From Bacilli bacterium (GTDB taxonomy: Bacteria; Bacillota_I; Bacilli_A; RFN20; CAG-826): a stretch of 64,000 nucleotides of DNA. How positions within the stretch are numbered: position 1 is the stretch's first letter; each line of letters starts with the position of its first letter. Below are positions 1-64,000 of the stretch, one piece after another. Below the pieces are notes generated by a model, which worked only from the letters and a program-made list of their open reading frames with translations, ran no database searches and was not told the origin of the DNA. The DNA is taken from the NCBI GenBank assembly GCA_022641095.1, contig JALCDB010000003.1:124001-188000 (forward strand), given 5' to 3'. Both the position numbers and the translations under genes were made by a program.

Positions 1-76
1 CGGCGATGCCGGCCACGAAGACGAGCAAAAGGGCAAGGGTTCCGAAAAAAGGAACGGCGAGGATTTTCTTTTTCAT
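1..76 (-). CDS. Start of a signal-peptide or membrane-anchored protein, cut by the window edge
   Basis: An ATG on the minus strand at 76 opens a frame that runs off the left edge. Its first 25 residues begin MKKKILAVPFFGTLALLLVF, a lysine-rich start followed by a hydrophobic helix, as in a secretory signal or an N-terminal membrane anchor. A TACAAT hexamer lies 12 nt upstream on the same strand. No family can be assigned from this fragment. Confidence 0.6.
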   Translation of the reverse strand, partial: MKKKILAVPFFGTLALLLVFVAGIA

Positions 77-87
77 CGTTATTTATG

Positions 88-93
88 ATTGTA
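88..93 (-). promoter_or_regulatory. Candidate -10 element (TACAAT)
   Basis: TACAAT on the minus strand with 11 nt between it and the ATG at 76. The predicted leader is only about 4-5 nt and has no Shine-Dalgarno sequence. No convincing -35 is visible. Confidence 0.4.
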
Positions 94-157
94 TCTTTCT
101 TGGCGGGGCTTCGCCAGTGGGGGAAGTCTTGCTTCGCGCGCACATGCGTTGTCGTGC

Positions 158-163
158 TATGAT
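158..163 (+). promoter_or_regulatory. Candidate -10 element (TATGAT), leaderless
   Basis: TATGAT ends 7 nt before the ATG at 171. Transcription would start at or next to the start codon. No ribosome-binding site lies between. Confidence 0.5.
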
Positions 164-170
164 TACACGT

Positions 171-1547
171 ATGAAAAACGAGAAGGAACTGACGGAGCTT
201 GCCAAACACTCCAAACACAACGAGATCGAAATCATCAAAAGCAAGACCTGCTCTTGCTATTTTTGCCGTCAAAGCTATAGCGCCCGGGACGTGAACGACT
301 GGGTTAACGACAAGGATGGGGTGACCGCCATCTGCCCCATTTGCGGCATGGACGCCGTCATCGGCGACGCTTGCGGCATCCCTTTTGGCAAGGCGGATCT
401 AAAAGAACTGAATCTTGCCTATTATGGCGACGATTACATGGGAAAGCATCCCGCCGCGGCCCTCAAATACGTCGAGCGCTACAAGCGCGGGGCCATCACC
501 CATAAGCGGGTGAACGAGAACCTCTACATCCAATATCTCTCCCTCTTGGCGGGCCGTGGCAACAGCCAAGCCGCCTACGATTTGGGCGAACTTTACGAAA
601 ACGGAAGCGAATTCACGCCCGCCGACCCCAAAGCGGCCTTTTCCTATTTCGCGATGAAATGCCTTTCCAGCGATGGGGGGGCGTTGACCCGCCTTGGGAC
701 GCTTAGCGAGAGCGGGGCGCTCGGCAAAGAGGATCCCAAAGGGGCTTACGAATGCTACGCCAAAGGCATGGCCATGGGTTCCATGGACGCTCTCGTCCAT
801 TTCGCCGACTGCTACATCCGTGGGGTTTTCGTGGAGAAAAACCAGGAATTCGCCTTTGACGTGCTCTCAAGCGTTTGGCCCGACTGCTACGCTCGTTTCG
901 TCGCCAGCGGCGGCAAGGAGATAAACGTTTTTCCGGACGTGGCCTTCCGTTTGGGGGTCTTCTTCCTCTATGGGACGCCTTTTGGCAAGGATTCGCGCGT
1001 GGCCCTTCGTTACTTCCTGTATGCCAAATTCGGTTTTGAACTCATGAAATCGGCGGGTCTAGCCACTGCGGAAAGCGAATCGGCGCTTGGCGAAGTAACG
1101 AAGAAAATCGCCGATTTGGCCAAAAAATTCGGCCTTAAGCGACAGGATCCGGTTTTTGATAACGACACTTTCGACGACACGATCGGGGAAGTCGCTTCCT
1201 CCCCTTCTTTTCTAACCCTTCAGGGTGGGGCCATTTCCGGGGTTGACTTCGACAAAGAGACCCATGAATGCTCATTCGACATCGCCGCCCGCGTCCCCGC
1301 GCTGGTGGTGGATGCCGGCAATTTGTTCTGCGGTTTCGTGCCTGGGTCGATCCATTGGGATTTCGTCGACGTCAGCGACGTTAGGGTCGGCAACGGCGCC
1401 GTTTTCGGCAAAATCGGCGGAAACTCCACCGACGGCTGGGATTTCATAGTGGATGAGGGCGGCAACGAAAGACCCGTTCTTTCGCTGGTTTTCTTTCGTG
1501 GCCCCATTAAACGCAAACAACTCAAGGATGGCGGCGGGGAGGCTTAG
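171..1547 (+). CDS. Zinc-finger and Sel1-repeat protein
   Basis: 458 residues. The N-terminal part holds two cysteine pairs (CYFC near residue 30 and CPIC near residue 55, with TAICPICGMDAVIG between and after), a zinc-ribbon or treble-clef pattern. Residues about 115-300 carry Sel1-type helical repeats (AAYDLGELYENG, ALTRLGTLSESG, ALVHFADCYIRG). The C-terminal 90 residues look like a small beta domain. No signal peptide or membrane helix is seen, so it is probably cytosolic, with a protein-interaction role inferred from the repeats. I chose the ATG at 171 over an in-frame ATG at 6 because the upstream stretch is not protein-like and a -10 element sits 7 nt before 171. Specific function is unknown. 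Confidence 0.8.
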   Translation: MKNEKELTELAKHSKHNEIEIIKSKTCSCYFCRQSYSARDVNDWVNDKDGVTAICPICGMDAVIGDACGIPFGKADLKELNLAYYGDDYMGKHPAAALKYVERYKRGAITHKRVNENLYIQYLSLLAGRGNSQAAYDLGELYENGSEFTPADPKAAFSYFAMKCLSSDGGALTRLGTLSESGALGKEDPKGAYECYAKGMAMGSMDALVHFADCYIRGVFVEKNQEFAFDVLSSVWPDCYARFVASGGKEINVFPDVAFRLGVFFLYGTPFGKDSRVALRYFLYAKFGFELMKSAGLATAESESALGEVTKKIADLAKKFGLKRQDPVFDNDTFDDTIGEVASSPSFLTLQGGAISGVDFDKETHECSFDIAARVPALVVDAGNLFCGFVPGSIHWDFVDVSDVRVGNGAVFGKIGGNSTDGWDFIVDEGGNERPVLSLVFFRGPIKRKQLKDGGGEA

Positions 1548-1556
1548 GAGAGGACG

Positions 1557-3296
1557 ATGTTCAGGAACTCCCCGAGCCTCAAGCCGCTCAAGAGATACAA
1601 GGTCCAGGTCATCATCGGGCCCCTTTTGAAGCTTTTCGAGGTGGCGAGCGAGCTTTTCACGCCGTTCCTCACCAAATACATGATCGATCGCGGGATCGCC
1701 AACAAAGATTGGGAATACACTTTGGTTTTGGGCGCCGTCATGTTGGGGATGGCCGTCCTTGGTTTCGGGGTCACCATGATCGCCCAATGGCTCGCCTCCC
1801 GCGTCAGCGCCGATTACGGTTACGATTTGCGCAAGAAGATGTTCGCCCATCTTAGCGAATTGAGCGACAAGCAAGTCGACGGTTTCGGGAAAGAAAAGGC
1901 GCTCACCCTTATCAACAGCGATGCTTTTATCCTTCAAAACGGGGTCATGATGTATATGCGTTTGCTGGCCCGCAGCCCGATGCTCATCCTCGGGTCCACG
2001 ATTTTGAGCTTCGTCGTCGACTATCGCGCCGGCCTCGTTTTTTTGGTCGTTATCCTTCTTTCGAGCGCGGTCCTCGCGGCGGTGGTCGCCCTGTCCCCGA
2101 AACGCTACGCCGCCCTCCAAGGCGACCTCGACGGCATCAGCGCCCTCGGGAGCGATTCGCTTAAGGGCGCCCGCCCCATCCGGGCTTTCAACAAAGAGGG
2201 GTTCGAGAAAGCCAAGTTCGCCCAAGCCAGCGAGAAGTACCGTCAGGATGGCGTTTCCATCGGCAAGATAAACGCCTTCATCAACCCGCTCACCTTTTTC
2301 TTCATCAATCTCGGGATCGCCATCGTGGTGTATCTGGGCGGTCGCCTCATTGGCGGCGGCTCATCCACCTTCACCTCAGGAAGCGTCATCGCCCTCATTT
2401 CCTACCTCACTTCCTCTTTGGCGGCCCTCGTCATGTTCTCGCGCCTCATCGTCTCGCTCAACAAGGCTTTCGCGAGCAAGCGCCGCGTCGACGCTTTCCT
2501 TGATCTCGAGCCCGCCATCGAGAATCGGGCCCTTTGGAGCGAAAAAGACGCCGTGGCGGACGCCCCGCTCGTCGTTTTTCAGGACGTCTCGCTCACCTAT
2601 GGCCAAAAAGGCGACAAACCGGCCGTCCGCGGTTTGAGTTTCGCCATCGCCTCCGGCGCGACCATCGGCCTCATCGGCGGCACCGGCAGCGGCAAAAGTT
2701 CGACTATCGCCCTCTTGGAACGGCTTTATGAGCCGAGCCACGGTCGCATCTTTTACCGTGGGCTGCCCCTTGAGGAATACGATCTCGATTCGCTTCGTCG
2801 GGAAATCTCGTTCGTTTCCCAAAAACCCGCCCTTTTCCTTGGCACCGTGCGGAGCAATCTTCTTTTAGGCAAACCCGATGCCACCGAGAGGGAGCTCGTC
2901 GCGGCCCTAAAGGATTCCCTGGCCTATGAATTCGTATCCCGTTACGGCGACTTTCTGGACCACCCGATCGAGCAAGGCGGAGCTAACCTTTCGGGCGGGC
3001 AGCGGCAACGGCTTCTTATCGCCCGCGGCCTTCTTCATGGTGGCGACGTCCTCATCCTCGACGACAGCATGAGCGCCCTCGACTACCTGAGCGACAAGAA
3101 GGTGCGCGCCAATCTGGCCAAACGGAAGAACCTCACCAAAATCATCGTCTCCCAGCGCGCCACCTCGCTTACCGGTTGCGATCGGATCATGGTGTACGAG
3201 GAAGGCCGAATCGTCGGGATGGGGACCCACCAAGAGCTATTGGCCTCATGCCCGATTTACAAAGAGATTTACGAAATGCAGGTGCGGGCCCAATGA
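1557..3296 (+). CDS. ABC exporter half-transporter, degenerate-site subunit
   Basis: 579 residues: six-helix transmembrane domain (about 1-320) followed by a nucleotide-binding domain. Walker A is GGTGSGKSS and the signature is the canonical LSGGQ. The Walker B aspartate (D502) is followed by D503 where the catalytic glutamate normally lies, and the switch histidine is Q533 (VSQRATS). This D/Q pair is the hallmark of the degenerate partner in heterodimeric exporters such as TM287/TM288. It starts 9 nt after the preceding stop and overlaps the next gene by 4 nt (ATGA), so the two halves should be made together. Substrate unknown; multidrug or peptide export is possible. Confidence 0.9.
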   Translation: MFRNSPSLKPLKRYKVQVIIGPLLKLFEVASELFTPFLTKYMIDRGIANKDWEYTLVLGAVMLGMAVLGFGVTMIAQWLASRVSADYGYDLRKKMFAHLSELSDKQVDGFGKEKALTLINSDAFILQNGVMMYMRLLARSPMLILGSTILSFVVDYRAGLVFLVVILLSSAVLAAVVALSPKRYAALQGDLDGISALGSDSLKGARPIRAFNKEGFEKAKFAQASEKYRQDGVSIGKINAFINPLTFFFINLGIAIVVYLGGRLIGGGSSTFTSGSVIALISYLTSSLAALVMFSRLIVSLNKAFASKRRVDAFLDLEPAIENRALWSEKDAVADAPLVVFQDVSLTYGQKGDKPAVRGLSFAIASGATIGLIGGTGSGKSSTIALLERLYEPSHGRIFYRGLPLEEYDLDSLRREISFVSQKPALFLGTVRSNLLLGKPDATERELVAALKDSLAYEFVSRYGDFLDHPIEQGGANLSGGQRQRLLIARGLLHGGDVLILDDSMSALDYLSDKKVRANLAKRKNLTKIIVSQRATSLTGCDRIMVYEEGRIVGMGTHQELLASCPIYKEIYEMQVRAQ

Positions 3297-5023
3297 AAAA
3301 GATCAAGGAATTGCAACCGTATTTGGTTGGATCGCGCCTGACGTTGGGGTTTGCGCTCGCGTGCGCCTTCCTCGCCATCGGAGCCAAGCTTTCCGTTCCG
3401 TTCCTCGCCGGCAAGGCCATCAACGAGTTCGTCGAAGGGGCCGTCGACATGGAACGGCTCGGCCGCTACGTCATGGTCATCGCCATCCTCGTGGTGATAG
3501 GAACCCTTTTTCGCTTCGCCTTCGATTTCCTGACCGCCCTCGTGGGCCAAAACGTCGTCAAGCGGATCCGCTTGCTCGTGGATGGGAGTTACCTTGGGGC
3601 GCCGGTCTCATATCTCGATTCCAAGGAGCGGGGCGATCTCGTGCAGGTCCTCGTCAACGACGTCGAGAATGTGCAGAACGGTTTGGTCCTTGGCTTCACG
3701 GCCCTCTTCGACGGGGTCATCGCGATCGCCATCACCCTTGGCTTCATGTTCTATCTCAATTGGGCCCTCGCCCTCATCGTCGTCGGGCTGACGCCCTTAA
3801 GCATGGTGGTTTCCCGTTTCGTGAGCCGTCATAACTCCCAGTTCTTCAAGGCTCAGGCTTCCGATTCGGGCAAATTGTCGGGTTTCTCGCTCGAGAGCCT
3901 CAATAACCGCGAGGCGGTGGAGACGCTTGGCCTGAAGAAGAGCCGCGAAAACGACTTCGACGCCCTTAACGAGCGGTTCCGGGGCAACAGTTACCAGGCC
4001 GCGATCGGGGCCAGCCTCATCAACCCCTCGACCCGCCTTATCAACTACTCTATCAACGCGATCGTCATCACGGCCGGCGTCCTCTTTATCATTAAGGACG
4101 TCAAACTCGGGGTTGCCTTCGCCGTCGGCGACCTCTCGGCGTTCCTCACTTACGCCGCCAACTACATGCAGCCTTTCAACGAAATCAGCGACGTCGTGGC
4201 GGATATCGACTACGCTTACGCTTCCTTCAGGCGCATCGACGCCGCCGTCAAGGCCCCCCGCGACGTCAACGAAGGGAAAAAAGCCCTTTCGGGCCCCGTC
4301 GATCGTTTGGAGGCGAAGAACCTCGATTTCTCTTACGACCCCCCGCGGAAAATCATCAAGGATTTCTCGCTCGACATCTATAAAGGCCATCGGATCGCCC
4401 TCGTCGGCCCGACGGGCTGCGGCAAGACGACCCTCATCAATTTGCTGATGCGCTTCTACGATCCACAAAACGGGGCCTTCTACGCGAACGGGATATCGAC
4501 TCAGGAGTTGGAAAAAGCCTCCTTCCGCAGCCACATCGGCATGGTTTTGCAGGATACCTGGATTTTTAGGGGCACGGTTCGCGACAACATCGCTTACGCG
4601 AAGCCCGAGGCGAGCTTAAAAGAAGTCGAGGCGGCCGCCAAAATGGCCCAGGCGGCGGGTTTCATCGGCCGTTTGCCCCATGGCTACGACACCCTCATTT
4701 CCGATTCGTCGGGCCTTTCCGTCGGGGAGAAGCAGCTCATCTGCGTGGCGCGGGTCATGCTCCTCAAGCCCGAGATCGTCATCCTTGACGAAGCCACGAG
4801 CAACATCGATTTGCGGACCGAAGCCACCCTCAACGAGTCCTTCAAGACCCTCATGAAGGGCAAGACGAGCCTCGTCGTCGCCCACCGTCTGTCGACCATC
4901 CGCTCAAGCGATCTCATCCTGGTCATGAAAGACGGGGAGATATTCGAGCGGGGCAACCATGATCAACTCATGGCGAAAAAAGGTTTCTACTACGAGCTGT
5001 ATACGTCGCAATTCGCTTCCTGA
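3293..5023 (+). CDS. ABC exporter half-transporter, catalytic partner
   Basis: 576 residues: transmembrane domain (about 1-325) and nucleotide-binding domain. Walker A is GPTGCGKTT, Walker B is VILDEATS with the catalytic glutamate, and the switch region is the canonical VVAHRLST. Its signature is altered to LSVGEKQ instead of LSGGQ. This complements the upstream subunit: its catalytic Walker motifs would pair with that subunit's intact LSGGQ, while its altered signature forms the non-hydrolytic site. The start is the ATG in the ATGA overlap at 3293; the longer frame upstream is out-of-frame sequence of the first half. Its TGA directly abuts the stop of the convergent acetyltransferase gene. 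Confidence 0.9.
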   Translation: MKKIKELQPYLVGSRLTLGFALACAFLAIGAKLSVPFLAGKAINEFVEGAVDMERLGRYVMVIAILVVIGTLFRFAFDFLTALVGQNVVKRIRLLVDGSYLGAPVSYLDSKERGDLVQVLVNDVENVQNGLVLGFTALFDGVIAIAITLGFMFYLNWALALIVVGLTPLSMVVSRFVSRHNSQFFKAQASDSGKLSGFSLESLNNREAVETLGLKKSRENDFDALNERFRGNSYQAAIGASLINPSTRLINYSINAIVITAGVLFIIKDVKLGVAFAVGDLSAFLTYAANYMQPFNEISDVVADIDYAYASFRRIDAAVKAPRDVNEGKKALSGPVDRLEAKNLDFSYDPPRKIIKDFSLDIYKGHRIALVGPTGCGKTTLINLLMRFYDPQNGAFYANGISTQELEKASFRSHIGMVLQDTWIFRGTVRDNIAYAKPEASLKEVEAAAKMAQAAGFIGRLPHGYDTLISDSSGLSVGEKQLICVARVMLLKPEIVILDEATSNIDLRTEATLNESFKTLMKGKTSLVVAHRLSTIRSSDLILVMKDGEIFERGNHDQLMAKKGFYYELYTSQFAS

Positions 5024-5566
5024 TCACCGCGTATGGGGGCTGCAGAAAAGAATCTGCCGCGAGAAGGCGCCGAACTCAAAGTCGTAGGGGCCCAGGTTCA
5101 GGAACCCTTTCTTTTCGTAGAAGGATATCGCCGCGGCGTTGGAAGGCGTCGCGGAGAAGATCCAGAGGCGATGGGGGTAAAGGCCTTTTAGGTAATCGAC
5201 GAGGTCGCTCGCGACGCCTTTGCGGCGATCCATGGGATCGACCATGAGCCGATGGATAAGAAGCAGATTGTCTTCCTCCTTGGCCGAGCATTTGTCGAGC
5301 AAGGCCAAAAGTTTGCGGCTGTCTTTGCTAAGGGGGAAGAAATCCGCGAGGGGATCGAAGCCGACGGAAACGGAGCCGACGACGCGGCCGCCGTTTTTGG
5401 CGATATAGAGGCAATGGCCGTCGACGTCCTTTTCGAAGTCGGTTTCGTCGGGATAGCCATCTTCCCACATGTCGTTGCCCTCCTCCGCGAGCGAGGCGCG
5501 GACGCGCCGGAAAAGCTTCATGACGGCGGGAAGGTCCTTGTTATTGGCATGGGTGAGGCGGAGCAT
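5024..5566 (-). CDS. GNAT-family N-acetyltransferase
   Basis: 180 residues. It shows the GNAT layout: N-terminal beta-alpha (MLRLTHANNKDLPAVMKLFR), central strands with GRVVGSVSVGF, the RLMVDPMDRRKGVASDLVDYL segment matching the acetyl-CoA loop (R/Q-x-x-G-x-G/A), and the C-terminal ATPSNAAAISFYEKKGF motif typical of the fold. Acceptor substrate unknown. An in-frame ATG 18 nt further upstream exists, but TATAGT lies between the two and ends 6 nt before this ATG, so the shorter start is preferred and the mRNA should be leaderless. Confidence 0.88.
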   Translation of the reverse strand: MLRLTHANNKDLPAVMKLFRRVRASLAEEGNDMWEDGYPDETDFEKDVDGHCLYIAKNGGRVVGSVSVGFDPLADFFPLSKDSRKLLALLDKCSAKEEDNLLLIHRLMVDPMDRRKGVASDLVDYLKGLYPHRLWIFSATPSNAAAISFYEKKGFLNLGPYDFEFGAFSRQILFCSPHTR

Positions 5567-5572
5567 GCGTTT

Positions 5573-5578
5573 ACTATA
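5573..5578 (-). promoter_or_regulatory. -10 element TATAGT, leaderless, for the acetyltransferase
   Basis: TATAGT on the minus strand with exactly 6 nt to the ATG at 5566. It lies only 22 bp from the divergent -10 element of the Vsr-like gene. Confidence 0.6.
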
Positions 5579-5600
5579 CCCCATTTTCGGGTTTTCGCTC

Positions 5601-5606
5601 TATCAT
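5601..5606 (+). promoter_or_regulatory. -10 element TATCAT for the Vsr-like gene
   Basis: TATCAT ends 8 nt before the ATG at 5615, with no Shine-Dalgarno sequence in between. It is divergent from the acetyltransferase promoter. Confidence 0.5.
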
Positions 5607-5614
5607 TGTCGGGT

Positions 5615-6043
5615 ATGGCAGAGCGAAGCGAGGAGACAATCCATTACACGATGTCGCGGATCCGGGGGAAGAACACCGGAATCGAGATGGCGTTACGCCG
5701 TGAGCTCACGAAGCGCGGCATCCGTTACCGTTGCAACAGCAAGTATATTTACGGGCATCCCGATTTGTCCTGGAAGGGCCTAAAGGTCGTCGTTTTCTGC
5801 GACAGCGAGTTTTGGCATGGCAAGAATTTCGAGACCGCCAGGAAATCGCTCAAACGCCATGAGGAGTATTGGGTCAAGAAAATCGAGCGCAATCGCGCCC
5901 GGGACGCCGAGGTGAACGCCAAACTGAAAGAGAAAGGGTACACGGTCCTCCGCTACTGGGGCGAGCGCATCGTCAAGGACCTTCCGGCGGTGGCGGACGA
6001 GGTGGTGGCCACCCTTAAGGAAAAAGGCTATCCGGGATTATAA
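5615..6043 (+). CDS. Vsr-like very-short-patch repair endonuclease
   Basis: 142 residues, close to the roughly 150 of the Vsr family. Visible family motifs: MSRIRGKNTGIE (residues 13-24, as in Vsr MSRIRGKxTxxE), the active-site region GHPDLSW with Asp50, then VVVFCDSEFWHGKNF (FWHG at 66-69), and a C-terminal GYTVLRYWGERI segment. Vsr enzymes nick DNA beside T:G mismatches left by deamination of 5-methylcytosine, and usually sit beside a cytosine methyltransferase. None is present here. The ATG at 5615 is chosen because the family N-terminus starts there. A hairpin terminator follows directly. Confidence 0.85.
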   Translation: MAERSEETIHYTMSRIRGKNTGIEMALRRELTKRGIRYRCNSKYIYGHPDLSWKGLKVVVFCDSEFWHGKNFETARKSLKRHEEYWVKKIERNRARDAEVNAKLKEKGYTVLRYWGERIVKDLPAVADEVVATLKEKGYPGL

Positions 6044-6048
6044 GGAAA

Positions 6049-6080
6049 ACCCCTCGGAAGAACCGAAGGGCTTTTTTCTT
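6049..6080 (+). terminator. Rho-independent terminator after the Vsr-like gene
   Basis: A stem of CCCTCGG and CCGAAGGG (one bulge) around AAGAA, followed by CTTTTTTCTTTT, beginning 6 nt after the stop codon. Confidence 0.75.
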
Positions 6081-6096
6081 TTGAGAGGCTTCCCGA

Positions 6097-6552
6097 TCAC
6101 TTCGCGTGTTTCGCGCGAAGGAAGGCCAGCGCGCTGAAGGCGGCGCCGATGAAAGCGAAAGTGATGCAGCAGATGGTGCCGGCTCCCAAGCCCCAATCCC
6201 AAGTCACGCTCGTGTTGTTGGCGGCTTGGAACAGCTGAGCCGAGAAAAGGAAGATGACGGCGGCAGCGGCGAGGAGAATGGTCTCAAGGCCAAAGACGAA
6301 CATCTTGCCTTTGCTGTCGAAGATCCTCGACGTAAACGGAAGAACGATCGACAAAATCAGAACGGCAAAGCCGACGATAAGGCCTGGCACCGCTTCGCGG
6401 TTGTCGATGCTTTTGCCGAACATGACGTAAAAGCCCGAGTAGCGGGACGCGTCCGTAAAGGCGTCGCCGAAGAGAACGAACAGCGCGATGGTGGCCATCA
6501 AGGCGGTGGTCACGATCAGGAACGTGGTAACGGCATCTTTTTTCTGTTTCAT
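6097..6552 (-). CDS. Small four-helix membrane protein, unknown function
   Basis: 151 residues with four hydrophobic segments (about 10-30, 52-76, 84-106 and 122-144) and short polar loops. No catalytic motif is recognisable. The gene has a conventional upstream region: TATACT at 6586-6591 and a GAGGA site 8 nt before the ATG, giving a leader of about 27 nt, unlike its leaderless neighbours. It converges on the Vsr-like gene and diverges from the lipoprotein gene. Confidence 0.7.
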   Translation of the reverse strand: MKQKKDAVTTFLIVTTALMATIALFVLFGDAFTDASRYSGFYVMFGKSIDNREAVPGLIVGFAVLILSIVLPFTSRIFDSKGKMFVFGLETILLAAAAVIFLFSAQLFQAANNTSVTWDWGLGAGTICCITFAFIGAAFSALAFLRAKHAK

Positions 6553-6585
6553 TTAGGATTCCTCGCTTAAAATGATTGCTGGAAT

Positions 6586-6591
6586 AGTATA
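6586..6591 (-). promoter_or_regulatory. -10 element TATACT for the membrane protein
   Basis: TATACT on the minus strand 34 nt before the ATG at 6552. A GAGGA Shine-Dalgarno sequence lies within the leader. Confidence 0.5.
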
Positions 6592-6592
6592 A

Positions 6593-6646
6593 CCTCGTGT
6601 GCGCGAGTGAGCAATTTCTTTTCGTGCTTTGGCCCTCGTGTGCGCG
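6593..6646. repeat. 13-bp direct repeat in a divergent promoter region
   Basis: CCTCGTGTGCGCG occurs at 6593-6605 and again at 6634-6646, 41 bp apart, between the divergent membrane-protein and lipoprotein genes. It could be a regulator site or a chance or duplicated segment. Confidence 0.45.
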
Positions 6647-6676
6647 TTTTTTCTTTTCGTTGCGTTCCGTTTTAGG

Positions 6677-6682
6677 GATAAT
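6677..6682 (+). promoter_or_regulatory. -10 element GATAAT, leaderless GTG start
   Basis: GATAAT with exactly 6 nt to the GTG at 6689. No ribosome-binding site is present. Confidence 0.5.
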
Positions 6683-6688
6683 ATCCTT

Positions 6689-8209
6689 GTGAAAAAGTGT
6701 TTCCTCGCCGCCGCCCTTGCCGCCCTCGCCCTTCTTTTGGGCGGCTGTTCCTATGCTAGCGAGCCCTATGCGCCGACCGCGAACTTCTACACCGTCCGTT
6801 ACTTCGACGACGACGATCCGGCCAGGGAATGCGGTTACGCCTATTTCCAAGATGGGCAAAGCGCCATCTTCCACGACGAGGCTTCCTATGGCTCGGCTTA
6901 CGATTATGAGTCGCTTCGTACAGCCGCCGTCGGCCATTATTACGTTTTCGATGGCTGGTATTTCAAAAACACCGACGGCACGTGGGGCGATAAAGCCAAT
7001 CTCTATAACATCAGCGCCGAATACGTCGCCGCCCACGGAGTGGACCTCTCGGCTGGGTCTTCCGCTTCGGCGGCGGGGCTTCTTCGGGCCGACGTTTCGA
7101 GCGCGGAAGGCGTCTCCTCCAGCGAAGGGATTTCCTCCGCGAGCGTAGGGGCTTCTTCGGGCCATTACGCGATTCTCGACAAAGAGCTTCACGTTTACGC
7201 CCATTTCGCCGAAAGGCTTTTCGCCCTTGCCTTCGAATACATGGACGGGGTCGATTACGCTCGCGACGCCAATAACGAAATGATCAGCCAAACGGTGCGT
7301 TTTGGCGACGAAGTGGGGGCCGCTTGCCCCGACTACTCGATTCTCACCGCCTCCGAATTCGAGACCAAAACGGGCCATGGGCTCAGCGGCCATCCGGATT
7401 ACGGATACGTCTCCGATTTCAAGGGCTGGACGATCCAAAACGATTTCGAGGATCTTGACGAAGACGGAAAAGCCGACGAGGAGTACGCCGCCGCGGTCTT
7501 CACGATCCTCGCCCCGGGCGTCAAGTTCACCGGCGACGCGGACCATTCCGCCGTCTCTTTGCCGACGATTTCCGAGCATATGGCGGGCGACCTTTTCCTC
7601 GATGGGCATATCGATGCGGCTACGGGGAAACGGGTCAACGAACTCTATTGCCTCGTCAAAGGAGCCAACCGCTCGGGCGTCGCGATAGAGCGTTGGGTCG
7701 ACATCGGCGCCATGAGCGAAAGGAAAGATCCGGTTTTCGTGTGGGTCGCCGCTTACGAGACCATGAATGACGATTTCTCCCTTAAGTTTTTCAGCGAGGA
7801 GCTCGCCAAAGGCGTCACGGAGGAAGCCGCCGCCGCGGAGACGGCGAAATACCGCGGCGACGCTTATACGATCACTGAGAAGTTCCGCAAGAAGATTATC
7901 ATCGCCGTTTCCGGTTTCGGAGGCGACGTCGTCTCGAGCGCTTCTTGCTGCGATGAGCTCGATTCCGTGACGGGCGATCCGCTTTCGCCGGTCGCCATCG
8001 TGGGTTTTCCCGCCGATCTTTATCCCGATACGGCCACGATAGAAGACATCGATATGGGGGGATACTATTACGCCGACGGGACGGTTCTCAAGCATTATCG
8101 CGGGAGCCCCATCGTCATCAAAAGGACTTTGGACGCCGGCAGCAACAAGGTGACCTTCCTCGTCGACTCGCTCAACGGTCCCGGGTATCTATATTCGACC
8201 ATTGGCTGA
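6689..8209 (+). CDS. Surface lipoprotein with Listeria-Bacteroides-type repeat domain
   Basis: 506 residues from a GTG start. It opens with a lipoprotein signal peptide (VKKCFLAAALAALALLLGGC, lipobox LGGC). Residues about 28-175 resemble the InlB B-repeat/Flg_new beta fold (YTVRYF ... YYVFDGWYFKNTDGTWG ... LHVYAHF), interrupted by a Ser/Ala/Gly-rich linker. A second degenerate copy follows (FALAFEYMDG ... DFKGWTIQN) with a DEDGKADEEY acidic loop. The C-terminal part is unrecognised. It is likely anchored on the outer face of the membrane. The GTG is chosen because it begins the signal peptide exactly and follows the -10 element by 6 nt. Confidence 0.8.
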   Translation: MKKCFLAAALAALALLLGGCSYASEPYAPTANFYTVRYFDDDDPARECGYAYFQDGQSAIFHDEASYGSAYDYESLRTAAVGHYYVFDGWYFKNTDGTWGDKANLYNISAEYVAAHGVDLSAGSSASAAGLLRADVSSAEGVSSSEGISSASVGASSGHYAILDKELHVYAHFAERLFALAFEYMDGVDYARDANNEMISQTVRFGDEVGAACPDYSILTASEFETKTGHGLSGHPDYGYVSDFKGWTIQNDFEDLDEDGKADEEYAAAVFTILAPGVKFTGDADHSAVSLPTISEHMAGDLFLDGHIDAATGKRVNELYCLVKGANRSGVAIERWVDIGAMSERKDPVFVWVAAYETMNDDFSLKFFSEELAKGVTEEAAAAETAKYRGDAYTITEKFRKKIIIAVSGFGGDVVSSASCCDELDSVTGDPLSPVAIVGFPADLYPDTATIEDIDMGGYYYADGTVLKHYRGSPIVIKRTLDAGSNKVTFLVDSLNGPGYLYSTIG

Positions 8210-8324
8210 TTTTTTCGTTCATCAAGGCTCATGACGGCTCTTTTTTTGTTTTGTTGGAGCGCCTCAAAACATCGATTGGTTGGCCTCTTTCCATGATATG
8301 AGTTCCTTTATGGGGTGCCTATGA

Positions 8325-8330
8325 TAGAAT
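8325..8330 (+). promoter_or_regulatory. -10 element TAGAAT, leaderless
   Basis: TAGAAT ends 6 nt before the ATG at 8337; an overlapping TATGAT at 8320-8325 is an alternative. No Shine-Dalgarno sequence is present. The 127-nt gap upstream (8210-8336) otherwise holds only a T-rich stretch near 8241, without a clean hairpin. Confidence 0.5.
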
Positions 8331-8336
8331 CCCTAT

Positions 8337-9149
8337 ATGGACTTCTTCTTCCGCTACAGTTTCCTTTTTTTCTTAGGTGGGATGGCCGGTTGGGTCATAG
8401 AGCTTTTTTTCCGACGCTTCGTCAGTCAACGCAAATGGGTCAATCCCGGTTTCCTCACCGGGCCGCTCCTTCCCCTCTATGGGTTTGGGCTCGCGGCCCT
8501 TTACCTTTTCTCGAACATGATCCCGTGGGAGAGTTTCATCCCCTCAGGGGTTGGGGCCACGGCGACGGAGATCCTCTGCATCGGAATCGCGATGACCCTC
8601 ATCGAATACCTCGCCGGATTGATCTTCATCAAGGGCTTGAAGGTTAAACTATGGGATTACAGCGACCGTTGGGGCAACGTTCAGGGCATCATTTGCCCGC
8701 TTTTCAGCTTGATTTGGCTTTCCGTGGGCGCTTTGTACGTTTTGACCCTCAATCCCGCGTTCGTCGCGATGACGGATTTCGTGATGGATAACCTCATCGC
8801 CTTCGCCACCGCGGAAGGGGTGTGCTACGGGGTTCTCTTCGTCGACCTTGGCTACAACTTGGGCGTTTACGCCAAGATCCGTCAAGCCGTCGCCAATCGG
8901 AAACTGGTCGTCGATTGGGACAAAATCAAGGTTTCCATCCAAGACCATTTCAAGAGGATCAGAAGGCATGCCAACTGGATTTTCCCATTCTCCCAAAGAA
9001 TGGAGGATTTCAACCAATTGATGCGCGAATACCTCGCCGTTTTGAAGCTCGACAATGAGACGCGCGTCGCCGATAAGAGACGCAAGAAGGATCTTCGAGC
9101 CGAAAAGAAGGACGAAAAGGGAGGGCCTGAGGGGCCAAAAGGCAAATGA
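8337..9149 (+). CDS. CmpB/PF06541-like membrane protein (putative ABC-transporter type IV)
   Basis: 270 residues. The N-terminal 160 residues carry four to five membrane helices with the family pattern GGMAGWVIELFFRR, WVNPGFLTGPLLPLYGFG and KLWDYSDRWGNVQGIICPLFS. The C-terminal 100 residues are cytoplasmic, basic and end in a Lys/Glu/Gly-rich tail. The molecular role of this family is not established. It overlaps the next gene by 4 nt (ATGA), so the two are probably one operon. Confidence 0.8.
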   Translation: MDFFFRYSFLFFLGGMAGWVIELFFRRFVSQRKWVNPGFLTGPLLPLYGFGLAALYLFSNMIPWESFIPSGVGATATEILCIGIAMTLIEYLAGLIFIKGLKVKLWDYSDRWGNVQGIICPLFSLIWLSVGALYVLTLNPAFVAMTDFVMDNLIAFATAEGVCYGVLFVDLGYNLGVYAKIRQAVANRKLVVDWDKIKVSIQDHFKRIRRHANWIFPFSQRMEDFNQLMREYLAVLKLDNETRVADKRRKKDLRAEKKDEKGGPEGPKGK

Positions 9150-9820
9150 ACTGGATCTTAGCTTACCTTTTCTTCGGCCTTTTTCTTGCCGCTTCGGCGG
9201 TCAATCTCGTCTGCGGGTACAACGAATGGGAGCGGGGCCGCCGCCGCAGCAAGCCCTTCTGCCTTCTTTTCCTTGCCCTTGCCGCGATGTGCGCGGCGCC
9301 AAAGGAACCCCTCATTTACGTGGGGGCTTTTCTCGGCATGGCGGGCGATGTTTTGCTTTTGTGGAAGAGCAAGCGCTCCTTTTTGGCCCTTGGGGCGGCC
9401 TCCTTCTTCCTTGGGCATGCCTGCTACGTCATCGAAATGCTGCTTATCATGGGCGGGGCGGGGTTGCTCGATTGGCCGGTTTACGGCTATATGATCCTCG
9501 TGGCCGTCCTCGTCGAGCTCGTCGCGGCCCCGACGATCTATTTTTTCACCAAGAAGAGCAAGCCGTTCACCGCGATCGGCGTTTTCTATAGCACCATCCT
9601 GATTTCGGTGGCCCTCATCGCTTTGCAAGGGACGTGTTGGGGCTACGCGAAATGGTTTAGCCTCGTTCTCGCCGGGGCCGTGTCTTTCATAATCAGCGAT
9701 TGCACCTTGGCGCTCACGCTGTTCCGCCACGACTTAAAACGGCGGGATTTCTGGATCATGCTGACGTATTTGATGGGTGAGGCCCTTATCGTCTGCGGCC
9801 TTCTTTACACGGTTCTTTAA
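9146..9820 (+). CDS. YhhN/TMEM86-family membrane protein
   Basis: 224 residues, about seven to eight membrane helices. The family signature is visible: GMAGDVLLLWKSKRSFLALGAASFFLGHACYV split over helices 2-4 (GD, K, F-GxxxFxxGH) and FIISDCTLAL near the C-terminus. Animal TMEM86 proteins are lysoplasmalogenases; the bacterial activity is inferred only. It is translationally coupled to the upstream CmpB-like gene. Its TAA interlocks with the minus-strand stop of rdgB (shared TTAA at 9817-9820), leaving no room for a dedicated terminator. Confidence 0.82.
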   Translation: MNWILAYLFFGLFLAASAVNLVCGYNEWERGRRRSKPFCLLFLALAAMCAAPKEPLIYVGAFLGMAGDVLLLWKSKRSFLALGAASFFLGHACYVIEMLLIMGGAGLLDWPVYGYMILVAVLVELVAAPTIYFFTKKSKPFTAIGVFYSTILISVALIALQGTCWGYAKWFSLVLAGAVSFIISDCTLALTLFRHDLKRRDFWIMLTYLMGEALIVCGLLYTVL

Positions 9821-10407
9821 ATCGAGAGATAGACGAGCAGTTTCCGCAGCGCCCGGGCGCGGTGGCTTACCGCGTTCTTTTCCTTTTCCCTTGCGGTTCC
9901 GAAGTCGAGGTCGGGATCGACGCAGTGGAAGATCGGGTCGTAGCCGAAGCCGCCGTCCCCCTTATATGAATCGGTGATGGCCCCGGGGCAGACGCCCTCG
10001 AAATAAAGAGGTTTGGCATCCTTTCTTTCCAAAAGGCAGATCGTGCAAAGAAAGGCGGCCCTGCGGTTCTTTTCGCCCGCTAACTTTCTTAGAACCGTTG
10101 CGCAGACCTTCTTATAGTCGCCTCCAAGCGTAGCGGCGTAGCGGGCGCTATGAAGGCCGGGGAATCCCCCTAAGGCCTCGATCTCAAGCCCTGAGTCGTC
10201 GGCGATGACGGGCCAATTCACCTTGTCGATGAGGGCTTTGGCCTTAAGGAAGGCGTTCTCGCGATAGGTCGCTCCCGTTTCCTCGGGATCGCTGTCGATG
10301 TTCAAGTCGCCGGGCGAATAGACCACATAGCCCCGCGGCGAAAGCATCTCGCGGTATTCGCGAAGCTTGTTTCCGTTATTGGTCGCCAGAACGATTTCCT
10401 TGTTCAT
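9817..10407 (-). CDS. rdgB: XTP/dITP pyrophosphatase (RdgB/HAM1)
   Basis: 196 residues, normal for the family. It hydrolyses deaminated purine nucleoside triphosphates such as dITP and XTP to monophosphates, keeping them out of DNA and RNA. Motifs: the N-terminal IVLATNNGNKLREY, VIADDSGLEIEALGGFPGLHSARYA, and the C-terminal GDGGFGYDPIF and SHRARAL. The ATG at 10407 overlaps the endA-like stop in an ATGA arrangement. An upstream in-frame ATG at 10431 would add eight residues not found in the family. Confidence 0.95.
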   Translation of the reverse strand: MNKEIVLATNNGNKLREYREMLSPRGYVVYSPGDLNIDSDPEETGATYRENAFLKAKALIDKVNWPVIADDSGLEIEALGGFPGLHSARYAATLGGDYKKVCATVLRKLAGEKNRRAAFLCTICLLERKDAKPLYFEGVCPGAITDSYKGDGGFGYDPIFHCVDPDLDFGTAREKEKNAVSHRARALRKLLVYLSI

Positions 10408-11291
10408 GCGGCGAAGATCCTTCGGATCCATTCGGGGTGATCGACGAAGGGGTTCCGGTTCCTTTGACGGCTCCTTTGGGCGCAGTCGTTGCGGCGGGCC
10501 TCAAGCTCCGAGACCGGATCGAGCTCGCTCCATTCGACCATGCGGGCGATCGATTCGCAGCAGTTGGCGATGGGGGTGCCGCGATTAGCGAAGTAGCAGA
10601 CGTACATATAGAAAACGATGCGGGCGCAGTCGCCCTTCACATTGTCGTTCGGCTCAAAATAGGAGGAAGTCGTATGGGCGTAGGTATAGGTGGTGCCTCG
10701 GAAGTCGAGCGTGGCGGGCGAGCCCGAAGCGGCTTCGCCGTATTTGAGGTTGCCTCGGCGGGAATTGGTGGCTTCGACGGTCGGGCGGATGTGGAGGGCG
10801 TCGGCCCCGCCCCCGCTTTTGCCATACAAGTTGTCCGAAAGGGCTTGGGGCCAGACGTGCTCGCGGTTCCATGTTCCGGCGGAAGAGGTCTCCTTGGGGA
10901 TGGAGACGTTAAGGTAGAACATATACATGTTGGAGGCGTTTTTGGGATCCTCATCGAAGCTCTCGAGCTCATAACCAAGGTCGCCCGAGCCGCTTCCGCT
11001 ATAGGAATAGTAGGCGGAAGGTTGGATAAGGTTGGTCAGCGAGGTTCTGAGGGTGCCGTTAAGACCGTTGGTCAAGGAATCGCTTATGGAAGAGTAGTAA
11101 CCGCCGAAATCGGAGTTCGAGGACAAAGGACGCGAACTCGCGTCGGAACTCGAAGAAAGCGAAGAGGCGATCGATGAGTCCGACGATTGCGGCGCTTCTA
11201 TAGACGAGGAACCCGAATCGTGTTTTGCGCAACCCATCAAGACCAAAGAGGCGACGAGGCACAAAAGAATGGTGGCTTTTTTGTTTACCAT
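10404..11291 (-). CDS. Secreted EndA-family (endonuclease I) lipoprotein nuclease
   Basis: 295 residues. It has a lipoprotein signal (LVASLVLMGC, Cys21) and a Ser-rich linker to about residue 60. The endonuclease I domain includes GTWNREHVWPQA (His145 as the His-Me finger base), DALHIRPTVEATNSRRGN and the C-terminal RNRNPFVDHPEW. Family members cut DNA or RNA non-specifically outside the cell, here tethered to the membrane. It is transcribed ahead of rdgB with a 4-nt overlap. Nutrient nucleic-acid scavenging is a reasonable inference. A weak TAATGT or TAAACT hexamer lies just upstream of the ATG. Confidence 0.88.
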   Translation of the reverse strand: MVNKKATILLCLVASLVLMGCAKHDSGSSSIEAPQSSDSSIASSLSSSSDASSRPLSSNSDFGGYYSSISDSLTNGLNGTLRTSLTNLIQPSAYYSYSGSGSGDLGYELESFDEDPKNASNMYMFYLNVSIPKETSSAGTWNREHVWPQALSDNLYGKSGGGADALHIRPTVEATNSRRGNLKYGEAASGSPATLDFRGTTYTYAHTTSSYFEPNDNVKGDCARIVFYMYVCYFANRGTPIANCCESIARMVEWSELDPVSELEARRNDCAQRSRQRNRNPFVDHPEWIRRIFAA

Positions 11292-11577
11292 AGGAACATT
11301 AGTTTAAAGGAACGAATCGGAGAATCAACTTTTTCTTGGAAACCGCCATGAGACTTGAGGCAGTGACGTAGCGTTTCTGTCGTCAAATCGTGATTCTTTA
11401 GTTTTGATGAGCCAAAACAAGACGTTTTTTCTGAAAAACGGCCTTTTTGACCAAGCCTTTCTCCGATGGGCATGTCGTGAGGAGAAAGGCGATGGGCCCG
11501 ATATCCATAAATAAAAAGCCTCTCTTCGGTAGGAGGGAGGGGCATTTGGCATAAAACCTTGAGGGGTTTCAATACAA
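11292..11577. other. 286-nt non-coding stretch with a perfect 10-bp hairpin
   Basis: No credible reading frame. A perfect inverted repeat (GCCTTTCTCC at 11455-11464 and GGAGAAAGGC at 11481-11490, 16-nt loop) lies in the middle. The motif GATGGGC occurs both in the loop start (11465) and just after the hairpin (11491). It lies upstream of endA (minus strand) and downstream of the minus-strand tRNAs, so part of it may be tRNA trailer. Confidence 0.5.
11511..11536 (-). terminator. Possible terminator of the tRNA transcript
   Basis: On the minus strand a short stem (about 5 bp, one G-T pair) around ACCGAA is followed by CTTTTTATTT. The stem is weak, but it is the first candidate downstream of the two tRNAs. 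Confidence 0.4.
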
Positions 11578-11651
11578 TGGAGCAGGTGACGGGAATCGGA
11601 CCCGCATAATCAGCTTGGAAGGCTGATGTTCTGCCACTGAACTACACCTGC
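11578..11651 (-). tRNA. tRNA-Gly (anticodon TCC)
   Basis: 74 nt including an encoded CCA. Acceptor arms GCAGGTG and CACCTGC pair fully, the discriminator is T, the anticodon loop is CTTCCAA between CAGC and GCTG, and the T loop is GTCCGATTC. It follows tRNA-Asp after 3 nt on the same transcript. Confidence 0.95.
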
Positions 11652-11654
11652 GAG

Positions 11655-11731
11655 TGGCGGACCATGGGGGATTCGAACCCCCGATCTTCTCCGTGACAGG
11701 GAGACATGTTAGACCGCTACACCAATGGTCC
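11655..11731 (-). tRNA. tRNA-Asp (anticodon GTC)
   Basis: 77 nt with encoded CCA. Acceptor arms GGACCAT and ATGGTCC pair, the discriminator is G, the anticodon loop CTGTCAC is closed by TCTCC and GGAGA, and the T loop is GTTCGAATC. First gene of the two-tRNA transcript. Confidence 0.96.
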
Positions 11732-11747
11732 ATTGGCTGCGAGAAAG

Positions 11748-11753
11748 AATATA
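11748..11753 (-). promoter_or_regulatory. Extended -10 (TGTTATATT) for the tRNA pair
   Basis: TATATT on the minus strand, preceded by TG one base upstream, 16 nt before the tRNA-Asp 5' end. The -35 region is not obvious, as expected for extended -10 promoters. Confidence 0.5.
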
Positions 11754-11784
11754 ACACAAGCCCCTTTGGAGGGCAATCGCGAGG

Positions 11785-11815
11785 AAAAGAAAAGCGGGGT
11801 TTTCGCGCCCCGCTT
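11785..11815 (-). terminator. Rho-independent terminator of the CPBP-traX-trxA operon
   Basis: On the minus strand AAGCGGGG and CCCCGCTT form a perfect 8-bp stem with an 8-nt loop, followed by TTCTTTT, 14 nt beyond the thioredoxin stop. Confidence 0.85.
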
Positions 11816-11828
11816 GGATTTCGCGATC

Positions 11829-12137
11829 CTATTTGAGGCGGCAGAAAGCCTTGACGGAGCGTTCGTCTATGTATCCGACGCGCTTGTCGACCAGTTTGCC
11901 GTCCTCGATGTAAAAGAGGGCGGGGATGCTGTAGACGCCGTAACGGGCGGCGAGTTCGGGGGCTTGGTCGACGTCGACTTTGATGACGGTCAGTTCCGGG
12001 TGGTCGGCGGCGACTTTCTCCACAACAGGGGAAAGCATGCTGCACGGGCCGCACCAAGTGGCGAAGAAATCGACCAGCGCTTTTGGGTTGGCGATGGCTT
12101 TGTCGAAGTCAATGGCTTTGTCGATGTGTTGAATCAT
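11829..12137 (-). CDS. trxA: Thioredoxin
   Basis: 102 residues, the full thioredoxin length. The redox motif is the canonical WCGPC at residues 28-32, preceded by LVDFFAT, with the cis-proline segment YSIPALFYIEDGK. It reduces protein disulfides in the cytosol using thioredoxin reductase, which is not in this window. A strong AAAGGAG site precedes the ATG by 8 nt. Last gene of a minus-strand operon, 19 nt after traX and directly before a hairpin terminator. Confidence 0.95.
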   Translation of the reverse strand: MIQHIDKAIDFDKAIANPKALVDFFATWCGPCSMLSPVVEKVAADHPELTVIKVDVDQAPELAARYGVYSIPALFYIEDGKLVDKRVGYIDERSVKAFCRLK

Positions 12138-12156
12138 ATGCTTGATCTCCTTTCGA

Positions 12157-13116
12157 TCAATTGAATACTAAAACAAAGACGAGCGCGATGATAGCGATAT
12201 GCACCGGATAGTATAGATAGTTGAAGGCGCGGAACCATTTGGAGTCGTAGCCGCGCCGGCCGTTATAGCAAAGAATGAGAAGGACGGATAAAAGGCCATA
12301 GGTCTGAAGCCCCATTTTGTAGACGTCGAATGTGTAGGGGGCCGCTTCGGTGGCGATGTAGCTAAGACCCCAGAAAACGATGGTAACGACCGAGAGGGAA
12401 GTGGCTCCGGCGATGTTAAGGAGCCGCTGATAGTCGGATGTCGCCTGATATTCGGCCAATCCTTTTTCGTCGAGGCTCAGGCTTTTTTTGACGAAGCGGT
12501 CGGCGAAAGGCCGCGCGTAGAAGAAACCAAGGAAAACCAAAAACCCAAAGAGCGAATATTGCGCGCGGACGAATAGAGGGAAATAATTCTGCCAACTGAG
12601 GGCGAAGCGAACCGATTCCGCGGTCGCGTTCGCGTAGTAAAGGGTGCAGATATCCGCCGCATAGGATAGAAGGATGTAGGCAACGGGCAAGACGGCGAGC
12701 CACTTCATCCAGTCTTTTCTTTCGGCGAGGCAGGCGAAGAGGGCGTAAAGAACGAGCGAGGTGAAGATTTGGGAGGAAGGGGCCCCGAAGTTCCCGATTC
12801 CGTTGAGGTTCAGGACGTAGAGAACCAACTCGACGACGAAGATAAGGGCGAACACGTCAAAGAGGCGCATGAGGTATTTTCCTTTGTCGTGGGTGTGGCG
12901 GAGCCCTTCGGCGAGCATAAGGGCGAAAAGCGGGAACGCCAACCGGCCGACGATGCGGAAGGCGAGGGCGGTCGTGGAGATGGCTCCCGAGTTGGCAAAA
13001 GATCCGCTGTAATCGTTAAGGAAAGCGCCGATATGGTCGAAGCTCATCGCAACGAGGGCGATGATCTTGAGCCAGAATTCGCTGAGGTTTTGGGTGCGGT
13101 AACGGTTTTGCATCAT
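12157..13116 (-). CDS. TraX-family membrane protein
   Basis: 319 residues with about eight membrane helices. Family features: FWLKIIALVAMSFDHIGAFL at the N-terminus, RIVGRLAFPLFALMLAEGLRHT, and a C-terminal CYNGRRGYDSKWFRAFNYLYYPVH. F-plasmid TraX N-acetylates pilin. Chromosomal Bacillota homologues are thought to act as membrane acyl- or acetyltransferases with unknown acceptors, so the role here is inferred. It overlaps the CPBP gene by 4 nt and precedes trxA by 19 nt. Confidence 0.88.
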   Translation of the reverse strand: MMQNRYRTQNLSEFWLKIIALVAMSFDHIGAFLNDYSGSFANSGAISTTALAFRIVGRLAFPLFALMLAEGLRHTHDKGKYLMRLFDVFALIFVVELVLYVLNLNGIGNFGAPSSQIFTSLVLYALFACLAERKDWMKWLAVLPVAYILLSYAADICTLYYANATAESVRFALSWQNYFPLFVRAQYSLFGFLVFLGFFYARPFADRFVKKSLSLDEKGLAEYQATSDYQRLLNIAGATSLSVVTIVFWGLSYIATEAAPYTFDVYKMGLQTYGLLSVLLILCYNGRRGYDSKWFRAFNYLYYPVHIAIIALVFVLVFN

Positions 13117-13973
13117 TGGATGTTGTTGACGATAATGGTGATCAGAATGCCGAGGAAATTGTTGGTCGCGTGGGCGAGGAAAGATGCCCCAAAACCCATT
13201 TTCTCATAGGTGAAAGTAAGGATAAGGGCCATCGTGAAATAAACGGGCACATTACGCCACTCATTGATTGAGGAAACCGCCTTGAAGTCGAAATGGATGA
13301 ACGTGAAGACAAGGCTTGTGACGATGAGGGCGAAGACCCAGTTGATTCGCTTCAAGAAGGTGTAAAGGCCGACACGATAGGTGAGTTCTTCGCAGAAAGG
13401 GCCGATGAGGCCGATGATGAGAAGGGAAGCCCCTGGGGCATAGGCCTCGACGGATTCCACCGTGGTTTGGTTGGCGTTGCTTTTTGAGGACAGGAGCAGG
13501 GAAAGGAAGCTCGTTATCATCATCATGCCAATGCCGATCAAAAAGCCAAGATAGGTTCTCTTTTGCCGGAATTTGGCCATTATTTTGTAGATGTTGCGCC
13601 CTAGGACGATGAGCAAGACGATAAAGAGGATGAGATAAGCCCCCAAGTTCAAATAGGCACTATAGGAGGCGGTCGTGACATAGGCGAGGAGGGCGTTATG
13701 GAGGCCTTCTCCGCTCAGCCCTTCGGCGGCGAAGGCGCCTTTGGCGATCGATTGAAGGATATAGGAGAGCAAATACGCCACGATGGTCAGCCCGATTGAC
13801 CCGACGAGGAAAAGCGCTATTTCCCCGGCTAAGCCGGTTACGGTGACTTGCTCCCAGCCGCTGCCGCGGTCGCTAGAGGGGTTCGGGGCGTGGCAGTGGG
13901 GGCATTCCGCTTCGGCGGGGTCGTATTCCTTCCCGCATTCGGGACATGTGATTTTCGTGAAGAGGTTTTTCAT
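13113..13973 (-). CDS. CPBP-family intramembrane protease with N-terminal zinc ribbon
   Basis: 286 residues. A zinc ribbon (Cys10, Cys13, Cys24, Cys27) opens the protein. About seven membrane helices follow, with the CAAX/CPBP motifs EELTYR (Glu195, Glu196, Arg200), FTFIHFDF (His227) and HATNN near the C-terminus. These residues form the glutamate protease site of the Rce1-like family. Bacterial members act in prenyl-type processing, bacteriocin immunity or unknown proteolysis. First gene of the operon; TAAAAT/TATACT-like hexamers lie about 30 nt upstream of the ATG. Confidence 0.9.
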   Translation of the reverse strand: MKNLFTKITCPECGKEYDPAEAECPHCHAPNPSSDRGSGWEQVTVTGLAGEIALFLVGSIGLTIVAYLLSYILQSIAKGAFAAEGLSGEGLHNALLAYVTTASYSAYLNLGAYLILFIVLLIVLGRNIYKIMAKFRQKRTYLGFLIGIGMMMITSFLSLLLSSKSNANQTTVESVEAYAPGASLLIIGLIGPFCEELTYRVGLYTFLKRINWVFALIVTSLVFTFIHFDFKAVSSINEWRNVPVYFTMALILTFTYEKMGFGASFLAHATNNFLGILITIIVNNIQ

Positions 13974-14044
13974 GGTCGCGCTTGTTTACGTAAGTATATT
14001 TTAATTGCTTTCCCGCGCGAAAGAAGAACATAATTTATTGACGA

Positions 14045-14065
14045 AGGAAACTCTTTAGAGTTCCT
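14045..14065. promoter_or_regulatory. Inverted repeat in a divergent promoter region
   Basis: AGGAAACTCT and AGAGTTCCT form an imperfect dyad (one extra A) around TT, 17 nt upstream of the giant-protein ATG and between divergent genes. It overlaps the candidate promoter region, so it may be an operator. An AATAAT hexamer ends 6 nt before the ATG at 14082. Confidence 0.45.
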
Positions 14066-14081
14066 AAAAAATAATCGATAA

Positions 14082-17000
14082 ATGGACATCGACCAAATCG
14101 TGCAAATCGAATCGCAGGTTCTCCTTTGGGCATTCGTGGCCATCGTCGTCTTTTTGGCGCTTGGCTTTCTGCGCGGCCTTTTGCGCGGATGGCGTTATGG
14201 GACGTATCGCCTCATCGCTTTCACGATTCTCATCGTCATCGCCTTCGCCACTTTGCCGGCCCAAGCGAACGCCGTCGGGGGGCTGAACATCGCCCAGTGG
14301 GTCGGACCGTCGTTGTCGACGAACGTCAACGGAACGCCGATCGATGTCACGGTCACCACCGTTTTTGGCACGATAAACAGTTTCGTGTCGGAAGTCTGCA
14401 AAGCCTTCAACGTCGGTTCGCCGGATTCGATCGCGGCTTTGGCGACGGCTCTCGCCACGAGCGTCATCAAATTGGCCATGATGGTGGTGGACGCCATCAT
14501 CGTCATCATCCTCGGCTCGTTTCTCGTGCTTCTTCTATGGCACCTTGCCTTCAAGCACATCATTCCGAAAAAACAGCGGAAGGCCTCTTATAAAAAGGGG
14601 AAGATCGCCAGCGCTTTCGAGGAAGTCGCCATCGTCGGCGTTCTCATGGCGATGTTCCTCACCCCCTTCACTTCCTTAATCAATTCGGTCGCCCACGGTT
14701 TCGACGGCGCCAGCGGGGACGATGAAGCTTCCGTGGTGGTGGATGGGCCCGCCTATTCGACCGTTAAAGCGGCCCTTGACACCTACGACGATTCCCTATT
14801 ATCAAAGGTTTTTTTCGGTTCTTACGCCCGCAACGACGAGAACGAATCGTTCGATGAGCAACTAGTCAATTTTTTCACGAGCGCCCCGGTGGCGAATTCG
14901 GCCGCGAACGCGAAGATATCCATCGGCGATTTGCTGGGCGACGTCACGAAAGTGGCCTCCGCCATCCTTAAGGGCGGGCTTTTCGATGAAGAAAACATGA
15001 ATGAGGTGGGTTTTCTCACTTTCGCCGCCAGCCGTTATCTGCCTGAACTTATCTATGCTTTGGCTGACAGCGATTTCTTCACGGCCCTTCTCCCGATCGG
15101 CGTGGAAATCGTCCTTTCGCTCCCAAGCGTTGAGGCTTATGTCGCGACCAACGAGGGCATTGACACCTCCCACGTCAACTGGGCGGACGGAATTGGTAAC
15201 CTCGCTCAATTGGTCAAGGACATCCAAGACGCCGGCATCATCGATGTTTTCTTCGATCCTGAGAACGAGGAGAAGCCCGTGGGGCTTAGCGGCGAAGGCA
15301 TCGCCGCCCTTTTCGACGAGACGCATGTCGCCAAGTTCAACAAAGTGCTTGACGATTTGGACTCCAACTCCTGGACCTTCCTCAATAAGCTTCTCCAGTC
15401 GGCCCTTTACGTCACGGCCTGCAAGTCCGCGCAGTCGCTCGCCGACGCCGGGCCCCGAAGCGCGACCTCGATCGACCTTTCCGACTTCTTGCCTTCCGTC
15501 GACACTTCCGATTCCGATGGCGACGGCAATCCGGGATGGGACAAGGACGGCGACGGCCTTCCGGACGCGTTGCCGGCGAGTTACTCCTCCATCAGATTCG
15601 GCGAGGAGATAAAGTCAGTTTACAATTCCATCGCCGATCTTAATGGCAACCTCGCCGATGAGGGCGTGGCCGATTTCATTCCGCAGATCGCGGCTCGCAT
15701 CGCCGCCAACACGATAACGACCGACAACTACGTCTCCGATCTGCTCTTCGACCATCCGCGGGTTCTTGAAAGCGCGATCGTGGGCGACGTTGACCCCACG
15801 ACGGGAGAGCTTACGAACATCGACCCGGTAACCGGCAAGAGCACGGGCACGACGTGCCTGCTCGACAATACGTTTCTCGTTAACGCGATGCCGCGCCTTC
15901 TAAGGATTCTCAGCGACGCCGTTTCCTCGACCATGGATGTCACGGTCGATGGTTTGGATGAGGCGATCGCTTCCCTTGACACGACTTTGGAATTCAAGGG
16001 GGAATTCAACGCGATGTTCAAAATCGTGAATGCCCTCGTCGCCCCGGGCGAAGACGGGGAAGGCAACCCCGTCGACGGGGGCATCGGCAAGACTTTCATC
16101 AAGCATTATGGCGATTTGCCGGGCATCGACTACGACCCCGACGGCAAGTTCAACGGCATTGACGACGGGCTGTTGGTGGATCTTGAGAACGCCATGAAGG
16201 CCATCGACGATTCGGTCGTCCTCCCAAAAATCATGAAAGGCGTGTTCTCCTCTTTGCTAGGGAAGACCTTTTCTTCCGCCATGGGCGAAGGGTGGGTCGA
16301 TCCAACCTTCCCCGAGGAAGGTTTAGGCCAATCCTTGGCCGATTTGCTGAGGACGTTCGGCGATTGCGGCGACCTCATCCGCTTCGTGACGAACCTTTCG
16401 AGCTCAGGATCCATGACAGGCAAGAACCTCGAGACCCTTTTGGCGCCATTGCGCGACCCGAGCTCCGGCTATGCCAATCAGTTTAAGGAGCTCCTTAGGT
16501 TCATGGCCACCTCGCCGATCCTTAATCCGGACGTGAGTCAAGAAGGCGGCGGAGTTGTCAAGAACACGAACTTCCTCCTCGTCGTCAACAAGGCCCTTGG
16601 GGCGATGGGCGACGATTACCTTATCACGCAGGAATATCTGTCTTCCCTCGATTTCAACGCGGCCGATGAGGCCGACGCCTTCGTCGATTGCGTCGTTTCG
16701 CTAGTCAGCAGCGGCCTTGTTTCCACCTTGTCGGATTACTCTGGATCCAGCCTCGACATCGCCGCCCTTCGAGGCGTCGATTTCGAGGAGCTTTTCTCCC
16801 ACGTCGACGATTCCTTCATCATGAGGAAGGTCTTCTCCCAAGTCCTCGACAAGACCGTTTTGCCGGTTGTCACGAGCCTTTCGACGGCGGACCTTTCCGA
16901 CGTCACGTTCGCCAACGTGACGAGCTGGGCCACCGAAGGGAGGGCCCTTGACGCGCTCGTTCGTTTTGCGAGCGAGATCGGCGATTTCTCCAATATCCAA

Positions 17001-18968
17001 TATCTTGACAGCGACCCAACGTGCGTGGCGCAGATCCTTTACACGCTCAGCCAGTCGCAGATGTTCGTGAAGACAAATTATGCCTCCGACGGGACCACGA
17101 TCCTTAGCAAGGAATATCTTTTCCCGCGGTTTTTCCAGGATAAATTCATCGCTTCCTTTGGAACTGCGGGTCCGAGCGCGTACTTCTGCGATATCGACGA
17201 ATCGACGGGCGCCAATCCGAGCGAGGCTTCCGCTTTCACCTATTCGGCCCTTCTCGAGGAGTTCGAAAAGGTCGCTTACGTGGGTTCTGGGGAAACGGGA
17301 TATGACAGCTACTTCAGCGACGGCGAGTACCGTTATTGGACCTATGACGAGTCGACGGGGGAATACTCCGACCCCGTTTTCGAAACGAGCAAGTGGGCCG
17401 AGGAATGCGACAATTTCGAAGAAATCGTGCGCCGATGCGAATATATCGGAGGCTTCGACAGTTTCAAAGCGGGCAGCGACATCAGCATTATCAACCCCAC
17501 GGATTATGACGCCCTCCTCGGAGTCGTTTGCGATTCCAAGGCGTTCGGCAAGGTCTTGACTTATCACCTTTTCCAGCAGGCCCTTGGCGCTTTGGCGAGC
17601 GCGGGCAGCGCCCTCACCGGAGCCAATCTCCTCTATCTATGGACCTGCGGCCCCGAGCAACGCGAATTCGAGACGGACTGCATGTCGGGCCTTATGTACG
17701 TTATCCTCGATGATAAGTACGGCCTCGTCGGCGCTTCGGGGGCCCTTTCGGCGGGCGACATCCAAATCGACACCGCTTCGCCGGAGTATTTCCTCTACCC
17801 GCTTTTGAGCCAAATCGCCGAATCGTCCGTCTTCAATTCGCTTCCGGAGAATGCCGCGATCCGCAACGGCAACGGCCTCACCGCCTGTGAAAACCAAATC
17901 GAGGACCTGCTTGAGAAAGCGGAATTCTATCTCGATGGCGGCGGTAACCCCGATACCGTGGCGATTGAGAGGCAAATCAACAGGATAGGCCATCTCAGCG
18001 GCGCTTTGGAAAGCCAGGACGGCGCCCTCCTTAACGAAGCCAAGGCGGCCGTGTCCGCTTTGGTGGGGGAGATCGGCGACGGTTCGAGCCCGCTTCCGGC
18101 TTACGAAGGAAACGACCGGCACGCGGCTCTAGAGGCCCTTGGATTCAGTGAATCGGCCTTCGCGGGCCAAAGCGTATCGGACGTGATGGACGAACTCATC
18201 GCCGCCGCCGATTCGGCGAACGGGCAAGCTTCCCTCAGCGTCCTCCTGTCCAAGACGGGCGGGGAAGACTACCTCCTCGACGAAGGGGCCCGGAAAGCTT
18301 GGGTGGATGAGTCCCAGGCCCTAGCCACCGTCGGCAAGAAACTGCAGGATTTCATCAGCGGGGTTTCCGGATTCCAAGTCAGCAATTTCGACGTGAGCGG
18401 CTATTTCGTCAACGAATTCGACGAGGACGTCGGCGGGGCTTACCAAAGAAACGCCGTTTCCGCGACCGATAACGATTTCGCCCAGGGAAGGATCGAAAGC
18501 CTTGTTGGCGCCATCAACTCCTCGCGCCTCCTTTACGAGGCCCTTCCCGCCAAGATCGCTTCGGCTTTGACGATCATATCAACCGGCGTTTCGGGCTATA
18601 GCGCCGCTTTGGCTTCCGGCCTCTCGACCTTGCTGGATCGCGTCAAGTCGATCGGCACAATCGTCTCCGCGAGCCGAATCGCCCTCGGCGACGGCGGCGA
18701 TCCCGAGGACACTTACCCCTACGATGGCCATCGCGAGCCTTCGTATCCTTTCTATGGCCATCTCACCGCAGACCAGATCGCCTTCAACGAAATCTCGAGC
18801 CTGTGCGATATCTTCCGGACGGGTTCCGTCTTCATGAAAATCCCAAGCGAGGTGGCTTACCTCTTCGCCAAAGCCTACGAAGGCGGCGAGTTCCTTGGCA
18901 AAATCAACGCTTGGAACGACGTTCACGTTTACGATGCGGCCACCGATCCGGCTTTGGCGGCGCCATAA
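14082..18968 (+). CDS. Giant 1628-residue membrane protein with CvpA-like N-terminus
   Basis: The first 205 residues hold four membrane helices (about 12-33, 45-66, 125-155, 180-203). The segment ALGFLRGLLRGWRYGTYRLI resembles the GFxRGLxRxL start of CvpA-family proteins. The remaining 1400 or so residues have no membrane helix and are predominantly acidic and helical. Loosely similar segments recur (for example LAQLVKDIQDAG, LADLLRTFGDCG, LDALVRFASEIG), suggesting degenerate helical repeats. A calcium-loop-like cluster (DSDGDGNPG, DKDGDGLPD) lies near residues 476-495. The C-terminal 1400 residues are probably extracytoplasmic. No catalytic motif is recognised. The reading frame is intact throughout, which argues for selection. 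Function unknown. Confidence 0.85.
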   Translation: MDIDQIVQIESQVLLWAFVAIVVFLALGFLRGLLRGWRYGTYRLIAFTILIVIAFATLPAQANAVGGLNIAQWVGPSLSTNVNGTPIDVTVTTVFGTINSFVSEVCKAFNVGSPDSIAALATALATSVIKLAMMVVDAIIVIILGSFLVLLLWHLAFKHIIPKKQRKASYKKGKIASAFEEVAIVGVLMAMFLTPFTSLINSVAHGFDGASGDDEASVVVDGPAYSTVKAALDTYDDSLLSKVFFGSYARNDENESFDEQLVNFFTSAPVANSAANAKISIGDLLGDVTKVASAILKGGLFDEENMNEVGFLTFAASRYLPELIYALADSDFFTALLPIGVEIVLSLPSVEAYVATNEGIDTSHVNWADGIGNLAQLVKDIQDAGIIDVFFDPENEEKPVGLSGEGIAALFDETHVAKFNKVLDDLDSNSWTFLNKLLQSALYVTACKSAQSLADAGPRSATSIDLSDFLPSVDTSDSDGDGNPGWDKDGDGLPDALPASYSSIRFGEEIKSVYNSIADLNGNLADEGVADFIPQIAARIAANTITTDNYVSDLLFDHPRVLESAIVGDVDPTTGELTNIDPVTGKSTGTTCLLDNTFLVNAMPRLLRILSDAVSSTMDVTVDGLDEAIASLDTTLEFKGEFNAMFKIVNALVAPGEDGEGNPVDGGIGKTFIKHYGDLPGIDYDPDGKFNGIDDGLLVDLENAMKAIDDSVVLPKIMKGVFSSLLGKTFSSAMGEGWVDPTFPEEGLGQSLADLLRTFGDCGDLIRFVTNLSSSGSMTGKNLETLLAPLRDPSSGYANQFKELLRFMATSPILNPDVSQEGGGVVKNTNFLLVVNKALGAMGDDYLITQEYLSSLDFNAADEADAFVDCVVSLVSSGLVSTLSDYSGSSLDIAALRGVDFEELFSHVDDSFIMRKVFSQVLDKTVLPVVTSLSTADLSDVTFANVTSWATEGRALDALVRFASEIGDFSNIQYLDSDPTCVAQILYTLSQSQMFVKTNYASDGTTILSKEYLFPRFFQDKFIASFGTAGPSAYFCDIDESTGANPSEASAFTYSALLEEFEKVAYVGSGETGYDSYFSDGEYRYWTYDESTGEYSDPVFETSKWAEECDNFEEIVRRCEYIGGFDSFKAGSDISIINPTDYDALLGVVCDSKAFGKVLTYHLFQQALGALASAGSALTGANLLYLWTCGPEQREFETDCMSGLMYVILDDKYGLVGASGALSAGDIQIDTASPEYFLYPLLSQIAESSVFNSLPENAAIRNGNGLTACENQIEDLLEKAEFYLDGGGNPDTVAIERQINRIGHLSGALESQDGALLNEAKAAVSALVGEIGDGSSPLPAYEGNDRHAALEALGFSESAFAGQSVSDVMDELIAAADSANGQASLSVLLSKTGGEDYLLDEGARKAWVDESQALATVGKKLQDFISGVSGFQVSNFDVSGYFVNEFDEDVGGAYQRNAVSATDNDFAQGRIESLVGAINSSRLLYEALPAKIASALTIISTGVSGYSAALASGLSTLLDRVKSIGTIVSASRIALGDGGDPEDTYPYDGHREPSYPFYGHLTADQIAFNEISSLCDIFRTGSVFMKIPSEVAYLFAKAYEGGEFLGKINAWNDVHVYDAATDPALAAP

Positions 18969-18978
18969 GGTTCCGCCG

Positions 18979-19620
18979 ATGGGTTTTCCGCTTTCGATAG
19001 AAGGCTTTTCCTCGGCCGAGTCCAAAGTCCTTTCGTCGCGTTTCATCGCTTTGCTCTCCCCCTGCGAGGACGAAGCCTCCTTCGCGGCCTTTCTCCAAAA
19101 AGCGCGGAAGGACTATCCGAAAGCCGCCAATTACTGCTATGCCTTCCGAACGAAGGGCTTTGAAGGCTTCAGCGACGACGGCGAGCCGCCGCGGAGCGTC
19201 GGCCTGCCTTTCCTTAATCTATTGCGCGAAAAGGGATTGCGTCGCGTTTGTCTCGTCGCGATTCGCTATTTCGGTGGCACGAAGCTTGGGCTTGGCCGAT
19301 TGAAGCGCGTCTATCTTGGCGTGGCGGAGGCATCTATCGCAAAGGCCTCCCTTCTGGAAATCGTGCCCGCTTGCCGCCTACGTTTGGAAAGCCCCTACGA
19401 TTCCTACATGAAGGTGAGGAGCGAAGCCCTTTCGCGCGGATATTCCTTCACCGATGAGGTTTTTTCCTCTTCGGTGAAGTTTTCTTTGCTTCTAGATGCT
19501 AGACTAGTTGGGTCATTCGCGGAGGCTTTGCCCCCGGAAGTGAGCGTCGTCGGCAAAGACGACGGGTGGGAAATCCTGAGGAGGGCGGAGCATGATACCC
19601 AGCGGCGAATTCGAGAATAG
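18979..19620 (+). CDS. YigZ/IMPACT-family protein (UPF0029)
   Basis: 213 residues. The N-terminal domain has the IMPACT pattern: SRFIALLSPCEDEASFAAFL, YPKAANYCYAFR, GFSDDGEPPRSVGLPFLNLL and VAIRYFGGTKLGLGRLKRVYLG. The C-terminal half is the ferredoxin-like domain of the YigZ group. Eukaryotic IMPACT regulates Gcn2; the bacterial role is uncertain. It starts 10 nt after the giant gene and its 3' end overlaps pepP by 29 nt, so the three are likely co-transcribed. Confidence 0.92.
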   Translation: MGFPLSIEGFSSAESKVLSSRFIALLSPCEDEASFAAFLQKARKDYPKAANYCYAFRTKGFEGFSDDGEPPRSVGLPFLNLLREKGLRRVCLVAIRYFGGTKLGLGRLKRVYLGVAEASIAKASLLEIVPACRLRLESPYDSYMKVRSEALSRGYSFTDEVFSSSVKFSLLLDARLVGSFAEALPPEVSVVGKDDGWEILRRAEHDTQRRIRE

Positions 19621-20878
19621 GCGGCGGAAACTGATCGACGCCATGGACGAAGATTCGATTCTTGTTTCCTTTGGCGGCGTGCCCAAAGTCAGCAGCGCCG
19701 ACGAGGAGGCGCCTTTTGAGATTAACCGCAATTTCCTCTATCTTAGCGGCATCTCCCAAGAGGGGAGCGTGTTGCTTCTCGCCAAAACCATGGGCGAGAC
19801 GAAGGAATTCCTTTTCATCCTTCCTTTCGACGAAAGCAAGGAGAAATGGTATGGCAAGCGCCTGAGCGTCGAAGAGGCCCGTGAGCGGAGCGGAATCCAC
19901 AACGTCCTCATGTCCGAATCGTTCGAGGGCAAGATCAATGGCATCCTCAACCCGGCCTTTCAGGAATTCGGGGACGTTCGGAAGCTCTATCTGGACCGCG
20001 ACCGCGAGATCAAAATCGCGGAGGCCACCTCCACCCACGAATACGAGAAGACCCTTTTGACGGTTTTCCCAAACATCGAGGTGGCGGATCTTTATCCTCT
20101 CGTCACGACGTTGCGCCTCATCAAGAGCGATAACGAAATAAAAGAATTGCGGAGCGCCATCTCCTCGACCAAGCTCGGCATCGCCGCGGTCATGGCGAAA
20201 GCCAAGCCGGGCGTCAAGGAATACGAACTCGCCGACGAATTCCTTCACGTCATCAACGACGACAATGGCTACGAGGGCCTTTCTTTCTACACCATCATGG
20301 CGAGCGGCGTCCATGCCGCCTGCCTCCATTACCCGACCCCGATGGATACCGTGAAGCCCAACAGCCTTTTGCTGATGGATCTGGGCGCGAAGAAGAACTT
20401 CTATTGCGCCGACGTGAGCCGAACCATTCCGGTCTCGGGCCGCTTCACCCCCGAGCAGGCCAAGGTCTATTCGATCGTCCTCGGCTGCAACAAAATGATC
20501 GCCGCGATGGCGCGGCCCGGCCTCACGATCGAGGATTTGCAGAACGCGGCCGTCGAATACCTCGCGAGCGAATGCCTCGCCGCCGGTTTCATTTCCAAAA
20601 AGGAAGAAATCATCCGTTATTATTTCCACAGCATCAGCCATTTCATCGGCCTTGACACCCACGATCCGTATCTAAGCCCCTTGGATCGGCAATACAAGAA
20701 AGTGCCGCTCGCCCCGGGCATGGTCATAAGCGATGAGCCTGGCCTCTACATGAAGGAAAGGGGTTTGGGCGTTCGCGTCGAGGACGATTTGCTGATCACG
20801 AAAGGCGGATGCGAGGTTTTGACCGCCGCCATCCCGAAGGAAAAGGCCGACTTGGAAAGGATTCTGACCCGCCGCTAA
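19592..20878 (+). CDS. pepP: Xaa-Pro aminopeptidase (M24B)
   Basis: 428 residues. It releases N-terminal residues preceding proline. An N-terminal creatinase-like domain (1-160) is followed by the pita-bread metalloprotease fold. Metal ligands are visible in order: two Asp in LLMDLGAKKNFYCADVSRT, His in SHFIGLDTHDPY, Glu in VISDEPGLY and Glu in GVRVEDDLLIT. Length is typical. The ATG lies inside the 3' end of the yigZ-like gene (29-nt overlap) with GGAGG about 10 nt upstream, indicating translational coupling. Confidence 0.94.
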   Translation: MIPSGEFENRRRKLIDAMDEDSILVSFGGVPKVSSADEEAPFEINRNFLYLSGISQEGSVLLLAKTMGETKEFLFILPFDESKEKWYGKRLSVEEARERSGIHNVLMSESFEGKINGILNPAFQEFGDVRKLYLDRDREIKIAEATSTHEYEKTLLTVFPNIEVADLYPLVTTLRLIKSDNEIKELRSAISSTKLGIAAVMAKAKPGVKEYELADEFLHVINDDNGYEGLSFYTIMASGVHAACLHYPTPMDTVKPNSLLLMDLGAKKNFYCADVSRTIPVSGRFTPEQAKVYSIVLGCNKMIAAMARPGLTIEDLQNAAVEYLASECLAAGFISKKEEIIRYYFHSISHFIGLDTHDPYLSPLDRQYKKVPLAPGMVISDEPGLYMKERGLGVRVEDDLLITKGGCEVLTAAIPKEKADLERILTRR

Positions 20879-20902
20879 GGCCTCGCCGCCCCCATATCCA
20901 CC

Positions 20903-21274
20903 ATGACCCGAAAAAAAGTCGCCGTTTTGGCCCTCGCCGTCTTCGCCGCCGGGATCCTCACCGTGGCCCTTTCTTTCGTTCCGGTCTATACGTTCTACGA
21001 CGCCGCGACGGATTTGACCTATTACGACTCGATGGATGCCGTCATCGGCTCCCAAGTTTATCTTTTCGTGGCCTTCGAGGCCCTCTTTGGCGTGGCGGGT
21101 CTCGCCTCCGTGCTCCCGCTGACGCGGAAAGTGTCGGTCAAGGTTCTTTTCGCGGTTCTCATAGCCTTGCTTTTCCTCATCGTTTTCCTCTATGTCTATT
21201 CCTATCGGGCCGGCAAAGCCATCTTCGAGGCCGACCCGACGAAAAGCCCGTGCGGGATTGCCCTTTTTCTCTAA
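20903..21274 (+). CDS. Small three-helix membrane protein
   Basis: 123 residues with hydrophobic segments at about 6-28, 50-72 and 80-102. No family motif is recognised. It lies 24 nt after pepP with no Shine-Dalgarno sequence and no obvious terminator between, so it may be the last member of that operon. It ends 24 nt before the glpK start codon. Confidence 0.6.
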   Translation: MTRKKVAVLALAVFAAGILTVALSFVPVYTFYDAATDLTYYDSMDAVIGSQVYLFVAFEALFGVAGLASVLPLTRKVSVKVLFAVLIALLFLIVFLYVYSYRAGKAIFEADPTKSPCGIALFL

Positions 21275-21286
21275 GGGGGACCTCAC

Positions 21287-21292
21287 TATAAT
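21287..21292 (+). promoter_or_regulatory. Consensus -10 TATAAT, leaderless, for glpK
   Basis: Perfect TATAAT followed by exactly 6 nt (TGACGT) and the glpK ATG at 21299. There is no space for a ribosome-binding site. No good -35 is present. Confidence 0.75.
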
Positions 21293-21298
21293 TGACGT

Positions 21299-22783
21299 AT
21301 GAAAAAGTACATCTTGGCCATTGACCAAGGCACGACGTCCACTCGTGCCATTTTGATTTCGCGGCAAGGGGAGGAAGCCTTCAAGGCGCAGCGTTCCATC
21401 GATTGCTTTTATCCTAAACCCGGCTGGGTCGAGCAGGACCCCGATAAGATATGGGTGAGCGTCGTGGACGTCGTGAACGAAATCCTCATTGTGTCCGGGG
21501 CCAAAATGAGCGACATCGCCGCGATCGGGATCACCAATCAGCGCGAGACCTCCATCGTTTGGGACAAGAAGACCGGTAAGGCCATATATCGGGCCATCGT
21601 TTGGCAGAGCAAAGAGACCAAAAGCCTTTGCGACAAACGGGAGCGTTACGCCGCCTTCATCGCTAAAAAGACGGGCCTGCGGATGAATCCGTATTTCAGC
21701 GCCTCCAAGGTCCGTTTTATCCTCAATCACGTTCGCGGGGCCCAAAAACGGGCTGATAGAGGGGAGCTTGTTTTTGGCACGGTCGATAGCTGGCTCATCT
21801 ACAAAATGACCCAAGGGGCCCATCACTACACCGACGTGAGCAACGCCTCCCGCACGATGCTGTTCAACATCTTCGACATGAAATGGGATCCGGAACTTTG
21901 CAAGATTTGGAACGTTCCGATGTCGATGCTGCCGGAGGTCCGCGATAACGCGAGCGACTATGGCGAGGCTTCCTTCTTCAACGGGCACGTCCATATCTAT
22001 GGGGTCGCCGGCGACCAGCAAGCCGCCCTCTTTGGGCAATGCTGCTATAAGGAAGGCGGCAGCAAGAACACCTACGGCACCGGCTGTTTCATGCTCATGA
22101 ACACCGGCAAGAAGCCGATCATCAGCAAACATGGTCTTTTGACGACCGTGGCGTGGCGCCTTGACGGCGAAGTGACTTATGCCCTTGAAGGCTCCGTCTT
22201 CATCGGCGGGGCGGTGGTGCAGTGGCTTCGCGACCAAATGGCTTGGATCAAGCACAGCGCCGACAGCGAAGGCTACGCCGAGCGCGCCCCCGACACCGCC
22301 GGGGTCTACGTCGTGCCGGCTTTCGTCGGGCTTGGTACCCCTTATTGGGACGACGAGGCGCGCGGGGCCGTATTCGGTCTGACCCGCGGGGCCGACCGCC
22401 ACAACATCACGAGAGCGGCTCTTTATAGCATCGCCTACCAATCTAAGGACGTGATCGACACCATGAAGAGAGAGGCCCACCTTGACCTCAAGGTTCTCAA
22501 GGTCGACGGCGGGGCTTCGGCCAATGGCCTCCTTATGCAGTTTCAAAGCAATATCCTCCAGTGCGAGGTGCGCATCCCGAAATGCATCGAGACGACCGCG
22601 CTCGGGGCGGGGTATTTCGCTGGCCTCGGCTGCGGGTTCTGGAAGGATTGCCATGAGATCGAGATCAATCACGCTTTTGCGAAAATGTACTATCCCTCCA
22701 TGGAGGAAGCGGAAGCCCGCCGCCTGTATCGGGGTTGGCGGATGGCCGTCAAAGCCACCCGGGTCTATAAGCCAAGGAACTGA
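21299..22783 (+). CDS. glpK: Glycerol kinase
   Basis: 494 residues, the normal length. It phosphorylates glycerol to glycerol-3-phosphate with ATP, feeding glycolysis and lipid synthesis. FGGY-kinase motifs: AIDQGTTSTRAIL at the N-terminus, ITNQRETSIVWDKKTG, the substrate-region QWLRDQ, and LKVDGGASANGLLMQ in the ATPase fold. No glpF or glpD lies beside it. The start follows a perfect -10 element by 6 nt, so the mRNA is predicted to be leaderless. Confidence 0.97.
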   Translation: MKKYILAIDQGTTSTRAILISRQGEEAFKAQRSIDCFYPKPGWVEQDPDKIWVSVVDVVNEILIVSGAKMSDIAAIGITNQRETSIVWDKKTGKAIYRAIVWQSKETKSLCDKRERYAAFIAKKTGLRMNPYFSASKVRFILNHVRGAQKRADRGELVFGTVDSWLIYKMTQGAHHYTDVSNASRTMLFNIFDMKWDPELCKIWNVPMSMLPEVRDNASDYGEASFFNGHVHIYGVAGDQQAALFGQCCYKEGGSKNTYGTGCFMLMNTGKKPIISKHGLLTTVAWRLDGEVTYALEGSVFIGGAVVQWLRDQMAWIKHSADSEGYAERAPDTAGVYVVPAFVGLGTPYWDDEARGAVFGLTRGADRHNITRAALYSIAYQSKDVIDTMKREAHLDLKVLKVDGGASANGLLMQFQSNILQCEVRIPKCIETTALGAGYFAGLGCGFWKDCHEIEINHAFAKMYYPSMEEAEARRLYRGWRMAVKATRVYKPRN

Positions 22784-22811
22784 CCTTCCGCGAAAAAGAA
22801 AACCGGTTAAC

Positions 22812-25166
22812 ATGGATGCGGAAACCTTCGTAGACCATTGCATCATCGTTTGCCCCGAGGAGAGCAAGGACCTTTTCCTTTCGTTCCGGCGCGCGGATCC
22901 CCATAAGGACTTCTCTCTCTATAGCCGCGAGGATTTGGAAGGCCTGCTGGCTTATCAGCACGACGATCGGGCCCTCGTTTCCCTTCTTAAGAGAGGGCAC
23001 GGCTATTCCCTCGCCAAAGACGAATTGAAGTGGCTCTCGAAACTCAGGGCCCCATCCTACGTCTCCCCCAAATTGAACGAGTTGGCCACGCTCCGCGACG
23101 AACTCGTCAGGGAGGGCCTCATTTGGCTTCTCGATTCGCCGGAACGGGCTTTCCTTAACCGCGAGGTTTACGTCTACGGATATGCCGACACGGAACGGAT
23201 TGAGGGGCTTTTGCGGGGATTTTCCGCGCGGAAACCCCATATTCTGCTACCGAAAAGAGCAAGCGAAGAGGCGCGGAAGATCCACGAATACGAGGATGTC
23301 TTCGACGAAACGCGACGCCTTTTTAACGAGATTTGCCACGACATCGACGGCGGAACGCGTCCCGACGACATTTATGTCCTCGGAGCCGACGAGTCGTATT
23401 TCCCCCTGTTCCGCGACTATGGCCGTTATTACGGCGTGACGGTGGAAAGAAGGGGCGAGGGCCGCCTTTACGACCGCCCGATTTACCGGGCTTTCAGGGA
23501 ACTCCTGGAGGCGGGAACGCTTCAAGGGGCTTTGGATCGGCTGAGCGTCTCCTTTCCCTCGGATCCCGACTACGAAACCATCTATCGGTTCGCTAAGCGC
23601 TTTGCGAGGGTGCGGAAGAGCGACGTCTCGCTGTACGACGAAATCGCGCGCGCCTTGCCTCCGAAGGTCGCCACGCTTTCGAACCTCATCCATCTTCAGA
23701 CTTCGTATTATCCGCGGCCGGGGGCTCACCTCTATCTCGTCAACTGCGCCCTCGGGGTTTACCCGAAGTCCTATCGCGACAGCGACTTCCTGAGCGACGC
23801 GGAGAAGAAGGAGGCGGGCCTCCCCGTCTCCTCGGTCCTTAACCGCGAGCGGCTCGCCGAACTGTCCGCTCTCCTCAAAGGTCCGCAGGTCCGCTTCCTC
23901 TCCCTTCACGAACGTTACGAGAAGAGCTTCTTTTTGCCCGCGTCTTTCGCGCGGGAAGAAGGTTACGAAATCGTTTTTAACGAGGAATCGCCCTACGAAT
24001 ATTCTTCGCAAAAAGGCGCTTTCTATCTTTGTTCCCTTCTCGATAGAAAGCGGAAATACCTTTATGAGGATCCCGCGCTTGCCTATTTGGCGGGTGGCGT
24101 TACGGCGACTTATGACACCTATCGTTCGGGCTTCACGCCTTTCGCTTCGGTCGATCCCTCAGCGCCTCGTTCCTATTCCTATTCCGCTTTGAAAAGCTTC
24201 GTCGAATGCCCATTTCGTTACTATCTTGAACGGGTTTTGGGATTGAACGACCGCGCCTCTTCCTTCACAAGTTCCTTAGGCAACCTCTTCCATGCGGTCA
24301 TGGAGGCGGCCATCGAGCCGGGATTCGATTTCGAGGCCTCCTGGGCGGAGTCCGTGGCTTCCGAGGCGGCGAGCAATCCTTTCTCCGCGATGGAAAGGAC
24401 CCTTTTGGAGGGCGACAAGCCTTATTGCCTAGAGGCGGTCAAGTACCATCAAAGCCATTTTGAGCGGATGGAGCGTCCCTCCTTTGCTTCCGAGAAAACC
24501 TTTCGGGCCACTGTGCCTGATCACCCCCTTGTTGGCATCAATGGCCGCATCGACCTCGCCATTGAGACGGGGGAGCGAGGCTATCTCACCCTCCTCGATT
24601 ACAAGACTTCGGACAGGCAATACCTCAATCAGGCCCTCGTGCCGCTTGGGTTTTCGTTGCAGTTGCCTTTCTACGCCTATGCCTGCTCGATCGATCCCGA
24701 CTTCTCGAAGCGTCCCTTGTTGGGGCTGTTCGTGGCCGACATCCTGCCCGGCGGTCCCGCGGATAAGCGCGGAGAGGCCCCGCTCAACGGGACGTTCCCT
24801 CTTCGCGGCGTCTTCCTCGCCGATCCGGACGCCCTCAGGACCCTTGACCCATCATTCATCGGAAACGACTACATCAAAGGGTACACTTACGATTCGGAGA
24901 AAGGTTTCGCGTGCCGCTCGAACGCCAACGGCTCGACCCATAAGACCGCCGCCGAACTGAACGCCTTCGGGCTTGAGGCGAAGAAGAGGCTGCTCGATAG
25001 CGACGCGAAGATCCGCCGCTCCGAATTCCCGATCGCCCCGAAGAAAGTCGAAGGCGAGGTGGACGCCTGCGAGTATTGCCCCTATCGCGACGTGTGCTTC
25101 CGTAAAGAGGAAGATTACGTTCGCCTCAGAAAGCCGGAGAAAAAGAAACCGGAGGAGAGAAAATGA
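22812..25166 (+). CDS. addB: AddB-like helicase-nuclease subunit
   Basis: 784 residues, against about 1170 in Bacillus AddB. The C-terminal half carries the AddB nuclease: YSALKSFVECPFRYYLERVLGL (first Cys near 466), GRIDLAIE and LLDYKTS (PD-(D/E)xK, about 578-600), and CEYCPYRDVC (about 753-762), giving four cysteines for a 4Fe-4S cluster. The N-terminal half is helicase-like but much reduced, and no Walker A is visible at the start. With AddA it processes double-strand breaks for recombination. It starts 28 nt after glpK without a clear Shine-Dalgarno sequence and overlaps addA by 4 nt. Confidence 0.9.
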   Translation: MDAETFVDHCIIVCPEESKDLFLSFRRADPHKDFSLYSREDLEGLLAYQHDDRALVSLLKRGHGYSLAKDELKWLSKLRAPSYVSPKLNELATLRDELVREGLIWLLDSPERAFLNREVYVYGYADTERIEGLLRGFSARKPHILLPKRASEEARKIHEYEDVFDETRRLFNEICHDIDGGTRPDDIYVLGADESYFPLFRDYGRYYGVTVERRGEGRLYDRPIYRAFRELLEAGTLQGALDRLSVSFPSDPDYETIYRFAKRFARVRKSDVSLYDEIARALPPKVATLSNLIHLQTSYYPRPGAHLYLVNCALGVYPKSYRDSDFLSDAEKKEAGLPVSSVLNRERLAELSALLKGPQVRFLSLHERYEKSFFLPASFAREEGYEIVFNEESPYEYSSQKGAFYLCSLLDRKRKYLYEDPALAYLAGGVTATYDTYRSGFTPFASVDPSAPRSYSYSALKSFVECPFRYYLERVLGLNDRASSFTSSLGNLFHAVMEAAIEPGFDFEASWAESVASEAASNPFSAMERTLLEGDKPYCLEAVKYHQSHFERMERPSFASEKTFRATVPDHPLVGINGRIDLAIETGERGYLTLLDYKTSDRQYLNQALVPLGFSLQLPFYAYACSIDPDFSKRPLLGLFVADILPGGPADKRGEAPLNGTFPLRGVFLADPDALRTLDPSFIGNDYIKGYTYDSEKGFACRSNANGSTHKTAAELNAFGLEAKKRLLDSDAKIRRSEFPIAPKKVEGEVDACEYCPYRDVCFRKEEDYVRLRKPEKKKPEERK

Positions 25167-28100
25167 GCGCCCCGAAATGGACCGCCTCCCAGCTTGCCGC
25201 CATCGAGGCCGGGGAAGGCAACTTCCTCGTCGCCGCCGGCGCCGGAAGCGGCAAGACCGCCGTTTTGACCGAACGGGTGTTCCGCCTCGTGAAAGACCAC
25301 GAGGAAGATCCTGGCCAAGGGGCGGGCCTCGATAGCCTTTTAGTCCTCACTTTCACCGACAAAGCGGCCGCCGAAATGAAGGACAAGATCCGCAAGAAGA
25401 TCCTGTCCGATCCCACTTTGCGACATCTTTCGGGCGAGGTCGAAGGGGCTTCTATCATGACCTTCGACGCCTTTGCCCATCAGCTCGTGTCCCGTTACCA
25501 TTATGACATCGGGGTTAACGAAAAGCCCGATATCGTCGACGATTCCGTTTTCGCGGTGGAGAAGAATCGTCTGCTTGGCGAGCTTCTTGATGAGTATTAC
25601 GAGCGGGGCGATAACCCGATTTCCGGTTTTGCGAAACTTGCATGCGTGAAGAATGACGGCCACGTTCGCGAAGCCGTCCTTTCCCTTGACTCGCTCGGAG
25701 ACCGACAAAGCGACAAGATGGGTTTTTACGCCCATTACGACAGCCGCTATTTCTCCGATTCCTATATCGATGAAGCCATCGCTGAGTTCGAAAAACTGCT
25801 TCGCGATGGATTGACGGCCCTTTCGGAGGCGGGGAAAGCCCATTATGTGAACGAGAATCAGAGCGACAAAGAGACCTCCTTCATCGATGGGATCCTGCAA
25901 AACAAGGGTTTCGACGCTTTTGCCAAAGCCTTCCGCGAAGCCGCGCCTTTTCCAAGAAAGATTCCGACCAAAAAGAGCGATTCCATAGATAACGATAAGG
26001 CCACCCATACCGCCATCGCGAAGCGCTACAAGGAGTTTCTTGGCTATGCAAACGCGGCGGGAAGCCGCCAGGAAATCAAGGACCGCTATCTTTTGACGAA
26101 ACCTTATGTGGACGCTTTCGTCGAGGTTGCCTCCGAACTCGAGCGGCGCCTTTCCTCACGGAAAAAAGAGGCGGGTATGTACGGTTTCGCCGACATCGCC
26201 ACCATGGCGCGAAAGATCGTTTCTTTGCCCGGTCCCCTTTCGGAGTTGCGCCGGAAATACCGTTACGTCATGATCGACGAATATCAGGACACGTCTGACC
26301 TTCAGGAATCCTTCATCGACGCCCTTTCGGGCGGAACGAACGTCTTCGCCGTCGGGGACATCAAGCAATCGATCTATCTTTTCCGAAACGCCAACCCGAC
26401 CCTCTTCTCCTCCAAGCGTGAGCGTTTCGAGCGCCATGATGGGGGGACCCTCATCACCTTGGCGGAGAATTTCCGGAGCCGGAAAGAGGTCCTTGAGGAT
26501 ATCAACGCCATCTTCAGCCCCATCATGAGGAAGGAACTCGGCGGGATCGATTATCGGAACCGCCAATCCCTCGTCTATGGCAACAAGGCCTATGGGATTT
26601 CCGGGGATGAGGATCACCATCTGGAAATCTATTCCTACGAGAAGCCGAAGGAGATGCCGGGGGCCGAGGCCGAAGCGCGCCTCATCGCCGAGGATATCCT
26701 CGAGAAGGTGAGAGGCGGCTATGAGGTTTTAAGGACCCCGCGCGGGAAACCCGCTTGCTTAGGCCCCGCGACTTGGGGCGATTTCGCCATCTTAGACATC
26801 ACGAAAGGCAATTTCGACGTTTATCGGAAAGTTTTCCTTGAGGCGGGCATACCGCTCGAGGCCGACTCCACGGACGACGCCTCCTCGCTTGACATAACCA
26901 TGGTTTTCCGACGCCTTGTTTCTTTGCTGGCCCATCTCGATGAGCCGGGACGCGAGGCCAGCAACGAGCATGGCTATCTTTCCGTCATGCGGAGTTTCCT
27001 CTATGGGCGGAAGGACCCCGACCTTTACGATGACGTGACGACCAAGAAATACCTTAAGAGCCCTCTCTTTGAAACCATCCGCGCGAAGAAAAAGGAAAGC
27101 GGGAACGCTTCCTTAAGCGAATTGACCGAATGGATCATCGACGAGTTCGGTTTCGTCGACAAACTAAGGACCCTCACCGACGTCAAGGACGATTACGCGG
27201 AACTGCAAGGGTTCGCCAAACTGGCCTCTTCCCTTGACCGGTTCGGCCTGAGCCTTCGGGATTTCGATGCCTATTTCGACCGCCTCAAGGATTACGAGGT
27301 CAAGATGCCGCTCGAGAGCGCGGTTTCCTCGCCTTCCGCGGTTTCGCTTATGTCGATCCATAGCTCCAAGGGCCTCGAATACAAGATCGTCTACGTCCCC
27401 GGCGAAGGGAAGCGGTTCAATTTCGGCGACTTCAAGGGAGCCTATCTTTCGTCGGAGAAACGGGGCCTCGTGATTCCGCTGCTCGACGGGGGAGAGCCCC
27501 AAAACATCTTCCACGTCCTGCTCCGCGAGGAGGAAATCGCCGCCCACACGAGCGAGGAGTTGCGTCTCTATTACGTCGCCCTCACCCGGGCGCAAGAGAA
27601 ACTGATTCTGCTTGCCCCAGCCGACAGGAAAGAGCCTATCAAGGGTCTTGAAAGCCCCTCATGCCTTCTTGATTTTCTGTCTTTGTCGCGCTTTGGGAAG
27701 CGCAAGGAAAAGGAAGTCGTCCCGCTGGTGAAGATCGCGGGACAAGAGACTTCTCGGAACGTCTCTTTTCCGTTCCGCCGCGTGGAGGAGGAGCCCGTCG
27801 CGTCCGCTCACATCCGCCCGAGCAAGAGTTCGCTTGAACCCGCGAACGAGGCGGCCCTCGCCTATGGCACCCGCCTCCATAGCCTTATGGAACTCACCGA
27901 TTTTAGGAGCAAGGACGTCAGTTGGATCAAAGACGAAACGGAACGCAGTTTGATCGAAAAGGTTTTGGGATTGCCCATTTTCGCCGATCTTTCGCATGCC
28001 GAGGTTTATCACGAATACGCCTATTATGACCCTGAGGAAAACGTGCGTGGGTCCATCGACTTGCTTATCCTTTATCCTAACAAAGCGGTGATCGTCGACT

Positions 28101-28240
28101 ACAAGAGCCGTTCCATCGACGATCCGGCTTACGCGAGGCAGGTGGAGGCCTACGCTTCCTACGTCCGCAAAGTCACGGGCCTTCCCGTGGAGAAATACCT
28201 CCTTTCTTTGGGACAGGCTCGCCTCCGCGCGCTACAATGA
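25163..28240 (+). CDS. addA: AddA helicase-nuclease subunit
   Basis: 1025 residues, somewhat shorter than Bacillus AddA. UvrD-type motor: SQLAAIEAGEGNFLVAAGAGSGKT (Walker A lysine 31), VLTFTDKAAAEMK, MIDEYQDTSD (motif II, near 370), the GDIKQSIYLFRNA segment, SIHSSKGLEYKIV, and YYVALTRAQEKL. The C-terminus is a PD-(D/E)xK nuclease (GSIDLLIL ... VIVDYKSRS). It unwinds and trims DNA ends with AddB. A GGAGGAG site precedes the ATG, which overlaps the addB stop. Its last codons overlap the -10 element of the following gene. Confidence 0.96.
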   Translation: MSAPKWTASQLAAIEAGEGNFLVAAGAGSGKTAVLTERVFRLVKDHEEDPGQGAGLDSLLVLTFTDKAAAEMKDKIRKKILSDPTLRHLSGEVEGASIMTFDAFAHQLVSRYHYDIGVNEKPDIVDDSVFAVEKNRLLGELLDEYYERGDNPISGFAKLACVKNDGHVREAVLSLDSLGDRQSDKMGFYAHYDSRYFSDSYIDEAIAEFEKLLRDGLTALSEAGKAHYVNENQSDKETSFIDGILQNKGFDAFAKAFREAAPFPRKIPTKKSDSIDNDKATHTAIAKRYKEFLGYANAAGSRQEIKDRYLLTKPYVDAFVEVASELERRLSSRKKEAGMYGFADIATMARKIVSLPGPLSELRRKYRYVMIDEYQDTSDLQESFIDALSGGTNVFAVGDIKQSIYLFRNANPTLFSSKRERFERHDGGTLITLAENFRSRKEVLEDINAIFSPIMRKELGGIDYRNRQSLVYGNKAYGISGDEDHHLEIYSYEKPKEMPGAEAEARLIAEDILEKVRGGYEVLRTPRGKPACLGPATWGDFAILDITKGNFDVYRKVFLEAGIPLEADSTDDASSLDITMVFRRLVSLLAHLDEPGREASNEHGYLSVMRSFLYGRKDPDLYDDVTTKKYLKSPLFETIRAKKKESGNASLSELTEWIIDEFGFVDKLRTLTDVKDDYAELQGFAKLASSLDRFGLSLRDFDAYFDRLKDYEVKMPLESAVSSPSAVSLMSIHSSKGLEYKIVYVPGEGKRFNFGDFKGAYLSSEKRGLVIPLLDGGEPQNIFHVLLREEEIAAHTSEELRLYYVALTRAQEKLILLAPADRKEPIKGLESPSCLLDFLSLSRFGKRKEKEVVPLVKIAGQETSRNVSFPFRRVEEEPVASAHIRPSKSSLEPANEAALAYGTRLHSLMELTDFRSKDVSWIKDETERSLIEKVLGLPIFADLSHAEVYHEYAYYDPEENVRGSIDLLILYPNKAVIVDYKSRSIDDPAYARQVEAYASYVRKVTGLPVEKYLLSLGQARLRALQ
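28233..28238 (+). promoter_or_regulatory. -10 element TACAAT embedded in the addA stop region, leaderless
   Basis: TACAAT spans the last codon and the first base of the stop codon of addA, with exactly 6 nt to the ATG at 28245. CGCGC directly precedes it. Confidence 0.6.
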
Positions 28241-28244
28241 AGCC

Positions 28245-29390
28245 ATGGCAAACGAAACGATTTTCACGAAAGGGCAGTTTCTTGACGTTCTCAAGGGGCT
28301 TCGGGTCCCCGAGAACCTTTCGCGCGATTTCCTTTACGATGCGTATGTCGCCGCGATGGAGGGCTCGCAGGAACTAAAGAAAGCCTACGGGGCCCTCGCG
28401 GCGATGCCGATCAACTCGACGCAACTCGTTCTCTATCTCGTCAATGAGCATTCCTTTTACCTCATGATGCACCCCGACAAAAAAGAGGCCGACATCGTCA
28501 AGGACGACAAATACGTCCAACTGACCATTTCGGTGGCGCTCGACAAGTATTTCACCAACGAGCATTTGGCCTACAAGAACGGCCGTTTCGCCTCCCGTTT
28601 CCTTCCTGAGATCTCGACGATATCCATTTACCTCAATTTCATTCAAGGAATGCTGTCCCGTTACAAACGGGGCGACCCCAAGGAGACGCTGGTGGTGGAT
28701 ATCATCAGCAAAGCCTTCTCGATGTCCGAATGCATGGTGGACCTTCTTACCTCGGGTTTTGAGACGGAGGCCTTCTCCACCTGGCGGACCCTTCACGAGA
28801 ACGAATGCATCTTGGCGGTCATCGTCAAATACGGCAAGCCTGTCATCGACGAATACCTGAAGCACCTTACCTACGCCTTGGCTTTCCGCGGCGGCTTGCC
28901 GAGCAAAGAGGAAACCGACGCGGTCTTCATCCAAATCAAGGGGGAGATGCGTTCGCTCGGCCTCAAGAGCAAGGACATGAAGCGTTTCATCGAGTACGGT
29001 TGGCTCATCGGGGCCAAGGATTACGCCTCGACCGAGGGCTTCAAATTCAATTTCCGCGACGGCGTCGAACGCATGGCGGGGCTTTCGAATTACTCGAAAG
29101 TCTATGAGATGTCGAGCGAAATCGCCCACAGTTCCGCCTTGCTCATCTATTCCCGCAAGAACTATTTCTACCTCGTCAGCATGATCAATCTCTACGAATC
29201 CTTCTTCCGCCTCGAGAAGATCTTCAGCTCGATTTACCTGTCGACCGTTCCTGAGGCTGAGCAAAAACAATACCTCGCGATGCGGCAGCTTTATTTCGGC
29301 GAACTCATGGCGGTCTACGCTTACGAGAAAAAGCGCTTGGCTAACCTCACTTCCGCCTCCAAAAAGAAAATCGAGGCCGCGAAAAGCTAA
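28245..29390 (+). CDS. DUF5677-like helical protein
   Basis: 381 residues, entirely soluble and helical. The middle (about 160-205) reads SMSECMVDLLTSGFETEAFSTWRTLHENE, resembling the conserved arginine-glutamate helix of DUF5677 proteins, and the region YSKVYEMSSEIAHSS fits the family's second motif. Members often appear near defence or surface genes, but their function is unsettled. Here it follows addAB. The ATG is fixed by the leaderless -10 element 6 nt upstream. A weak 6-bp hairpin (29419-29433) follows the stop. Confidence 0.6.
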   Translation: MANETIFTKGQFLDVLKGLRVPENLSRDFLYDAYVAAMEGSQELKKAYGALAAMPINSTQLVLYLVNEHSFYLMMHPDKKEADIVKDDKYVQLTISVALDKYFTNEHLAYKNGRFASRFLPEISTISIYLNFIQGMLSRYKRGDPKETLVVDIISKAFSMSECMVDLLTSGFETEAFSTWRTLHENECILAVIVKYGKPVIDEYLKHLTYALAFRGGLPSKEETDAVFIQIKGEMRSLGLKSKDMKRFIEYGWLIGAKDYASTEGFKFNFRDGVERMAGLSNYSKVYEMSSEIAHSSALLIYSRKNYFYLVSMINLYESFFRLEKIFSSIYLSTVPEAEQKQYLAMRQLYFGELMAVYAYEKKRLANLTSASKKKIEAAKS

Positions 29391-29596
29391 GTAGAATCGT
29401 CAAAGTCCAGACGAAAAGAAGAGCCAGGCTCTTTCGTTTAATACGAACCGATATCAAGGAAATGCCGTTTATGGAAAGCGCCTTGGCGATTGGCTATGGC
29501 AAAAACGCGTTCCCCAGGAACCACCATTCTTTTTCCGTTTCCGCTTTTTGGCTTTCTGCGCCTAGTCGGTTTTCTCTTCCGTGGCCCTTTTTCGGC
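29391..29596. other. Non-coding gap between convergent genes
   Basis: Contains a weak hairpin AAGAGC-CAG-GCTCTT (29419-29433) followed by TCGTTTA, possibly ending the DUF5677-like transcript. I see nothing else recognisable in the remaining sequence. Confidence 0.4.
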
Positions 29597-29641
29597 GAAA
29601 AGAAAGCCCGGCCTCGGGGCAGAAACCCCGTAATGCCGGGC
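29597..29641 (-). terminator. Nested-hairpin terminator of the nucleoside kinase gene
   Basis: On the minus strand GCCCGGC and GCCGGGC pair, enclosing an inner CGGGG/CCCCG hairpin, followed by TTTCTTTT. It lies 18 nt beyond the stop. Confidence 0.85.
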
Positions 29642-29658
29642 AATCCCTCGAAAAGGAA

Positions 29659-31308
29659 TCAGACGTCCGCGTAGCAGGAACCGCCAATGAACTCCCGCAT
29701 GAGGGAATTGCACGGCACCCAATCATCAGGCATGTCAACGAAGAACTTTAAGAGCCGCATGAGGCGCTCGGCATTGGGGAAATACGGAGAATCCCGATCG
29801 ATGGCCTCCAATAATGGCATCGCGTATTTCTTCATGACCGGTAATTCATAAGGAAGGAAAGAATTGAAAACGTAATCGGCGCCTTCTTGAGTGCTGTAGA
29901 TCCACTTGAATTCGCCCGCCCGGACTTTCGGCCACATGCTGAGGGTCTCTTCGGCCGGGGAACCGCGGAACTTCTTGTCGCGCACCATCCGGCGGAGGAG
30001 GCGGAGATCCGTCAAGCTCATCGGATTGTGGTCGTCGAGGTTGATTTGGGCCTGCGGCGAAATGAAAATCTTGAACTTGTTGTTCTTTGGGATGGAGGTG
30101 GTGAGTTGGTCGTTGAGGGCGTGAATGCCTTCGACGATGATGGGCTCGTCCTTGCCTATTTTGACCTTGCGGCCGAAGACGCGATGGCCTTTCTCAAAGT
30201 CGAACTTCGGGAGCTCGGTCTCTTTGCCGCTGATGAGGTCAAGCATGTTTTGATTGAAATACTCGATGTCGAGGGCGTCGATGCTCTCGAGGTCCGGCTC
30301 CCCGTCTTCACCGAGCGGGGCTTCGCCCTTTGGCTTGTAATAGTCGTCGATTGAGATGCGGATCGGGCGGATGCCGCGGCTCAACAGTTCGATGCGGAGG
30401 CGATTGGCGAACGTCGTCTTGCCAGAGCTAGAAGGCCCGGCGACGCAAACGAGGCGGATGTCGTCGATGTCGTCCTCAATCATTTCGCCCAGTTCGGCGA
30501 GCATGCGGTTGTGGCGGTCTTCGCATATGTTGATGAACTCGACCTCGCCGGCCTTTTCGATCTCCCGGTTGATGTGAGCGATCGTATCGATGCCGACGAC
30601 TTTGGCCCAGTCATGGGACTCTTTGAGGGTGCGGCCGAAAGTGGGGGCGTCCTCGAAGGGCGGAATCTCGCCCTTGGTTTCGCTGCGCGGATACTGAAGC
30701 AAAAAGCCCGGCGCGTAAAGGCGAAGTTTATAGGATTTGAGGTACCCGGTCGAGGGGACCATGCGACTGTACATGTAGTTGAGGTAACCATCGCACTCAT
30801 AGAAGTGGACGGTTTTCTCAGGGCGGTATTTAAGGATGGCGGTTTTGTCGGGGAAATTGCGCTCCTTGTAGATTTCGTAGGCTTTTTTGTCGGAGACGAT
30901 CTCGCGCTTCAGCGGGAAATCGGCGGCGACGATCGTCTCGAGCTCCTTGTTAAGCTTGATAAGCATCGCGGTATCGCCGACGGCGTTTGGGTCGAGGAGG
31001 TGAATCGACACGCAACGCGAGACGTTGTAGGCGAAACGGACGTGCAGTTTTGGGTAGCAGCGGGCGAAGGCCATCGCCACGAGGTAGCGGAGCGAGGCCT
31101 CATAGACCTTGACGGCATCGTGATCGGCGAGCGTCAAAAACTCGATATCGGCGTCATAGTAAACTTCGTATGTCAGTTCGCGGACGCGGTTATTGACTTT
31201 GGCGCAAATGAAATCGCGGCAATTGGGAGCGTCTTTGATGAGGTCCAGCAAGGCGACCTTTTTCTCGAAAGTCCCCGTTTTTCCATTGAATTTGACGCTA
31301 AATGACAT
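29659..31308 (-). CDS. Nucleoside (uridine-type) kinase with N-terminal TGS domain
   Basis: 549 residues. An N-terminal TGS-like domain (about 1-60) is followed by a threonyl-tRNA-synthetase-like second domain (about 60-240), then a uridine-kinase P-loop domain: VCVAGPSSSGKTTFANRL, RISIDDYYKP, IIVEGIHALND and the DLRLLRRMVRD segment. This TGS plus ThrRS-like plus Udk architecture is known in clostridia and relatives; the substrate is inferred as uridine or another nucleoside. I start at 31308 because AAAGGA precedes that ATG and the TGS fold begins there. The upstream extension to 31434 crosses the promoter. Confidence 0.88.
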   Translation of the reverse strand: MSFSVKFNGKTGTFEKKVALLDLIKDAPNCRDFICAKVNNRVRELTYEVYYDADIEFLTLADHDAVKVYEASLRYLVAMAFARCYPKLHVRFAYNVSRCVSIHLLDPNAVGDTAMLIKLNKELETIVAADFPLKREIVSDKKAYEIYKERNFPDKTAILKYRPEKTVHFYECDGYLNYMYSRMVPSTGYLKSYKLRLYAPGFLLQYPRSETKGEIPPFEDAPTFGRTLKESHDWAKVVGIDTIAHINREIEKAGEVEFINICEDRHNRMLAELGEMIEDDIDDIRLVCVAGPSSSGKTTFANRLRIELLSRGIRPIRISIDDYYKPKGEAPLGEDGEPDLESIDALDIEYFNQNMLDLISGKETELPKFDFEKGHRVFGRKVKIGKDEPIIVEGIHALNDQLTTSIPKNNKFKIFISPQAQINLDDHNPMSLTDLRLLRRMVRDKKFRGSPAEETLSMWPKVRAGEFKWIYSTQEGADYVFNSFLPYELPVMKKYAMPLLEAIDRDSPYFPNAERLMRLLKFFVDMPDDWVPCNSLMREFIGGSCYADV

Positions 31309-31384
31309 TTTTCCTTTTTCCTCTTTTCCCAATTCCCTGATTAGCGGAGCGCGAACCCCATAAGTCAACGGGTCGCGTTGGATT

Positions 31385-31412
31385 ATTCTAGCAGGTATCG
31401 CCCCCATTGCAA
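31385..31412 (-). promoter_or_regulatory. Promoter of the nucleoside kinase gene
   Basis: On the minus strand TTGCAA (31407-31412), 16 nt, then TAGAAT (31385-31390). The transcript would carry a leader of about 70 nt with an AAAGGA site. A cre-like operator overlaps the -35. Confidence 0.6.
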
Positions 31413-31421
31413 GCGCTTTCA
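31408..31421. promoter_or_regulatory. cre-like CcpA operator
   Basis: TGAAAGCGCTTGCA on the minus strand matches the Bacillus catabolite-responsive element consensus (TGWAARCGYTWNCW) at every position. It overlaps the -35 of the nucleoside kinase promoter, which predicts repression, and lies 41 bp upstream of the divergent -35. Confidence 0.6.
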
Positions 31422-31461
31422 CGTTCGGATCCACGATCGATTATTCAGGGTTCTAATGTGT

Positions 31462-31491
31462 TTGGCAAAAGGGGTTGAGGCGCGCTAAAAT
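31462..31491 (+). promoter_or_regulatory. Promoter of the nicotinamidase-like/PFK genes
   Basis: TTGGCA (31462-31467), 18 nt, TAAAAT (31486-31491), and 9 nt to the ATG at 31501. The leader would be 2-3 nt at most. Confidence 0.6.
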
Positions 31492-31500
31492 AACGGGGTT

Positions 31501-32049
31501 ATGAAACGTTTGTTGGTTGTGGTCGATTTCCAAAATGACTTCGTCGATGGGCCGCTTGGCTTTCCCAAAGCGGCCTCTTTTTATCCGCGAGTCAAGGAAC
31601 TCATTTCCGAGTTCGACGATTCCGGGGATGAGGTGGTCTTCACCCGCGACGTGCACGAAGACGATTATCTCCATACGGAAGAAGGGAGGAATTTGCCCAT
31701 CCCCCATTGCCTCCGCGGCAGCGAAGGCGCCCGTTTTTACGGCGATCTTGAGGAGGTGGCCTCCGCCCATCGGGTGTTTGAGAAAAGCACGTTTGGGAGC
31801 GATGCCTTGCTTGATTACCTTAAGAAAGGCGCTTACCGCGAAATCGTCTTATGCGGGCTTGACCTCTCGATTTGCGTCATCGCTAATGCGATCATCGCCA
31901 AAACCGCCGCGCCGAACGCTCACATCGTGGTGGATTTATCGGCTTCGGGGAGCGGGGATCAAGAAGCTGAGGGTCACGCCATCGCCGCCCTTCGCCGCCT
32001 TGAGATCGAAACGACCGACAGCACGTCAAAGAAAGGCATTATTTTCTGA
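31501..32049 (+). CDS. Nicotinamidase/isochorismatase-family cysteine hydrolase
   Basis: 182 residues. The catalytic triad is visible as Asp9 (VVVDFQNDF), Lys95 (FEKSTFGS) and Cys125 (GLDLSICVIANA). IPHCLRGSEGA matches the segment before the lysine in nicotinamidases. The likely reaction is nicotinamide to nicotinate in NAD salvage; isochorismatase or another amidase is possible. It precedes the PFK gene by 3 nt, so the two form an operon. Confidence 0.85.
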   Translation: MKRLLVVVDFQNDFVDGPLGFPKAASFYPRVKELISEFDDSGDEVVFTRDVHEDDYLHTEEGRNLPIPHCLRGSEGARFYGDLEEVASAHRVFEKSTFGSDALLDYLKKGAYREIVLCGLDLSICVIANAIIAKTAAPNAHIVVDLSASGSGDQEAEGHAIAALRRLEIETTDSTSKKGIIF

Positions 32050-32052
32050 ATT

Positions 32053-33252
32053 ATGGAGAAGAAAGCGCTGGTCTATTTTCAATCGGGCGGTCCGACGACC
32101 GTCATCAACTGCTCATTCTATGGCGTCATCAAAGAGGCTCTGAGGCACGAGGAATTAGGTGGCATTTACGGCGCCCTTCATGGCGTTGAGGGGCTTATTG
32201 GCGATGACCTCGTCGACCTCCGCCAAGAAGATCCTCACGAAATCGAGCTTCTGAAGCAGACCCCCGGCGCGGCCCTCGGCTCGACCCGCCACATTCTCCC
32301 GAAATTCGGGGATCCGGATTTTGATAAGATCCTCGCGACCATCAAGAGACGCAACATCGGCTACATCTTGGTCAACGGCGGCAACGATTCGATGGACACT
32401 TGCTATAAGCTCTCCCGTTTTTTCGCCATGACCAATTGCGACATCCGCGTCATCGGCATTCCGAAGACAGTCGACAACGACCTCGTTCTAACCGATCATT
32501 CCTTAGGTTTCGCCAGCGCTGCCAAGCATATCATCAATTTCACCAAGATGGCGGTCATCGACAACCAGGCCTACAAAAAGGGCAAGGTTCTTCTTATCGA
32601 GATCATGGGGCGCAACGCCGGTTGGCTCACCGCCAGCGTCGACGTATTGCCAGAAGGGGAGCGTCCCGATCTTATTTACATTCCGGAGATGAAGTGGGAC
32701 GAAGGCAAGTTCCTCCAAGACGTCCAACGCATTTACGAAAGGAAAGGCAACGTCGTCGTGGCCCTTTCCGAGGGTTTGCCCGTCACGCGCCGCAACGGCG
32801 CCGACATCGACAGTTTTGGCCACGTGCAACTCGAAGGGGTGAGCGTTTCCCTCTCCCAGAGCATCAAGAAAAACCTTGGTTACGGCACCCGCGTCATGGA
32901 ACTCTCGCTTCCTCAGCGAGCCGATCCGGTCCTAGCCAGCGAGTCCGAGAAAAAAGAGGCCGTCGCCGTCAGCGAATTCGCGGTCAAGGCCGTTCTGGCC
33001 GGCAAAACAGGGTATATGGTCTGCATCCGTCGGGAAAGCAACAACCCCTATAAATCCAGTTTCTTCTTGGGCGACGTCGGCTTAGTGGCCAATCAAGAGA
33101 AGAAAGTCCCCCTTGAATGGGTCATCGATTCGACGCGACTAAGCGAGGGCTTTCGGCAATACATCCTCCCCCTTATCGCCGGGGAAAGTCGGATCGAGTG
33201 GGGCGATGGCGTCTTCCAAAGCGCCCACCTCAGGCTCACGAAGGTTTTCTGA
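32053..33252 (+). CDS. pfp: 6-phosphofructokinase, pyrophosphate-dependent type
   Basis: 399 residues, longer than the roughly 320 of ATP-PFK. The phosphate-donor loop reads GGNDSMDT (109-116), with Asp in place of the Gly that marks ATP enzymes. The catalytic loop is PKTVDNDL (137-144), with the lysine typical of PPi-PFK. IMGRNAGWL and ALSEGLP follow. It reversibly converts fructose-6-phosphate and PPi to fructose-1,6-bisphosphate. No Shine-Dalgarno sequence is visible in the 3-nt gap to the upstream gene, so translation is probably coupled. Confidence 0.9.
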   Translation: MEKKALVYFQSGGPTTVINCSFYGVIKEALRHEELGGIYGALHGVEGLIGDDLVDLRQEDPHEIELLKQTPGAALGSTRHILPKFGDPDFDKILATIKRRNIGYILVNGGNDSMDTCYKLSRFFAMTNCDIRVIGIPKTVDNDLVLTDHSLGFASAAKHIINFTKMAVIDNQAYKKGKVLLIEIMGRNAGWLTASVDVLPEGERPDLIYIPEMKWDEGKFLQDVQRIYERKGNVVVALSEGLPVTRRNGADIDSFGHVQLEGVSVSLSQSIKKNLGYGTRVMELSLPQRADPVLASESEKKEAVAVSEFAVKAVLAGKTGYMVCIRRESNNPYKSSFFLGDVGLVANQEKKVPLEWVIDSTRLSEGFRQYILPLIAGESRIEWGDGVFQSAHLRLTKVF

Positions 33253-33273
33253 CCTTTGGCCTATTTGGCGGCG

Positions 33274-33290
33274 AAGCCCTGATAGGGCTT
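33274..33290 (+). terminator. Possible weak terminator after pfp
   Basis: AAGCCCT-GAT-AGGGCTT is a perfect 7-bp hairpin 22 nt after the stop, but the following TCCTCTATTTT is a poor T tract. Confidence 0.4.
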
Positions 33291-33308
33291 TCCTCTATTT
33301 TCCTCGCG

Positions 33309-33337
33309 TTGACATTTTGAACCAAAGCCCTTACCAT
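33309..33337 (+). promoter_or_regulatory. Promoter of the ATP synthase operon
   Basis: Perfect -35 TTGACA (33309-33314), 17-nt spacer, -10 TACCAT (33332-33337), and 10 nt to the ATG at 33348. The predicted leader is about 3-5 nt. Confidence 0.75.
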
Positions 33338-33347
33338 AGGTAAGCCT

Positions 33348-33866
33348 ATGGACCAGAAAGAAAAAGAACCGAAACTTAGATTCGCCCAACGCTTCGCTCG
33401 CATGGACCCTATAAAGAAGGACTTTGTCCTTCTTGCCGCCTTTTACGGCATCGTGTTCGTCCTCCTGATCCCTTTGTTTTTCTTTCGTCTCAGCATGTGG
33501 AATTGGGGATGGCTGGCCGGGGCGCTCGTCTCGCTTTTCTCCTATTGGTCGATTTCGAAACTCCCGGATATGCTTATGGGGCAAACGCCTAGCGGAATGA
33601 CCGTCAAATCGGTTCTTTTCATGAGCGCGCGCATGTTGCTGTACATCGCTGTCCTCGTCGTGAGCGCCATTTGCACTTTCAAGCCGGAATGGTTCGGAGG
33701 GTGGGATCTTTTGTCTTTTTGGTCGACGATGCTCGCCATCGTCCCGATGCCTTTCGTCCTCATTCTTTCCAATCTCCATGGCGAAAAAGGGCAAAGCGAG
33801 ATCCACACCTTGTGCCCGACTGACGAAGAAACGAAAGGCGATTCTTCCGAAGGCAAAGCGGAATGA
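33348..33866 (+). CDS. AtpI-like membrane protein, first gene of the ATP synthase operon
   Basis: 172 residues with four hydrophobic segments (about 27-47, 50-66, 88-109, 121-142) and a charged C-terminal tail. Position ahead of atpB and topology match AtpI, which helps assemble the c-ring; the sequence itself is divergent. It overlaps atpB by 4 nt. Its start lies almost at the predicted transcription start. Confidence 0.65.
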   Translation: MDQKEKEPKLRFAQRFARMDPIKKDFVLLAAFYGIVFVLLIPLFFFRLSMWNWGWLAGALVSLFSYWSISKLPDMLMGQTPSGMTVKSVLFMSARMLLYIAVLVVSAICTFKPEWFGGWDLLSFWSTMLAIVPMPFVLILSNLHGEKGQSEIHTLCPTDEETKGDSSEGKAE

Positions 33867-34678
33867 TCCTGACCATGACATACAAAGACCGTTTGGCGTC
33901 TATGTGGTCGTGGGACCTCGACGCCTCGCTTTTCAGTTCGCTTATCATCATTTTCCTTTTGATCGTGGTGGCGATCGTTGTGGGGGTCCATGCCCGAATC
34001 ATCTACAAGAAAAAAAAGTATCTCGAGCGACCCAAAGGCGCCTATATGGTCATTGAGCTCGCCGTCGAGAAACTCGGCGAGTGGGTCGAGGGGATGATGG
34101 GTCCCGGATGGGACAAGATGACCGGCTATTTCCTCGCTCTCGTAAGCTATCTTTTCCTTGGCTTCATCTGGGGCATCACGGGCATGCCTTCCGTCATCGA
34201 TTGGCTCGCCGCCCCGCTTTGCCTTTCGATCATCATGTTCATTTTGATTCAGTTCTTCGCCGTCAAATACAACCATTGGCATTATTTCCATCGCTTTATC
34301 GAGCCGATTTCGGTTTTTCTGCCGATCAACCTCATCACCATGTGGACCCCGATTATCTCGACCGCCGTCCGTATGTTCGGCAACTGCCTAAGCGGCACCA
34401 TCATTATCGGGCTCGTTCAGTGGGCCCTCGGCAAGGCCAGCATGGCCATTTTCTCGAGCGTTGTGCCTCTTACGGGCACTTATATGTGGACGTCCATTTT
34501 CCTCGCTCCGATACCGATGGGCATCCTCAATCTTTATTTCAGCTTATTCACTGGCTTCGTCCAGACGCTGGTCTTCATGAGCCTCACGGCTCTATGGATC
34601 GCCCAGGAGAAACCGGTCGAGGAAGGGCCTTCCCTCGTGGAAGGGCCGAGCCCTCGCCCAGCCTTAGCCAAGGAATAA
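33863..34678 (+). CDS. atpB: F0F1 ATP synthase subunit a
   Basis: 271 residues with five to six membrane helices. The essential arginine lies in the conserved helix TPIISTAVRMFGNCLSG, and the C-terminal helix reads YFSLFTGFVQTLVFMSLTALWI, as in the family. Together with the c-ring it forms the ion path. Two nearby ATG codons are possible (residues 1 and 5). The C-terminus has an extra Pro/Glu-rich tail of about 20 residues. Confidence 0.95.
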   Translation: MILTMTYKDRLASMWSWDLDASLFSSLIIIFLLIVVAIVVGVHARIIYKKKKYLERPKGAYMVIELAVEKLGEWVEGMMGPGWDKMTGYFLALVSYLFLGFIWGITGMPSVIDWLAAPLCLSIIMFILIQFFAVKYNHWHYFHRFIEPISVFLPINLITMWTPIISTAVRMFGNCLSGTIIIGLVQWALGKASMAIFSSVVPLTGTYMWTSIFLAPIPMGILNLYFSLFTGFVQTLVFMSLTALWIAQEKPVEEGPSLVEGPSPRPALAKE

Positions 34679-34709
34679 GGGAGATACCAAATTTAAGGAG
34701 GATTTCATT

Positions 34710-34952
34710 ATGAATTTGGGTTTGGTAGCCATTGGCGCGGCCATTTGCGTCGCGTTCGGATGCTTGTCGTCCATCGGCGAAAGTTTGATTTGCTGCCATT
34801 CGATCGACGGCATGGTCCGCAATCCGGAAATGCAGCCGAAACTGCAACGAACGATGCTGCTCGCCGTCGCCCTCGACGAGTCGACCGCCATTTACTGCTT
34901 GATCGTGGCGATTCTTCTCATCTTCGTTTTAGGTGGGCAGGTCACGGCGTAA
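34710..34952 (+). CDS. atpE: F0F1 ATP synthase subunit c, two-carboxylate ion site
   Basis: 80 residues forming two helices joined by the polar loop MVRNPEMQ. The outer helix holds Glu57-Ser58-Thr59 and Tyr62 (DESTAIY), matching the Na+-ligand pattern EST..Y of Ilyobacter c subunits. In the inner helix Glu24 (SIGESL) aligns with the Na+-ligating Gln32 of Ilyobacter, giving a second carboxylate like that reported for Fusobacterium. Na+ coupling is inferred. An adjacent Asp56 and five cysteines are unusual. A strong TAAGGAGG site precedes the ATG. Confidence 0.95.
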   Translation: MNLGLVAIGAAICVAFGCLSSIGESLICCHSIDGMVRNPEMQPKLQRTMLLAVALDESTAIYCLIVAILLIFVLGGQVTA

Positions 34953-34955
34953 CGC

Positions 34956-35531
34956 ATGCTGTTTTCGTGGGTTTACCAACAGGCCGCCATCATCGGCGGC
35001 GCCACCCCGATCACGAGCGAAGACATCTTAAAGAAACTCTTCCCCAACGGTTGGAGCTTTCTCATCAATTTCCTTGCCTTGATCGTTCTTTTCCTTGTGG
35101 TTTATTTCATCGCGTACAAACCCGTCAAGAAGAACATCGAAGCCCGGAAGGACTACGTGGAGCACAATATCAGGGACAGCGAGAAGGCCAAAGCCATCAA
35201 TGAGCGGAAGGCCGCCGAAAGCGACCAGCTCATCGAAGACGCCCGCAAAGAAGGCACCCGAATCGTCGGCAAGGCCAAAGCCAATGCCGAAGTGAGCGCC
35301 AAAGCCATCACCGACGAGGCCATGGCCGAAGCCATCCGGAAGAAAAAAGACGCCGATTTGGCCATTGCGCAAGCCGAGGAAGCCTCGAAAGAGAAGGTCC
35401 GTCGCGAAATCGTCGACGTGGCCCTCGCCGCCTCGAAGCAAGTCATCGGGCGCGAACTTGGCAAGAGCGACAACGAGAAACTCGTGAGCGACTTCGTGAA
35501 GGAAGTCAAGAAGGGCGAGAAGGATGTTTGA
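34956..35531 (+). CDS. atpF: F0F1 ATP synthase subunit b
   Basis: 191 residues: short periplasmic start, one membrane helix (about 33-53) and a long charged coiled coil rich in Ala, Lys and Glu ending in a delta-binding tail. It forms the peripheral stalk. It lies 3 nt after atpE and overlaps atpH by 8 nt. Confidence 0.95.
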   Translation: MLFSWVYQQAAIIGGATPITSEDILKKLFPNGWSFLINFLALIVLFLVVYFIAYKPVKKNIEARKDYVEHNIRDSEKAKAINERKAAESDQLIEDARKEGTRIVGKAKANAEVSAKAITDEAMAEAIRKKKDADLAIAQAEEASKEKVRREIVDVALAASKQVIGRELGKSDNEKLVSDFVKEVKKGEKDV

Positions 35532-36066
35532 GAACAAGGCCGCCTCTTTTGCCTCGGCCCTCTATGGGCTCGCGCTTGAAGAGGGGAAAACCAAGGAATA
35601 TCAGGATGCCTTAAAGGGCGTTGAGAGCTCTTTGGTGAGCAATCCCGCCCTTTTGGAGACGCTGAAATCCTATGCCATTCCCAAGGAGCGGCTTTATGCT
35701 CTTGTCGACGAATTGTGGGGGAAGGGCCTCAAAAGCCTCGCACCCTTCATGAAAACCGTCGTCAAGAATCACGCCGTCGGCTTTTTCCGGGAAATAGTCG
35801 CCAAGTTTTCCTCCCTCGTGAACGAAGGCTTGGGCGTCGAGGAAGGCCTCGCTTATAGCGTTTATCCTCTTTCGAAGGAGGAGATGGCCGCTTTGGAAGA
35901 GGCCATCGGGAAAGCGTTGGGCAAGAAAGCCGCGCTTCGCAATCGGGTCGATCCCGCCATCTTGGGTGGCGTCAAAGTCGCGATCGCGGGTAAGGTGTTC
36001 GATGGGTCGCTCGAAAGAAAACTGAGCGATATGCGTAGAAGTCTGCTTGAAGGAGGAATCCGCTAA
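35524..36066 (+). CDS. atpH: F0F1 ATP synthase subunit delta
   Basis: 180 residues. An N-terminal helical domain ([14 protein letters not shown]) and the C-terminal family pattern [21 protein letters not shown] followed by a helix identify subunit delta, which links the peripheral stalk to the F1 head. It overlaps atpF by 8 nt and shares one base with atpA (TAATG). Confidence 0.94.
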
Positions 36067-37571
36067 TGAATCTAAACGCTGGGGAAATTTCTTCCCTTAT
36101 CAAAGAGCAAATCAAAGGGTTCGAGGGCCAACTCGAAGACGATGACGTCGGCACGGTTATTTCCGTGGGTGACGGCATCGCGCTTATCTATGGCCTCAGG
36201 GACGCGATGTTAGGCGAACTCCTTCTTTTTCCGGGCGACGTTTATGGCATGGTCATGAACCTCAACGCCGAGGACGTCGGCGCCGTGCTCCTTGGCTCGG
36301 AGCTTTCCATCAAGGAAGGCGATACCGTCAAACGCACGAACCGCGTCGTCGAAGTCCCGGTGGGCGACGGCCTTTTGGGCCGCGTCGTTTCCCCGCTTGG
36401 CCTCCCGATCGATGGGCTTGGCCCCATTTCCTATAGCAAAACCCGCCCGATTGAGCGCATCGCTCCAGGCGTTATGAAGAGAAAATCGGTCGACACTCCG
36501 CTTGAGACGGGCTTAAAGGCCATCGATAGCATCATCCCTATCGGACGTGGGCAGCGGGAGCTCATCATCGGCGACCGCCAAACCGGCAAGACGTCGATCG
36601 CGGTCGACACGATCGTCAATCAAAGGGGCAAGGGCGTCAACTGCGTTTACGTCGCCATCGGTCAGAAGAATTCCTCCGTGGCCTCTTTGGTCGCCAAACT
36701 TAAGGAAAAAGGCTGCTTCGATTACGTCGTCGTCGTGAACGCTTCGGCGAGCAAATCGGCTCCTCAACAATACATCGCACCCTTCGCGGGTATGGCGATG
36801 GCTGAGGAATGGATGGAAAAAGGGCAGGACGTCCTCATCGCCTTCGACGATCTCAGCAAGCATGCGGTCGCTTACCGCGCCCTTTCGCTCCTTCTTCGTC
36901 GCTCCCCGGGCCGCGAGGCTTATCCGGGCGACATCTTTTATCTCCATTCGCGCCTTCTTGAGCGGGCGTGCAAACTCGCTCCGGAATATGGCGGCGGCTC
37001 TATCACGGCCCTCCCGATAATCGAAACCCAGGCCGGCGACATCAGCGCTTATATTCCGACGAACGTCATTTCCATCACCGATGGCCAGATTTTCCTAGTC
37101 ACCGATTATTTCACGGCGGGCCAACGACCGGCCGTCGACAGCGGCTTCTCGGTTTCCCGCGTTGGCTCCGCCGCGCAAACCAAAGCCATGAAGCAAGTCG
37201 CCGGATCGCTCAAGATCGAGCTCGCCAATTACCGTGAGAACCTTTCCTTCAGCCAGTTTGGAAGCGACCTCGACGTCGAAACCAAGAAGATCCTCACTCA
37301 CGGCGCCGTCGTCACCGAAGCCCTAAAGCAGAAGAACTTCGCCCCCCTCCCCATGGAAGAGGAAGAGCTTGAACTCTATGCCGTCAAAGGGCGATTCCTC
37401 GACGATTTGCCGCTCGAGCAAGTCGGTCCATTCCTCGAAGGGCTCGTCTCTTATCTCAAGGACAGCGACCGCGATCTTGTCGAGAAACTCAAGAAAGACA
37501 AGCAGTTTGACGATGACATGTCGAAAAAACTCGACGAAGCCATCGCTACTTATAAGGAAATCAGGAAATAA
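36066..37571 (+). CDS. atpA: F0F1 ATP synthase subunit alpha
   Basis: 501 residues, standard length. The nucleotide fold has GDRQTGKTS (about 168-176), the alpha-specific [12 protein letters not shown], and the C-terminal [13 protein letters not shown]. It forms the regulatory nucleotide sites of F1. An AAGGAGG site precedes the ATG, which shares one base with the atpH stop. Confidence 0.97.
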
Positions 37572-37574
37572 AAG

Positions 37575-40271
<2,697 letters not shown>

Positions 40272-40285
40272 TTGGGCGCAGCAAA

Positions 40286-41509
40286 ATGAACTTCATCTTC
40301 GTGTCCCCCAATTTCCCCGTTCGCTATTTCAAATGGGTGGAAGCCCTCAAAGATCACGGAGTCAACGTCCTCGGCATCGGGGACTCCCCATATTACGACG
40401 TCCATCCGCGACTCAAGAACGCGCTTACGGAGTATTATTTCGTGGCTGACCTTGGGAACTACTCCGAGATGCTCAAAGCCTGTCAATACTACCAAGGGAA
40501 ATACGGCAAGATCGGCTTCATCGAGAGCGATAACGAGTGGTGGCTCAGCCAAGACGCCAAACTCCGCGAGGCTCTCGACGTCAAAAGCGGTTTCTTTCCT
40601 AAAGACATGGCGAAGATCAAAGCCAAATCGGCGATGAAGGAGTGCTTTCGCGAGGGCGGTGCCAAGACGATGCGCTATATGCTCGTCGATGGGCCGAAAG
40701 ACCTTGAGAAGGCTCTTGATTTCGTCGAAAAAGTCGGCTATCCGATTTTCGTGAAGCCCAACGTCGGCGTTGGGGCCAGCGGGTCCTTCGCCCTCCGTGA
40801 CGAAGATTCCCTTAGGCATTTCCTAAGCAAAAGCCTTTCCGAGACCTACATCGTGGAGGAGTACATCGAAGGTATCATCGTTTCCTTCGATGGTATCTGC
40901 GATTCGCATAGCGATGTCGTTTTTTGCACGAGCGACCACTTCACCACCGCGGTGGCCAAGGTCGTCAACGATGACCTTGATTACTATTATTACAACAACC
41001 CTTTCGCGCTTCCGTTCCACGACATCGACGGGGAAGCCTTCGAGAAGACCGGGAGGGCGGTCGTCAAAGCCTTTGGCATCAGGCAACGCTTCTTCCATAT
41101 CGAGTTCTTCGTGCTGACCGAGGACAAACCGGGCTTCGCCAAAAAAGGCGAGTTCGTCGCCTTGGAATGCAACATGCGACCCGCCGGAGGCTACACTCCC
41201 GATCTCATTGATTACGCCAATTCGGTGAGTTGCTACGAGATTTACGCGGACGTCGTTTGCTATGACGAGAATCGCCAGAACATGAATAAGGAGAAATTCT
41301 ACGCCTTCGCCTCCGCCAGGAAGGACAAATGCGAATACGCCCACACCGAAAGCGAGATCCTTGCCAAATACCACGATTCGATGTGCATGTACGGACGTTA
41401 TCCGATCCATATGGCCCTAGCGATGGGCGACACCTATTACTACGCCAAATTCAAGAAGTACGAAGACGGGTTGGCCTTCGACGCCTTCGTTCGCGGAAAA
41501 GCGAAGTGA
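40286..41509 (+). CDS. ATP-grasp ligase appended to the ATP synthase operon
   Basis: 407 residues. The ATP-grasp core is visible: pre-ATP domain, MKECFREGGAKTMRY, VGYPIFVKPNVGVGASGSF (ATP-binding loop), YIVEEYIEGIIVSFDGI, and the metal-site segment FVALECNMRPAGGYTPDLIDYA. Such proteins couple ATP hydrolysis to carboxylate-amine ligation through an acyl-phosphate; the substrate is unknown. It starts 14 nt after atpC with no promoter, so it is probably transcribed with the ATP synthase genes. Its TGA abuts the stop of the convergent lipoprotein gene. Confidence 0.85.
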   Translation: MNFIFVSPNFPVRYFKWVEALKDHGVNVLGIGDSPYYDVHPRLKNALTEYYFVADLGNYSEMLKACQYYQGKYGKIGFIESDNEWWLSQDAKLREALDVKSGFFPKDMAKIKAKSAMKECFREGGAKTMRYMLVDGPKDLEKALDFVEKVGYPIFVKPNVGVGASGSFALRDEDSLRHFLSKSLSETYIVEEYIEGIIVSFDGICDSHSDVVFCTSDHFTTAVAKVVNDDLDYYYYNNPFALPFHDIDGEAFEKTGRAVVKAFGIRQRFFHIEFFVLTEDKPGFAKKGEFVALECNMRPAGGYTPDLIDYANSVSCYEIYADVVCYDENRQNMNKEKFYAFASARKDKCEYAHTESEILAKYHDSMCMYGRYPIHMALAMGDTYYYAKFKKYEDGLAFDAFVRGKAK

Positions 41510-42331
41510 TCAATAGTAGGAAGCGACGAGCGAGGCGGCGGAAGCCGCTTCGCTTTTTATGTCGCGAACGGTTTGGCCCAGACGAATCCTAGGGGCGTAG
41601 CTTTCAAGCGAAAAACCCGCCAAAGCGGCCGTTTTTTGCTCATCGCTCATCTCGGCGAAATCGAGGATGGCGAAGGGGGTTTCCTTTTTTTGGCCCCGGG
41701 AGCGGATTTCCGCGAAGTAAAAGGCGAAGGCGTCGTCTTCGGCGTCGTCATATAGGTAAAGCGGGCAGGAGTTCCTCGCGGCGAAGGAGGCGGCCTTCTC
41801 GTATGTTCGGAAGTGGGTGAGGCCGTTGAGGTTGGAAACTCGCCCCAAGTACGAGGAAAAAGAAGTCCCGCTGTCGGCGTAGGCGTTAAAGGACAGGATT
41901 TCGCAGGCGTTCCCCTGAAGGCGATAAAAGCGGGGGTAATTGTTCTGAAAGCCCGTCGTTCCCCCTTCGTCGCTGGGATATGTCGCTTGCAGAAGGCCGA
42001 CGTCGGCCCAATAGGCCGTTTCGTCGAACTCCGTTCCGCTGGAGCGGTAAAGCAGCGAGACGCGGAGATTGGTTTGCGCCAAGCCGGCGGCGATGGCGCT
42101 TTCGTAGCGCGAACAGGCGGAACACGTCGAGGAAGCGTGAAAGAAATAGACCGTTTCCCCGGCTTGGGCTCTGGCGATCAGGGAGGAGGCCCTTTCCTCG
42201 ACCATCGCTTCGCGATATGTCGAGGCCGTTTCCGCGATTTCCCCGTTCGCGTCGCAGTAGGGCGTGCCGTTAGAGCAGCCGCTCAGGCAAAGAAAGGAAA
42301 TCGCCCCAAGGGCGCATAGGCTCCGTTTCAT
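41510..42331 (-). CDS. Thioredoxin-like lipoprotein with CSAC motif
   Basis: 273 residues. Signal peptide MKRSLCALGAISFLCLSGC ends in a lipobox (Cys19). A thioredoxin-like segment follows: GETVYFFHASSTCSACSRYE with Cys70 and Cys73 forming CxxC. The rest is poorly recognisable, with a possible second thioredoxin-like half (CPLYLYDDAEDDAFAFYFAEI). An extracytoplasmic thiol role is inferred. The shorter ATG at 42331 is chosen because it begins the signal peptide and TACACT ends 6 nt before it. Confidence 0.78.
   Translation of the reverse strand: MKRSLCALGAISFLCLSGCSNGTPYCDANGEIAETASTYREAMVEERASSLIARAQAGETVYFFHASSTCSACSRYESAIAAGLAQTNLRVSLLYRSSGTEFDETAYWADVGLLQATYPSDEGGTTGFQNNYPRFYRLQGNACEILSFNAYADSGTSFSSYLGRVSNLNGLTHFRTYEKAASFAARNSCPLYLYDDAEDDAFAFYFAEIRSRGQKKETPFAILDFAEMSDEQKTAALAGFSLESYAPRIRLGQTVRDIKSEAASAASLVASYY
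41533..41557 (+). terminator. Possible plus-strand terminator inside the convergent lipoprotein gene
   Basis: GCGGC-GGAA-GCCGC followed by TTCGCTTTTT lies 25 nt beyond the ATP-grasp stop, within the antisense 3' end of the lipoprotein gene. Confidence 0.5.
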
Positions 42332-42337
42332 GGCTCT

Positions 42338-42343
42338 AGTGTA
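42338..42343 (-). promoter_or_regulatory. -10 element TACACT, leaderless, for the CSAC lipoprotein
   Basis: TACACT on the minus strand with exactly 6 nt to the ATG at 42331. A CGCGCGCG run lies about 10 nt upstream of it. Confidence 0.6.
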
Positions 42344-42390
42344 CCGCTTTTTCGCGCGCGTGAGTGGTTTCCTTTCCCTTTCCGCCATGG

Positions 42391-42396
42391 CATAAT
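42391..42396 (+). promoter_or_regulatory. -10 element CATAAT for the pyrophosphatase gene
   Basis: CATAAT with a 33-nt gap to the ATG at 42430. The leader contains AAAGAGG 8 nt before the start codon, so this gene is conventionally led. Confidence 0.45.
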
Positions 42397-42429
42397 CTAT
42401 TGTTGTTACTTCCTTAAAGAGGCTTAATC

Positions 42430-42972
42430 ATGAACATTTGGCATGCCGTTTCCGGCTCTCGCGTCAAACCCGACGAATTCATCGCCTGCATCGAGATCCC
42501 CGCCGGATCGAAAAACAAGTACGAACTCGATAAGGCGACCGGGGCTTTGATCCTTGACCGGATTCTTTATACTTCGACCCATTATCCTCAGAATTATGGC
42601 TTCATTCCCCATACCTTAAGCGAGGATGGCGACCCGCTCGACGTCCTTGTCATCTCGAGCGAGCCCATCGTCCCCCTCGCGCTTACGCAAGCTTTTCCCA
42701 TCGGCATCTTGGAGATGGACGACACCGGATCGCTTGACGAGAAGATCATCGCCATCTGCGCCCATGACCCGCTCTATTCCGCTTATAAGGATATCTCCGA
42801 ACTGCCCCAGCATGTGAGCGATGAGATCATGCATTTCTTCACCGTCTACAAAGAGCTTGAGCACGGCAAGCGCACTATGGTCCACGAGATCCGTGGCCGC
42901 GCCGCCGCTAGGGAGGCCATCGCGCGAGGCATCGTCGCTTATGAGAAAGAATTCCCTGGCGAAGCAAAATAA
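42430..42972 (+). CDS. ppa: Inorganic pyrophosphatase, family I
   Basis: 180 residues, typical for bacterial soluble PPase. Motifs: EIPAGSKNKYELDKATG, RILYTSTHYPQNYGFIP and the metal-binding EDGDPLDVLV, with the C-terminal helix HFFTVYKELEHGK. It hydrolyses PPi to phosphate with Mg2+. This competes with the PPi-dependent PFK in the same window for substrate. Its 3' end overlaps the VanZ gene by 32 nt. Confidence 0.95.
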   Translation: MNIWHAVSGSRVKPDEFIACIEIPAGSKNKYELDKATGALILDRILYTSTHYPQNYGFIPHTLSEDGDPLDVLVISSEPIVPLALTQAFPIGILEMDDTGSLDEKIIAICAHDPLYSAYKDISELPQHVSDEIMHFFTVYKELEHGKRTMVHEIRGRAAAREAIARGIVAYEKEFPGEAK

Positions 42973-44758
42973 GCCAAACGAAAGAAAGGCCTCGTTTTGG
43001 GTCTTTCTCGCTTTCTACGCCCTCTTTGGCGCCTTTATCATCGTGCAATCCTGCTTGCCGGGCGATATTTCCTCGTCCCAAAGCGAGTTGGTCGCGAAGG
43101 CGGTGGCGTTTTTCATTAACCTCGGGAGCGGGAATGCGACCGCCGAGGTCATCGAACCGACGGCGATCGCCCTCAAAAACGGAGGCGAAGGCGACACGAC
43201 CTACCTCCCTTCGATCGGCGGGGTTCCCCAAATCGCCGTCGGAACGACGACCCGTCTTTGGTTTGACGTTTCCTACCCTTATGGGAAGATCGGCGTCGAG
43301 GACGGCACTTTCGACGTGACCGCGACCAAAGGAGCCAGTTCCTTCGCCTATTCCGTCGACACTGGCAATCATGTCGTGCGAATCGTCCCAAGTTCCCCAT
43401 GCGAGGGGGCCGAGATAAAAATCATCGCCGGCAAACTCTCCCCTTATTTTTATGCGTTCGACGCGGTGGCTTTGCCCGTCCCGGACGATTACGCGGTGAA
43501 TTTCCCCGCGGTTTCCCTCCATGTTAACGAAACCATGGAAGTCACGGTGGGGCCTGGCGATCCGAGCAAAATCGACATGACGAAGTTCCTTCGTTACTAT
43601 GATCCGACCCTTCTTGAGCACTCCTCTGGCGACGAGGCGGTCGCCACGATGGACGAGTACGGCAACGTCCGAGCCGTCGGCGAGGGTTCCTCGGTCCTTC
43701 GGGTTGGCGACAAATCTTGCAACCTGACCGTTGCGGGGGCTTTGCCAAGCCCGGGGGACGCTTCCTTGAAGATCGATAAAACCTCAGGCGAGGTATGCTT
43801 GCTTGACTATGGCGAAGACACCGCGAAATACGGGGCCTCCTTCGCCGCGAGCGTTTCGAACCTCGCCGAAGGGGCCGATCCCTCCGTTCGGTGGTGGCTC
43901 ACCGGTAACGAATACGGCCTCAAAGCCCGCATCGTCACCACGGGCGAGGATGGCGCGGGGGACTCCGTTTGCCATATCCAAGGCTATCGCGAAAAGGGTG
44001 CCTTCCTCGTTCACGCCGCCCTTCGCGCCGATCCAAGCGTCGAGGCGGCCATCGAAGCCGAGACGAGTGAGATTGTCCCGACCTCAATGAGTTTGCTTTA
44101 TGCCACTTCGACCGGCGAAGTCCAGACTTTTCGGGCCCTTCCTTCCTCCATCGGGGTCGAGAAAACCACAAGCGTTTACCTCAAAGGCGATTTCGGGGCA
44201 ATCGCGCCGACGGATTCCAACCTGACGGTCGACGACGTCGAGGGCGATGTTCTCGTTTATGGCGAGAACACGAGTTCCCTTACGTTGTCGTTTCCGGCGC
44301 CGGGAGATTATTCCCTTACCGTCCGCAGCGAGGCCGATCCGTCCCTTTCCGTGTCCTTTTCCGTCGCGGTGAGCCCTGTGACGGTCTCCCCCGAGAACGT
44401 GAGTTTCCACACCTGGGTCAGGAAAAACATCGGGCATCTTGGCTTATTCCTTTGCCTTGGGGTTTTCGGCTGCCTTTTCTGGCGTTCCTTTTTCGAAGGT
44501 TCTTTTAGGAAAGAGTGGTGGAAATTCGCCTTGACGAATCTCGGGATTGGCTTTCTCACCGCCCTGACGAGCGAAGCCATTCAGCTCATCCCCTCGCTTG
44601 AGCGCGGGGCTCGCTGGATGGACGTCGGTATCGACGTGGCTGGCTTCTCGATCGGTTTCGTCGCGACTTTCTTGGTTTTCCTCGCCATCTTCCTCATTGG
44701 CTTCTTCAAGAGCGAAAAGAGATCCCTTGGGGAGCCAAAAGAGACGAAACGGCCCTGA
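42941..44758 (+). CDS. VanZ-domain membrane protein interrupted by Ig-like domains
   Basis: 605 residues. The first helix (about 17-37) ends in QSCLPGDISSSQSELV, matching the VanZ segment after helix 1. Residues about 45-490 are a soluble beta-rich region with Big_2/Ig-like traits (VSLHVNETMEVTVG, GNVRAVGEGSSVLRVG, DYSLTVRSEADPSLSVSFSV in parts). VanZ then resumes with VRKNIGHLGLFLCLG, ALTSEAIQLI, RGARWMDVGIDVAGFSIG and further helices (about 500-595). The ATG at 42941 lies inside ppa (32-nt overlap), indicating coupling. The extracellular insert may bind envelope components; function unknown. Confidence 0.78.
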   Translation: MRKNSLAKQNKPNERKASFWVFLAFYALFGAFIIVQSCLPGDISSSQSELVAKAVAFFINLGSGNATAEVIEPTAIALKNGGEGDTTYLPSIGGVPQIAVGTTTRLWFDVSYPYGKIGVEDGTFDVTATKGASSFAYSVDTGNHVVRIVPSSPCEGAEIKIIAGKLSPYFYAFDAVALPVPDDYAVNFPAVSLHVNETMEVTVGPGDPSKIDMTKFLRYYDPTLLEHSSGDEAVATMDEYGNVRAVGEGSSVLRVGDKSCNLTVAGALPSPGDASLKIDKTSGEVCLLDYGEDTAKYGASFAASVSNLAEGADPSVRWWLTGNEYGLKARIVTTGEDGAGDSVCHIQGYREKGAFLVHAALRADPSVEAAIEAETSEIVPTSMSLLYATSTGEVQTFRALPSSIGVEKTTSVYLKGDFGAIAPTDSNLTVDDVEGDVLVYGENTSSLTLSFPAPGDYSLTVRSEADPSLSVSFSVAVSPVTVSPENVSFHTWVRKNIGHLGLFLCLGVFGCLFWRSFFEGSFRKEWWKFALTNLGIGFLTALTSEAIQLIPSLERGARWMDVGIDVAGFSIGFVATFLVFLAIFLIGFFKSEKRSLGEPKETKRP

Positions 44759-44760
44759 GA

Positions 44761-45552
44761 CTAGGGCTCTTCCGTCAGGACGGCGGCGAGTTTCTCGTCC
44801 GCGATTTCCCTAAAAGCCCGATTGCCGGTGGCTTTGTAGCGGGCGAGTGCCCAATAATGCCATAGGCGGTTGGCCACCTTGATCATGAGAATGGTCTTCG
44901 TGTCCCCTTGGCTAAGGAGTTTCTTTCTCACGCGTGGGTCGAGGCGGTTTTCGCTATAGAGGCCCGCGAAATCGAATTCGGCGTAGTTGAGGCCCGCGAA
45001 TTCGTAATCGACGAGAATCAGGCTTCCGTCTTTTCTTTTGAGGACGTTCCCCCGGACCACGTCGTTATGGCAAAGGACCAAGGGTTCGCCTTCGAAGGCC
45101 GCCTGAACTTGTTCCTTGAGCCGCTTTTCGCGGGGAAGGGCGGCTACGCCGGCTTCCTTTTCGTACTCTTCGTAGCGGCCCCATAGATCGAAAGGGACGA
45201 ACTCGCCCCTAATGGCGTGCATTCTTTTAAGGGCAAAGATGAGAGAGGCGACCTCCTCGATGGTGGCCTCCGGACCCAAGAACGGCGTTCCCTCCACGAA
45301 TTCGCTCACCATATCGCCCGTTTTCACGTCGAAGGCGATTAGGCGCGGCGACAGACTGATCGAAGCGGTCGCCTTAATGACTTCGCGTTCCTCGTGGGGG
45401 CGATAAAACGCGGGGTCGGAAGGAAACTTGATGCGTAGAACGTCCGTTCCGTTGATGAGGTAGCTTCCGTTGGAAAGGCCGCCTTTCAGAACGGTCGCGC
45501 TTTGGACGTTTTTCCCCGTGAGGCGACGATATAGGGAACTTTCCTTCCTCAT
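44761..45552 (-). CDS. LicA/choline-kinase-like phosphotransferase
   Basis: 263 residues of the aminoglycoside/choline kinase fold. N-lobe: SSLYRRLTGKNVQSATVLKGGLSNGSYLI with lysine/arginine VLRIKF. Catalytic loop HNDVVRGNVL (H-x-D-x4-N) and LVDYEFAGLNYAEFDFA with the DYE metal motif. LicA-type kinases phosphorylate choline or ethanolamine for surface decoration; substrate not proven. The ATG at 45552 is in an ATGA overlap with the upstream RqcH gene; the longer frame lies within rqcH. Confidence 0.85.
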   Translation of the reverse strand: MRKESSLYRRLTGKNVQSATVLKGGLSNGSYLINGTDVLRIKFPSDPAFYRPHEEREVIKATASISLSPRLIAFDVKTGDMVSEFVEGTPFLGPEATIEEVASLIFALKRMHAIRGEFVPFDLWGRYEEYEKEAGVAALPREKRLKEQVQAAFEGEPLVLCHNDVVRGNVLKRKDGSLILVDYEFAGLNYAEFDFAGLYSENRLDPRVRKKLLSQGDTKTILMIKVANRLWHYWALARYKATGNRAFREIADEKLAAVLTEEP

Positions 45553-46979
45553 CGGGCGAGTTCCGCTTTCTTGGCTTGTCGAAGAAGGCTTTTGGCTAAA
45601 GGCGAGACCTCTTTCAGGCAAATCGTTCGGAACGCTTTCACGATCGCTTGTCCGGGCGCGCGCCCTTTTCGGACGTCGCCGCGCTTGGCGATCATCACTT
45701 CGCCCGATTCAAGCCCCGAATTCAGAAGGCAGATTTCCGCGGCCAAACGGATCTCATCTTCGCTGGGGTCGTCCTTTTTGATCATGACGTGCGAACCGGT
45801 CGTTCCTTCGACGTGGAGCCAAGCGTGCCCCTTGCTCGTGTCGAGAAGGAAAGTCAGACAGTCGTTTTCCTTGGCCGATTTCCCAAAGAGGATCTTGGTC
45901 CCCTTGTAGTCGACGACGCGAGGGGTGATTTCGCGGGGGAGGCGGAAGGAAGCCCTCTCGCCGCCTTTTCTCCTCCCGATTCTGCGGGTGGGTTCGAGCC
46001 CCCACGAGGCGGCGAGCCCCTCGAGCCCCTCCTCGTCGGCCCTTTCTAGGAGGGCGAGGTCGTTACTCGTCTCCGCCAGTTCGGTTTCCGCTTTCCGAAG
46101 GTTGCTTGCGCCCATGGCGACGGTGGCTTTGGCTTTTTTCGCCCTTTTATGGAAAAGCTGGGCGTTTTGCGACAAGTTGCGCCTCGGATCGAGGGGTATT
46201 TCCTTTCCGTCGACGGATAAGGAGGCGGCATTTTGGGGCAAGTCGCCCATGTTCATGAAAATGTAATCGCCGTAGGCCCCGTCCCCTAAGTGCGTTTTGG
46301 CGTTGGCGAGGTCGCCCTCGATGGCTCGGATTTTCCGCTCAAGAAGCTTTTTTTGACGCTTAAGGGCCTCGAAAAGATAGCCAAAACGGTCTTTTTTCCG
46401 CCGTGCGGCGAGGTCGCTTTCCTTCTTGAGGCAATCTTCCTCATAGGAACTTTCGTCGAATCCGCCTCTTTCCTCTTTGGCGAATGGCTTTTTTCGTGGG
46501 CTTTGGTAGAGCGTTCCCCGCAGGAGAGGCCGCTCATCCTCAAGGCTGCCCTGACGGAAGGCTCCCAGTATTTTTCCATCCGCGTCGGTGAGAATCAGAT
46601 TGGCGTGGTGGGGTATGAGCTCGAAATAGAGGTTTCTCTTTTCCTCTTTATAGACGGCGTTGACGACGGAAAAGGAAAGGCGAACCACCCGATCGTCGTT
46701 TATTGTCCCAGCATCGGCGAGGCAGGCGTTCGTGAGTTCTTTCCGGAGAAGATCGGCGAACTTGCTTTCCAAAGCGGGAGCCTCGTCGCCATCCGGGGCG
46801 AGGTAAATCCGCGGATCCTCGTCAGAAAGGACGATGGCGAGCCGCTTTGGGTCTTTGCCCGAAAGAATCGCGAAAAAAACCGATTCGCTATACGGAACGA
46901 CGCGGAAAAGACGACGGCCCTTGACCTTCGGTTCCACCGTCTTGACGTGTTCTGTCAGTTCTTTCGCGCTTAATGGCAT
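45549..46979 (-). CDS. rqcH: RqcH/NFACT ribosome quality-control protein
   Basis: 476 residues, shorter than the roughly 570 of Bacillus RqcH. NFACT-N contains the Asp96-Arg97 pair (NDDRVVRL), which corresponds to the DR motif needed for alanine tailing. A coiled coil spans about 195-330. The NFACT-R domain reads ILFGKSAKENDCLTF ... HAWLHVEGTTGSHVMIKKDDPS. It recruits tRNA-Ala to stalled 50S subunits and adds alanine tails to nascent chains. The shortening seems to lie in the middle domains. The start is leaderless (TATACT, 6 nt). Confidence 0.92.
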   Translation of the reverse strand: MPLSAKELTEHVKTVEPKVKGRRLFRVVPYSESVFFAILSGKDPKRLAIVLSDEDPRIYLAPDGDEAPALESKFADLLRKELTNACLADAGTINDDRVVRLSFSVVNAVYKEEKRNLYFELIPHHANLILTDADGKILGAFRQGSLEDERPLLRGTLYQSPRKKPFAKEERGGFDESSYEEDCLKKESDLAARRKKDRFGYLFEALKRQKKLLERKIRAIEGDLANAKTHLGDGAYGDYIFMNMGDLPQNAASLSVDGKEIPLDPRRNLSQNAQLFHKRAKKAKATVAMGASNLRKAETELAETSNDLALLERADEEGLEGLAASWGLEPTRRIGRRKGGERASFRLPREITPRVVDYKGTKILFGKSAKENDCLTFLLDTSKGHAWLHVEGTTGSHVMIKKDDPSEDEIRLAAEICLLNSGLESGEVMIAKRGDVRKGRAPGQAIVKAFRTICLKEVSPLAKSLLRQAKKAELAR

Positions 46980-46985
46980 GGAAAT

Positions 46986-46991
46986 AGTATA
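46986..46991 (-). promoter_or_regulatory. -10 element TATACT, leaderless, for rqcH
   Basis: TATACT on the minus strand with exactly 6 nt to the ATG at 46979; no Shine-Dalgarno sequence. Confidence 0.65.
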
Positions 46992-47022
46992 GCATCCTCA
47001 GCCTCTGATAATGGTTTTCCAG

Positions 47023-47051
47023 TTGAACTAGTAAGCGAAACTAGATAATAT
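47023..47051 (+). promoter_or_regulatory. Promoter of degV
   Basis: TTGAAC (47023-47028), 17 nt, TAATAT (47046-47051), then a leader of about 13 nt with AGAGGA 8 nt before the ATG at 47071. Confidence 0.7.
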
Positions 47052-47070
47052 AGTTTAGAGGAATAGATTT

Positions 47071-47934
47071 ATGTCAATTGCCATCTCCGCCGAAAGCACC
47101 ATCGATCTCCGAAAAGAGGATCTTGAGAAATACGATATCCATACTTTGCATTTCCACGTTCAGAAAGGCGATGAGGAAGGTTTTGACGACAAGTTCACGA
47201 ATCAGGATCTTTTCTCGTTCACTTTGCGGACGGGGGTCCTTTGCCACACAAGCGCCTGCAACATCGGCGAACTCGAAAGACACTTCGCCGAACTTTCGAA
47301 AACCTATACGAAAATCATCCATTTCACCATATCGAGCGGACTCTCGAGCGGTTATAGTAACGCCGTGGCGGCCGCGAGCGGCAACCCCAACATCGTTGTC
47401 ATCGACTCTCATTGCACGAGCGGGGGTATCGCCCTTCAGGCCCTTTACGCCCGCGAGCTCATCGACGCCGGCTACCCCTTCGAGGAAGTCGTCTCCCGCG
47501 TTTTGGAGCGTCGGGACGCCGTTCAGTGCTCGTTTCAGCTCGATCGCCTCGACTTCCTTTATAAAGGCGGCCGTTGCACGAAACTCGTGATGTTCGCCGC
47601 CAACCTTCTGAAACTCAAACCTGAGATCCTTTGCGACAAAGAAGGCAAATTCGCCGTCGGCAAGAAGTTCCGCGGCGTCCTCGAAAAATGCGTTTTGGCC
47701 TATGTCGACGACATGCTCTCCACCCACCCTTGCCTCGATAAGAAAATCTGTTTCTTCGATTATTCCACCATGGATCCGGCGATTCTTGAGAGAGCCAAGG
47801 CCAAAGTCCTCGCCGCCGGCTTTAAGGAAGTCAACGTTTGTCAGGCTTCGCCCACGAATTCCTTTCACGCGGGGCCTAATGTTCTTGGGATTCAGTTCTA
47901 CGCCGACGGCGACCATCCGGTGGCCGCCAAATGA
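47071..47934 (+). CDS. DegV-family fatty-acid-binding protein
   Basis: 287 residues. Family features: SAESTIDLRKEDLEKYDI at the N-terminus, GVLCHTSACNIGELERHF, ISSGLSSGYSNA (lipid head-group loop), LDRLDFLYKGGR and GPNVLGIQFYAD at the C-terminus. DegV/FakB proteins present fatty acids to the FakA kinase; no fakA is in the window. It has a conventional promoter and Shine-Dalgarno sequence and diverges from rqcH. Confidence 0.92.
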   Translation: MSIAISAESTIDLRKEDLEKYDIHTLHFHVQKGDEEGFDDKFTNQDLFSFTLRTGVLCHTSACNIGELERHFAELSKTYTKIIHFTISSGLSSGYSNAVAAASGNPNIVVIDSHCTSGGIALQALYARELIDAGYPFEEVVSRVLERRDAVQCSFQLDRLDFLYKGGRCTKLVMFAANLLKLKPEILCDKEGKFAVGKKFRGVLEKCVLAYVDDMLSTHPCLDKKICFFDYSTMDPAILERAKAKVLAAGFKEVNVCQASPTNSFHAGPNVLGIQFYADGDHPVAAK

Positions 47935-48340
47935 CGGACTGGGGGATTTGGCTTTTTCGGGCGCTTATCGCTTAGGGCGTTGGTTCTTGGCAAAACGTTT
48001 TTATTGGGCCCGGGCTAGCGAGAACGAATGGGCTGTTTATGGGTTTTGCCGCCTTGTCGGGCCTTTGTTTCCGCAGACGAGGAGGGGACGAGGAAACGCC
48101 GCGATCCCGCCAGTTTGCTCGATTCTCCTCCGACGACGGCGGGGCAAATTGATTGCGGGAGGAGGCGCTTGATGGTCGCCAGCCGGGCTTTCTCAAGGAA
48201 ACGGGCGTTCTCCCATCCGGCGAAAAAGGCAGGGATTCACGTTCTTGTTTATTCAAAAAAACAGAAACATGGACCCACGCTCAGGCAGTCGTTGATGGCG
48301 GAATGGGGCGTTTTGAGGCGCCTAATGCCAAAGCGCACTC
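47935..48340. other. 406-nt unassigned stretch ending at a strong terminator
   Basis: No plausible protein on either strand: reading frames have basic, low-complexity shadow composition and lack start signals. Internal complementarity is visible: CTCCTCC with GGAGGAG about 25 nt apart near 48130-48170, and TTTTGCCGCC with GGCGGGGCAAA. It is either a long degV 3' region or a structured non-coding RNA. I do not recognise RNase P, tmRNA or SRP core motifs. Confidence 0.45.
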
Positions 48341-48366
48341 AAAAACGGGCTAAAAAGCCCGTTTTT
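48341..48366. terminator. Perfect 11-bp bidirectional terminator
   Basis: AAAAACGGGCT-AAAA-AGCCCGTTTTT, with A and T tracts on both sides, so it can work on either strand. It lies 14 nt before the gmk -35 and more than 400 nt after degV. Confidence 0.85.
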
Positions 48367-48379
48367 CCATATATTTCCT

Positions 48380-48408
48380 TTGTAAGGGATGGACGTTGTC
48401 TCTATAAT
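48380..48408 (+). promoter_or_regulatory. Promoter of gmk
   Basis: TTGTAA (48380-48385), 17 nt, TATAAT (48403-48408), and 17 nt to the ATG at 48426. The short leader (about 10 nt) has no Shine-Dalgarno sequence. Confidence 0.7.
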
Positions 48409-48425
48409 TAGCACTACACACACCT

Positions 48426-49019
48426 ATGGCAAAAGGGCTTTTGATCATCATATCGGGACCGAGTGGAGTCGGAAAAGGCACCATTCGGCAAGCGGTCATG
48501 AAAGACCCCTCTTTGAACTTATGGTACAGCGTCTCGCTTACCACTCGCGAGCAACGGCCGGGCGAGGTCGATGGCCGGGAGTATTTTTTCGTAAGCGAAA
48601 AGGAATTCGCCGACAACCTTAAGCGCGGCAACCTTCTTGAGCACGCTTGTTTCGTCGGGCATCATTACGGCACCCCGCTCGACAAGGCGGAGGAAAAGCG
48701 CCTCGAGGGCAGGAACGTCATTCTCGAGATCGAAGTCAACGGGACCCTTCAGGTCCTCGATCGGCTGAAGGATCAGGACGTTGTCTCCATTTTCCTCATG
48801 CCTCCGAGCTTTCAGGATCTTGAGGCCCGCATCCGCGGACGCTGCACGGAAGGCGAAAAGTGCATCGAGGAACGGCTTAAGAAAGCCAAGAAGGAAATGG
48901 GCATGAGCGCCCATTACAAATACGTGGTGACCAATGATAGCGTGGAGCGGGCCGCCAGCGAGATCCAAGGCATCATCCGCAAGGAAATCGAACTCGCCCG
49001 TTCGTCTATGACGAAGTAA
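48426..49019 (+). CDS. gmk: Guanylate kinase
   Basis: 197 residues. P-loop SGPSGVGKGT (10-19), the GMP-binding SVSLTTREQRPGEVDGREYFFV, and the lid region ARIRGRCTEGEKCIEERLKKA. It converts GMP and ATP to GDP and ADP. In many Bacillota rpoZ follows; here a priA promoter follows immediately. Confidence 0.97.
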   Translation: MAKGLLIIISGPSGVGKGTIRQAVMKDPSLNLWYSVSLTTREQRPGEVDGREYFFVSEKEFADNLKRGNLLEHACFVGHHYGTPLDKAEEKRLEGRNVILEIEVNGTLQVLDRLKDQDVVSIFLMPPSFQDLEARIRGRCTEGEKCIEERLKKAKKEMGMSAHYKYVVTNDSVERAASEIQGIIRKEIELARSSMTK

Positions 49020-49021
49020 GT

Positions 49022-49027
49022 TATAAT
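49022..49027 (+). promoter_or_regulatory. -10 element TATAAT, leaderless GTG start of priA
   Basis: Perfect TATAAT beginning 3 nt after the gmk stop, with exactly 6 nt (TCCTTT) to the GTG at 49034. Confidence 0.7.
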
Positions 49028-49033
49028 TCCTTT

Positions 49034-51229
49034 GTGCTTATCCTCGATGTGCTCACTCAGTACGGAGCTCGGGCCTTGGACCGGAGTTTTTCCTATCTTT
49101 ATGAGGGGCCCAAGCGCGTCGAACCGCGCTTTCGCGTCCTCATCGATTTCAACGGCCGCCCCATCATGGGTTTCGTCACCGGCATCGCCAAAAGCGATCT
49201 CACGTCGGCGGAAATTGAGGAAAAAAACGGCTATCCCATCAAAAAAATAATCGACGTGATTGACGAGGAACCGCTCCTAACGGACGCCTTGATGGATTTG
49301 GCCAAGCAGGTGAGCGATTACTACCTGTCGCCTCTTATCACCGTTTTGCAGGCGATGTTGCCCCAGTCGCTCTCGCCGAAGCTCTCTTCCCTCCACGGGC
49401 CCAAGATCGCCTATGATACCATGGTCGATTTGGTCTCGGCCTCCGAGAGTGGGCTCACTCCCAAGCAAACGGAGATGCTGCGCCTTGTCGCCGCCAACCA
49501 CCCGATTCTCAGGAAAGAGGCCGGTTCGCCGGCGGTTTTAGGCAAACTCGTCGAATCCGGGCGCGTTCGTCTCTTCCGTCAGGAAAGGCGTCGTTACAAG
49601 ATTCCGCCCGAGGAACGCGAGGAGCCGCACGAAATGACGATCGAGCAGCGGCAAGCCTATGAGGCGATCCTTTCTTCGGAGAAGGAGGTGGTGCTTCTCG
49701 AAGGCGTCACCGGAAGCGGCAAAACCGAAGTCTATCTGCGCCTCAGCGAAAAGGTCCTTCGGGAAGGGAAAAGCGTTTTGATGCTGGTCCCCGAGATAAA
49801 CCTAACGCCGGCCATGGTCGAGTATTTCTCGCGCCGTTTTGGCAATAAAGTGGCGATTCTCCATAGCGAGCTCACCCCGGGGGAACGCTACGACGAATAC
49901 CGTCGCATCGCCAAAGGCGAGGCCCCCATCGTCGTCGGCGCCCGCAGCGCCGTCTTCGCCCCTTTGCCGAACATCGGCCTCATCGTCCTCGACGAGGAGC
50001 ACGTCGATAGCTACAAACAGGATAACGCTCCCTATTATCATGCCCGGGAAGTCGCTATCATGCGGGGACGCCAAGAAAAAGCCAAGATCGTTTTAGGCAG
50101 CGCTACCCCTTCCCTCGAGACCAAAGCCCGCGCCATGCGGGGCGTTTATGGCTATGCTGAGATGCGGCATCGGATCCATGATCAGATCATGCCCACAACG
50201 ACAATCGTCGATCTCACGGATCGCCGCAATTTCACGAAGGACAGCGAGAAAATATCCGGCCCGCTCCTCATCAAAATCAAGGAGAAGCTCGACAAAAAGG
50301 AGCAAATAATCCTCCTTATCAACAGGAGAGGCTATTGGACCAACATCATCTGCCCCCATTGCGGGCATCTTTTCCTATGCCCGAGTTGCGGCGGGAACCT
50401 TACGTATCACCAAAGCGACAATATGCTCAAGTGCCATCATTGCGGTTACGTCGCCCCGTTCCCCAACCGTTGCCCCGAATGCGGGGCCAGCAACCTTATG
50501 CGGACGGGATACGGGACCGAAAGGGTCGAGAAGGAGCTGAACGACCTTTTCCCCGATGCGAAGGTCGCGCGGCTCGACAGCGACGTTGGCAAGGTTAGCA
50601 GGAACGTTGAGAGGATCCTTCGCGAATTCCGCGATGGGAAGTACGATATTTTGGTCGGAACCCAAATGATCGCCAAAGGCCATGACTTCCCTAACGTCAC
50701 CCTTTCGGGCGTCGTTTTGGCGGACATCGGCTTGGCCCTTCCAACGTATCGGGCCGCCGAAAGGACGTTCGAGCTTATAGCCCAAGCCGCCGGGCGAAGC
50801 GGTCGCTCGAGCAAGCCGGGCGAAGCCATCATCCAAAGCTATAATCCGAGCCATTACGCGATCGTTTACGGGGCCAAGCAAGACTACGAATCCTTTTTCG
50901 CCCGCGAGATGCAGGAGCGTCGCGCCCAGCAGTACCCGCCCTACGTTTACCTCTTTTTGCTCGTCTTCTCTTCCCTTTCCGAGGAGAAGGCGGTGGCGAG
51001 TTCCGGCGATTTCAAGCGGGCCCTCCTTAGCGAAAGCCTGGCGACCGTTTCCGTCGTCGGCCCTTTGCCGCCTTTCTACCTCATGAACAAGGGCAAGTAT
51101 CGGAGGATGCTCCTCATCAAAAGCAAGAAGCCGGATCTTCTGCGGCCGTATTTGAAGCGCCTTGTCTCCCGCTATGGCGGGAAAGGCGGCGTCGATATCG
51201 CAATAGATGTGGACCCGTTGGATTATTAA
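49034..51229 (+). CDS. priA: Primosomal replication-restart helicase PriA
   Basis: 731 residues from a GTG start, the normal length. N-terminal DNA-binding domain (VLTQYGARALDRSFSY), Walker A GVTGSGKTE near residue 225, DEEHVDSYKQ (motif II), eight zinc-binding cysteines at about 438-485 (CPHC, CPSC, CHHC, CPEC) and the C-terminal helicase lobe with QAAGRSGRSSKPG. It reloads the replisome at stalled forks. The GTG is supported by the leaderless -10 element and by the family N-terminus. Confidence 0.96.
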   Translation: MLILDVLTQYGARALDRSFSYLYEGPKRVEPRFRVLIDFNGRPIMGFVTGIAKSDLTSAEIEEKNGYPIKKIIDVIDEEPLLTDALMDLAKQVSDYYLSPLITVLQAMLPQSLSPKLSSLHGPKIAYDTMVDLVSASESGLTPKQTEMLRLVAANHPILRKEAGSPAVLGKLVESGRVRLFRQERRRYKIPPEEREEPHEMTIEQRQAYEAILSSEKEVVLLEGVTGSGKTEVYLRLSEKVLREGKSVLMLVPEINLTPAMVEYFSRRFGNKVAILHSELTPGERYDEYRRIAKGEAPIVVGARSAVFAPLPNIGLIVLDEEHVDSYKQDNAPYYHAREVAIMRGRQEKAKIVLGSATPSLETKARAMRGVYGYAEMRHRIHDQIMPTTTIVDLTDRRNFTKDSEKISGPLLIKIKEKLDKKEQIILLINRRGYWTNIICPHCGHLFLCPSCGGNLTYHQSDNMLKCHHCGYVAPFPNRCPECGASNLMRTGYGTERVEKELNDLFPDAKVARLDSDVGKVSRNVERILREFRDGKYDILVGTQMIAKGHDFPNVTLSGVVLADIGLALPTYRAAERTFELIAQAAGRSGRSSKPGEAIIQSYNPSHYAIVYGAKQDYESFFAREMQERRAQQYPPYVYLFLLVFSSLSEEKAVASSGDFKRALLSESLATVSVVGPLPPFYLMNKGKYRRMLLIKSKKPDLLRPYLKRLVSRYGGKGGVDIAIDVDPLDY

Positions 51230-51234
51230 TATGA

Positions 51235-51240
51235 TATAAT
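51235..51240 (+). promoter_or_regulatory. Extended -10 (TGATATAAT) of the rsmB-like operon
   Basis: TATAAT preceded by TG one base upstream, just after the priA stop. The leader of about 20 nt contains AAAAGGA before the ATG at 51267. Confidence 0.55.
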
Positions 51241-51266
51241 CCAATCGCGCAAAAGGATTTTTCATT

Positions 51267-51809
51267 ATGATAACCATCTCCGTTTTGGGCCTTGATCAGT
51301 TCGTGGTCGCCCGTTACAGCAAAGACAATACCGCCAATCTCGCCCAACTCTACGAATGCGATGGGGACGAGATCAATTTCTATTGCCCCAACGCCTCCCT
51401 TTTCCACGAAGGCATCGACCAAACGAGTTGGAACGTTTATCTCATCGTAAGGGCTCCGATGAAGGTTCAGGTGGTGGAGGATAAGATCGCCTCCTATCTT
51501 CTTAAGACCCTTAAGGACTTCTCCATCAACGTCCAAATCGAATTCGTCTATTTCCCGATCGAACGCTATCACGAACGGATCAATGAGGATTATCCGCGTT
51601 TCATCGCGAAGGACAACCTCGTCGACGTCGAGGAAGAGGAAGAGGAAGTCGACGAGACGCTTGCCGACCCGGATGCCAATCCGCGCGATCGGAGCGATCT
51701 CGACCCGAACGATCCGAATCAGATTTTCTTAGGGGACGCGCTTGAGGGGCTTGAAGGAAAGATCGCCGCGAAAAAGGTTTCTTCTGGCAAAAAGCCAGCG
51801 AAGAAATAA
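51267..51809 (+). CDS. DUF1904/tautomerase-like protein with acidic tail
   Basis: 180 residues. The first 110 residues resemble DUF1904: an ordered beta-alpha unit, a central ECDGDEINFYCPNASLFHEG, WNVYLIVRAPMKVQVVEDKIA and VQIEFVYFPIERYHE. The next part is a strongly acidic stretch (DVEEEEEEVDE), then DLDPNDPNQIFLGDALEG and a Lys/Ala-rich end. DUF1904 function is not known. It is the first gene of the operon containing the RsmB-like, rlmN, prpC and kinase genes, a position often occupied by def/fmt in other Bacillota. Confidence 0.6.
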   Translation: MITISVLGLDQFVVARYSKDNTANLAQLYECDGDEINFYCPNASLFHEGIDQTSWNVYLIVRAPMKVQVVEDKIASYLLKTLKDFSINVQIEFVYFPIERYHERINEDYPRFIAKDNLVDVEEEEEEVDETLADPDANPRDRSDLDPNDPNQIFLGDALEGLEGKIAAKKVSSGKKPAKK

Positions 51810-51830
51810 AACCCAACAGGGAGGTTCATC

Positions 51831-53165
51831 ATGCAGGAACTCGATTTGTCGGAACGGATCCTTGGGGACATTCTCGATAACGACGTCCCCTTCGGCGAGG
51901 CTTTGCGCAAAGTCTTCCAAGCCAACCAACCGCTTCGCCCAATGCGTCCGCTGGTGGCGGGATTGGTCGGCTGCGAGCTAAGGCATCACCTCCTTTTTCG
52001 CTATCTCACCGAACCGCTCGAAGGCTATGAGGCCGCCGATCGGCGCGTCTTGGCCTTGGGCTTGGGCGACCTCTATTTCTTCAAACGCATCCCCGCCGAC
52101 GATATGAAGGCGGCTTTGCTCGAAAAACTCGGCGAGGAAAAAATGACCCTTGCGACGCCGCTCATCGAGAAAGCCGTCGACCCGGCCAACTATATCCCCC
52201 CCGAGCTTCCCAAAAGCTCCAACAAATACCTTTCCCTTCGTTACAACACCCCGGAATGGGTGCTTAAGATTTGGGAGCACTATGGCTATGGGACGACCTA
52301 CAAAATCCTGAAGAAAAACAATCGCCCCCTCATCAACGCCGTTCGCGTCAGAACCGCCATGATTACGCCCGAACAGCTCATGAACAACAACAGCGATTAC
52401 GCCAAATCCCCGATTAAGGACATGCTTTTCCTCGGCGGCAGGACGCCGCTTCGCAAATTGCCCGAGTTCCTCGCCGAGCAAGTCTTTCTCGAGAAACTCG
52501 CGACGAAGAAAATCATCGACGAATTCAAAGTGCAGGAACCGAGCGAGGTTCTTCTCTTCAATGGTAATCGCGACAGTTCGATCCTCAAGGAATTGATCGA
52601 GACCTATGGTTCCTCCATTGGGATGAACCTTGGGGTTTACGATCTTCAGAAATACGTCGACGTGAGTCGGATGATCCGGGAACTTGGGCTCAAGAACGTG
52701 AACTTCTTCGCCGGGGATCCCTCGGCTCTCGAGGCAAGCATCAGCCGCCCTCAGGATCTCGTCATCGCCGCTCCCGACAGCTCGAACTTCGATCTTATCC
52801 GCGAGGCCCCAGACTACCTCCTTCATTTCAAAAAAGAGGGCATGGATGAGCTTTTCGCCGAGGAGAAGGCGATGCTCGAAGGCCTTTCCCAGTACGTCGA
52901 CGAAGGCGGGATCTACATCTACATGATCTACACGATCTCGAAGAAAGAGGGATATGCGACGGTTCGGGACTTCCTGCTTCGCCATCCCGAGTTCAAACTC
53001 GTGAAGGAGGAGCAGCTTTTCCCCTTTGGCGAACTCGATACCGCCCTTTACTACGCCGCGATGAAAAAGGAAACACCGCTCGTCAAGGAGGGCGTTCCCG
53101 CCGAGGCCATCGCGGGCGTTCCCGCCCCCGTTGCGAGTTCCATGAGCGCGGAGGCCGCCAAATAG
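51831..53165 (+). CDS. RsmB/Sun-like rRNA methyltransferase homologue lacking catalytic residues
   Basis: 444 residues, the length of RsmB. An N-terminal NusB-like helical domain (1-140) precedes a Rossmann-type domain. The alignment is clear at the C-terminus: LVIAAPDSSNFDLIREAPD corresponds to DAPCSGxGxxRRxPD, so the first catalytic Cys is Asp316. GGIYIYMIYTISKKEG corresponds to GGxLVYSTCTIxxEE, so the second Cys is Tyr367. The SAM loop (usually CAAPGGKT) reads NGNRDSS. It is therefore unlikely to be a methyltransferase; an RNA-binding or structural role is inferred. Neighbours rlmN, prpC and prkC match the usual rsmB locus. GGGAGG precedes the ATG. Confidence 0.8.
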   Translation: MQELDLSERILGDILDNDVPFGEALRKVFQANQPLRPMRPLVAGLVGCELRHHLLFRYLTEPLEGYEAADRRVLALGLGDLYFFKRIPADDMKAALLEKLGEEKMTLATPLIEKAVDPANYIPPELPKSSNKYLSLRYNTPEWVLKIWEHYGYGTTYKILKKNNRPLINAVRVRTAMITPEQLMNNNSDYAKSPIKDMLFLGGRTPLRKLPEFLAEQVFLEKLATKKIIDEFKVQEPSEVLLFNGNRDSSILKELIETYGSSIGMNLGVYDLQKYVDVSRMIRELGLKNVNFFAGDPSALEASISRPQDLVIAAPDSSNFDLIREAPDYLLHFKKEGMDELFAEEKAMLEGLSQYVDEGGIYIYMIYTISKKEGYATVRDFLLRHPEFKLVKEEQLFPFGELDTALYYAAMKKETPLVKEGVPAEAIAGVPAPVASSMSAEAAK

Positions 53166-53194
53166 CCATTTTTTGGCATGGAACCGACACCATC

Positions 53195-54238
53195 ATGAAA
53201 AAGAACCTCTTCGAATACCCTTTGCCCGCTTTGGAAGAGGAAATGCTCGCTCAAGGGCAGACCCGCTACCGGGCCCGCCAACTCTACGAATGGATTTACG
53301 TCAAGCGCATTCTCTCTTTCGAAGCCATGACCGACGTCTCCAAGGCTTTTCGGGCGACCCTTGAGAGCGATTACTGCCTTGATCTTCCTCGGATCTTCCG
53401 TCGTCAGGACGCCAGCGACGGCACCCTCAAACTTTTGCTTGAGATGGCCGACGGCAGCAAAGTCGAGACGGTTTTGATGCGCTACGACTATGGCAACGTC
53501 GTGTGCGTGAGCAGCGAAGTGGGCTGCAACATGGGCTGCGCTTTTTGCGCTTCGGGTCTCCTTAAGAAGGAGCGGGGCCTTCAGGCCAGCGAAATGGTGG
53601 GCGAGGTCTACCTTATGAACCAGCTTCTCGCCGAAGAGGGGGAGAGGGTCTCGCACATCGTGGTGATGGGGACGGGCGAGCCGTTCGACAATTACGACGA
53701 ACTCATGAAGTTCATCCGCGTCATGAACGAGGCCAAAGGCTTCGCGATCGGGGCGCGCCACATCACCGTCAGCACCTGCGGGCTCGTCGATGGGATCGAC
53801 AAATACGGCAAAGAGGGCCTTCAGATCAATCTGGCCATCTCCTTGCATGCCCCTTCCGACGAAATCCGAAAAAAGATCATGCCGATCGCCTCCCGTTACG
53901 ACCTCAAGGATCTCTTGGCGGCGGTGAAACGCTACGAGGATGCCGGCGGTCGTCGGGTCACCTTCGAGTACATCCTTCTTAAAGGCGTCAACGACTCCCT
54001 TGCCTGCGCCGACGAATTGAGCGATCTCATCAGAGGGACGCTTGCTTACGTGAATCTGATCCCTTACAACCCCGTCAAGGAAAAACCTTTTGAGCGGAGC
54101 CCCGAGAAAACGGTTCGGGCCTTTGCCGACCGCCTCATGAAGCGCGGCGTCAACTGCACCGTCCGCAAAGAGTTCGGAACCGACATCGACGCCGCCTGCG
54201 GCCAACTCAGGGTCAAATACGAGAGGGCGAAAAAATGA
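53195..54238 (+). CDS. rlmN: 23S rRNA/tRNA adenine-C2 methyltransferase RlmN
   Basis: 347 residues. Radical-SAM motif CNMGCAFC (CxxxCxxC, near 111-118), VMGTGEPFDNYDEL, STCGLVDGI and the C-terminal DAACGQLRVKY with the methyl-carrying cysteine. It methylates A2503 of 23S rRNA and A37 of some tRNAs. It starts 29 nt after the RsmB-like gene and overlaps prpC by 4 nt. Confidence 0.96.
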   Translation: MKKNLFEYPLPALEEEMLAQGQTRYRARQLYEWIYVKRILSFEAMTDVSKAFRATLESDYCLDLPRIFRRQDASDGTLKLLLEMADGSKVETVLMRYDYGNVVCVSSEVGCNMGCAFCASGLLKKERGLQASEMVGEVYLMNQLLAEEGERVSHIVVMGTGEPFDNYDELMKFIRVMNEAKGFAIGARHITVSTCGLVDGIDKYGKEGLQINLAISLHAPSDEIRKKIMPIASRYDLKDLLAAVKRYEDAGGRRVTFEYILLKGVNDSLACADELSDLIRGTLAYVNLIPYNPVKEKPFERSPEKTVRAFADRLMKRGVNCTVRKEFGTDIDAACGQLRVKYERAKK

Positions 54239-54999
54239 GGAACGATTATTCCGGCTCCTTCGCGTTCAGGACCGATATCGGAAAAGTCCGGCAATCCAAC
54301 GAAGACCAAGCGTTTGTGGGAATGGGCGCCTCCGGCGAGGTTTTCCTCGTCGTTTGCGATGGGATGGGCGGAGCCAACAAAGGCGACGTCGCGAGCAAGA
54401 TCGCGGTGGATTCCCTGGCTTCCAGTTTCAAAAGGAAGCATCGCCATCTTTTGGCGGCTTCCGATCGGTTTTGGATCACCAAAGCCACCAAAGCCGCCAA
54501 CAGGGCGATTTTCAACGAGGCCGAATCCAACCCTGCCTATAAGGGCATGGGCACCACGATGGTGGCCGCCCTCATAAGCGGCCGGCGCCTTCTTATCGCC
54601 AACATCGGCGATTCGCGGGCTTACGTGCTAAAAGATGGCCGACTCAGGCAGCTGACCGAGGACCAGACTTACGTCCAATACCTTCTCAATACGGGTAAAA
54701 TCACGCCCGAACAGGCCCTTTCCCATCCCGAGCGTCACGTTCTCATGAACGCCCTTGGCATCAACCCCAGCGTTTCCTTGACCCTTTCGTCCCGCCCTTA
54801 TCGCGGGGAAACGCTTCTTCTATGCAGCGATGGCGTCTACAACTCGATTCCCGTGCCCGCGATCGAAACGATCCTTTCGACCGACGAACGAGCCGATCAA
54901 AAGGCGATGAGCCTCATCAACGAGGCCAACGCCAACGGCGGGAGCGACAACGAAGGCGTCGCCTATTGGGAGGCCAGCATCCATGATTCGCGTCGGTGA
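54235..54999 (+). CDS. prpC: PP2C-type protein phosphatase
   Basis: 254 residues. PPM metal motifs in order: DIGKVRQSNEDQAF, VVCDGMGGANKGD, ANIGDSRAYVLKDG, LLLCSDGVYN and GSDNEGVAYW. It removes phosphate from Ser/Thr residues and normally opposes the PrkC kinase encoded next. It overlaps the kinase gene by 17 nt, implying coupled production. Confidence 0.95.
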   Translation: MRNDYSGSFAFRTDIGKVRQSNEDQAFVGMGASGEVFLVVCDGMGGANKGDVASKIAVDSLASSFKRKHRHLLAASDRFWITKATKAANRAIFNEAESNPAYKGMGTTMVAALISGRRLLIANIGDSRAYVLKDGRLRQLTEDQTYVQYLLNTGKITPEQALSHPERHVLMNALGINPSVSLTLSSRPYRGETLLLCSDGVYNSIPVPAIETILSTDERADQKAMSLINEANANGGSDNEGVAYWEASIHDSRR

Positions 55000-55861
55000 T
55001 CGCGTCGACGGCCGCTACCACGTCACGGGCCGCATCGCCCATGGCGGCATGGCCGACGTCTACGAGGCGATGGATGTCATCGCCCGCCGGACCGTGTCCC
55101 TCAAAGTCATGCGCGAGGACATGATGGGCAATCCCGAGAACGTCCATCGTTTTCAACGTGAGTGCATCGCCGCGGCGAGCCTCAACAACCCCAACATCGT
55201 CAAAGTTTATGGCCAGGGCGTCGTCGATGGGCGTCCTTATATGGCCAATGAGTACATCAAAGGGCAAACGTTGCGCGACAAGCTTAACTTCTCGCCGATC
55301 CATAGCCTTTCTCCGTTGGAGAGTTGCGAAGTCATGCTTCAACTCACGAGCGGGGTCCAGTACATCCATGAGCATGGCATCATTCATCGGGACATCAAGC
55401 CCGACAACCTTTTCTATTTGAGCGATGGCAGCATCAAAATATCCGATTTCGGAATCTCGGTGGTGGTGGGCGAAGCCGCCAAAGGCGACGCGGTGAGCGG
55501 CACCGTTTACTATACGGCGCCCGAAATCCTCATGGGCAAACCCTCGGGCGTCGCGAGCGACATCTACTCGATGGGCATCGTCTTCTACGAGATTCTGACC
55601 GGCAGCGTGCCTTTCGATGGGCCCACTCCCGAGGACGTGGCCATCAAGCAAATCAAAAGCCATTTCCCCGAACCGAGCAAAATAACCCCTTCCGTCCCGA
55701 AGGCGGTCGATAAAATCGTCGTCAAAGCCTGCCGGAAACGCCCGGAGGAGCGGTTTTTGTCCGCCCTCGAGATGCATGAGACGATCGCCGAGGCGATGAA
55801 GGACGAGCGTTCATTCGCGGAAAGGAAGAGTTTCTTCTCAAAGCTCTTCGGCTTCAAATGA
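54983..55861 (+). CDS. Soluble Ser/Thr protein kinase, PrkC-type without membrane or PASTA domains
   Basis: 292 residues: only the kinase domain of PrkC (full-length enzymes have about 650). Catalytic residues are intact: GRIAHGGMADVYEA glycine loop, Lys41 in VSLKVM, HRDIKPDN, DFGIS and the APEI segment. The C-terminal 30 residues are basic and end in FFSKLFGFK; no transmembrane helix or PASTA repeat follows. The stop overlaps rpe by 4 nt, so the domains are absent rather than split off. Muropeptide sensing through PASTA is therefore not expected; the signal is unknown. Confidence 0.92.
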   Translation: MIRVGDRVDGRYHVTGRIAHGGMADVYEAMDVIARRTVSLKVMREDMMGNPENVHRFQRECIAAASLNNPNIVKVYGQGVVDGRPYMANEYIKGQTLRDKLNFSPIHSLSPLESCEVMLQLTSGVQYIHEHGIIHRDIKPDNLFYLSDGSIKISDFGISVVVGEAAKGDAVSGTVYYTAPEILMGKPSGVASDIYSMGIVFYEILTGSVPFDGPTPEDVAIKQIKSHFPEPSKITPSVPKAVDKIVVKACRKRPEERFLSALEMHETIAEAMKDERSFAERKSFFSKLFGFK

Positions 55862-56550
55862 TCGACCTCCATTCGTATTCGTATCCGGCTTTCTCGCCCT
55901 CGCTGCTGGCCGCCGATCATTCGCGGCTCATCGAGGAGACCCAAAAGGCCGAGCGCTTGGGCTGCCATTTCATCCACATCGACGTGATGGATGGGCATTT
56001 CGTCCCCAGCGCCTCCTTCGGCCTCGATTTCGTGAAGGAAATCCACGATAAGCACCATATGGTGAACGACGTTCACGTCATGATTGAGAAGCCATGGGCC
56101 AGCGCCGCCTCGTACGTGAAGGCGGGCGCCGACATCCTCACGTTCCATTTCGAGGCCTGCTCCGACGGGACTTGCCTTCAAAAAACCATCGCCGCCATCA
56201 AAAGCGCCGGCGGGACGGTCGGCGTCTCGATCAAACCCCTGACCCCCGTCGAAGCCATTTTCCCCTGCCTGAATGAGGTGGGGCTCGTTCTTCTCATGTC
56301 GGTTGAGCCCGGCAAGGGGGGCCAATCTTTCATCCCCGCGAGCCTAACTCGCCTTCTCGCGTTGCGGAAGGAAATCGACCGGCTTCCTTTTTCGAAACGA
56401 CCGATCCTTGAAGTCGATGGGGGGATCAACGCCTTGACGGGGCCCGCGTGCCTTAAATCCGGGGCCGATCTTCTCGTCGCGGGCAGTTATCTATATGGGC
56501 ACTCTGATATGAAGGAACGGATGGATGCCGTCCTGAAAGGCGGGCGCTGA
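55858..56550 (+). CDS. rpe: Ribulose-phosphate 3-epimerase
   Basis: 230 residues. TIM-barrel motifs: FSPSLLAADHSRL, CHFIHIDVMDGHFVPSAS, DVHVMIE, LMSVEPGKGGQSF and LEVDGGIN. It interconverts ribulose-5-phosphate and xylulose-5-phosphate in the pentose phosphate pathway. It overlaps the kinase gene by 4 nt and touches the next gene; rsgA, which usually lies between prkC and rpe, is missing here. Confidence 0.95.
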   Translation: MIDLHSYSYPAFSPSLLAADHSRLIEETQKAERLGCHFIHIDVMDGHFVPSASFGLDFVKEIHDKHHMVNDVHVMIEKPWASAASYVKAGADILTFHFEACSDGTCLQKTIAAIKSAGGTVGVSIKPLTPVEAIFPCLNEVGLVLLMSVEPGKGGQSFIPASLTRLLALRKEIDRLPFSKRPILEVDGGINALTGPACLKSGADLLVAGSYLYGHSDMKERMDAVLKGGR

Positions 56551-57242
56551 TGGCGGTTTACCTTCCCCTCGCAGTTGCGTGCCTCCTCTTGGGGGGGCTT
56601 GCGCCGCTAATGGGGTTCCTGGGCAAGAAAAACGCCAAGGAAACCTATGATTTCCTTACGTATTTCCCTTATGAGCTGTATGGCGATTCAAGGGGCCCAT
56701 ATCGCCTTTCGGCCCGGATTCTCCAAATCTCCGCCCTTCTGTGCCCCGTCGCCGCGGAAGCCTATTTCCTCACCTCGATCTACGGGGACGGATGGGGTCA
56801 GATGGCCTTTCCCCTCGCCATCGCCCTCACCGCCCTTCTCGCTTTCTTCGCCCTCACGCTTCTTTCCCTCGTTCCGGCGGGCGAGCCTAGGAGGCACGTC
56901 GCCCTCTTTTTCCTTGGCGACGCCTTGGCGTTGCTGACGCTTTTCATGGGCGGCATTTTCCTTCTTAACCAACACGCTCTCGGCGAGGAAAGCGTCGAGG
57001 CGGCGGCTCTCGTCCTCGCCATCGCCCTTTTTGTCCTCGCCTTTTTCCTGGTTTTGGTTCTGGCGAACCCCAAACTGGCCCATTGGGCCACGATGAAAAA
57101 GGAAAGCCAACCCGATGGCACCTTTCGCCTAAGGCGGCCGCGTCCTTTCGTCATGGCCTTTTCCGAGTGGCTGGTCTATGCCGTCTACATCGTCGGGTCG
57201 TCCCTTCTCATCGTCGGCCTTGCCTTCATCGTCGTTGACTGA
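56550..57242 (+). CDS. Polytopic membrane protein, unknown
   Basis: 230 residues with about six hydrophobic segments (1-22, 52-74, 82-105, 115-135, 142-170, 205-229). No recognisable motif. It shares one base with the rpe stop, so it belongs to the same operon. A hairpin about 18 nt after the stop may end the transcript from both sides. Confidence 0.6.
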   Translation: MAVYLPLAVACLLLGGLAPLMGFLGKKNAKETYDFLTYFPYELYGDSRGPYRLSARILQISALLCPVAAEAYFLTSIYGDGWGQMAFPLAIALTALLAFFALTLLSLVPAGEPRRHVALFFLGDALALLTLFMGGIFLLNQHALGEESVEAAALVLAIALFVLAFFLVLVLANPKLAHWATMKKESQPDGTFRLRRPRPFVMAFSEWLVYAVYIVGSSLLIVGLAFIVVD

Positions 57243-57249
57243 GGGGAGC

Positions 57250-57277
57250 AAAAAGAAAACCCCTTCTTATGAAGGGG
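57250..57277 (-). terminator. Terminator of rpmB, possibly bidirectional
   Basis: On the minus strand CCCCTTC-ATAA-GAAGGGG is followed by TTTTCTTTTT. On the plus strand the same stem is followed only by GACTTTTGG, so it favours rpmB. Confidence 0.85.
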
Positions 57278-57298
57278 GACTTTTGGCGAAAAGAAAAC

Positions 57299-57589
57299 TT
57301 ATTTGGATTCTTTCTTTTCCTCGGCTTTCGGGGCTTCCGCCTCGGCGGCCTCGGGTTTCTTTTCTTCCGCCGGCGCCTCGACGGCTTTGGCGGCCTCTTT
57401 TTTGGAGGCGTTTTTGTTGAGGGCCCGATAGGCGCGAGCCGACATACGGACCTCAACCATCTTGCCGTTGATGTTCAGTTTATATTTCTGAAGGTTGACG
57501 TTCCAGACGCGACGGGTCGCGCGAACGCTGTGGCTGCGGCTGTTCCCGGACAAAGGCCCTCTTCCGCTAACGGGGCAAACTCTTGACAT
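57299..57589 (-). CDS. rpmB: Ribosomal protein bL28 with an Ala/Glu/Lys-rich tail
   Basis: 96 residues. The first 62 or so match L28: MSRVCPVSGRGPLSGNSRSH, the RRVWNVNLQKY core and MVEVRMSARAYRALNK. The C-terminal 34 residues are an alternating Ala, Glu, Lys and Pro tail, which most L28 proteins lack. The ATG at 57589 starts the family sequence and is preceded by AGAGGTAG; the 16-codon upstream extension is not L28-like. It is transcribed opposite to the rpe operon and glgC. Confidence 0.94.
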   Translation of the reverse strand: MSRVCPVSGRGPLSGNSRSHSVRATRRVWNVNLQKYKLNINGKMVEVRMSARAYRALNKNASKKEAAKAVEAPAEEKKPEAAEAEAPKAEEKKESK

Positions 57590-57627
57590 AACTCTACCTC
57601 TTGGTGCGCGCGAATCGCGCGTTAACG

Positions 57628-57656
57628 AATATACCATAAAGGTATATCCAGTGCAA
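57628..57656 (-). promoter_or_regulatory. Promoter of rpmB with a palindrome in the spacer
   Basis: On the minus strand TTGCAC (57651-57656), exactly 17 nt, TATATT (57628-57633). A 7-bp inverted repeat ATATACC-ATAAA-GGTATAT (57629-57647) spans the -10 and most of the spacer, as an operator might. Confidence 0.7.
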
Positions 57657-57688
57657 ACACTTTGATAGCTTCCCTCTTAAAGAAAATG

Positions 57689-57702
57689 GGTAAGCGTTTT
57701 CT
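57689..57702. promoter_or_regulatory. cre-like CcpA operator upstream of glgCDA
   Basis: GGTAAGCGTTTTCT on the plus strand matches TGTAAGCGTTTTCA at 12 of 14 positions. It lies about 50 bp upstream of the glgC -10 and about 33 bp upstream of the rpmB -35. Confidence 0.5.
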
Positions 57703-57745
57703 TGCTTTGTTGGGCTTCTACCCCCTTCACGCGCGCGAGGTGTGC

Positions 57746-57751
57746 TATCAT
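57746..57751 (+). promoter_or_regulatory. -10 element TATCAT of the glgCDA operon
   Basis: TATCAT followed by a leader of about 20 nt with AGCGAGG 10 nt before the ATG at 57778. A CGCGCGCG run lies just upstream. Confidence 0.5.
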
Positions 57752-57777
57752 AAACAATGAAGCGAGGTCGTTGACTC

Positions 57778-58914
57778 ATGGGCACAGAAATGGCGGCGAT
57801 GATTCTTGCGGGCGGCAAAGGGACCCGTTTGCAGGCGTTGACGCGGAAAGTCGCCAAACCAGCCGTGAGTTACGGCGGGAAATACCGGATCATCGATTTC
57901 CCTTTGAGCAATTGCGCCAATTCGGGCATCAGTTGCGTCGGGGTCATGACCCAATATGAGTCAAGCGAGTTGAACGCTTATGTCGGCAATGGCGAGAAGT
58001 GGGGGCTCAACGGCGTTCGTTCCATCGTGTCGCCCCTCACCCCCAAGCAGACCGAAGAAGGCTCCAACTGGTATCTTGGGACCGCCGACGCTATCTACCA
58101 AAATATCGATTGGCTCGATAAAGTCGACCCCGAATACGTGCTTGTCCTTTCGGGCGACCACATTTACAGTTGCACCTATGACGCGATGCTGGCTAAGCAT
58201 GTCGCGGCGAAAGCCGACTGCACTATTTCGGTGTACCCCGTTCCGATGGACGAGGCTTCGCGTTTTGGCATTCTGACGACGGACAAAGACTCCGCCATCG
58301 TGGATTTTCAAGAGAAGCCAAAGCGCCCGGTGAGCAATCTTGCCTCCATGGGCATCTACATTTTCACTTATAAAACGCTTCGCGCGGAACTTGTGGCCGA
58401 CCATAAGGATCCCAAGAGCGATCATGATTTCGGCAAGAACATCATCCCGAAGATGCTCGGGGAGAAAAAGAAACTGATCGCTTATACCTACCATGGCTAT
58501 TGGAAAGACGTCGGCACCATCGCCTCGCTTCACCAGGCCAACATGGATTTGCTCATGTCGGGCGAGGGTTCGACCAACCTTTACACGGTTCAAGGCGACA
58601 ACAAAATCTATAGCGAGGACACCCATAGCACCCCACAGTACATCGGCAAGAGGGCCAAAGTCAGGGACTGCCTCATCAACCAAGGCGCCATCGTCATGGG
58701 ATCGGTCGAACATTGCGTCATTTCCGGGGAAACGCTTGTGGAAGAAGGCGCCAAATGCGTGAACGCCGTCATCATGAACGGCGCCGTGATAAAGAAGGGG
58801 GCGGTGGTCCTCGACGCGATCGTGGGCCCCGATTCCCTCATTGAGGAAAACGAGAAAGTGAACCCCGAGCGCGATGGCATCGCCCTCGTGGTGAACGGAA
58901 AGGCGGGACGCTGA
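57778..58914 (+). CDS. glgC: Glucose-1-phosphate adenylyltransferase, catalytic subunit
   Basis: 378 residues. Nucleotidyltransferase loop AAMILAGGKGTRLQALT, KPAVSYGGKYRIIDFPLSN, and the sugar-phosphate segment FQEKPKRP, then a left-handed beta-helix C-terminus. It makes ADP-glucose from ATP and glucose-1-phosphate, the first step of glycogen synthesis. First gene of glgC-glgD-glgA; no glgB or glgP is adjacent. Confidence 0.96.
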   Translation: MGTEMAAMILAGGKGTRLQALTRKVAKPAVSYGGKYRIIDFPLSNCANSGISCVGVMTQYESSELNAYVGNGEKWGLNGVRSIVSPLTPKQTEEGSNWYLGTADAIYQNIDWLDKVDPEYVLVLSGDHIYSCTYDAMLAKHVAAKADCTISVYPVPMDEASRFGILTTDKDSAIVDFQEKPKRPVSNLASMGIYIFTYKTLRAELVADHKDPKSDHDFGKNIIPKMLGEKKKLIAYTYHGYWKDVGTIASLHQANMDLLMSGEGSTNLYTVQGDNKIYSEDTHSTPQYIGKRAKVRDCLINQGAIVMGSVEHCVISGETLVEEGAKCVNAVIMNGAVIKKGAVVLDAIVGPDSLIEENEKVNPERDGIALVVNGKAGR

Positions 58915-58915
58915 A

Positions 58916-60037
58916 ATGACGAAACAAGCCATCGGGCTCATCGATTGCCATAATTCGCCTTCTTTGGGTGGGATCACCGCGAACCGGTGTTTGGCTTCGA
59001 CATCCTTTCTAGGACGGTACGCTTTCATCGATTTCGCTCTGTCCAACTTCTGCAACAGCGGCATCGCTGACGTCGGTATTTTGGTGAAGGATCACCAGCG
59101 ATCCGTTCTTAAGCACTTGGGGAATATGACCGCTTGGGTAACGAACACCAAGATTGGCCGCCGAGCGCTTTTCTATAATGAAAACGGGCCCCTCAATCCC
59201 GCCTGCAACAGCGACATCGCCAACATTTGTCAAAACGATTGGGTTCTTTACGACTCCAAAGCTGACTATCTCGTTTTCGCCAGCGTCCACGTCATTCTCG
59301 ACATTGACTTTCGCCCGATCCTCGCCGAACATATCGACCGTGGAGAAGCGGTCACGATGGTTTACCAGAAAGTCAATAACGCCGATGTGGCCTTCCGTCA
59401 CGAATCGGTCCTGGAGATCGATAAGGATGGCTATGTGCGATCCATAAATCCCAATGGGGGTCGGCAAAAGAACGCCGACGTTTCCCTTGAAATTTGGATC
59501 GTGAACCGCCCGATCCTCGCCGATCTCATCAAGAAGCACGGCCAAGTGGACCCCACTTATGGCATGCGCGAGATGATTGTTTATCTGCTTAGGGCCGGAA
59601 AAATCAAAATCCACGCCTACGAGCACGAGGGCTATGCCCGAAGCTTCGACAGTTTGGCCCATTACATGAAATATTCCTTCGAACTTCTCAGCGAAGCGCC
59701 CTCGAAGGCCCTTTTTCGCCCCGATTGGCCGATTTACACCGTCACCCATGACACGCCGCCGGCTCTCTATGGCGGCGAAGCTTCCATCAGCAATTCCTTC
59801 GTCGCCAACGGCTGTATCGTCGAAGGTTCGGTCAAGGATTCCATCATTTGCCGCGGCGTCAAGGTTGGCAAAGGGGCCAAGGTCGAGCGTTCGATCGTCT
59901 TCTCGAACGTCGCTTTGGGGGCCGACACGGCGATCAGCGATTGCGTGATTGACAAATACGGCATCGTTACCAAAGGCCACAAGGCCGCGGGCACGAAAGA
60001 ATCGGTGCTTTACTTAAATCAGGGGGCTATTCTATGA
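58916..60037 (+). CDS. glgD: GlgD, regulatory subunit of the adenylyltransferase
   Basis: 373 residues. It aligns with GlgC over its length (GRYAFIDFALSNFCNSGI) but lacks the glycine-rich catalytic loop: the N-terminus reads IDCHNSPSLGGITANR. In Bacillus-type systems GlgD forms a complex with GlgC and modulates it. It starts 1 nt after glgC and overlaps glgA by 4 nt. Confidence 0.93.
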   Translation: MTKQAIGLIDCHNSPSLGGITANRCLASTSFLGRYAFIDFALSNFCNSGIADVGILVKDHQRSVLKHLGNMTAWVTNTKIGRRALFYNENGPLNPACNSDIANICQNDWVLYDSKADYLVFASVHVILDIDFRPILAEHIDRGEAVTMVYQKVNNADVAFRHESVLEIDKDGYVRSINPNGGRQKNADVSLEIWIVNRPILADLIKKHGQVDPTYGMREMIVYLLRAGKIKIHAYEHEGYARSFDSLAHYMKYSFELLSEAPSKALFRPDWPIYTVTHDTPPALYGGEASISNSFVANGCIVEGSVKDSIICRGVKVGKGAKVERSIVFSNVALGADTAISDCVIDKYGIVTKGHKAAGTKESVLYLNQGAIL

Positions 60038-61467
60038 AAATAGCGATGATATCCAGCGAGTCGAACCCTCTTTGCAAATCGGGGGGATTGGCCGACGTCG
60101 TTTACTCTTTGAGCGAGCAACTTGTCCATGATGGGCACGAGGTCATCATCGTTCTCCCTTGCTATAGAGGCATTGCAAATGGGACCCGCAAGCTTAAGAA
60201 AGTGGCCTCTTTCACCGTCTACATGTCATGGCGGCGGCAAGCCGCCATGGTCTATGAGACGACGATTGAAGGGATTCGCTTCTACCTCATCGCCAACGAT
60301 TATTATTTCGACCGCGACAAACTCTATGGCTACGATGACGACGGGGAGCGTTTCGCTTTCTTCGCCCTAGCCTCGGTCCGCCTTCTTAAGAAAATCGGTT
60401 TCAAGGCTTCCATCGTTCATGTCCACGACTGGCAGACGGCGATGGTTCCTTGCCTCGCGAAAGAGAAAATGCGGGACGACCCCTTCTACGATGGCATGAA
60501 GTTTGTTCTCACAATCCATAACCCGGCCTTCAAAGGCATGGTCGACCGCTATTTCCTGCAGGATTTCTATGGTCTTGACGATTCTCTTTTCGACACTGGC
60601 AAAGTCCGTTTCAATGGGATGGTCTCCACCCTGAAGAGCGGCATTGTCTATAGCGACAGGATCACGACCGTTTCGCCCACCCATCGCGAGGAGCTTCTTC
60701 GTTCCGATAGCGGCCAGGGGCTCGAAGGGGTGCTTAATCTCCGGCGCGACGACTTCCTCGGTATTCTTAACGGCATCGATTATGAGGAGTGGAACCCGGC
60801 CACGGATCCCTTCATCGCGAAGAACTACGACGCCAAAACCCTTCGGGAAGGCAAATCCGCCAACCAAAGCGCTCTGTTGGGTTCCTTCCATATCAAGTGG
60901 TATGGGGGACCTGTCTATGGCTTTGTGAGCCGACTCAGTTGGCAGAAGGGCATCGATCTGCTTCTTCCCTGCGCCGAGCGGGCCCTGTCCAAAGGGGCCT
61001 CGATGGCGATTCTCGGCAGCGGCGAATACGAACTTGAGCAACGCTTCGAGTCCTTGCGGAAACGCTACCCCGACACCTTAGGCCTCTACATTGGCTACAA
61101 CGAACCTTTGGCCCATAAAATATACGCTGGCAGCGACTTCTTCCTCATGCCTTCGCTCTTCGAGCCCTGCGGCCTGAGCCAGATGATCGCTCAACGCTAT
61201 GGCACTTTGCCGATCGTTCGCTTCACGGGCGGGCTTAGCGACACCGTCGAAGGCTACGATGAGACGAAAGGCGGGGAGGGGTGCGATGGCATCGGCTTCC
61301 GCAATTACGACGAAGGCAGCCTCGAATACGCGATGTCCCTTTCGCGAAAAGTCGCGAAAGACAAAAACCTCTATTACGGGATGGCCAAACGCGCCATGGG
61401 GATTGATCATTCGTGGAGGAGCAGCGAGAAACGATATGTGAAATTGTATGAGGATTTGCTTAAATAG
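60034..61467 (+). CDS. glgA: Glycogen synthase
   Basis: 477 residues. GT5 motifs: SSESNPLCKSGGLADVVYSLSEQL (ADP-binding KxGGL as KSGGL), HVHDWQTAMVP, LTIHNPAFKG, FVSRLSWQKGIDLL and MPSLFEPCGLSQM. It transfers glucose from ADP-glucose to the glycogen chain. A CAGGGGG-type site lies upstream. It follows glgD with a 4-nt overlap. Confidence 0.96.
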   Translation: MKIAMISSESNPLCKSGGLADVVYSLSEQLVHDGHEVIIVLPCYRGIANGTRKLKKVASFTVYMSWRRQAAMVYETTIEGIRFYLIANDYYFDRDKLYGYDDDGERFAFFALASVRLLKKIGFKASIVHVHDWQTAMVPCLAKEKMRDDPFYDGMKFVLTIHNPAFKGMVDRYFLQDFYGLDDSLFDTGKVRFNGMVSTLKSGIVYSDRITTVSPTHREELLRSDSGQGLEGVLNLRRDDFLGILNGIDYEEWNPATDPFIAKNYDAKTLREGKSANQSALLGSFHIKWYGGPVYGFVSRLSWQKGIDLLLPCAERALSKGASMAILGSGEYELEQRFESLRKRYPDTLGLYIGYNEPLAHKIYAGSDFFLMPSLFEPCGLSQMIAQRYGTLPIVRFTGGLSDTVEGYDETKGGEGCDGIGFRNYDEGSLEYAMSLSRKVAKDKNLYYGMAKRAMGIDHSWRSSEKRYVKLYEDLLK

Positions 61468-61495
61468 ACGCTAGAGGAAAGAGAAGGTCATCATC

Positions 61496-63895
61496 ATGGC
61501 ATACAATCACCGCCTCATCGAAGGCAAATGGAGGGCTTTTTGGGAAAAACAGGGGACTTTCGTCTGCGACACCCACGATTTTTCCAAGCCGAAGTACTAT
61601 GTCCTCGACATGTTCCCTTACCCTTCGGGACAGGGTCTCCACGTCGGCCATCCGGAAGGTTACACCGCGACGGATATCCTCGCCCGCATGAAACGGATGC
61701 AGGGCTTCAACGTCCTCCATCCGATGGGGTGGGACAGCTTCGGTCTTCCCGCCGAACAGTTCGCAATCAAAAACAACCAGCATCCGGACGTTTTCACGCA
61801 GCGGAACATCGCCCATTTTAAGGATCAGATCCAAGCGCTGGGCTTTTCCTACGATTGGACGAAGGAGCTTGCCACGAGCGACCCCCATTACTACAAATGG
61901 ACGCAGTGGATCTTCATTCAGCTTTTCAAGCACGACCTCGCCTACGTCGACGATATGCCGGTCAACTATTGCCCTGAGTTAGGGACCGTTTTGGCCAACG
62001 AGGAGGTGCTTGACGGCAAGAGCGAGCGCGGCGGCTATCCCGTCATCCGCATGCCGATGCGCCAATGGGTCCTCAAAATCACCAAATACGCCGATCGCCT
62101 CGAGAAGGATCTTCGCCTTCTCGATTGGCCGAAATCGACGCTTGAGATGCAAAAGAACTGGATCGGCGCCTCTTCTGGCGTCCAAATCAGTTTCAAAATC
62201 AAAGGGAGCGATCGGGTTTTCGACGTTTTCACGACCCGCGTCGACACCCTCTTCGGGTGCACGTATTGCTGCCTCGCCCCGGAGCACCCCCTCGTCGAGG
62301 CGATCACGGCGAAAGAGCGGAAGGGGGAGGTCTCCGCTTACGTGGCCGCCGCCGCCAGAAAGAGCGATTTGCTGCGCACCTCCTTGTCTAAGGAAAAAAC
62401 CGGCGTCTTCACCGGGGCCTACGCGATCAATCCCATCAGCGGGAGAGAGATACCGCTTTACGTGGCCGATTACGTCCTTGGCAGCTATGGCACCGGGGCC
62501 GTCATGGCCGTCCCCGCCCACGACGCGCGCGATTACGCTTTCGCCAAACGATACGGCCTTCCGCTGATCCAAGTCCTTGAAGGCGACCTCTCAAAAGGAG
62601 CCTACGAAGGGGATGGCAAGCATATCAACTCGTCTTATGCCGATGGTCTCAACATCGCCGAAGCCAAACGGCGGATCACCGCCGAACTCGTCAAAATCGG
62701 GGCGGGGAAGGAAGTCGTCAATTACAAACTCCGCGACTGGATTTTCTCCCGTCAGCGTTATTGGGGCGAGCCGATTCCCATCGTCCAGACGGAGGACGGG
62801 GAAGAGCACCCCATCCCCGAAAGCGAGCTTCCGTTGGTCTTGCCGGAACTCGACGATTACCGTCCGAGCAAAGACGGGAAGCCCCCTCTGTCCAAGGCCG
62901 CCTCCTGGGTTCGGACGACCTACGAGGGCAAACCCGCCCTTCGCGAGACCAACACGATGCCGCAGTGGGCCGGCTCCTGTTGGTACTACATCCGTTACCT
63001 CGACCCCCATAACGATGAGCGGTTGGCCGACCCCAAACTCATCGAGCACTGGCTGCCGGTCGATCTTTACGTCGGTGGGCAAGAGCATGCGGTCCTCCAT
63101 CTCCTTTACGCCAGATTTTGGCATAAATTCCTTTACGACATCGGGGTCGTCAAATGCCCCGAGCCATTCCGAAAACTCTACCACCAGGGCATGATTTTGG
63201 GGATCAACGGCGAGAAGATGTCGAAATCTTGCGGCAACGTCGTTAACCCGGACGACATCGTCAAGAGCCACGGAGCCGACGCGCTTCGCCTTTTCGAGAT
63301 GTTCGCCGGCCCGCTTAGCGAAGTCAAGCCGTGGTCCACGACCGGCCTCGACGGGGCGCGCCGCTTCATCGAGCGGGTTTTCCGGCTTGTCGATGACGCG
63401 GACATGAAGGCCAAAATCGGTGACTCCAATTCCGGCGAGCTTGACTATAGCTACAATTTTCTCGTCAAAAAGGCAAGCGCCGATTTCGAGGCCCTTTCCT
63501 TCAACACCGCCATCAGTCAGATGATGGTGTTCGTCAACGATTGCTACAAAGCCAAAACGCTTTACCGGCCCTACATCGAGGGTTTCATTAAGATTTTCAG
63601 TTGCGTGTGCCCTTTCGTCGGCGAGGAAATGTGGTCTTTGCTAGGTCACCCTGGCACCATCGCTTACGAGAAGTGGCCGACTTTCGACGAGGGCAAACTC
63701 GTTTTGCCGTCGGTCAAAATCGCGGTTGCCATCAACGGCAAGACCCGCGACGTCATCGAGGTGGACGCCTCCTTGGAAGGCGCAGCTCTTCAGCAGGCCG
63801 CTTTGGCGAGCCCCAAAGTCAGCGCCTATATCGCGTCTCGCCCCATCAAGAAGGCGATCGTCGTCAAAGGGAGGATCGTCAACTTCATCGTTTAA
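61496..63895 (+). CDS. leuS: Leucyl-tRNA synthetase
   Basis: 799 residues, normal for the bacterial type. HIGH-type motif [11 protein letters not shown] near residue 42, editing domain between about 225 and 420 ([17 protein letters not shown]), [15 protein letters not shown], and [12 protein letters not shown] near 575. It charges tRNA-Leu. It lies 28 nt after glgA with AGAGAAGG before the ATG. No T-box leader fits in that gap. Its TAA interlocks with the stop of the minus-strand gene that follows. Confidence 0.97.
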
Positions 63896-64000
63896 TCGCC
63901 TTGCTTTTCGAGCAAGGCCAATTCGCCGTTGGACATCAAAGCGCATTTGACGGGGGTCCCGACCCCGATGGTTTTGGCGTATTTTTTCCCAAAGGCCCCG
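63892..64000 (-). CDS. C-terminus of an unidentified gene, cut by the window edge
   Basis: On the minus strand an open frame enters at 64000 and ends in TAA at 63892-63894, overlapping the leuS stop as TTAA. The last 36 residues include [20 protein letters not shown] and end [11 protein letters not shown]. The ending (strand, [10 protein letters not shown]) is vaguely like the C-terminal domain of TruB-type pseudouridine synthases, but this is only a guess. Confidence 0.5.

Follow-up and report, generated by a model that had tools for sequence, protein, structure and literature searches.

Introduction

Leaderless initiation is a long-known way of starting translation, and the signature considered in this work has already been described in Firmicutes (Zheng 2011, PMC3160421). 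According to the accessible text of that study, TA-led genes were found in 56 of 209 Firmicutes genomes, with a mean of 4.2% (range 2.4–16.6), and the leaderless signal was concentrated in Lactobacillales and Mycoplasma. The statement of the initial annotation of the DNA studied here, that extensive leaderless use is less well known in Bacillota, should therefore be corrected. The TA-led genes of PMC3160421 carry a TANNNT whose first T lies about 12 bp before the start codon, as do most of the genes discussed below; the motif takes the form TAtaaT in medium-GC groups, and TG precedes the box in several low-GC genomes. Unlike the Firmicutes of that study, the bacterium described here belongs to another family of Bacilli, with leaderless genes estimated at 7% of genes in its own genome and 13% in a congener with 61% GC. 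The main text of PMC3160421 contains no words beginning with Erysipelo-, Tenericutes- or Mollicutes-.

Most Mollicutes are devoid of ribosomal protein S1, which was lost seven times independently, and about 16–18% of their transcripts are leaderless or leaderless-like; in M. pneumoniae, a Shine-Dalgarno (SD) sequence precedes only 8.1% of genes (PMC4014445, PMC10568206, in their accessible parts). The family considered here resembles most Mollicutes in combining a leaderless class of genes with the lack of any S1 protein above the cut-off of model NF005208. Unlike Mollicutes, it has genomes of 0.4–2.1 Mb, and its sampled members span 26–61% GC and show enrichment of SD words in each case.

In Deinococcus-Thermus, a -10 box adjoins the open reading frame, as in the genes under study, and leaderless expression has been shown there experimentally, while here it is predicted from sequence (PMC12340547). 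A properly placed -10 suffices in that group and a -35 element strengthens it, according to the same source; unlike the situation described here, about 30% of open reading frames are concerned, and the phylum is a distant one. The available text of PMC12340547 also refers to a scan of species across the bacterial domain (Fig S7), which may already have included relatives of the present lineage.

What is new is the lineage, the spread of the signature within its family (the 6-nt spacing is favoured in 88 of 96 genomes) and the lack of an above-cut-off S1 in all 96. Among the literature matches listed, no paper dealt with leaderless genes in this lineage; the lineage name used was a guess, and the lack of a match says little about whether such work exists. 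For Bacillota, both gene-finding programs and promoter models rely on SD starts; a -10 model would improve the placement of some 7–13% of starts in the better cases of this group. Furthermore, leadered and leaderless orthologs occur together in the family against an apparently S1-less background, which is useful for studying the effects of S1 loss on initiation.

Genome, samples and gene sets

The window, i.e., the whole stretch of 64,000 nucleotides that was analysed (contig C3:124001-188000), comes from a genome of 1.59 Mb in 15 contigs, which is 88.8% complete. The host belongs to an uncultured group of Bacilli and is a relative of gut species. In a search of named genomes, the nearest PriA relatives were found in records called Bacilli, Bacillales or Erysipelotrichaceae bacteria, and the isolate names of some of them mention horse faeces or rumen. 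A sample of 464 kb was composed of the window and 20 stretches of 20 kb from the same genome; the GC content was 0.558 in the window and 0.515 in the sample. Gene starts in the sample were predicted with a simple codon-usage gene caller, giving 333 genes with 70 nt of upstream sequence, of which the 328 with longer flanks were used for dinucleotide shuffles. For the ortholog survey, 81 loci were fetched from 23 distinct genomes, and 55 of them were used. The survey of spread used samples of 18 genomes, and its P values are uncorrected.

Promoter-like boxes before genes of the window

Eight -10-like hexamers had been reported in the window, and all eight were found in place, each ending exactly 6 nt before a start codon. 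Their description as TANNAT-like holds strictly for four (glpK, the CmpB-like gene, the DUF5677 gene and priA), while the looser TANNNT covers seven, and the remaining one is GATAAT. In glpK (21287..21301, plus strand), TATAAT at 21287-21292 and a 6-nt spacer precede ATG at 21299-21301, and the GlpK protein passes its NCBIfam cut-off. The same hexamer stands before priA (49022..49036, plus strand; TATAAT 49022-49027, 6 nt, GTG 49034), the product of which also passes the NCBIfam cut-off for PriA. The ABC_trans_CmpB-like gene (8325..8339, plus strand; Pfam PF06541) has TAGAAT at 8325-8330, 6 nt before ATG 8337, and the DUF5677 gene (28233..28247, plus strand; Pfam PF18928) has TACAAT at 28233-28238, 6 nt before ATG 28245.

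Three boxes on the minus strand correspond to TANNNT but not to strict TANNAT. A GNAT acetyltransferase gene (5564..5578; Pfam Acetyltransf_1) carries TATAGT at 5573-5578, a 6-nt spacer and ATG at 5564-5566; this start (5566) is an internal in-frame one, 18 nt inside the longest open reading frame. The rqcH-like gene (46977..46991) has TATACT at 46986-46991, 6 nt before ATG 46979; its product matches Pfam NFACT_N and scores below the cut-offs both for NFACT-R domains and for the RqcH models in NCBIfam. The gene of a 273-aa protein (42329..42343), earlier labelled a CSAC lipoprotein, shows TACACT at 42338-42343, 6 nt before ATG 42331. The GATAAT box (6677-6682) precedes, by 6 nt, the GTG at 6689-6691 of another gene earlier labelled as coding for a lipoprotein (6677..6691, plus strand). 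Neither of these two "lipoprotein" genes, starting at 6689 and 42331, has a Pfam or NCBIfam match.

Two near-cases, both on the plus strand, also agree with their earlier description: a Sel1-repeat protein gene (158..173; Pfam Sel1) with TATGAT 7 nt before ATG 171, and the gene of a 1628-aa protein without a Pfam match (14070..14084), a weaker candidate with AATAAT 6 nt before ATG 14082. Some of the window cases follow closely behind an upstream gene, with gaps of 14 nt for priA and 4 nt for the DUF5677 gene. The -10 box of priA is located inside the 14-nt gap after the guanylate kinase gene (window 49019-49034), and, since priA has its own box there, this looks like an operon-internal leaderless promoter.

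The spacing peak and chance

In the 464-kb sample, TANNNT formed a sharp peak at 6 nt that extends as a shoulder to 7 nt and drops to low counts on either side (5 and 8 nt): at distances from 3 to 10 nt before the 333 starts, the counts were 3, 4, 1, 22, 12, 3, 6 and 5, against a background of 5.2 per position at 10–45 nt. For TATAAT, there were 11 at 6 nt vs 0.6 per position. Dinucleotide shuffles of the 328 genes gave 4.1 ± 2.05 for TANNNT at 6 nt (highest 10; 22 observed), 1.24 for TANNAT (19 observed) and 0.10 for TATAAT (11 observed). The window alone behaved similarly: of its 54 called starts, 6 had TANNNT at 6 nt vs 0.57 ± 0.73 in 200 shuffles (highest 3). Enrichment at 6 nt across the genome, which the initial annotation had proposed to look for, is present: TATAATN6ATG occurs 18 times in the whole genome, compared with 4 occurrences of the reversed pattern and 6 with a spacer of 15 nt (N15).

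The hexamer itself is specific. TATAAT was the commonest of all hexamers at 6 nt in the sample, ahead of SD words. Of 15 TATAATN6ATG strings, 10 were at called starts; strings with other spacers numbered 2 for 5 nt (none at called starts), 7 for 7 nt (2 at called starts) and 1 for 8 nt (none). Internal in-frame ATGs (2168) showed no clear peak, with 18 boxes at 6 nt vs a mean of 13.6, and no peak was found in two stretches of E. coli K-12 with 79 genes, where 1 and 1 were counted at 6 and 7 nt vs a mean of 1.3. Chance or AT-richness as the cause was rejected on the basis of the shuffles, the internal ATGs, the E. coli control and the permutations of TATAAT discussed below. Nevertheless, some TANNNT sites at 6/7 nt must be due to chance, about 10 being expected among 34, and the window sites 18979 and 32053 are perhaps of this kind. 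The mean base composition upstream of the 333 genes showed the purine bias of SD sequences and no visible -10 profile, which is to be expected if the leaderless class is small.

Features of the box genes and the second mode of initiation

Of the 34 genes that carry TANNNT at 6/7 nt, none has an SD word, compared with 132 of 294 others; this deficit is partly mechanical because TANNNT at -12 to -7 fills much of the SD window. An upstream TG, characteristic of an extended -10, was over-represented (7 of 34 vs 1.5 expected). A strong -35 element was also sought, and its signal proved weak, the mean best match in the 34 genes being 3.06 of 6 vs 2.75 ± 0.14. These genes begin with ATG in 32 cases, GTG in 2 and TTG in none, compared with TTG in 34 of 299 other genes. 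The box at 6 nt was somewhat more frequent in first-like genes (18 of 213) than in later-like ones (4 of 105), a modest difference.

The 16S rRNA retains its GGATCACCTCCTTTCT end including the anti-SD, and SD words show enrichment around starts, being present there in 0.40 of genes vs 0.14 in a control window. Initiation through SD is therefore available, and the two modes coexist, as had been proposed for this DNA. Upstream SD sites can be seen for the thioredoxin gene and for those earlier labelled atpE and atpA; Pfam supports the thioredoxin gene and also the DegV gene of the window.

Orthologs

A -10 at 6/7 nt was found in 13 of 21 priA orthologs (0–6 at other paired distances), 10 of 15 rqcH orthologs (0–5) and 5 of 19 glpK orthologs (0–2). 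In many of these sequences the flanks have diverged and the box and its spacing have been kept; the rows are partly dependent, containing near-identical upstream pairs such as L142/L143 and L130/L133. An SD sequence was found instead in 4 priA, 1 rqcH and 8 glpK orthologs, for example in the g4 genomes, in priA of the same-genus genome G047 (L136) and in glpK of the same-genus genome G083 (L176). Neither a -10 box nor an SD was present in 4 priA and 4 glpK orthologs. This division of orthologs between the box and the SD sequence suggests that genes switch modes.

In genomes G105 and G106 (L142 and L143, with records named Solobacterium sp.), TAAAAT stands 6 nt before the ATG of priA. In spite of this box, the overall peak in the 100 kb sampled from G106 was not significant. 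An in-frame TAA in glpK of G035 and G003 (L183, L185), considered as a possible codon reassignment, turned out to be an ordinary gene end.

Leaderless reading and its alternatives

RNA polymerase with a sigma factor of the sigma-A type starts transcription about 7 nt beyond the -10. With the box 6 nt before the start codon, the start codon probably forms the very 5' end of the message, and the best explanation of the reported genes is that they are, very probably, leaderless. The share of such genes in this genome is modest, about 7%. From the sequence, we infer both the transcription start at the start codon and the route of the ribosome on such messages, as follows. The vegetative sigma factor, presumably of sigma-A type, would recognise the -10 box, partly aided by the upstream TG and with weak help at most from a -35. 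Transcription would start about 7 nt past the box, on the first base of the start codon, producing an mRNA without a 5' leader and without an SD site. The 5'-terminal AUG, occasionally GUG, would then probably be bound by 70S ribosomes, a route taken from the accessible part of PMC9031893.

Of the other readings, the one that survives best is that the messages are near-leaderless, the polymerase starting slightly ahead of the codon and leaving a leader of 1–3 nt. Spacings from 6 to 9 nt occur in the same gene among orthologs (4 of the 15 rqcH sequences are classed as 8/9), and the 7-nt shoulder of the sample amounts to 12 vs about 5; the main peak, however, lies at 6 nt, as expected if +1 is the A of ATG. 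We consider this reading possible, although rather unlikely; if true, such a leader would alter the translation route little. A similar arrangement was noticed in the window before an isochorismatase-domain gene (window 31501), where TAAAAT lies 9 nt before ATG, near-leaderless and resembling the 8/9-nt rqcH orthologs.

It may also be supposed that the promoters are real and the mRNAs leadered, with SD-bearing in-frame starts slightly downstream being used. The starts are indeed predictions, and one of the 34 box genes has such a start within 90 nt downstream; these starts are, however, rarer rather than commoner in box genes, being present in 39 of 299 others, and most alignments of glpK and priA orthologs start from residue 1 to 3 of the query. 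Misplacement of this kind was rejected for most sites on the basis of these counts, and the reading as a whole is very improbable. The last alternative, that AT-rich unstructured sequence aids ribosomes on leadered mRNAs without SD and that the hexamers are a by-product, agrees with the lack of SD words in the 34 box genes but is strongly disfavoured and extremely improbable, as TATAAT alone of the 20 permutations of A3T3 occurs at 6 nt (11 to 0, the other 19 being absent there in the 464-kb sample) and never at 5 or 8 nt.

Ribosomal protein S1 and spread in the family

The leaderless signature is shared by a part of the relatives. The excess at 6+7 nt was 7.3% of genes in the genome of the window (11% of first-like genes) and 13.1% (21% of first-like genes) in the 61% GC congener G047, where 9 of 82 genes have the box at 6 nt vs 0.6. 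It reached 7.2% in G024, 7.4% in G040, 7.3% in G044 and 6.3% in G094. By uncorrected P values, it was borderline in G102, G017 and G081 and insignificant in the same-genus G083 and in G027, G079, G011 and G106; there was none in the samples of the same-genus G068 and of G065, G035 (32 genes only) and Orenia. High GC was considered as a driver of leaderless use and rejected, the samples of G065 (51%), G068 (47%) and G035 (47%, from the 32 genes) showing none. There is no clean relation with GC, since G047 fits it but G044, with 36% GC, still shows 7%.

Over the 96 genomes of the family, TATAATN6ATG was counted 3307 times vs 2084 for the N15 spacing, with 1533 and 1543 for the reversed controls. 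N6 exceeded N15 in the 88 genomes mentioned above and in 31 of 35 genera, and the ratio was highest in the genus of the window (88 to 17).

For ribosomal protein S1, model NF005208 alone was applied: no genome of the 96 in the family exceeds its 368-bit cut-off, compared with 8 of 14 controls. Weaker matches were present in 95 of the 96, the best of them with 106 bits, and, among the matches listed, most of those below the cut-off span about one S1 domain. In the genome of the window, which is 88.8% complete as assembled, the matches (C2:133910-134197 and C3:8220-8465) belong to PNPase and to a 116-aa S1-domain protein. The best match of the family is a 380-aa multi-S1-domain protein of G094 (L263:1207-2349), which lies below all S1 cut-offs.

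We can only infer a causal link between S1 loss and leaderless use. In our opinion, the chances are about even for the following reading: S1 has disappeared throughout this family of uncultured Bacilli, SD and anti-SD have been kept, and leaderless initiation serves as a regular mode beside them, priA, rqcH and glpK having switched modes among close relatives; if true, the trade between leaderless and SD modes could be traced in individual genes.

In a class-wide count over 218 genomes, which include 23 of this family (6 of them belonging to the genus of the window), the family's ratio of N6 to reversed patterns was 2.36, the second among 22 families. Made without a second control spacing, this measure does not tell leaderless genes apart from promoters that lie near genes. 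Other families of the class gave 2.40 (f14), 2.08 (f12), 2.06 (f20) and 2.04 (f19). In three genomes of family f19 (G199, G230 and G242), TATAATN6ATG exceeded the reversed pattern more than 5-fold.
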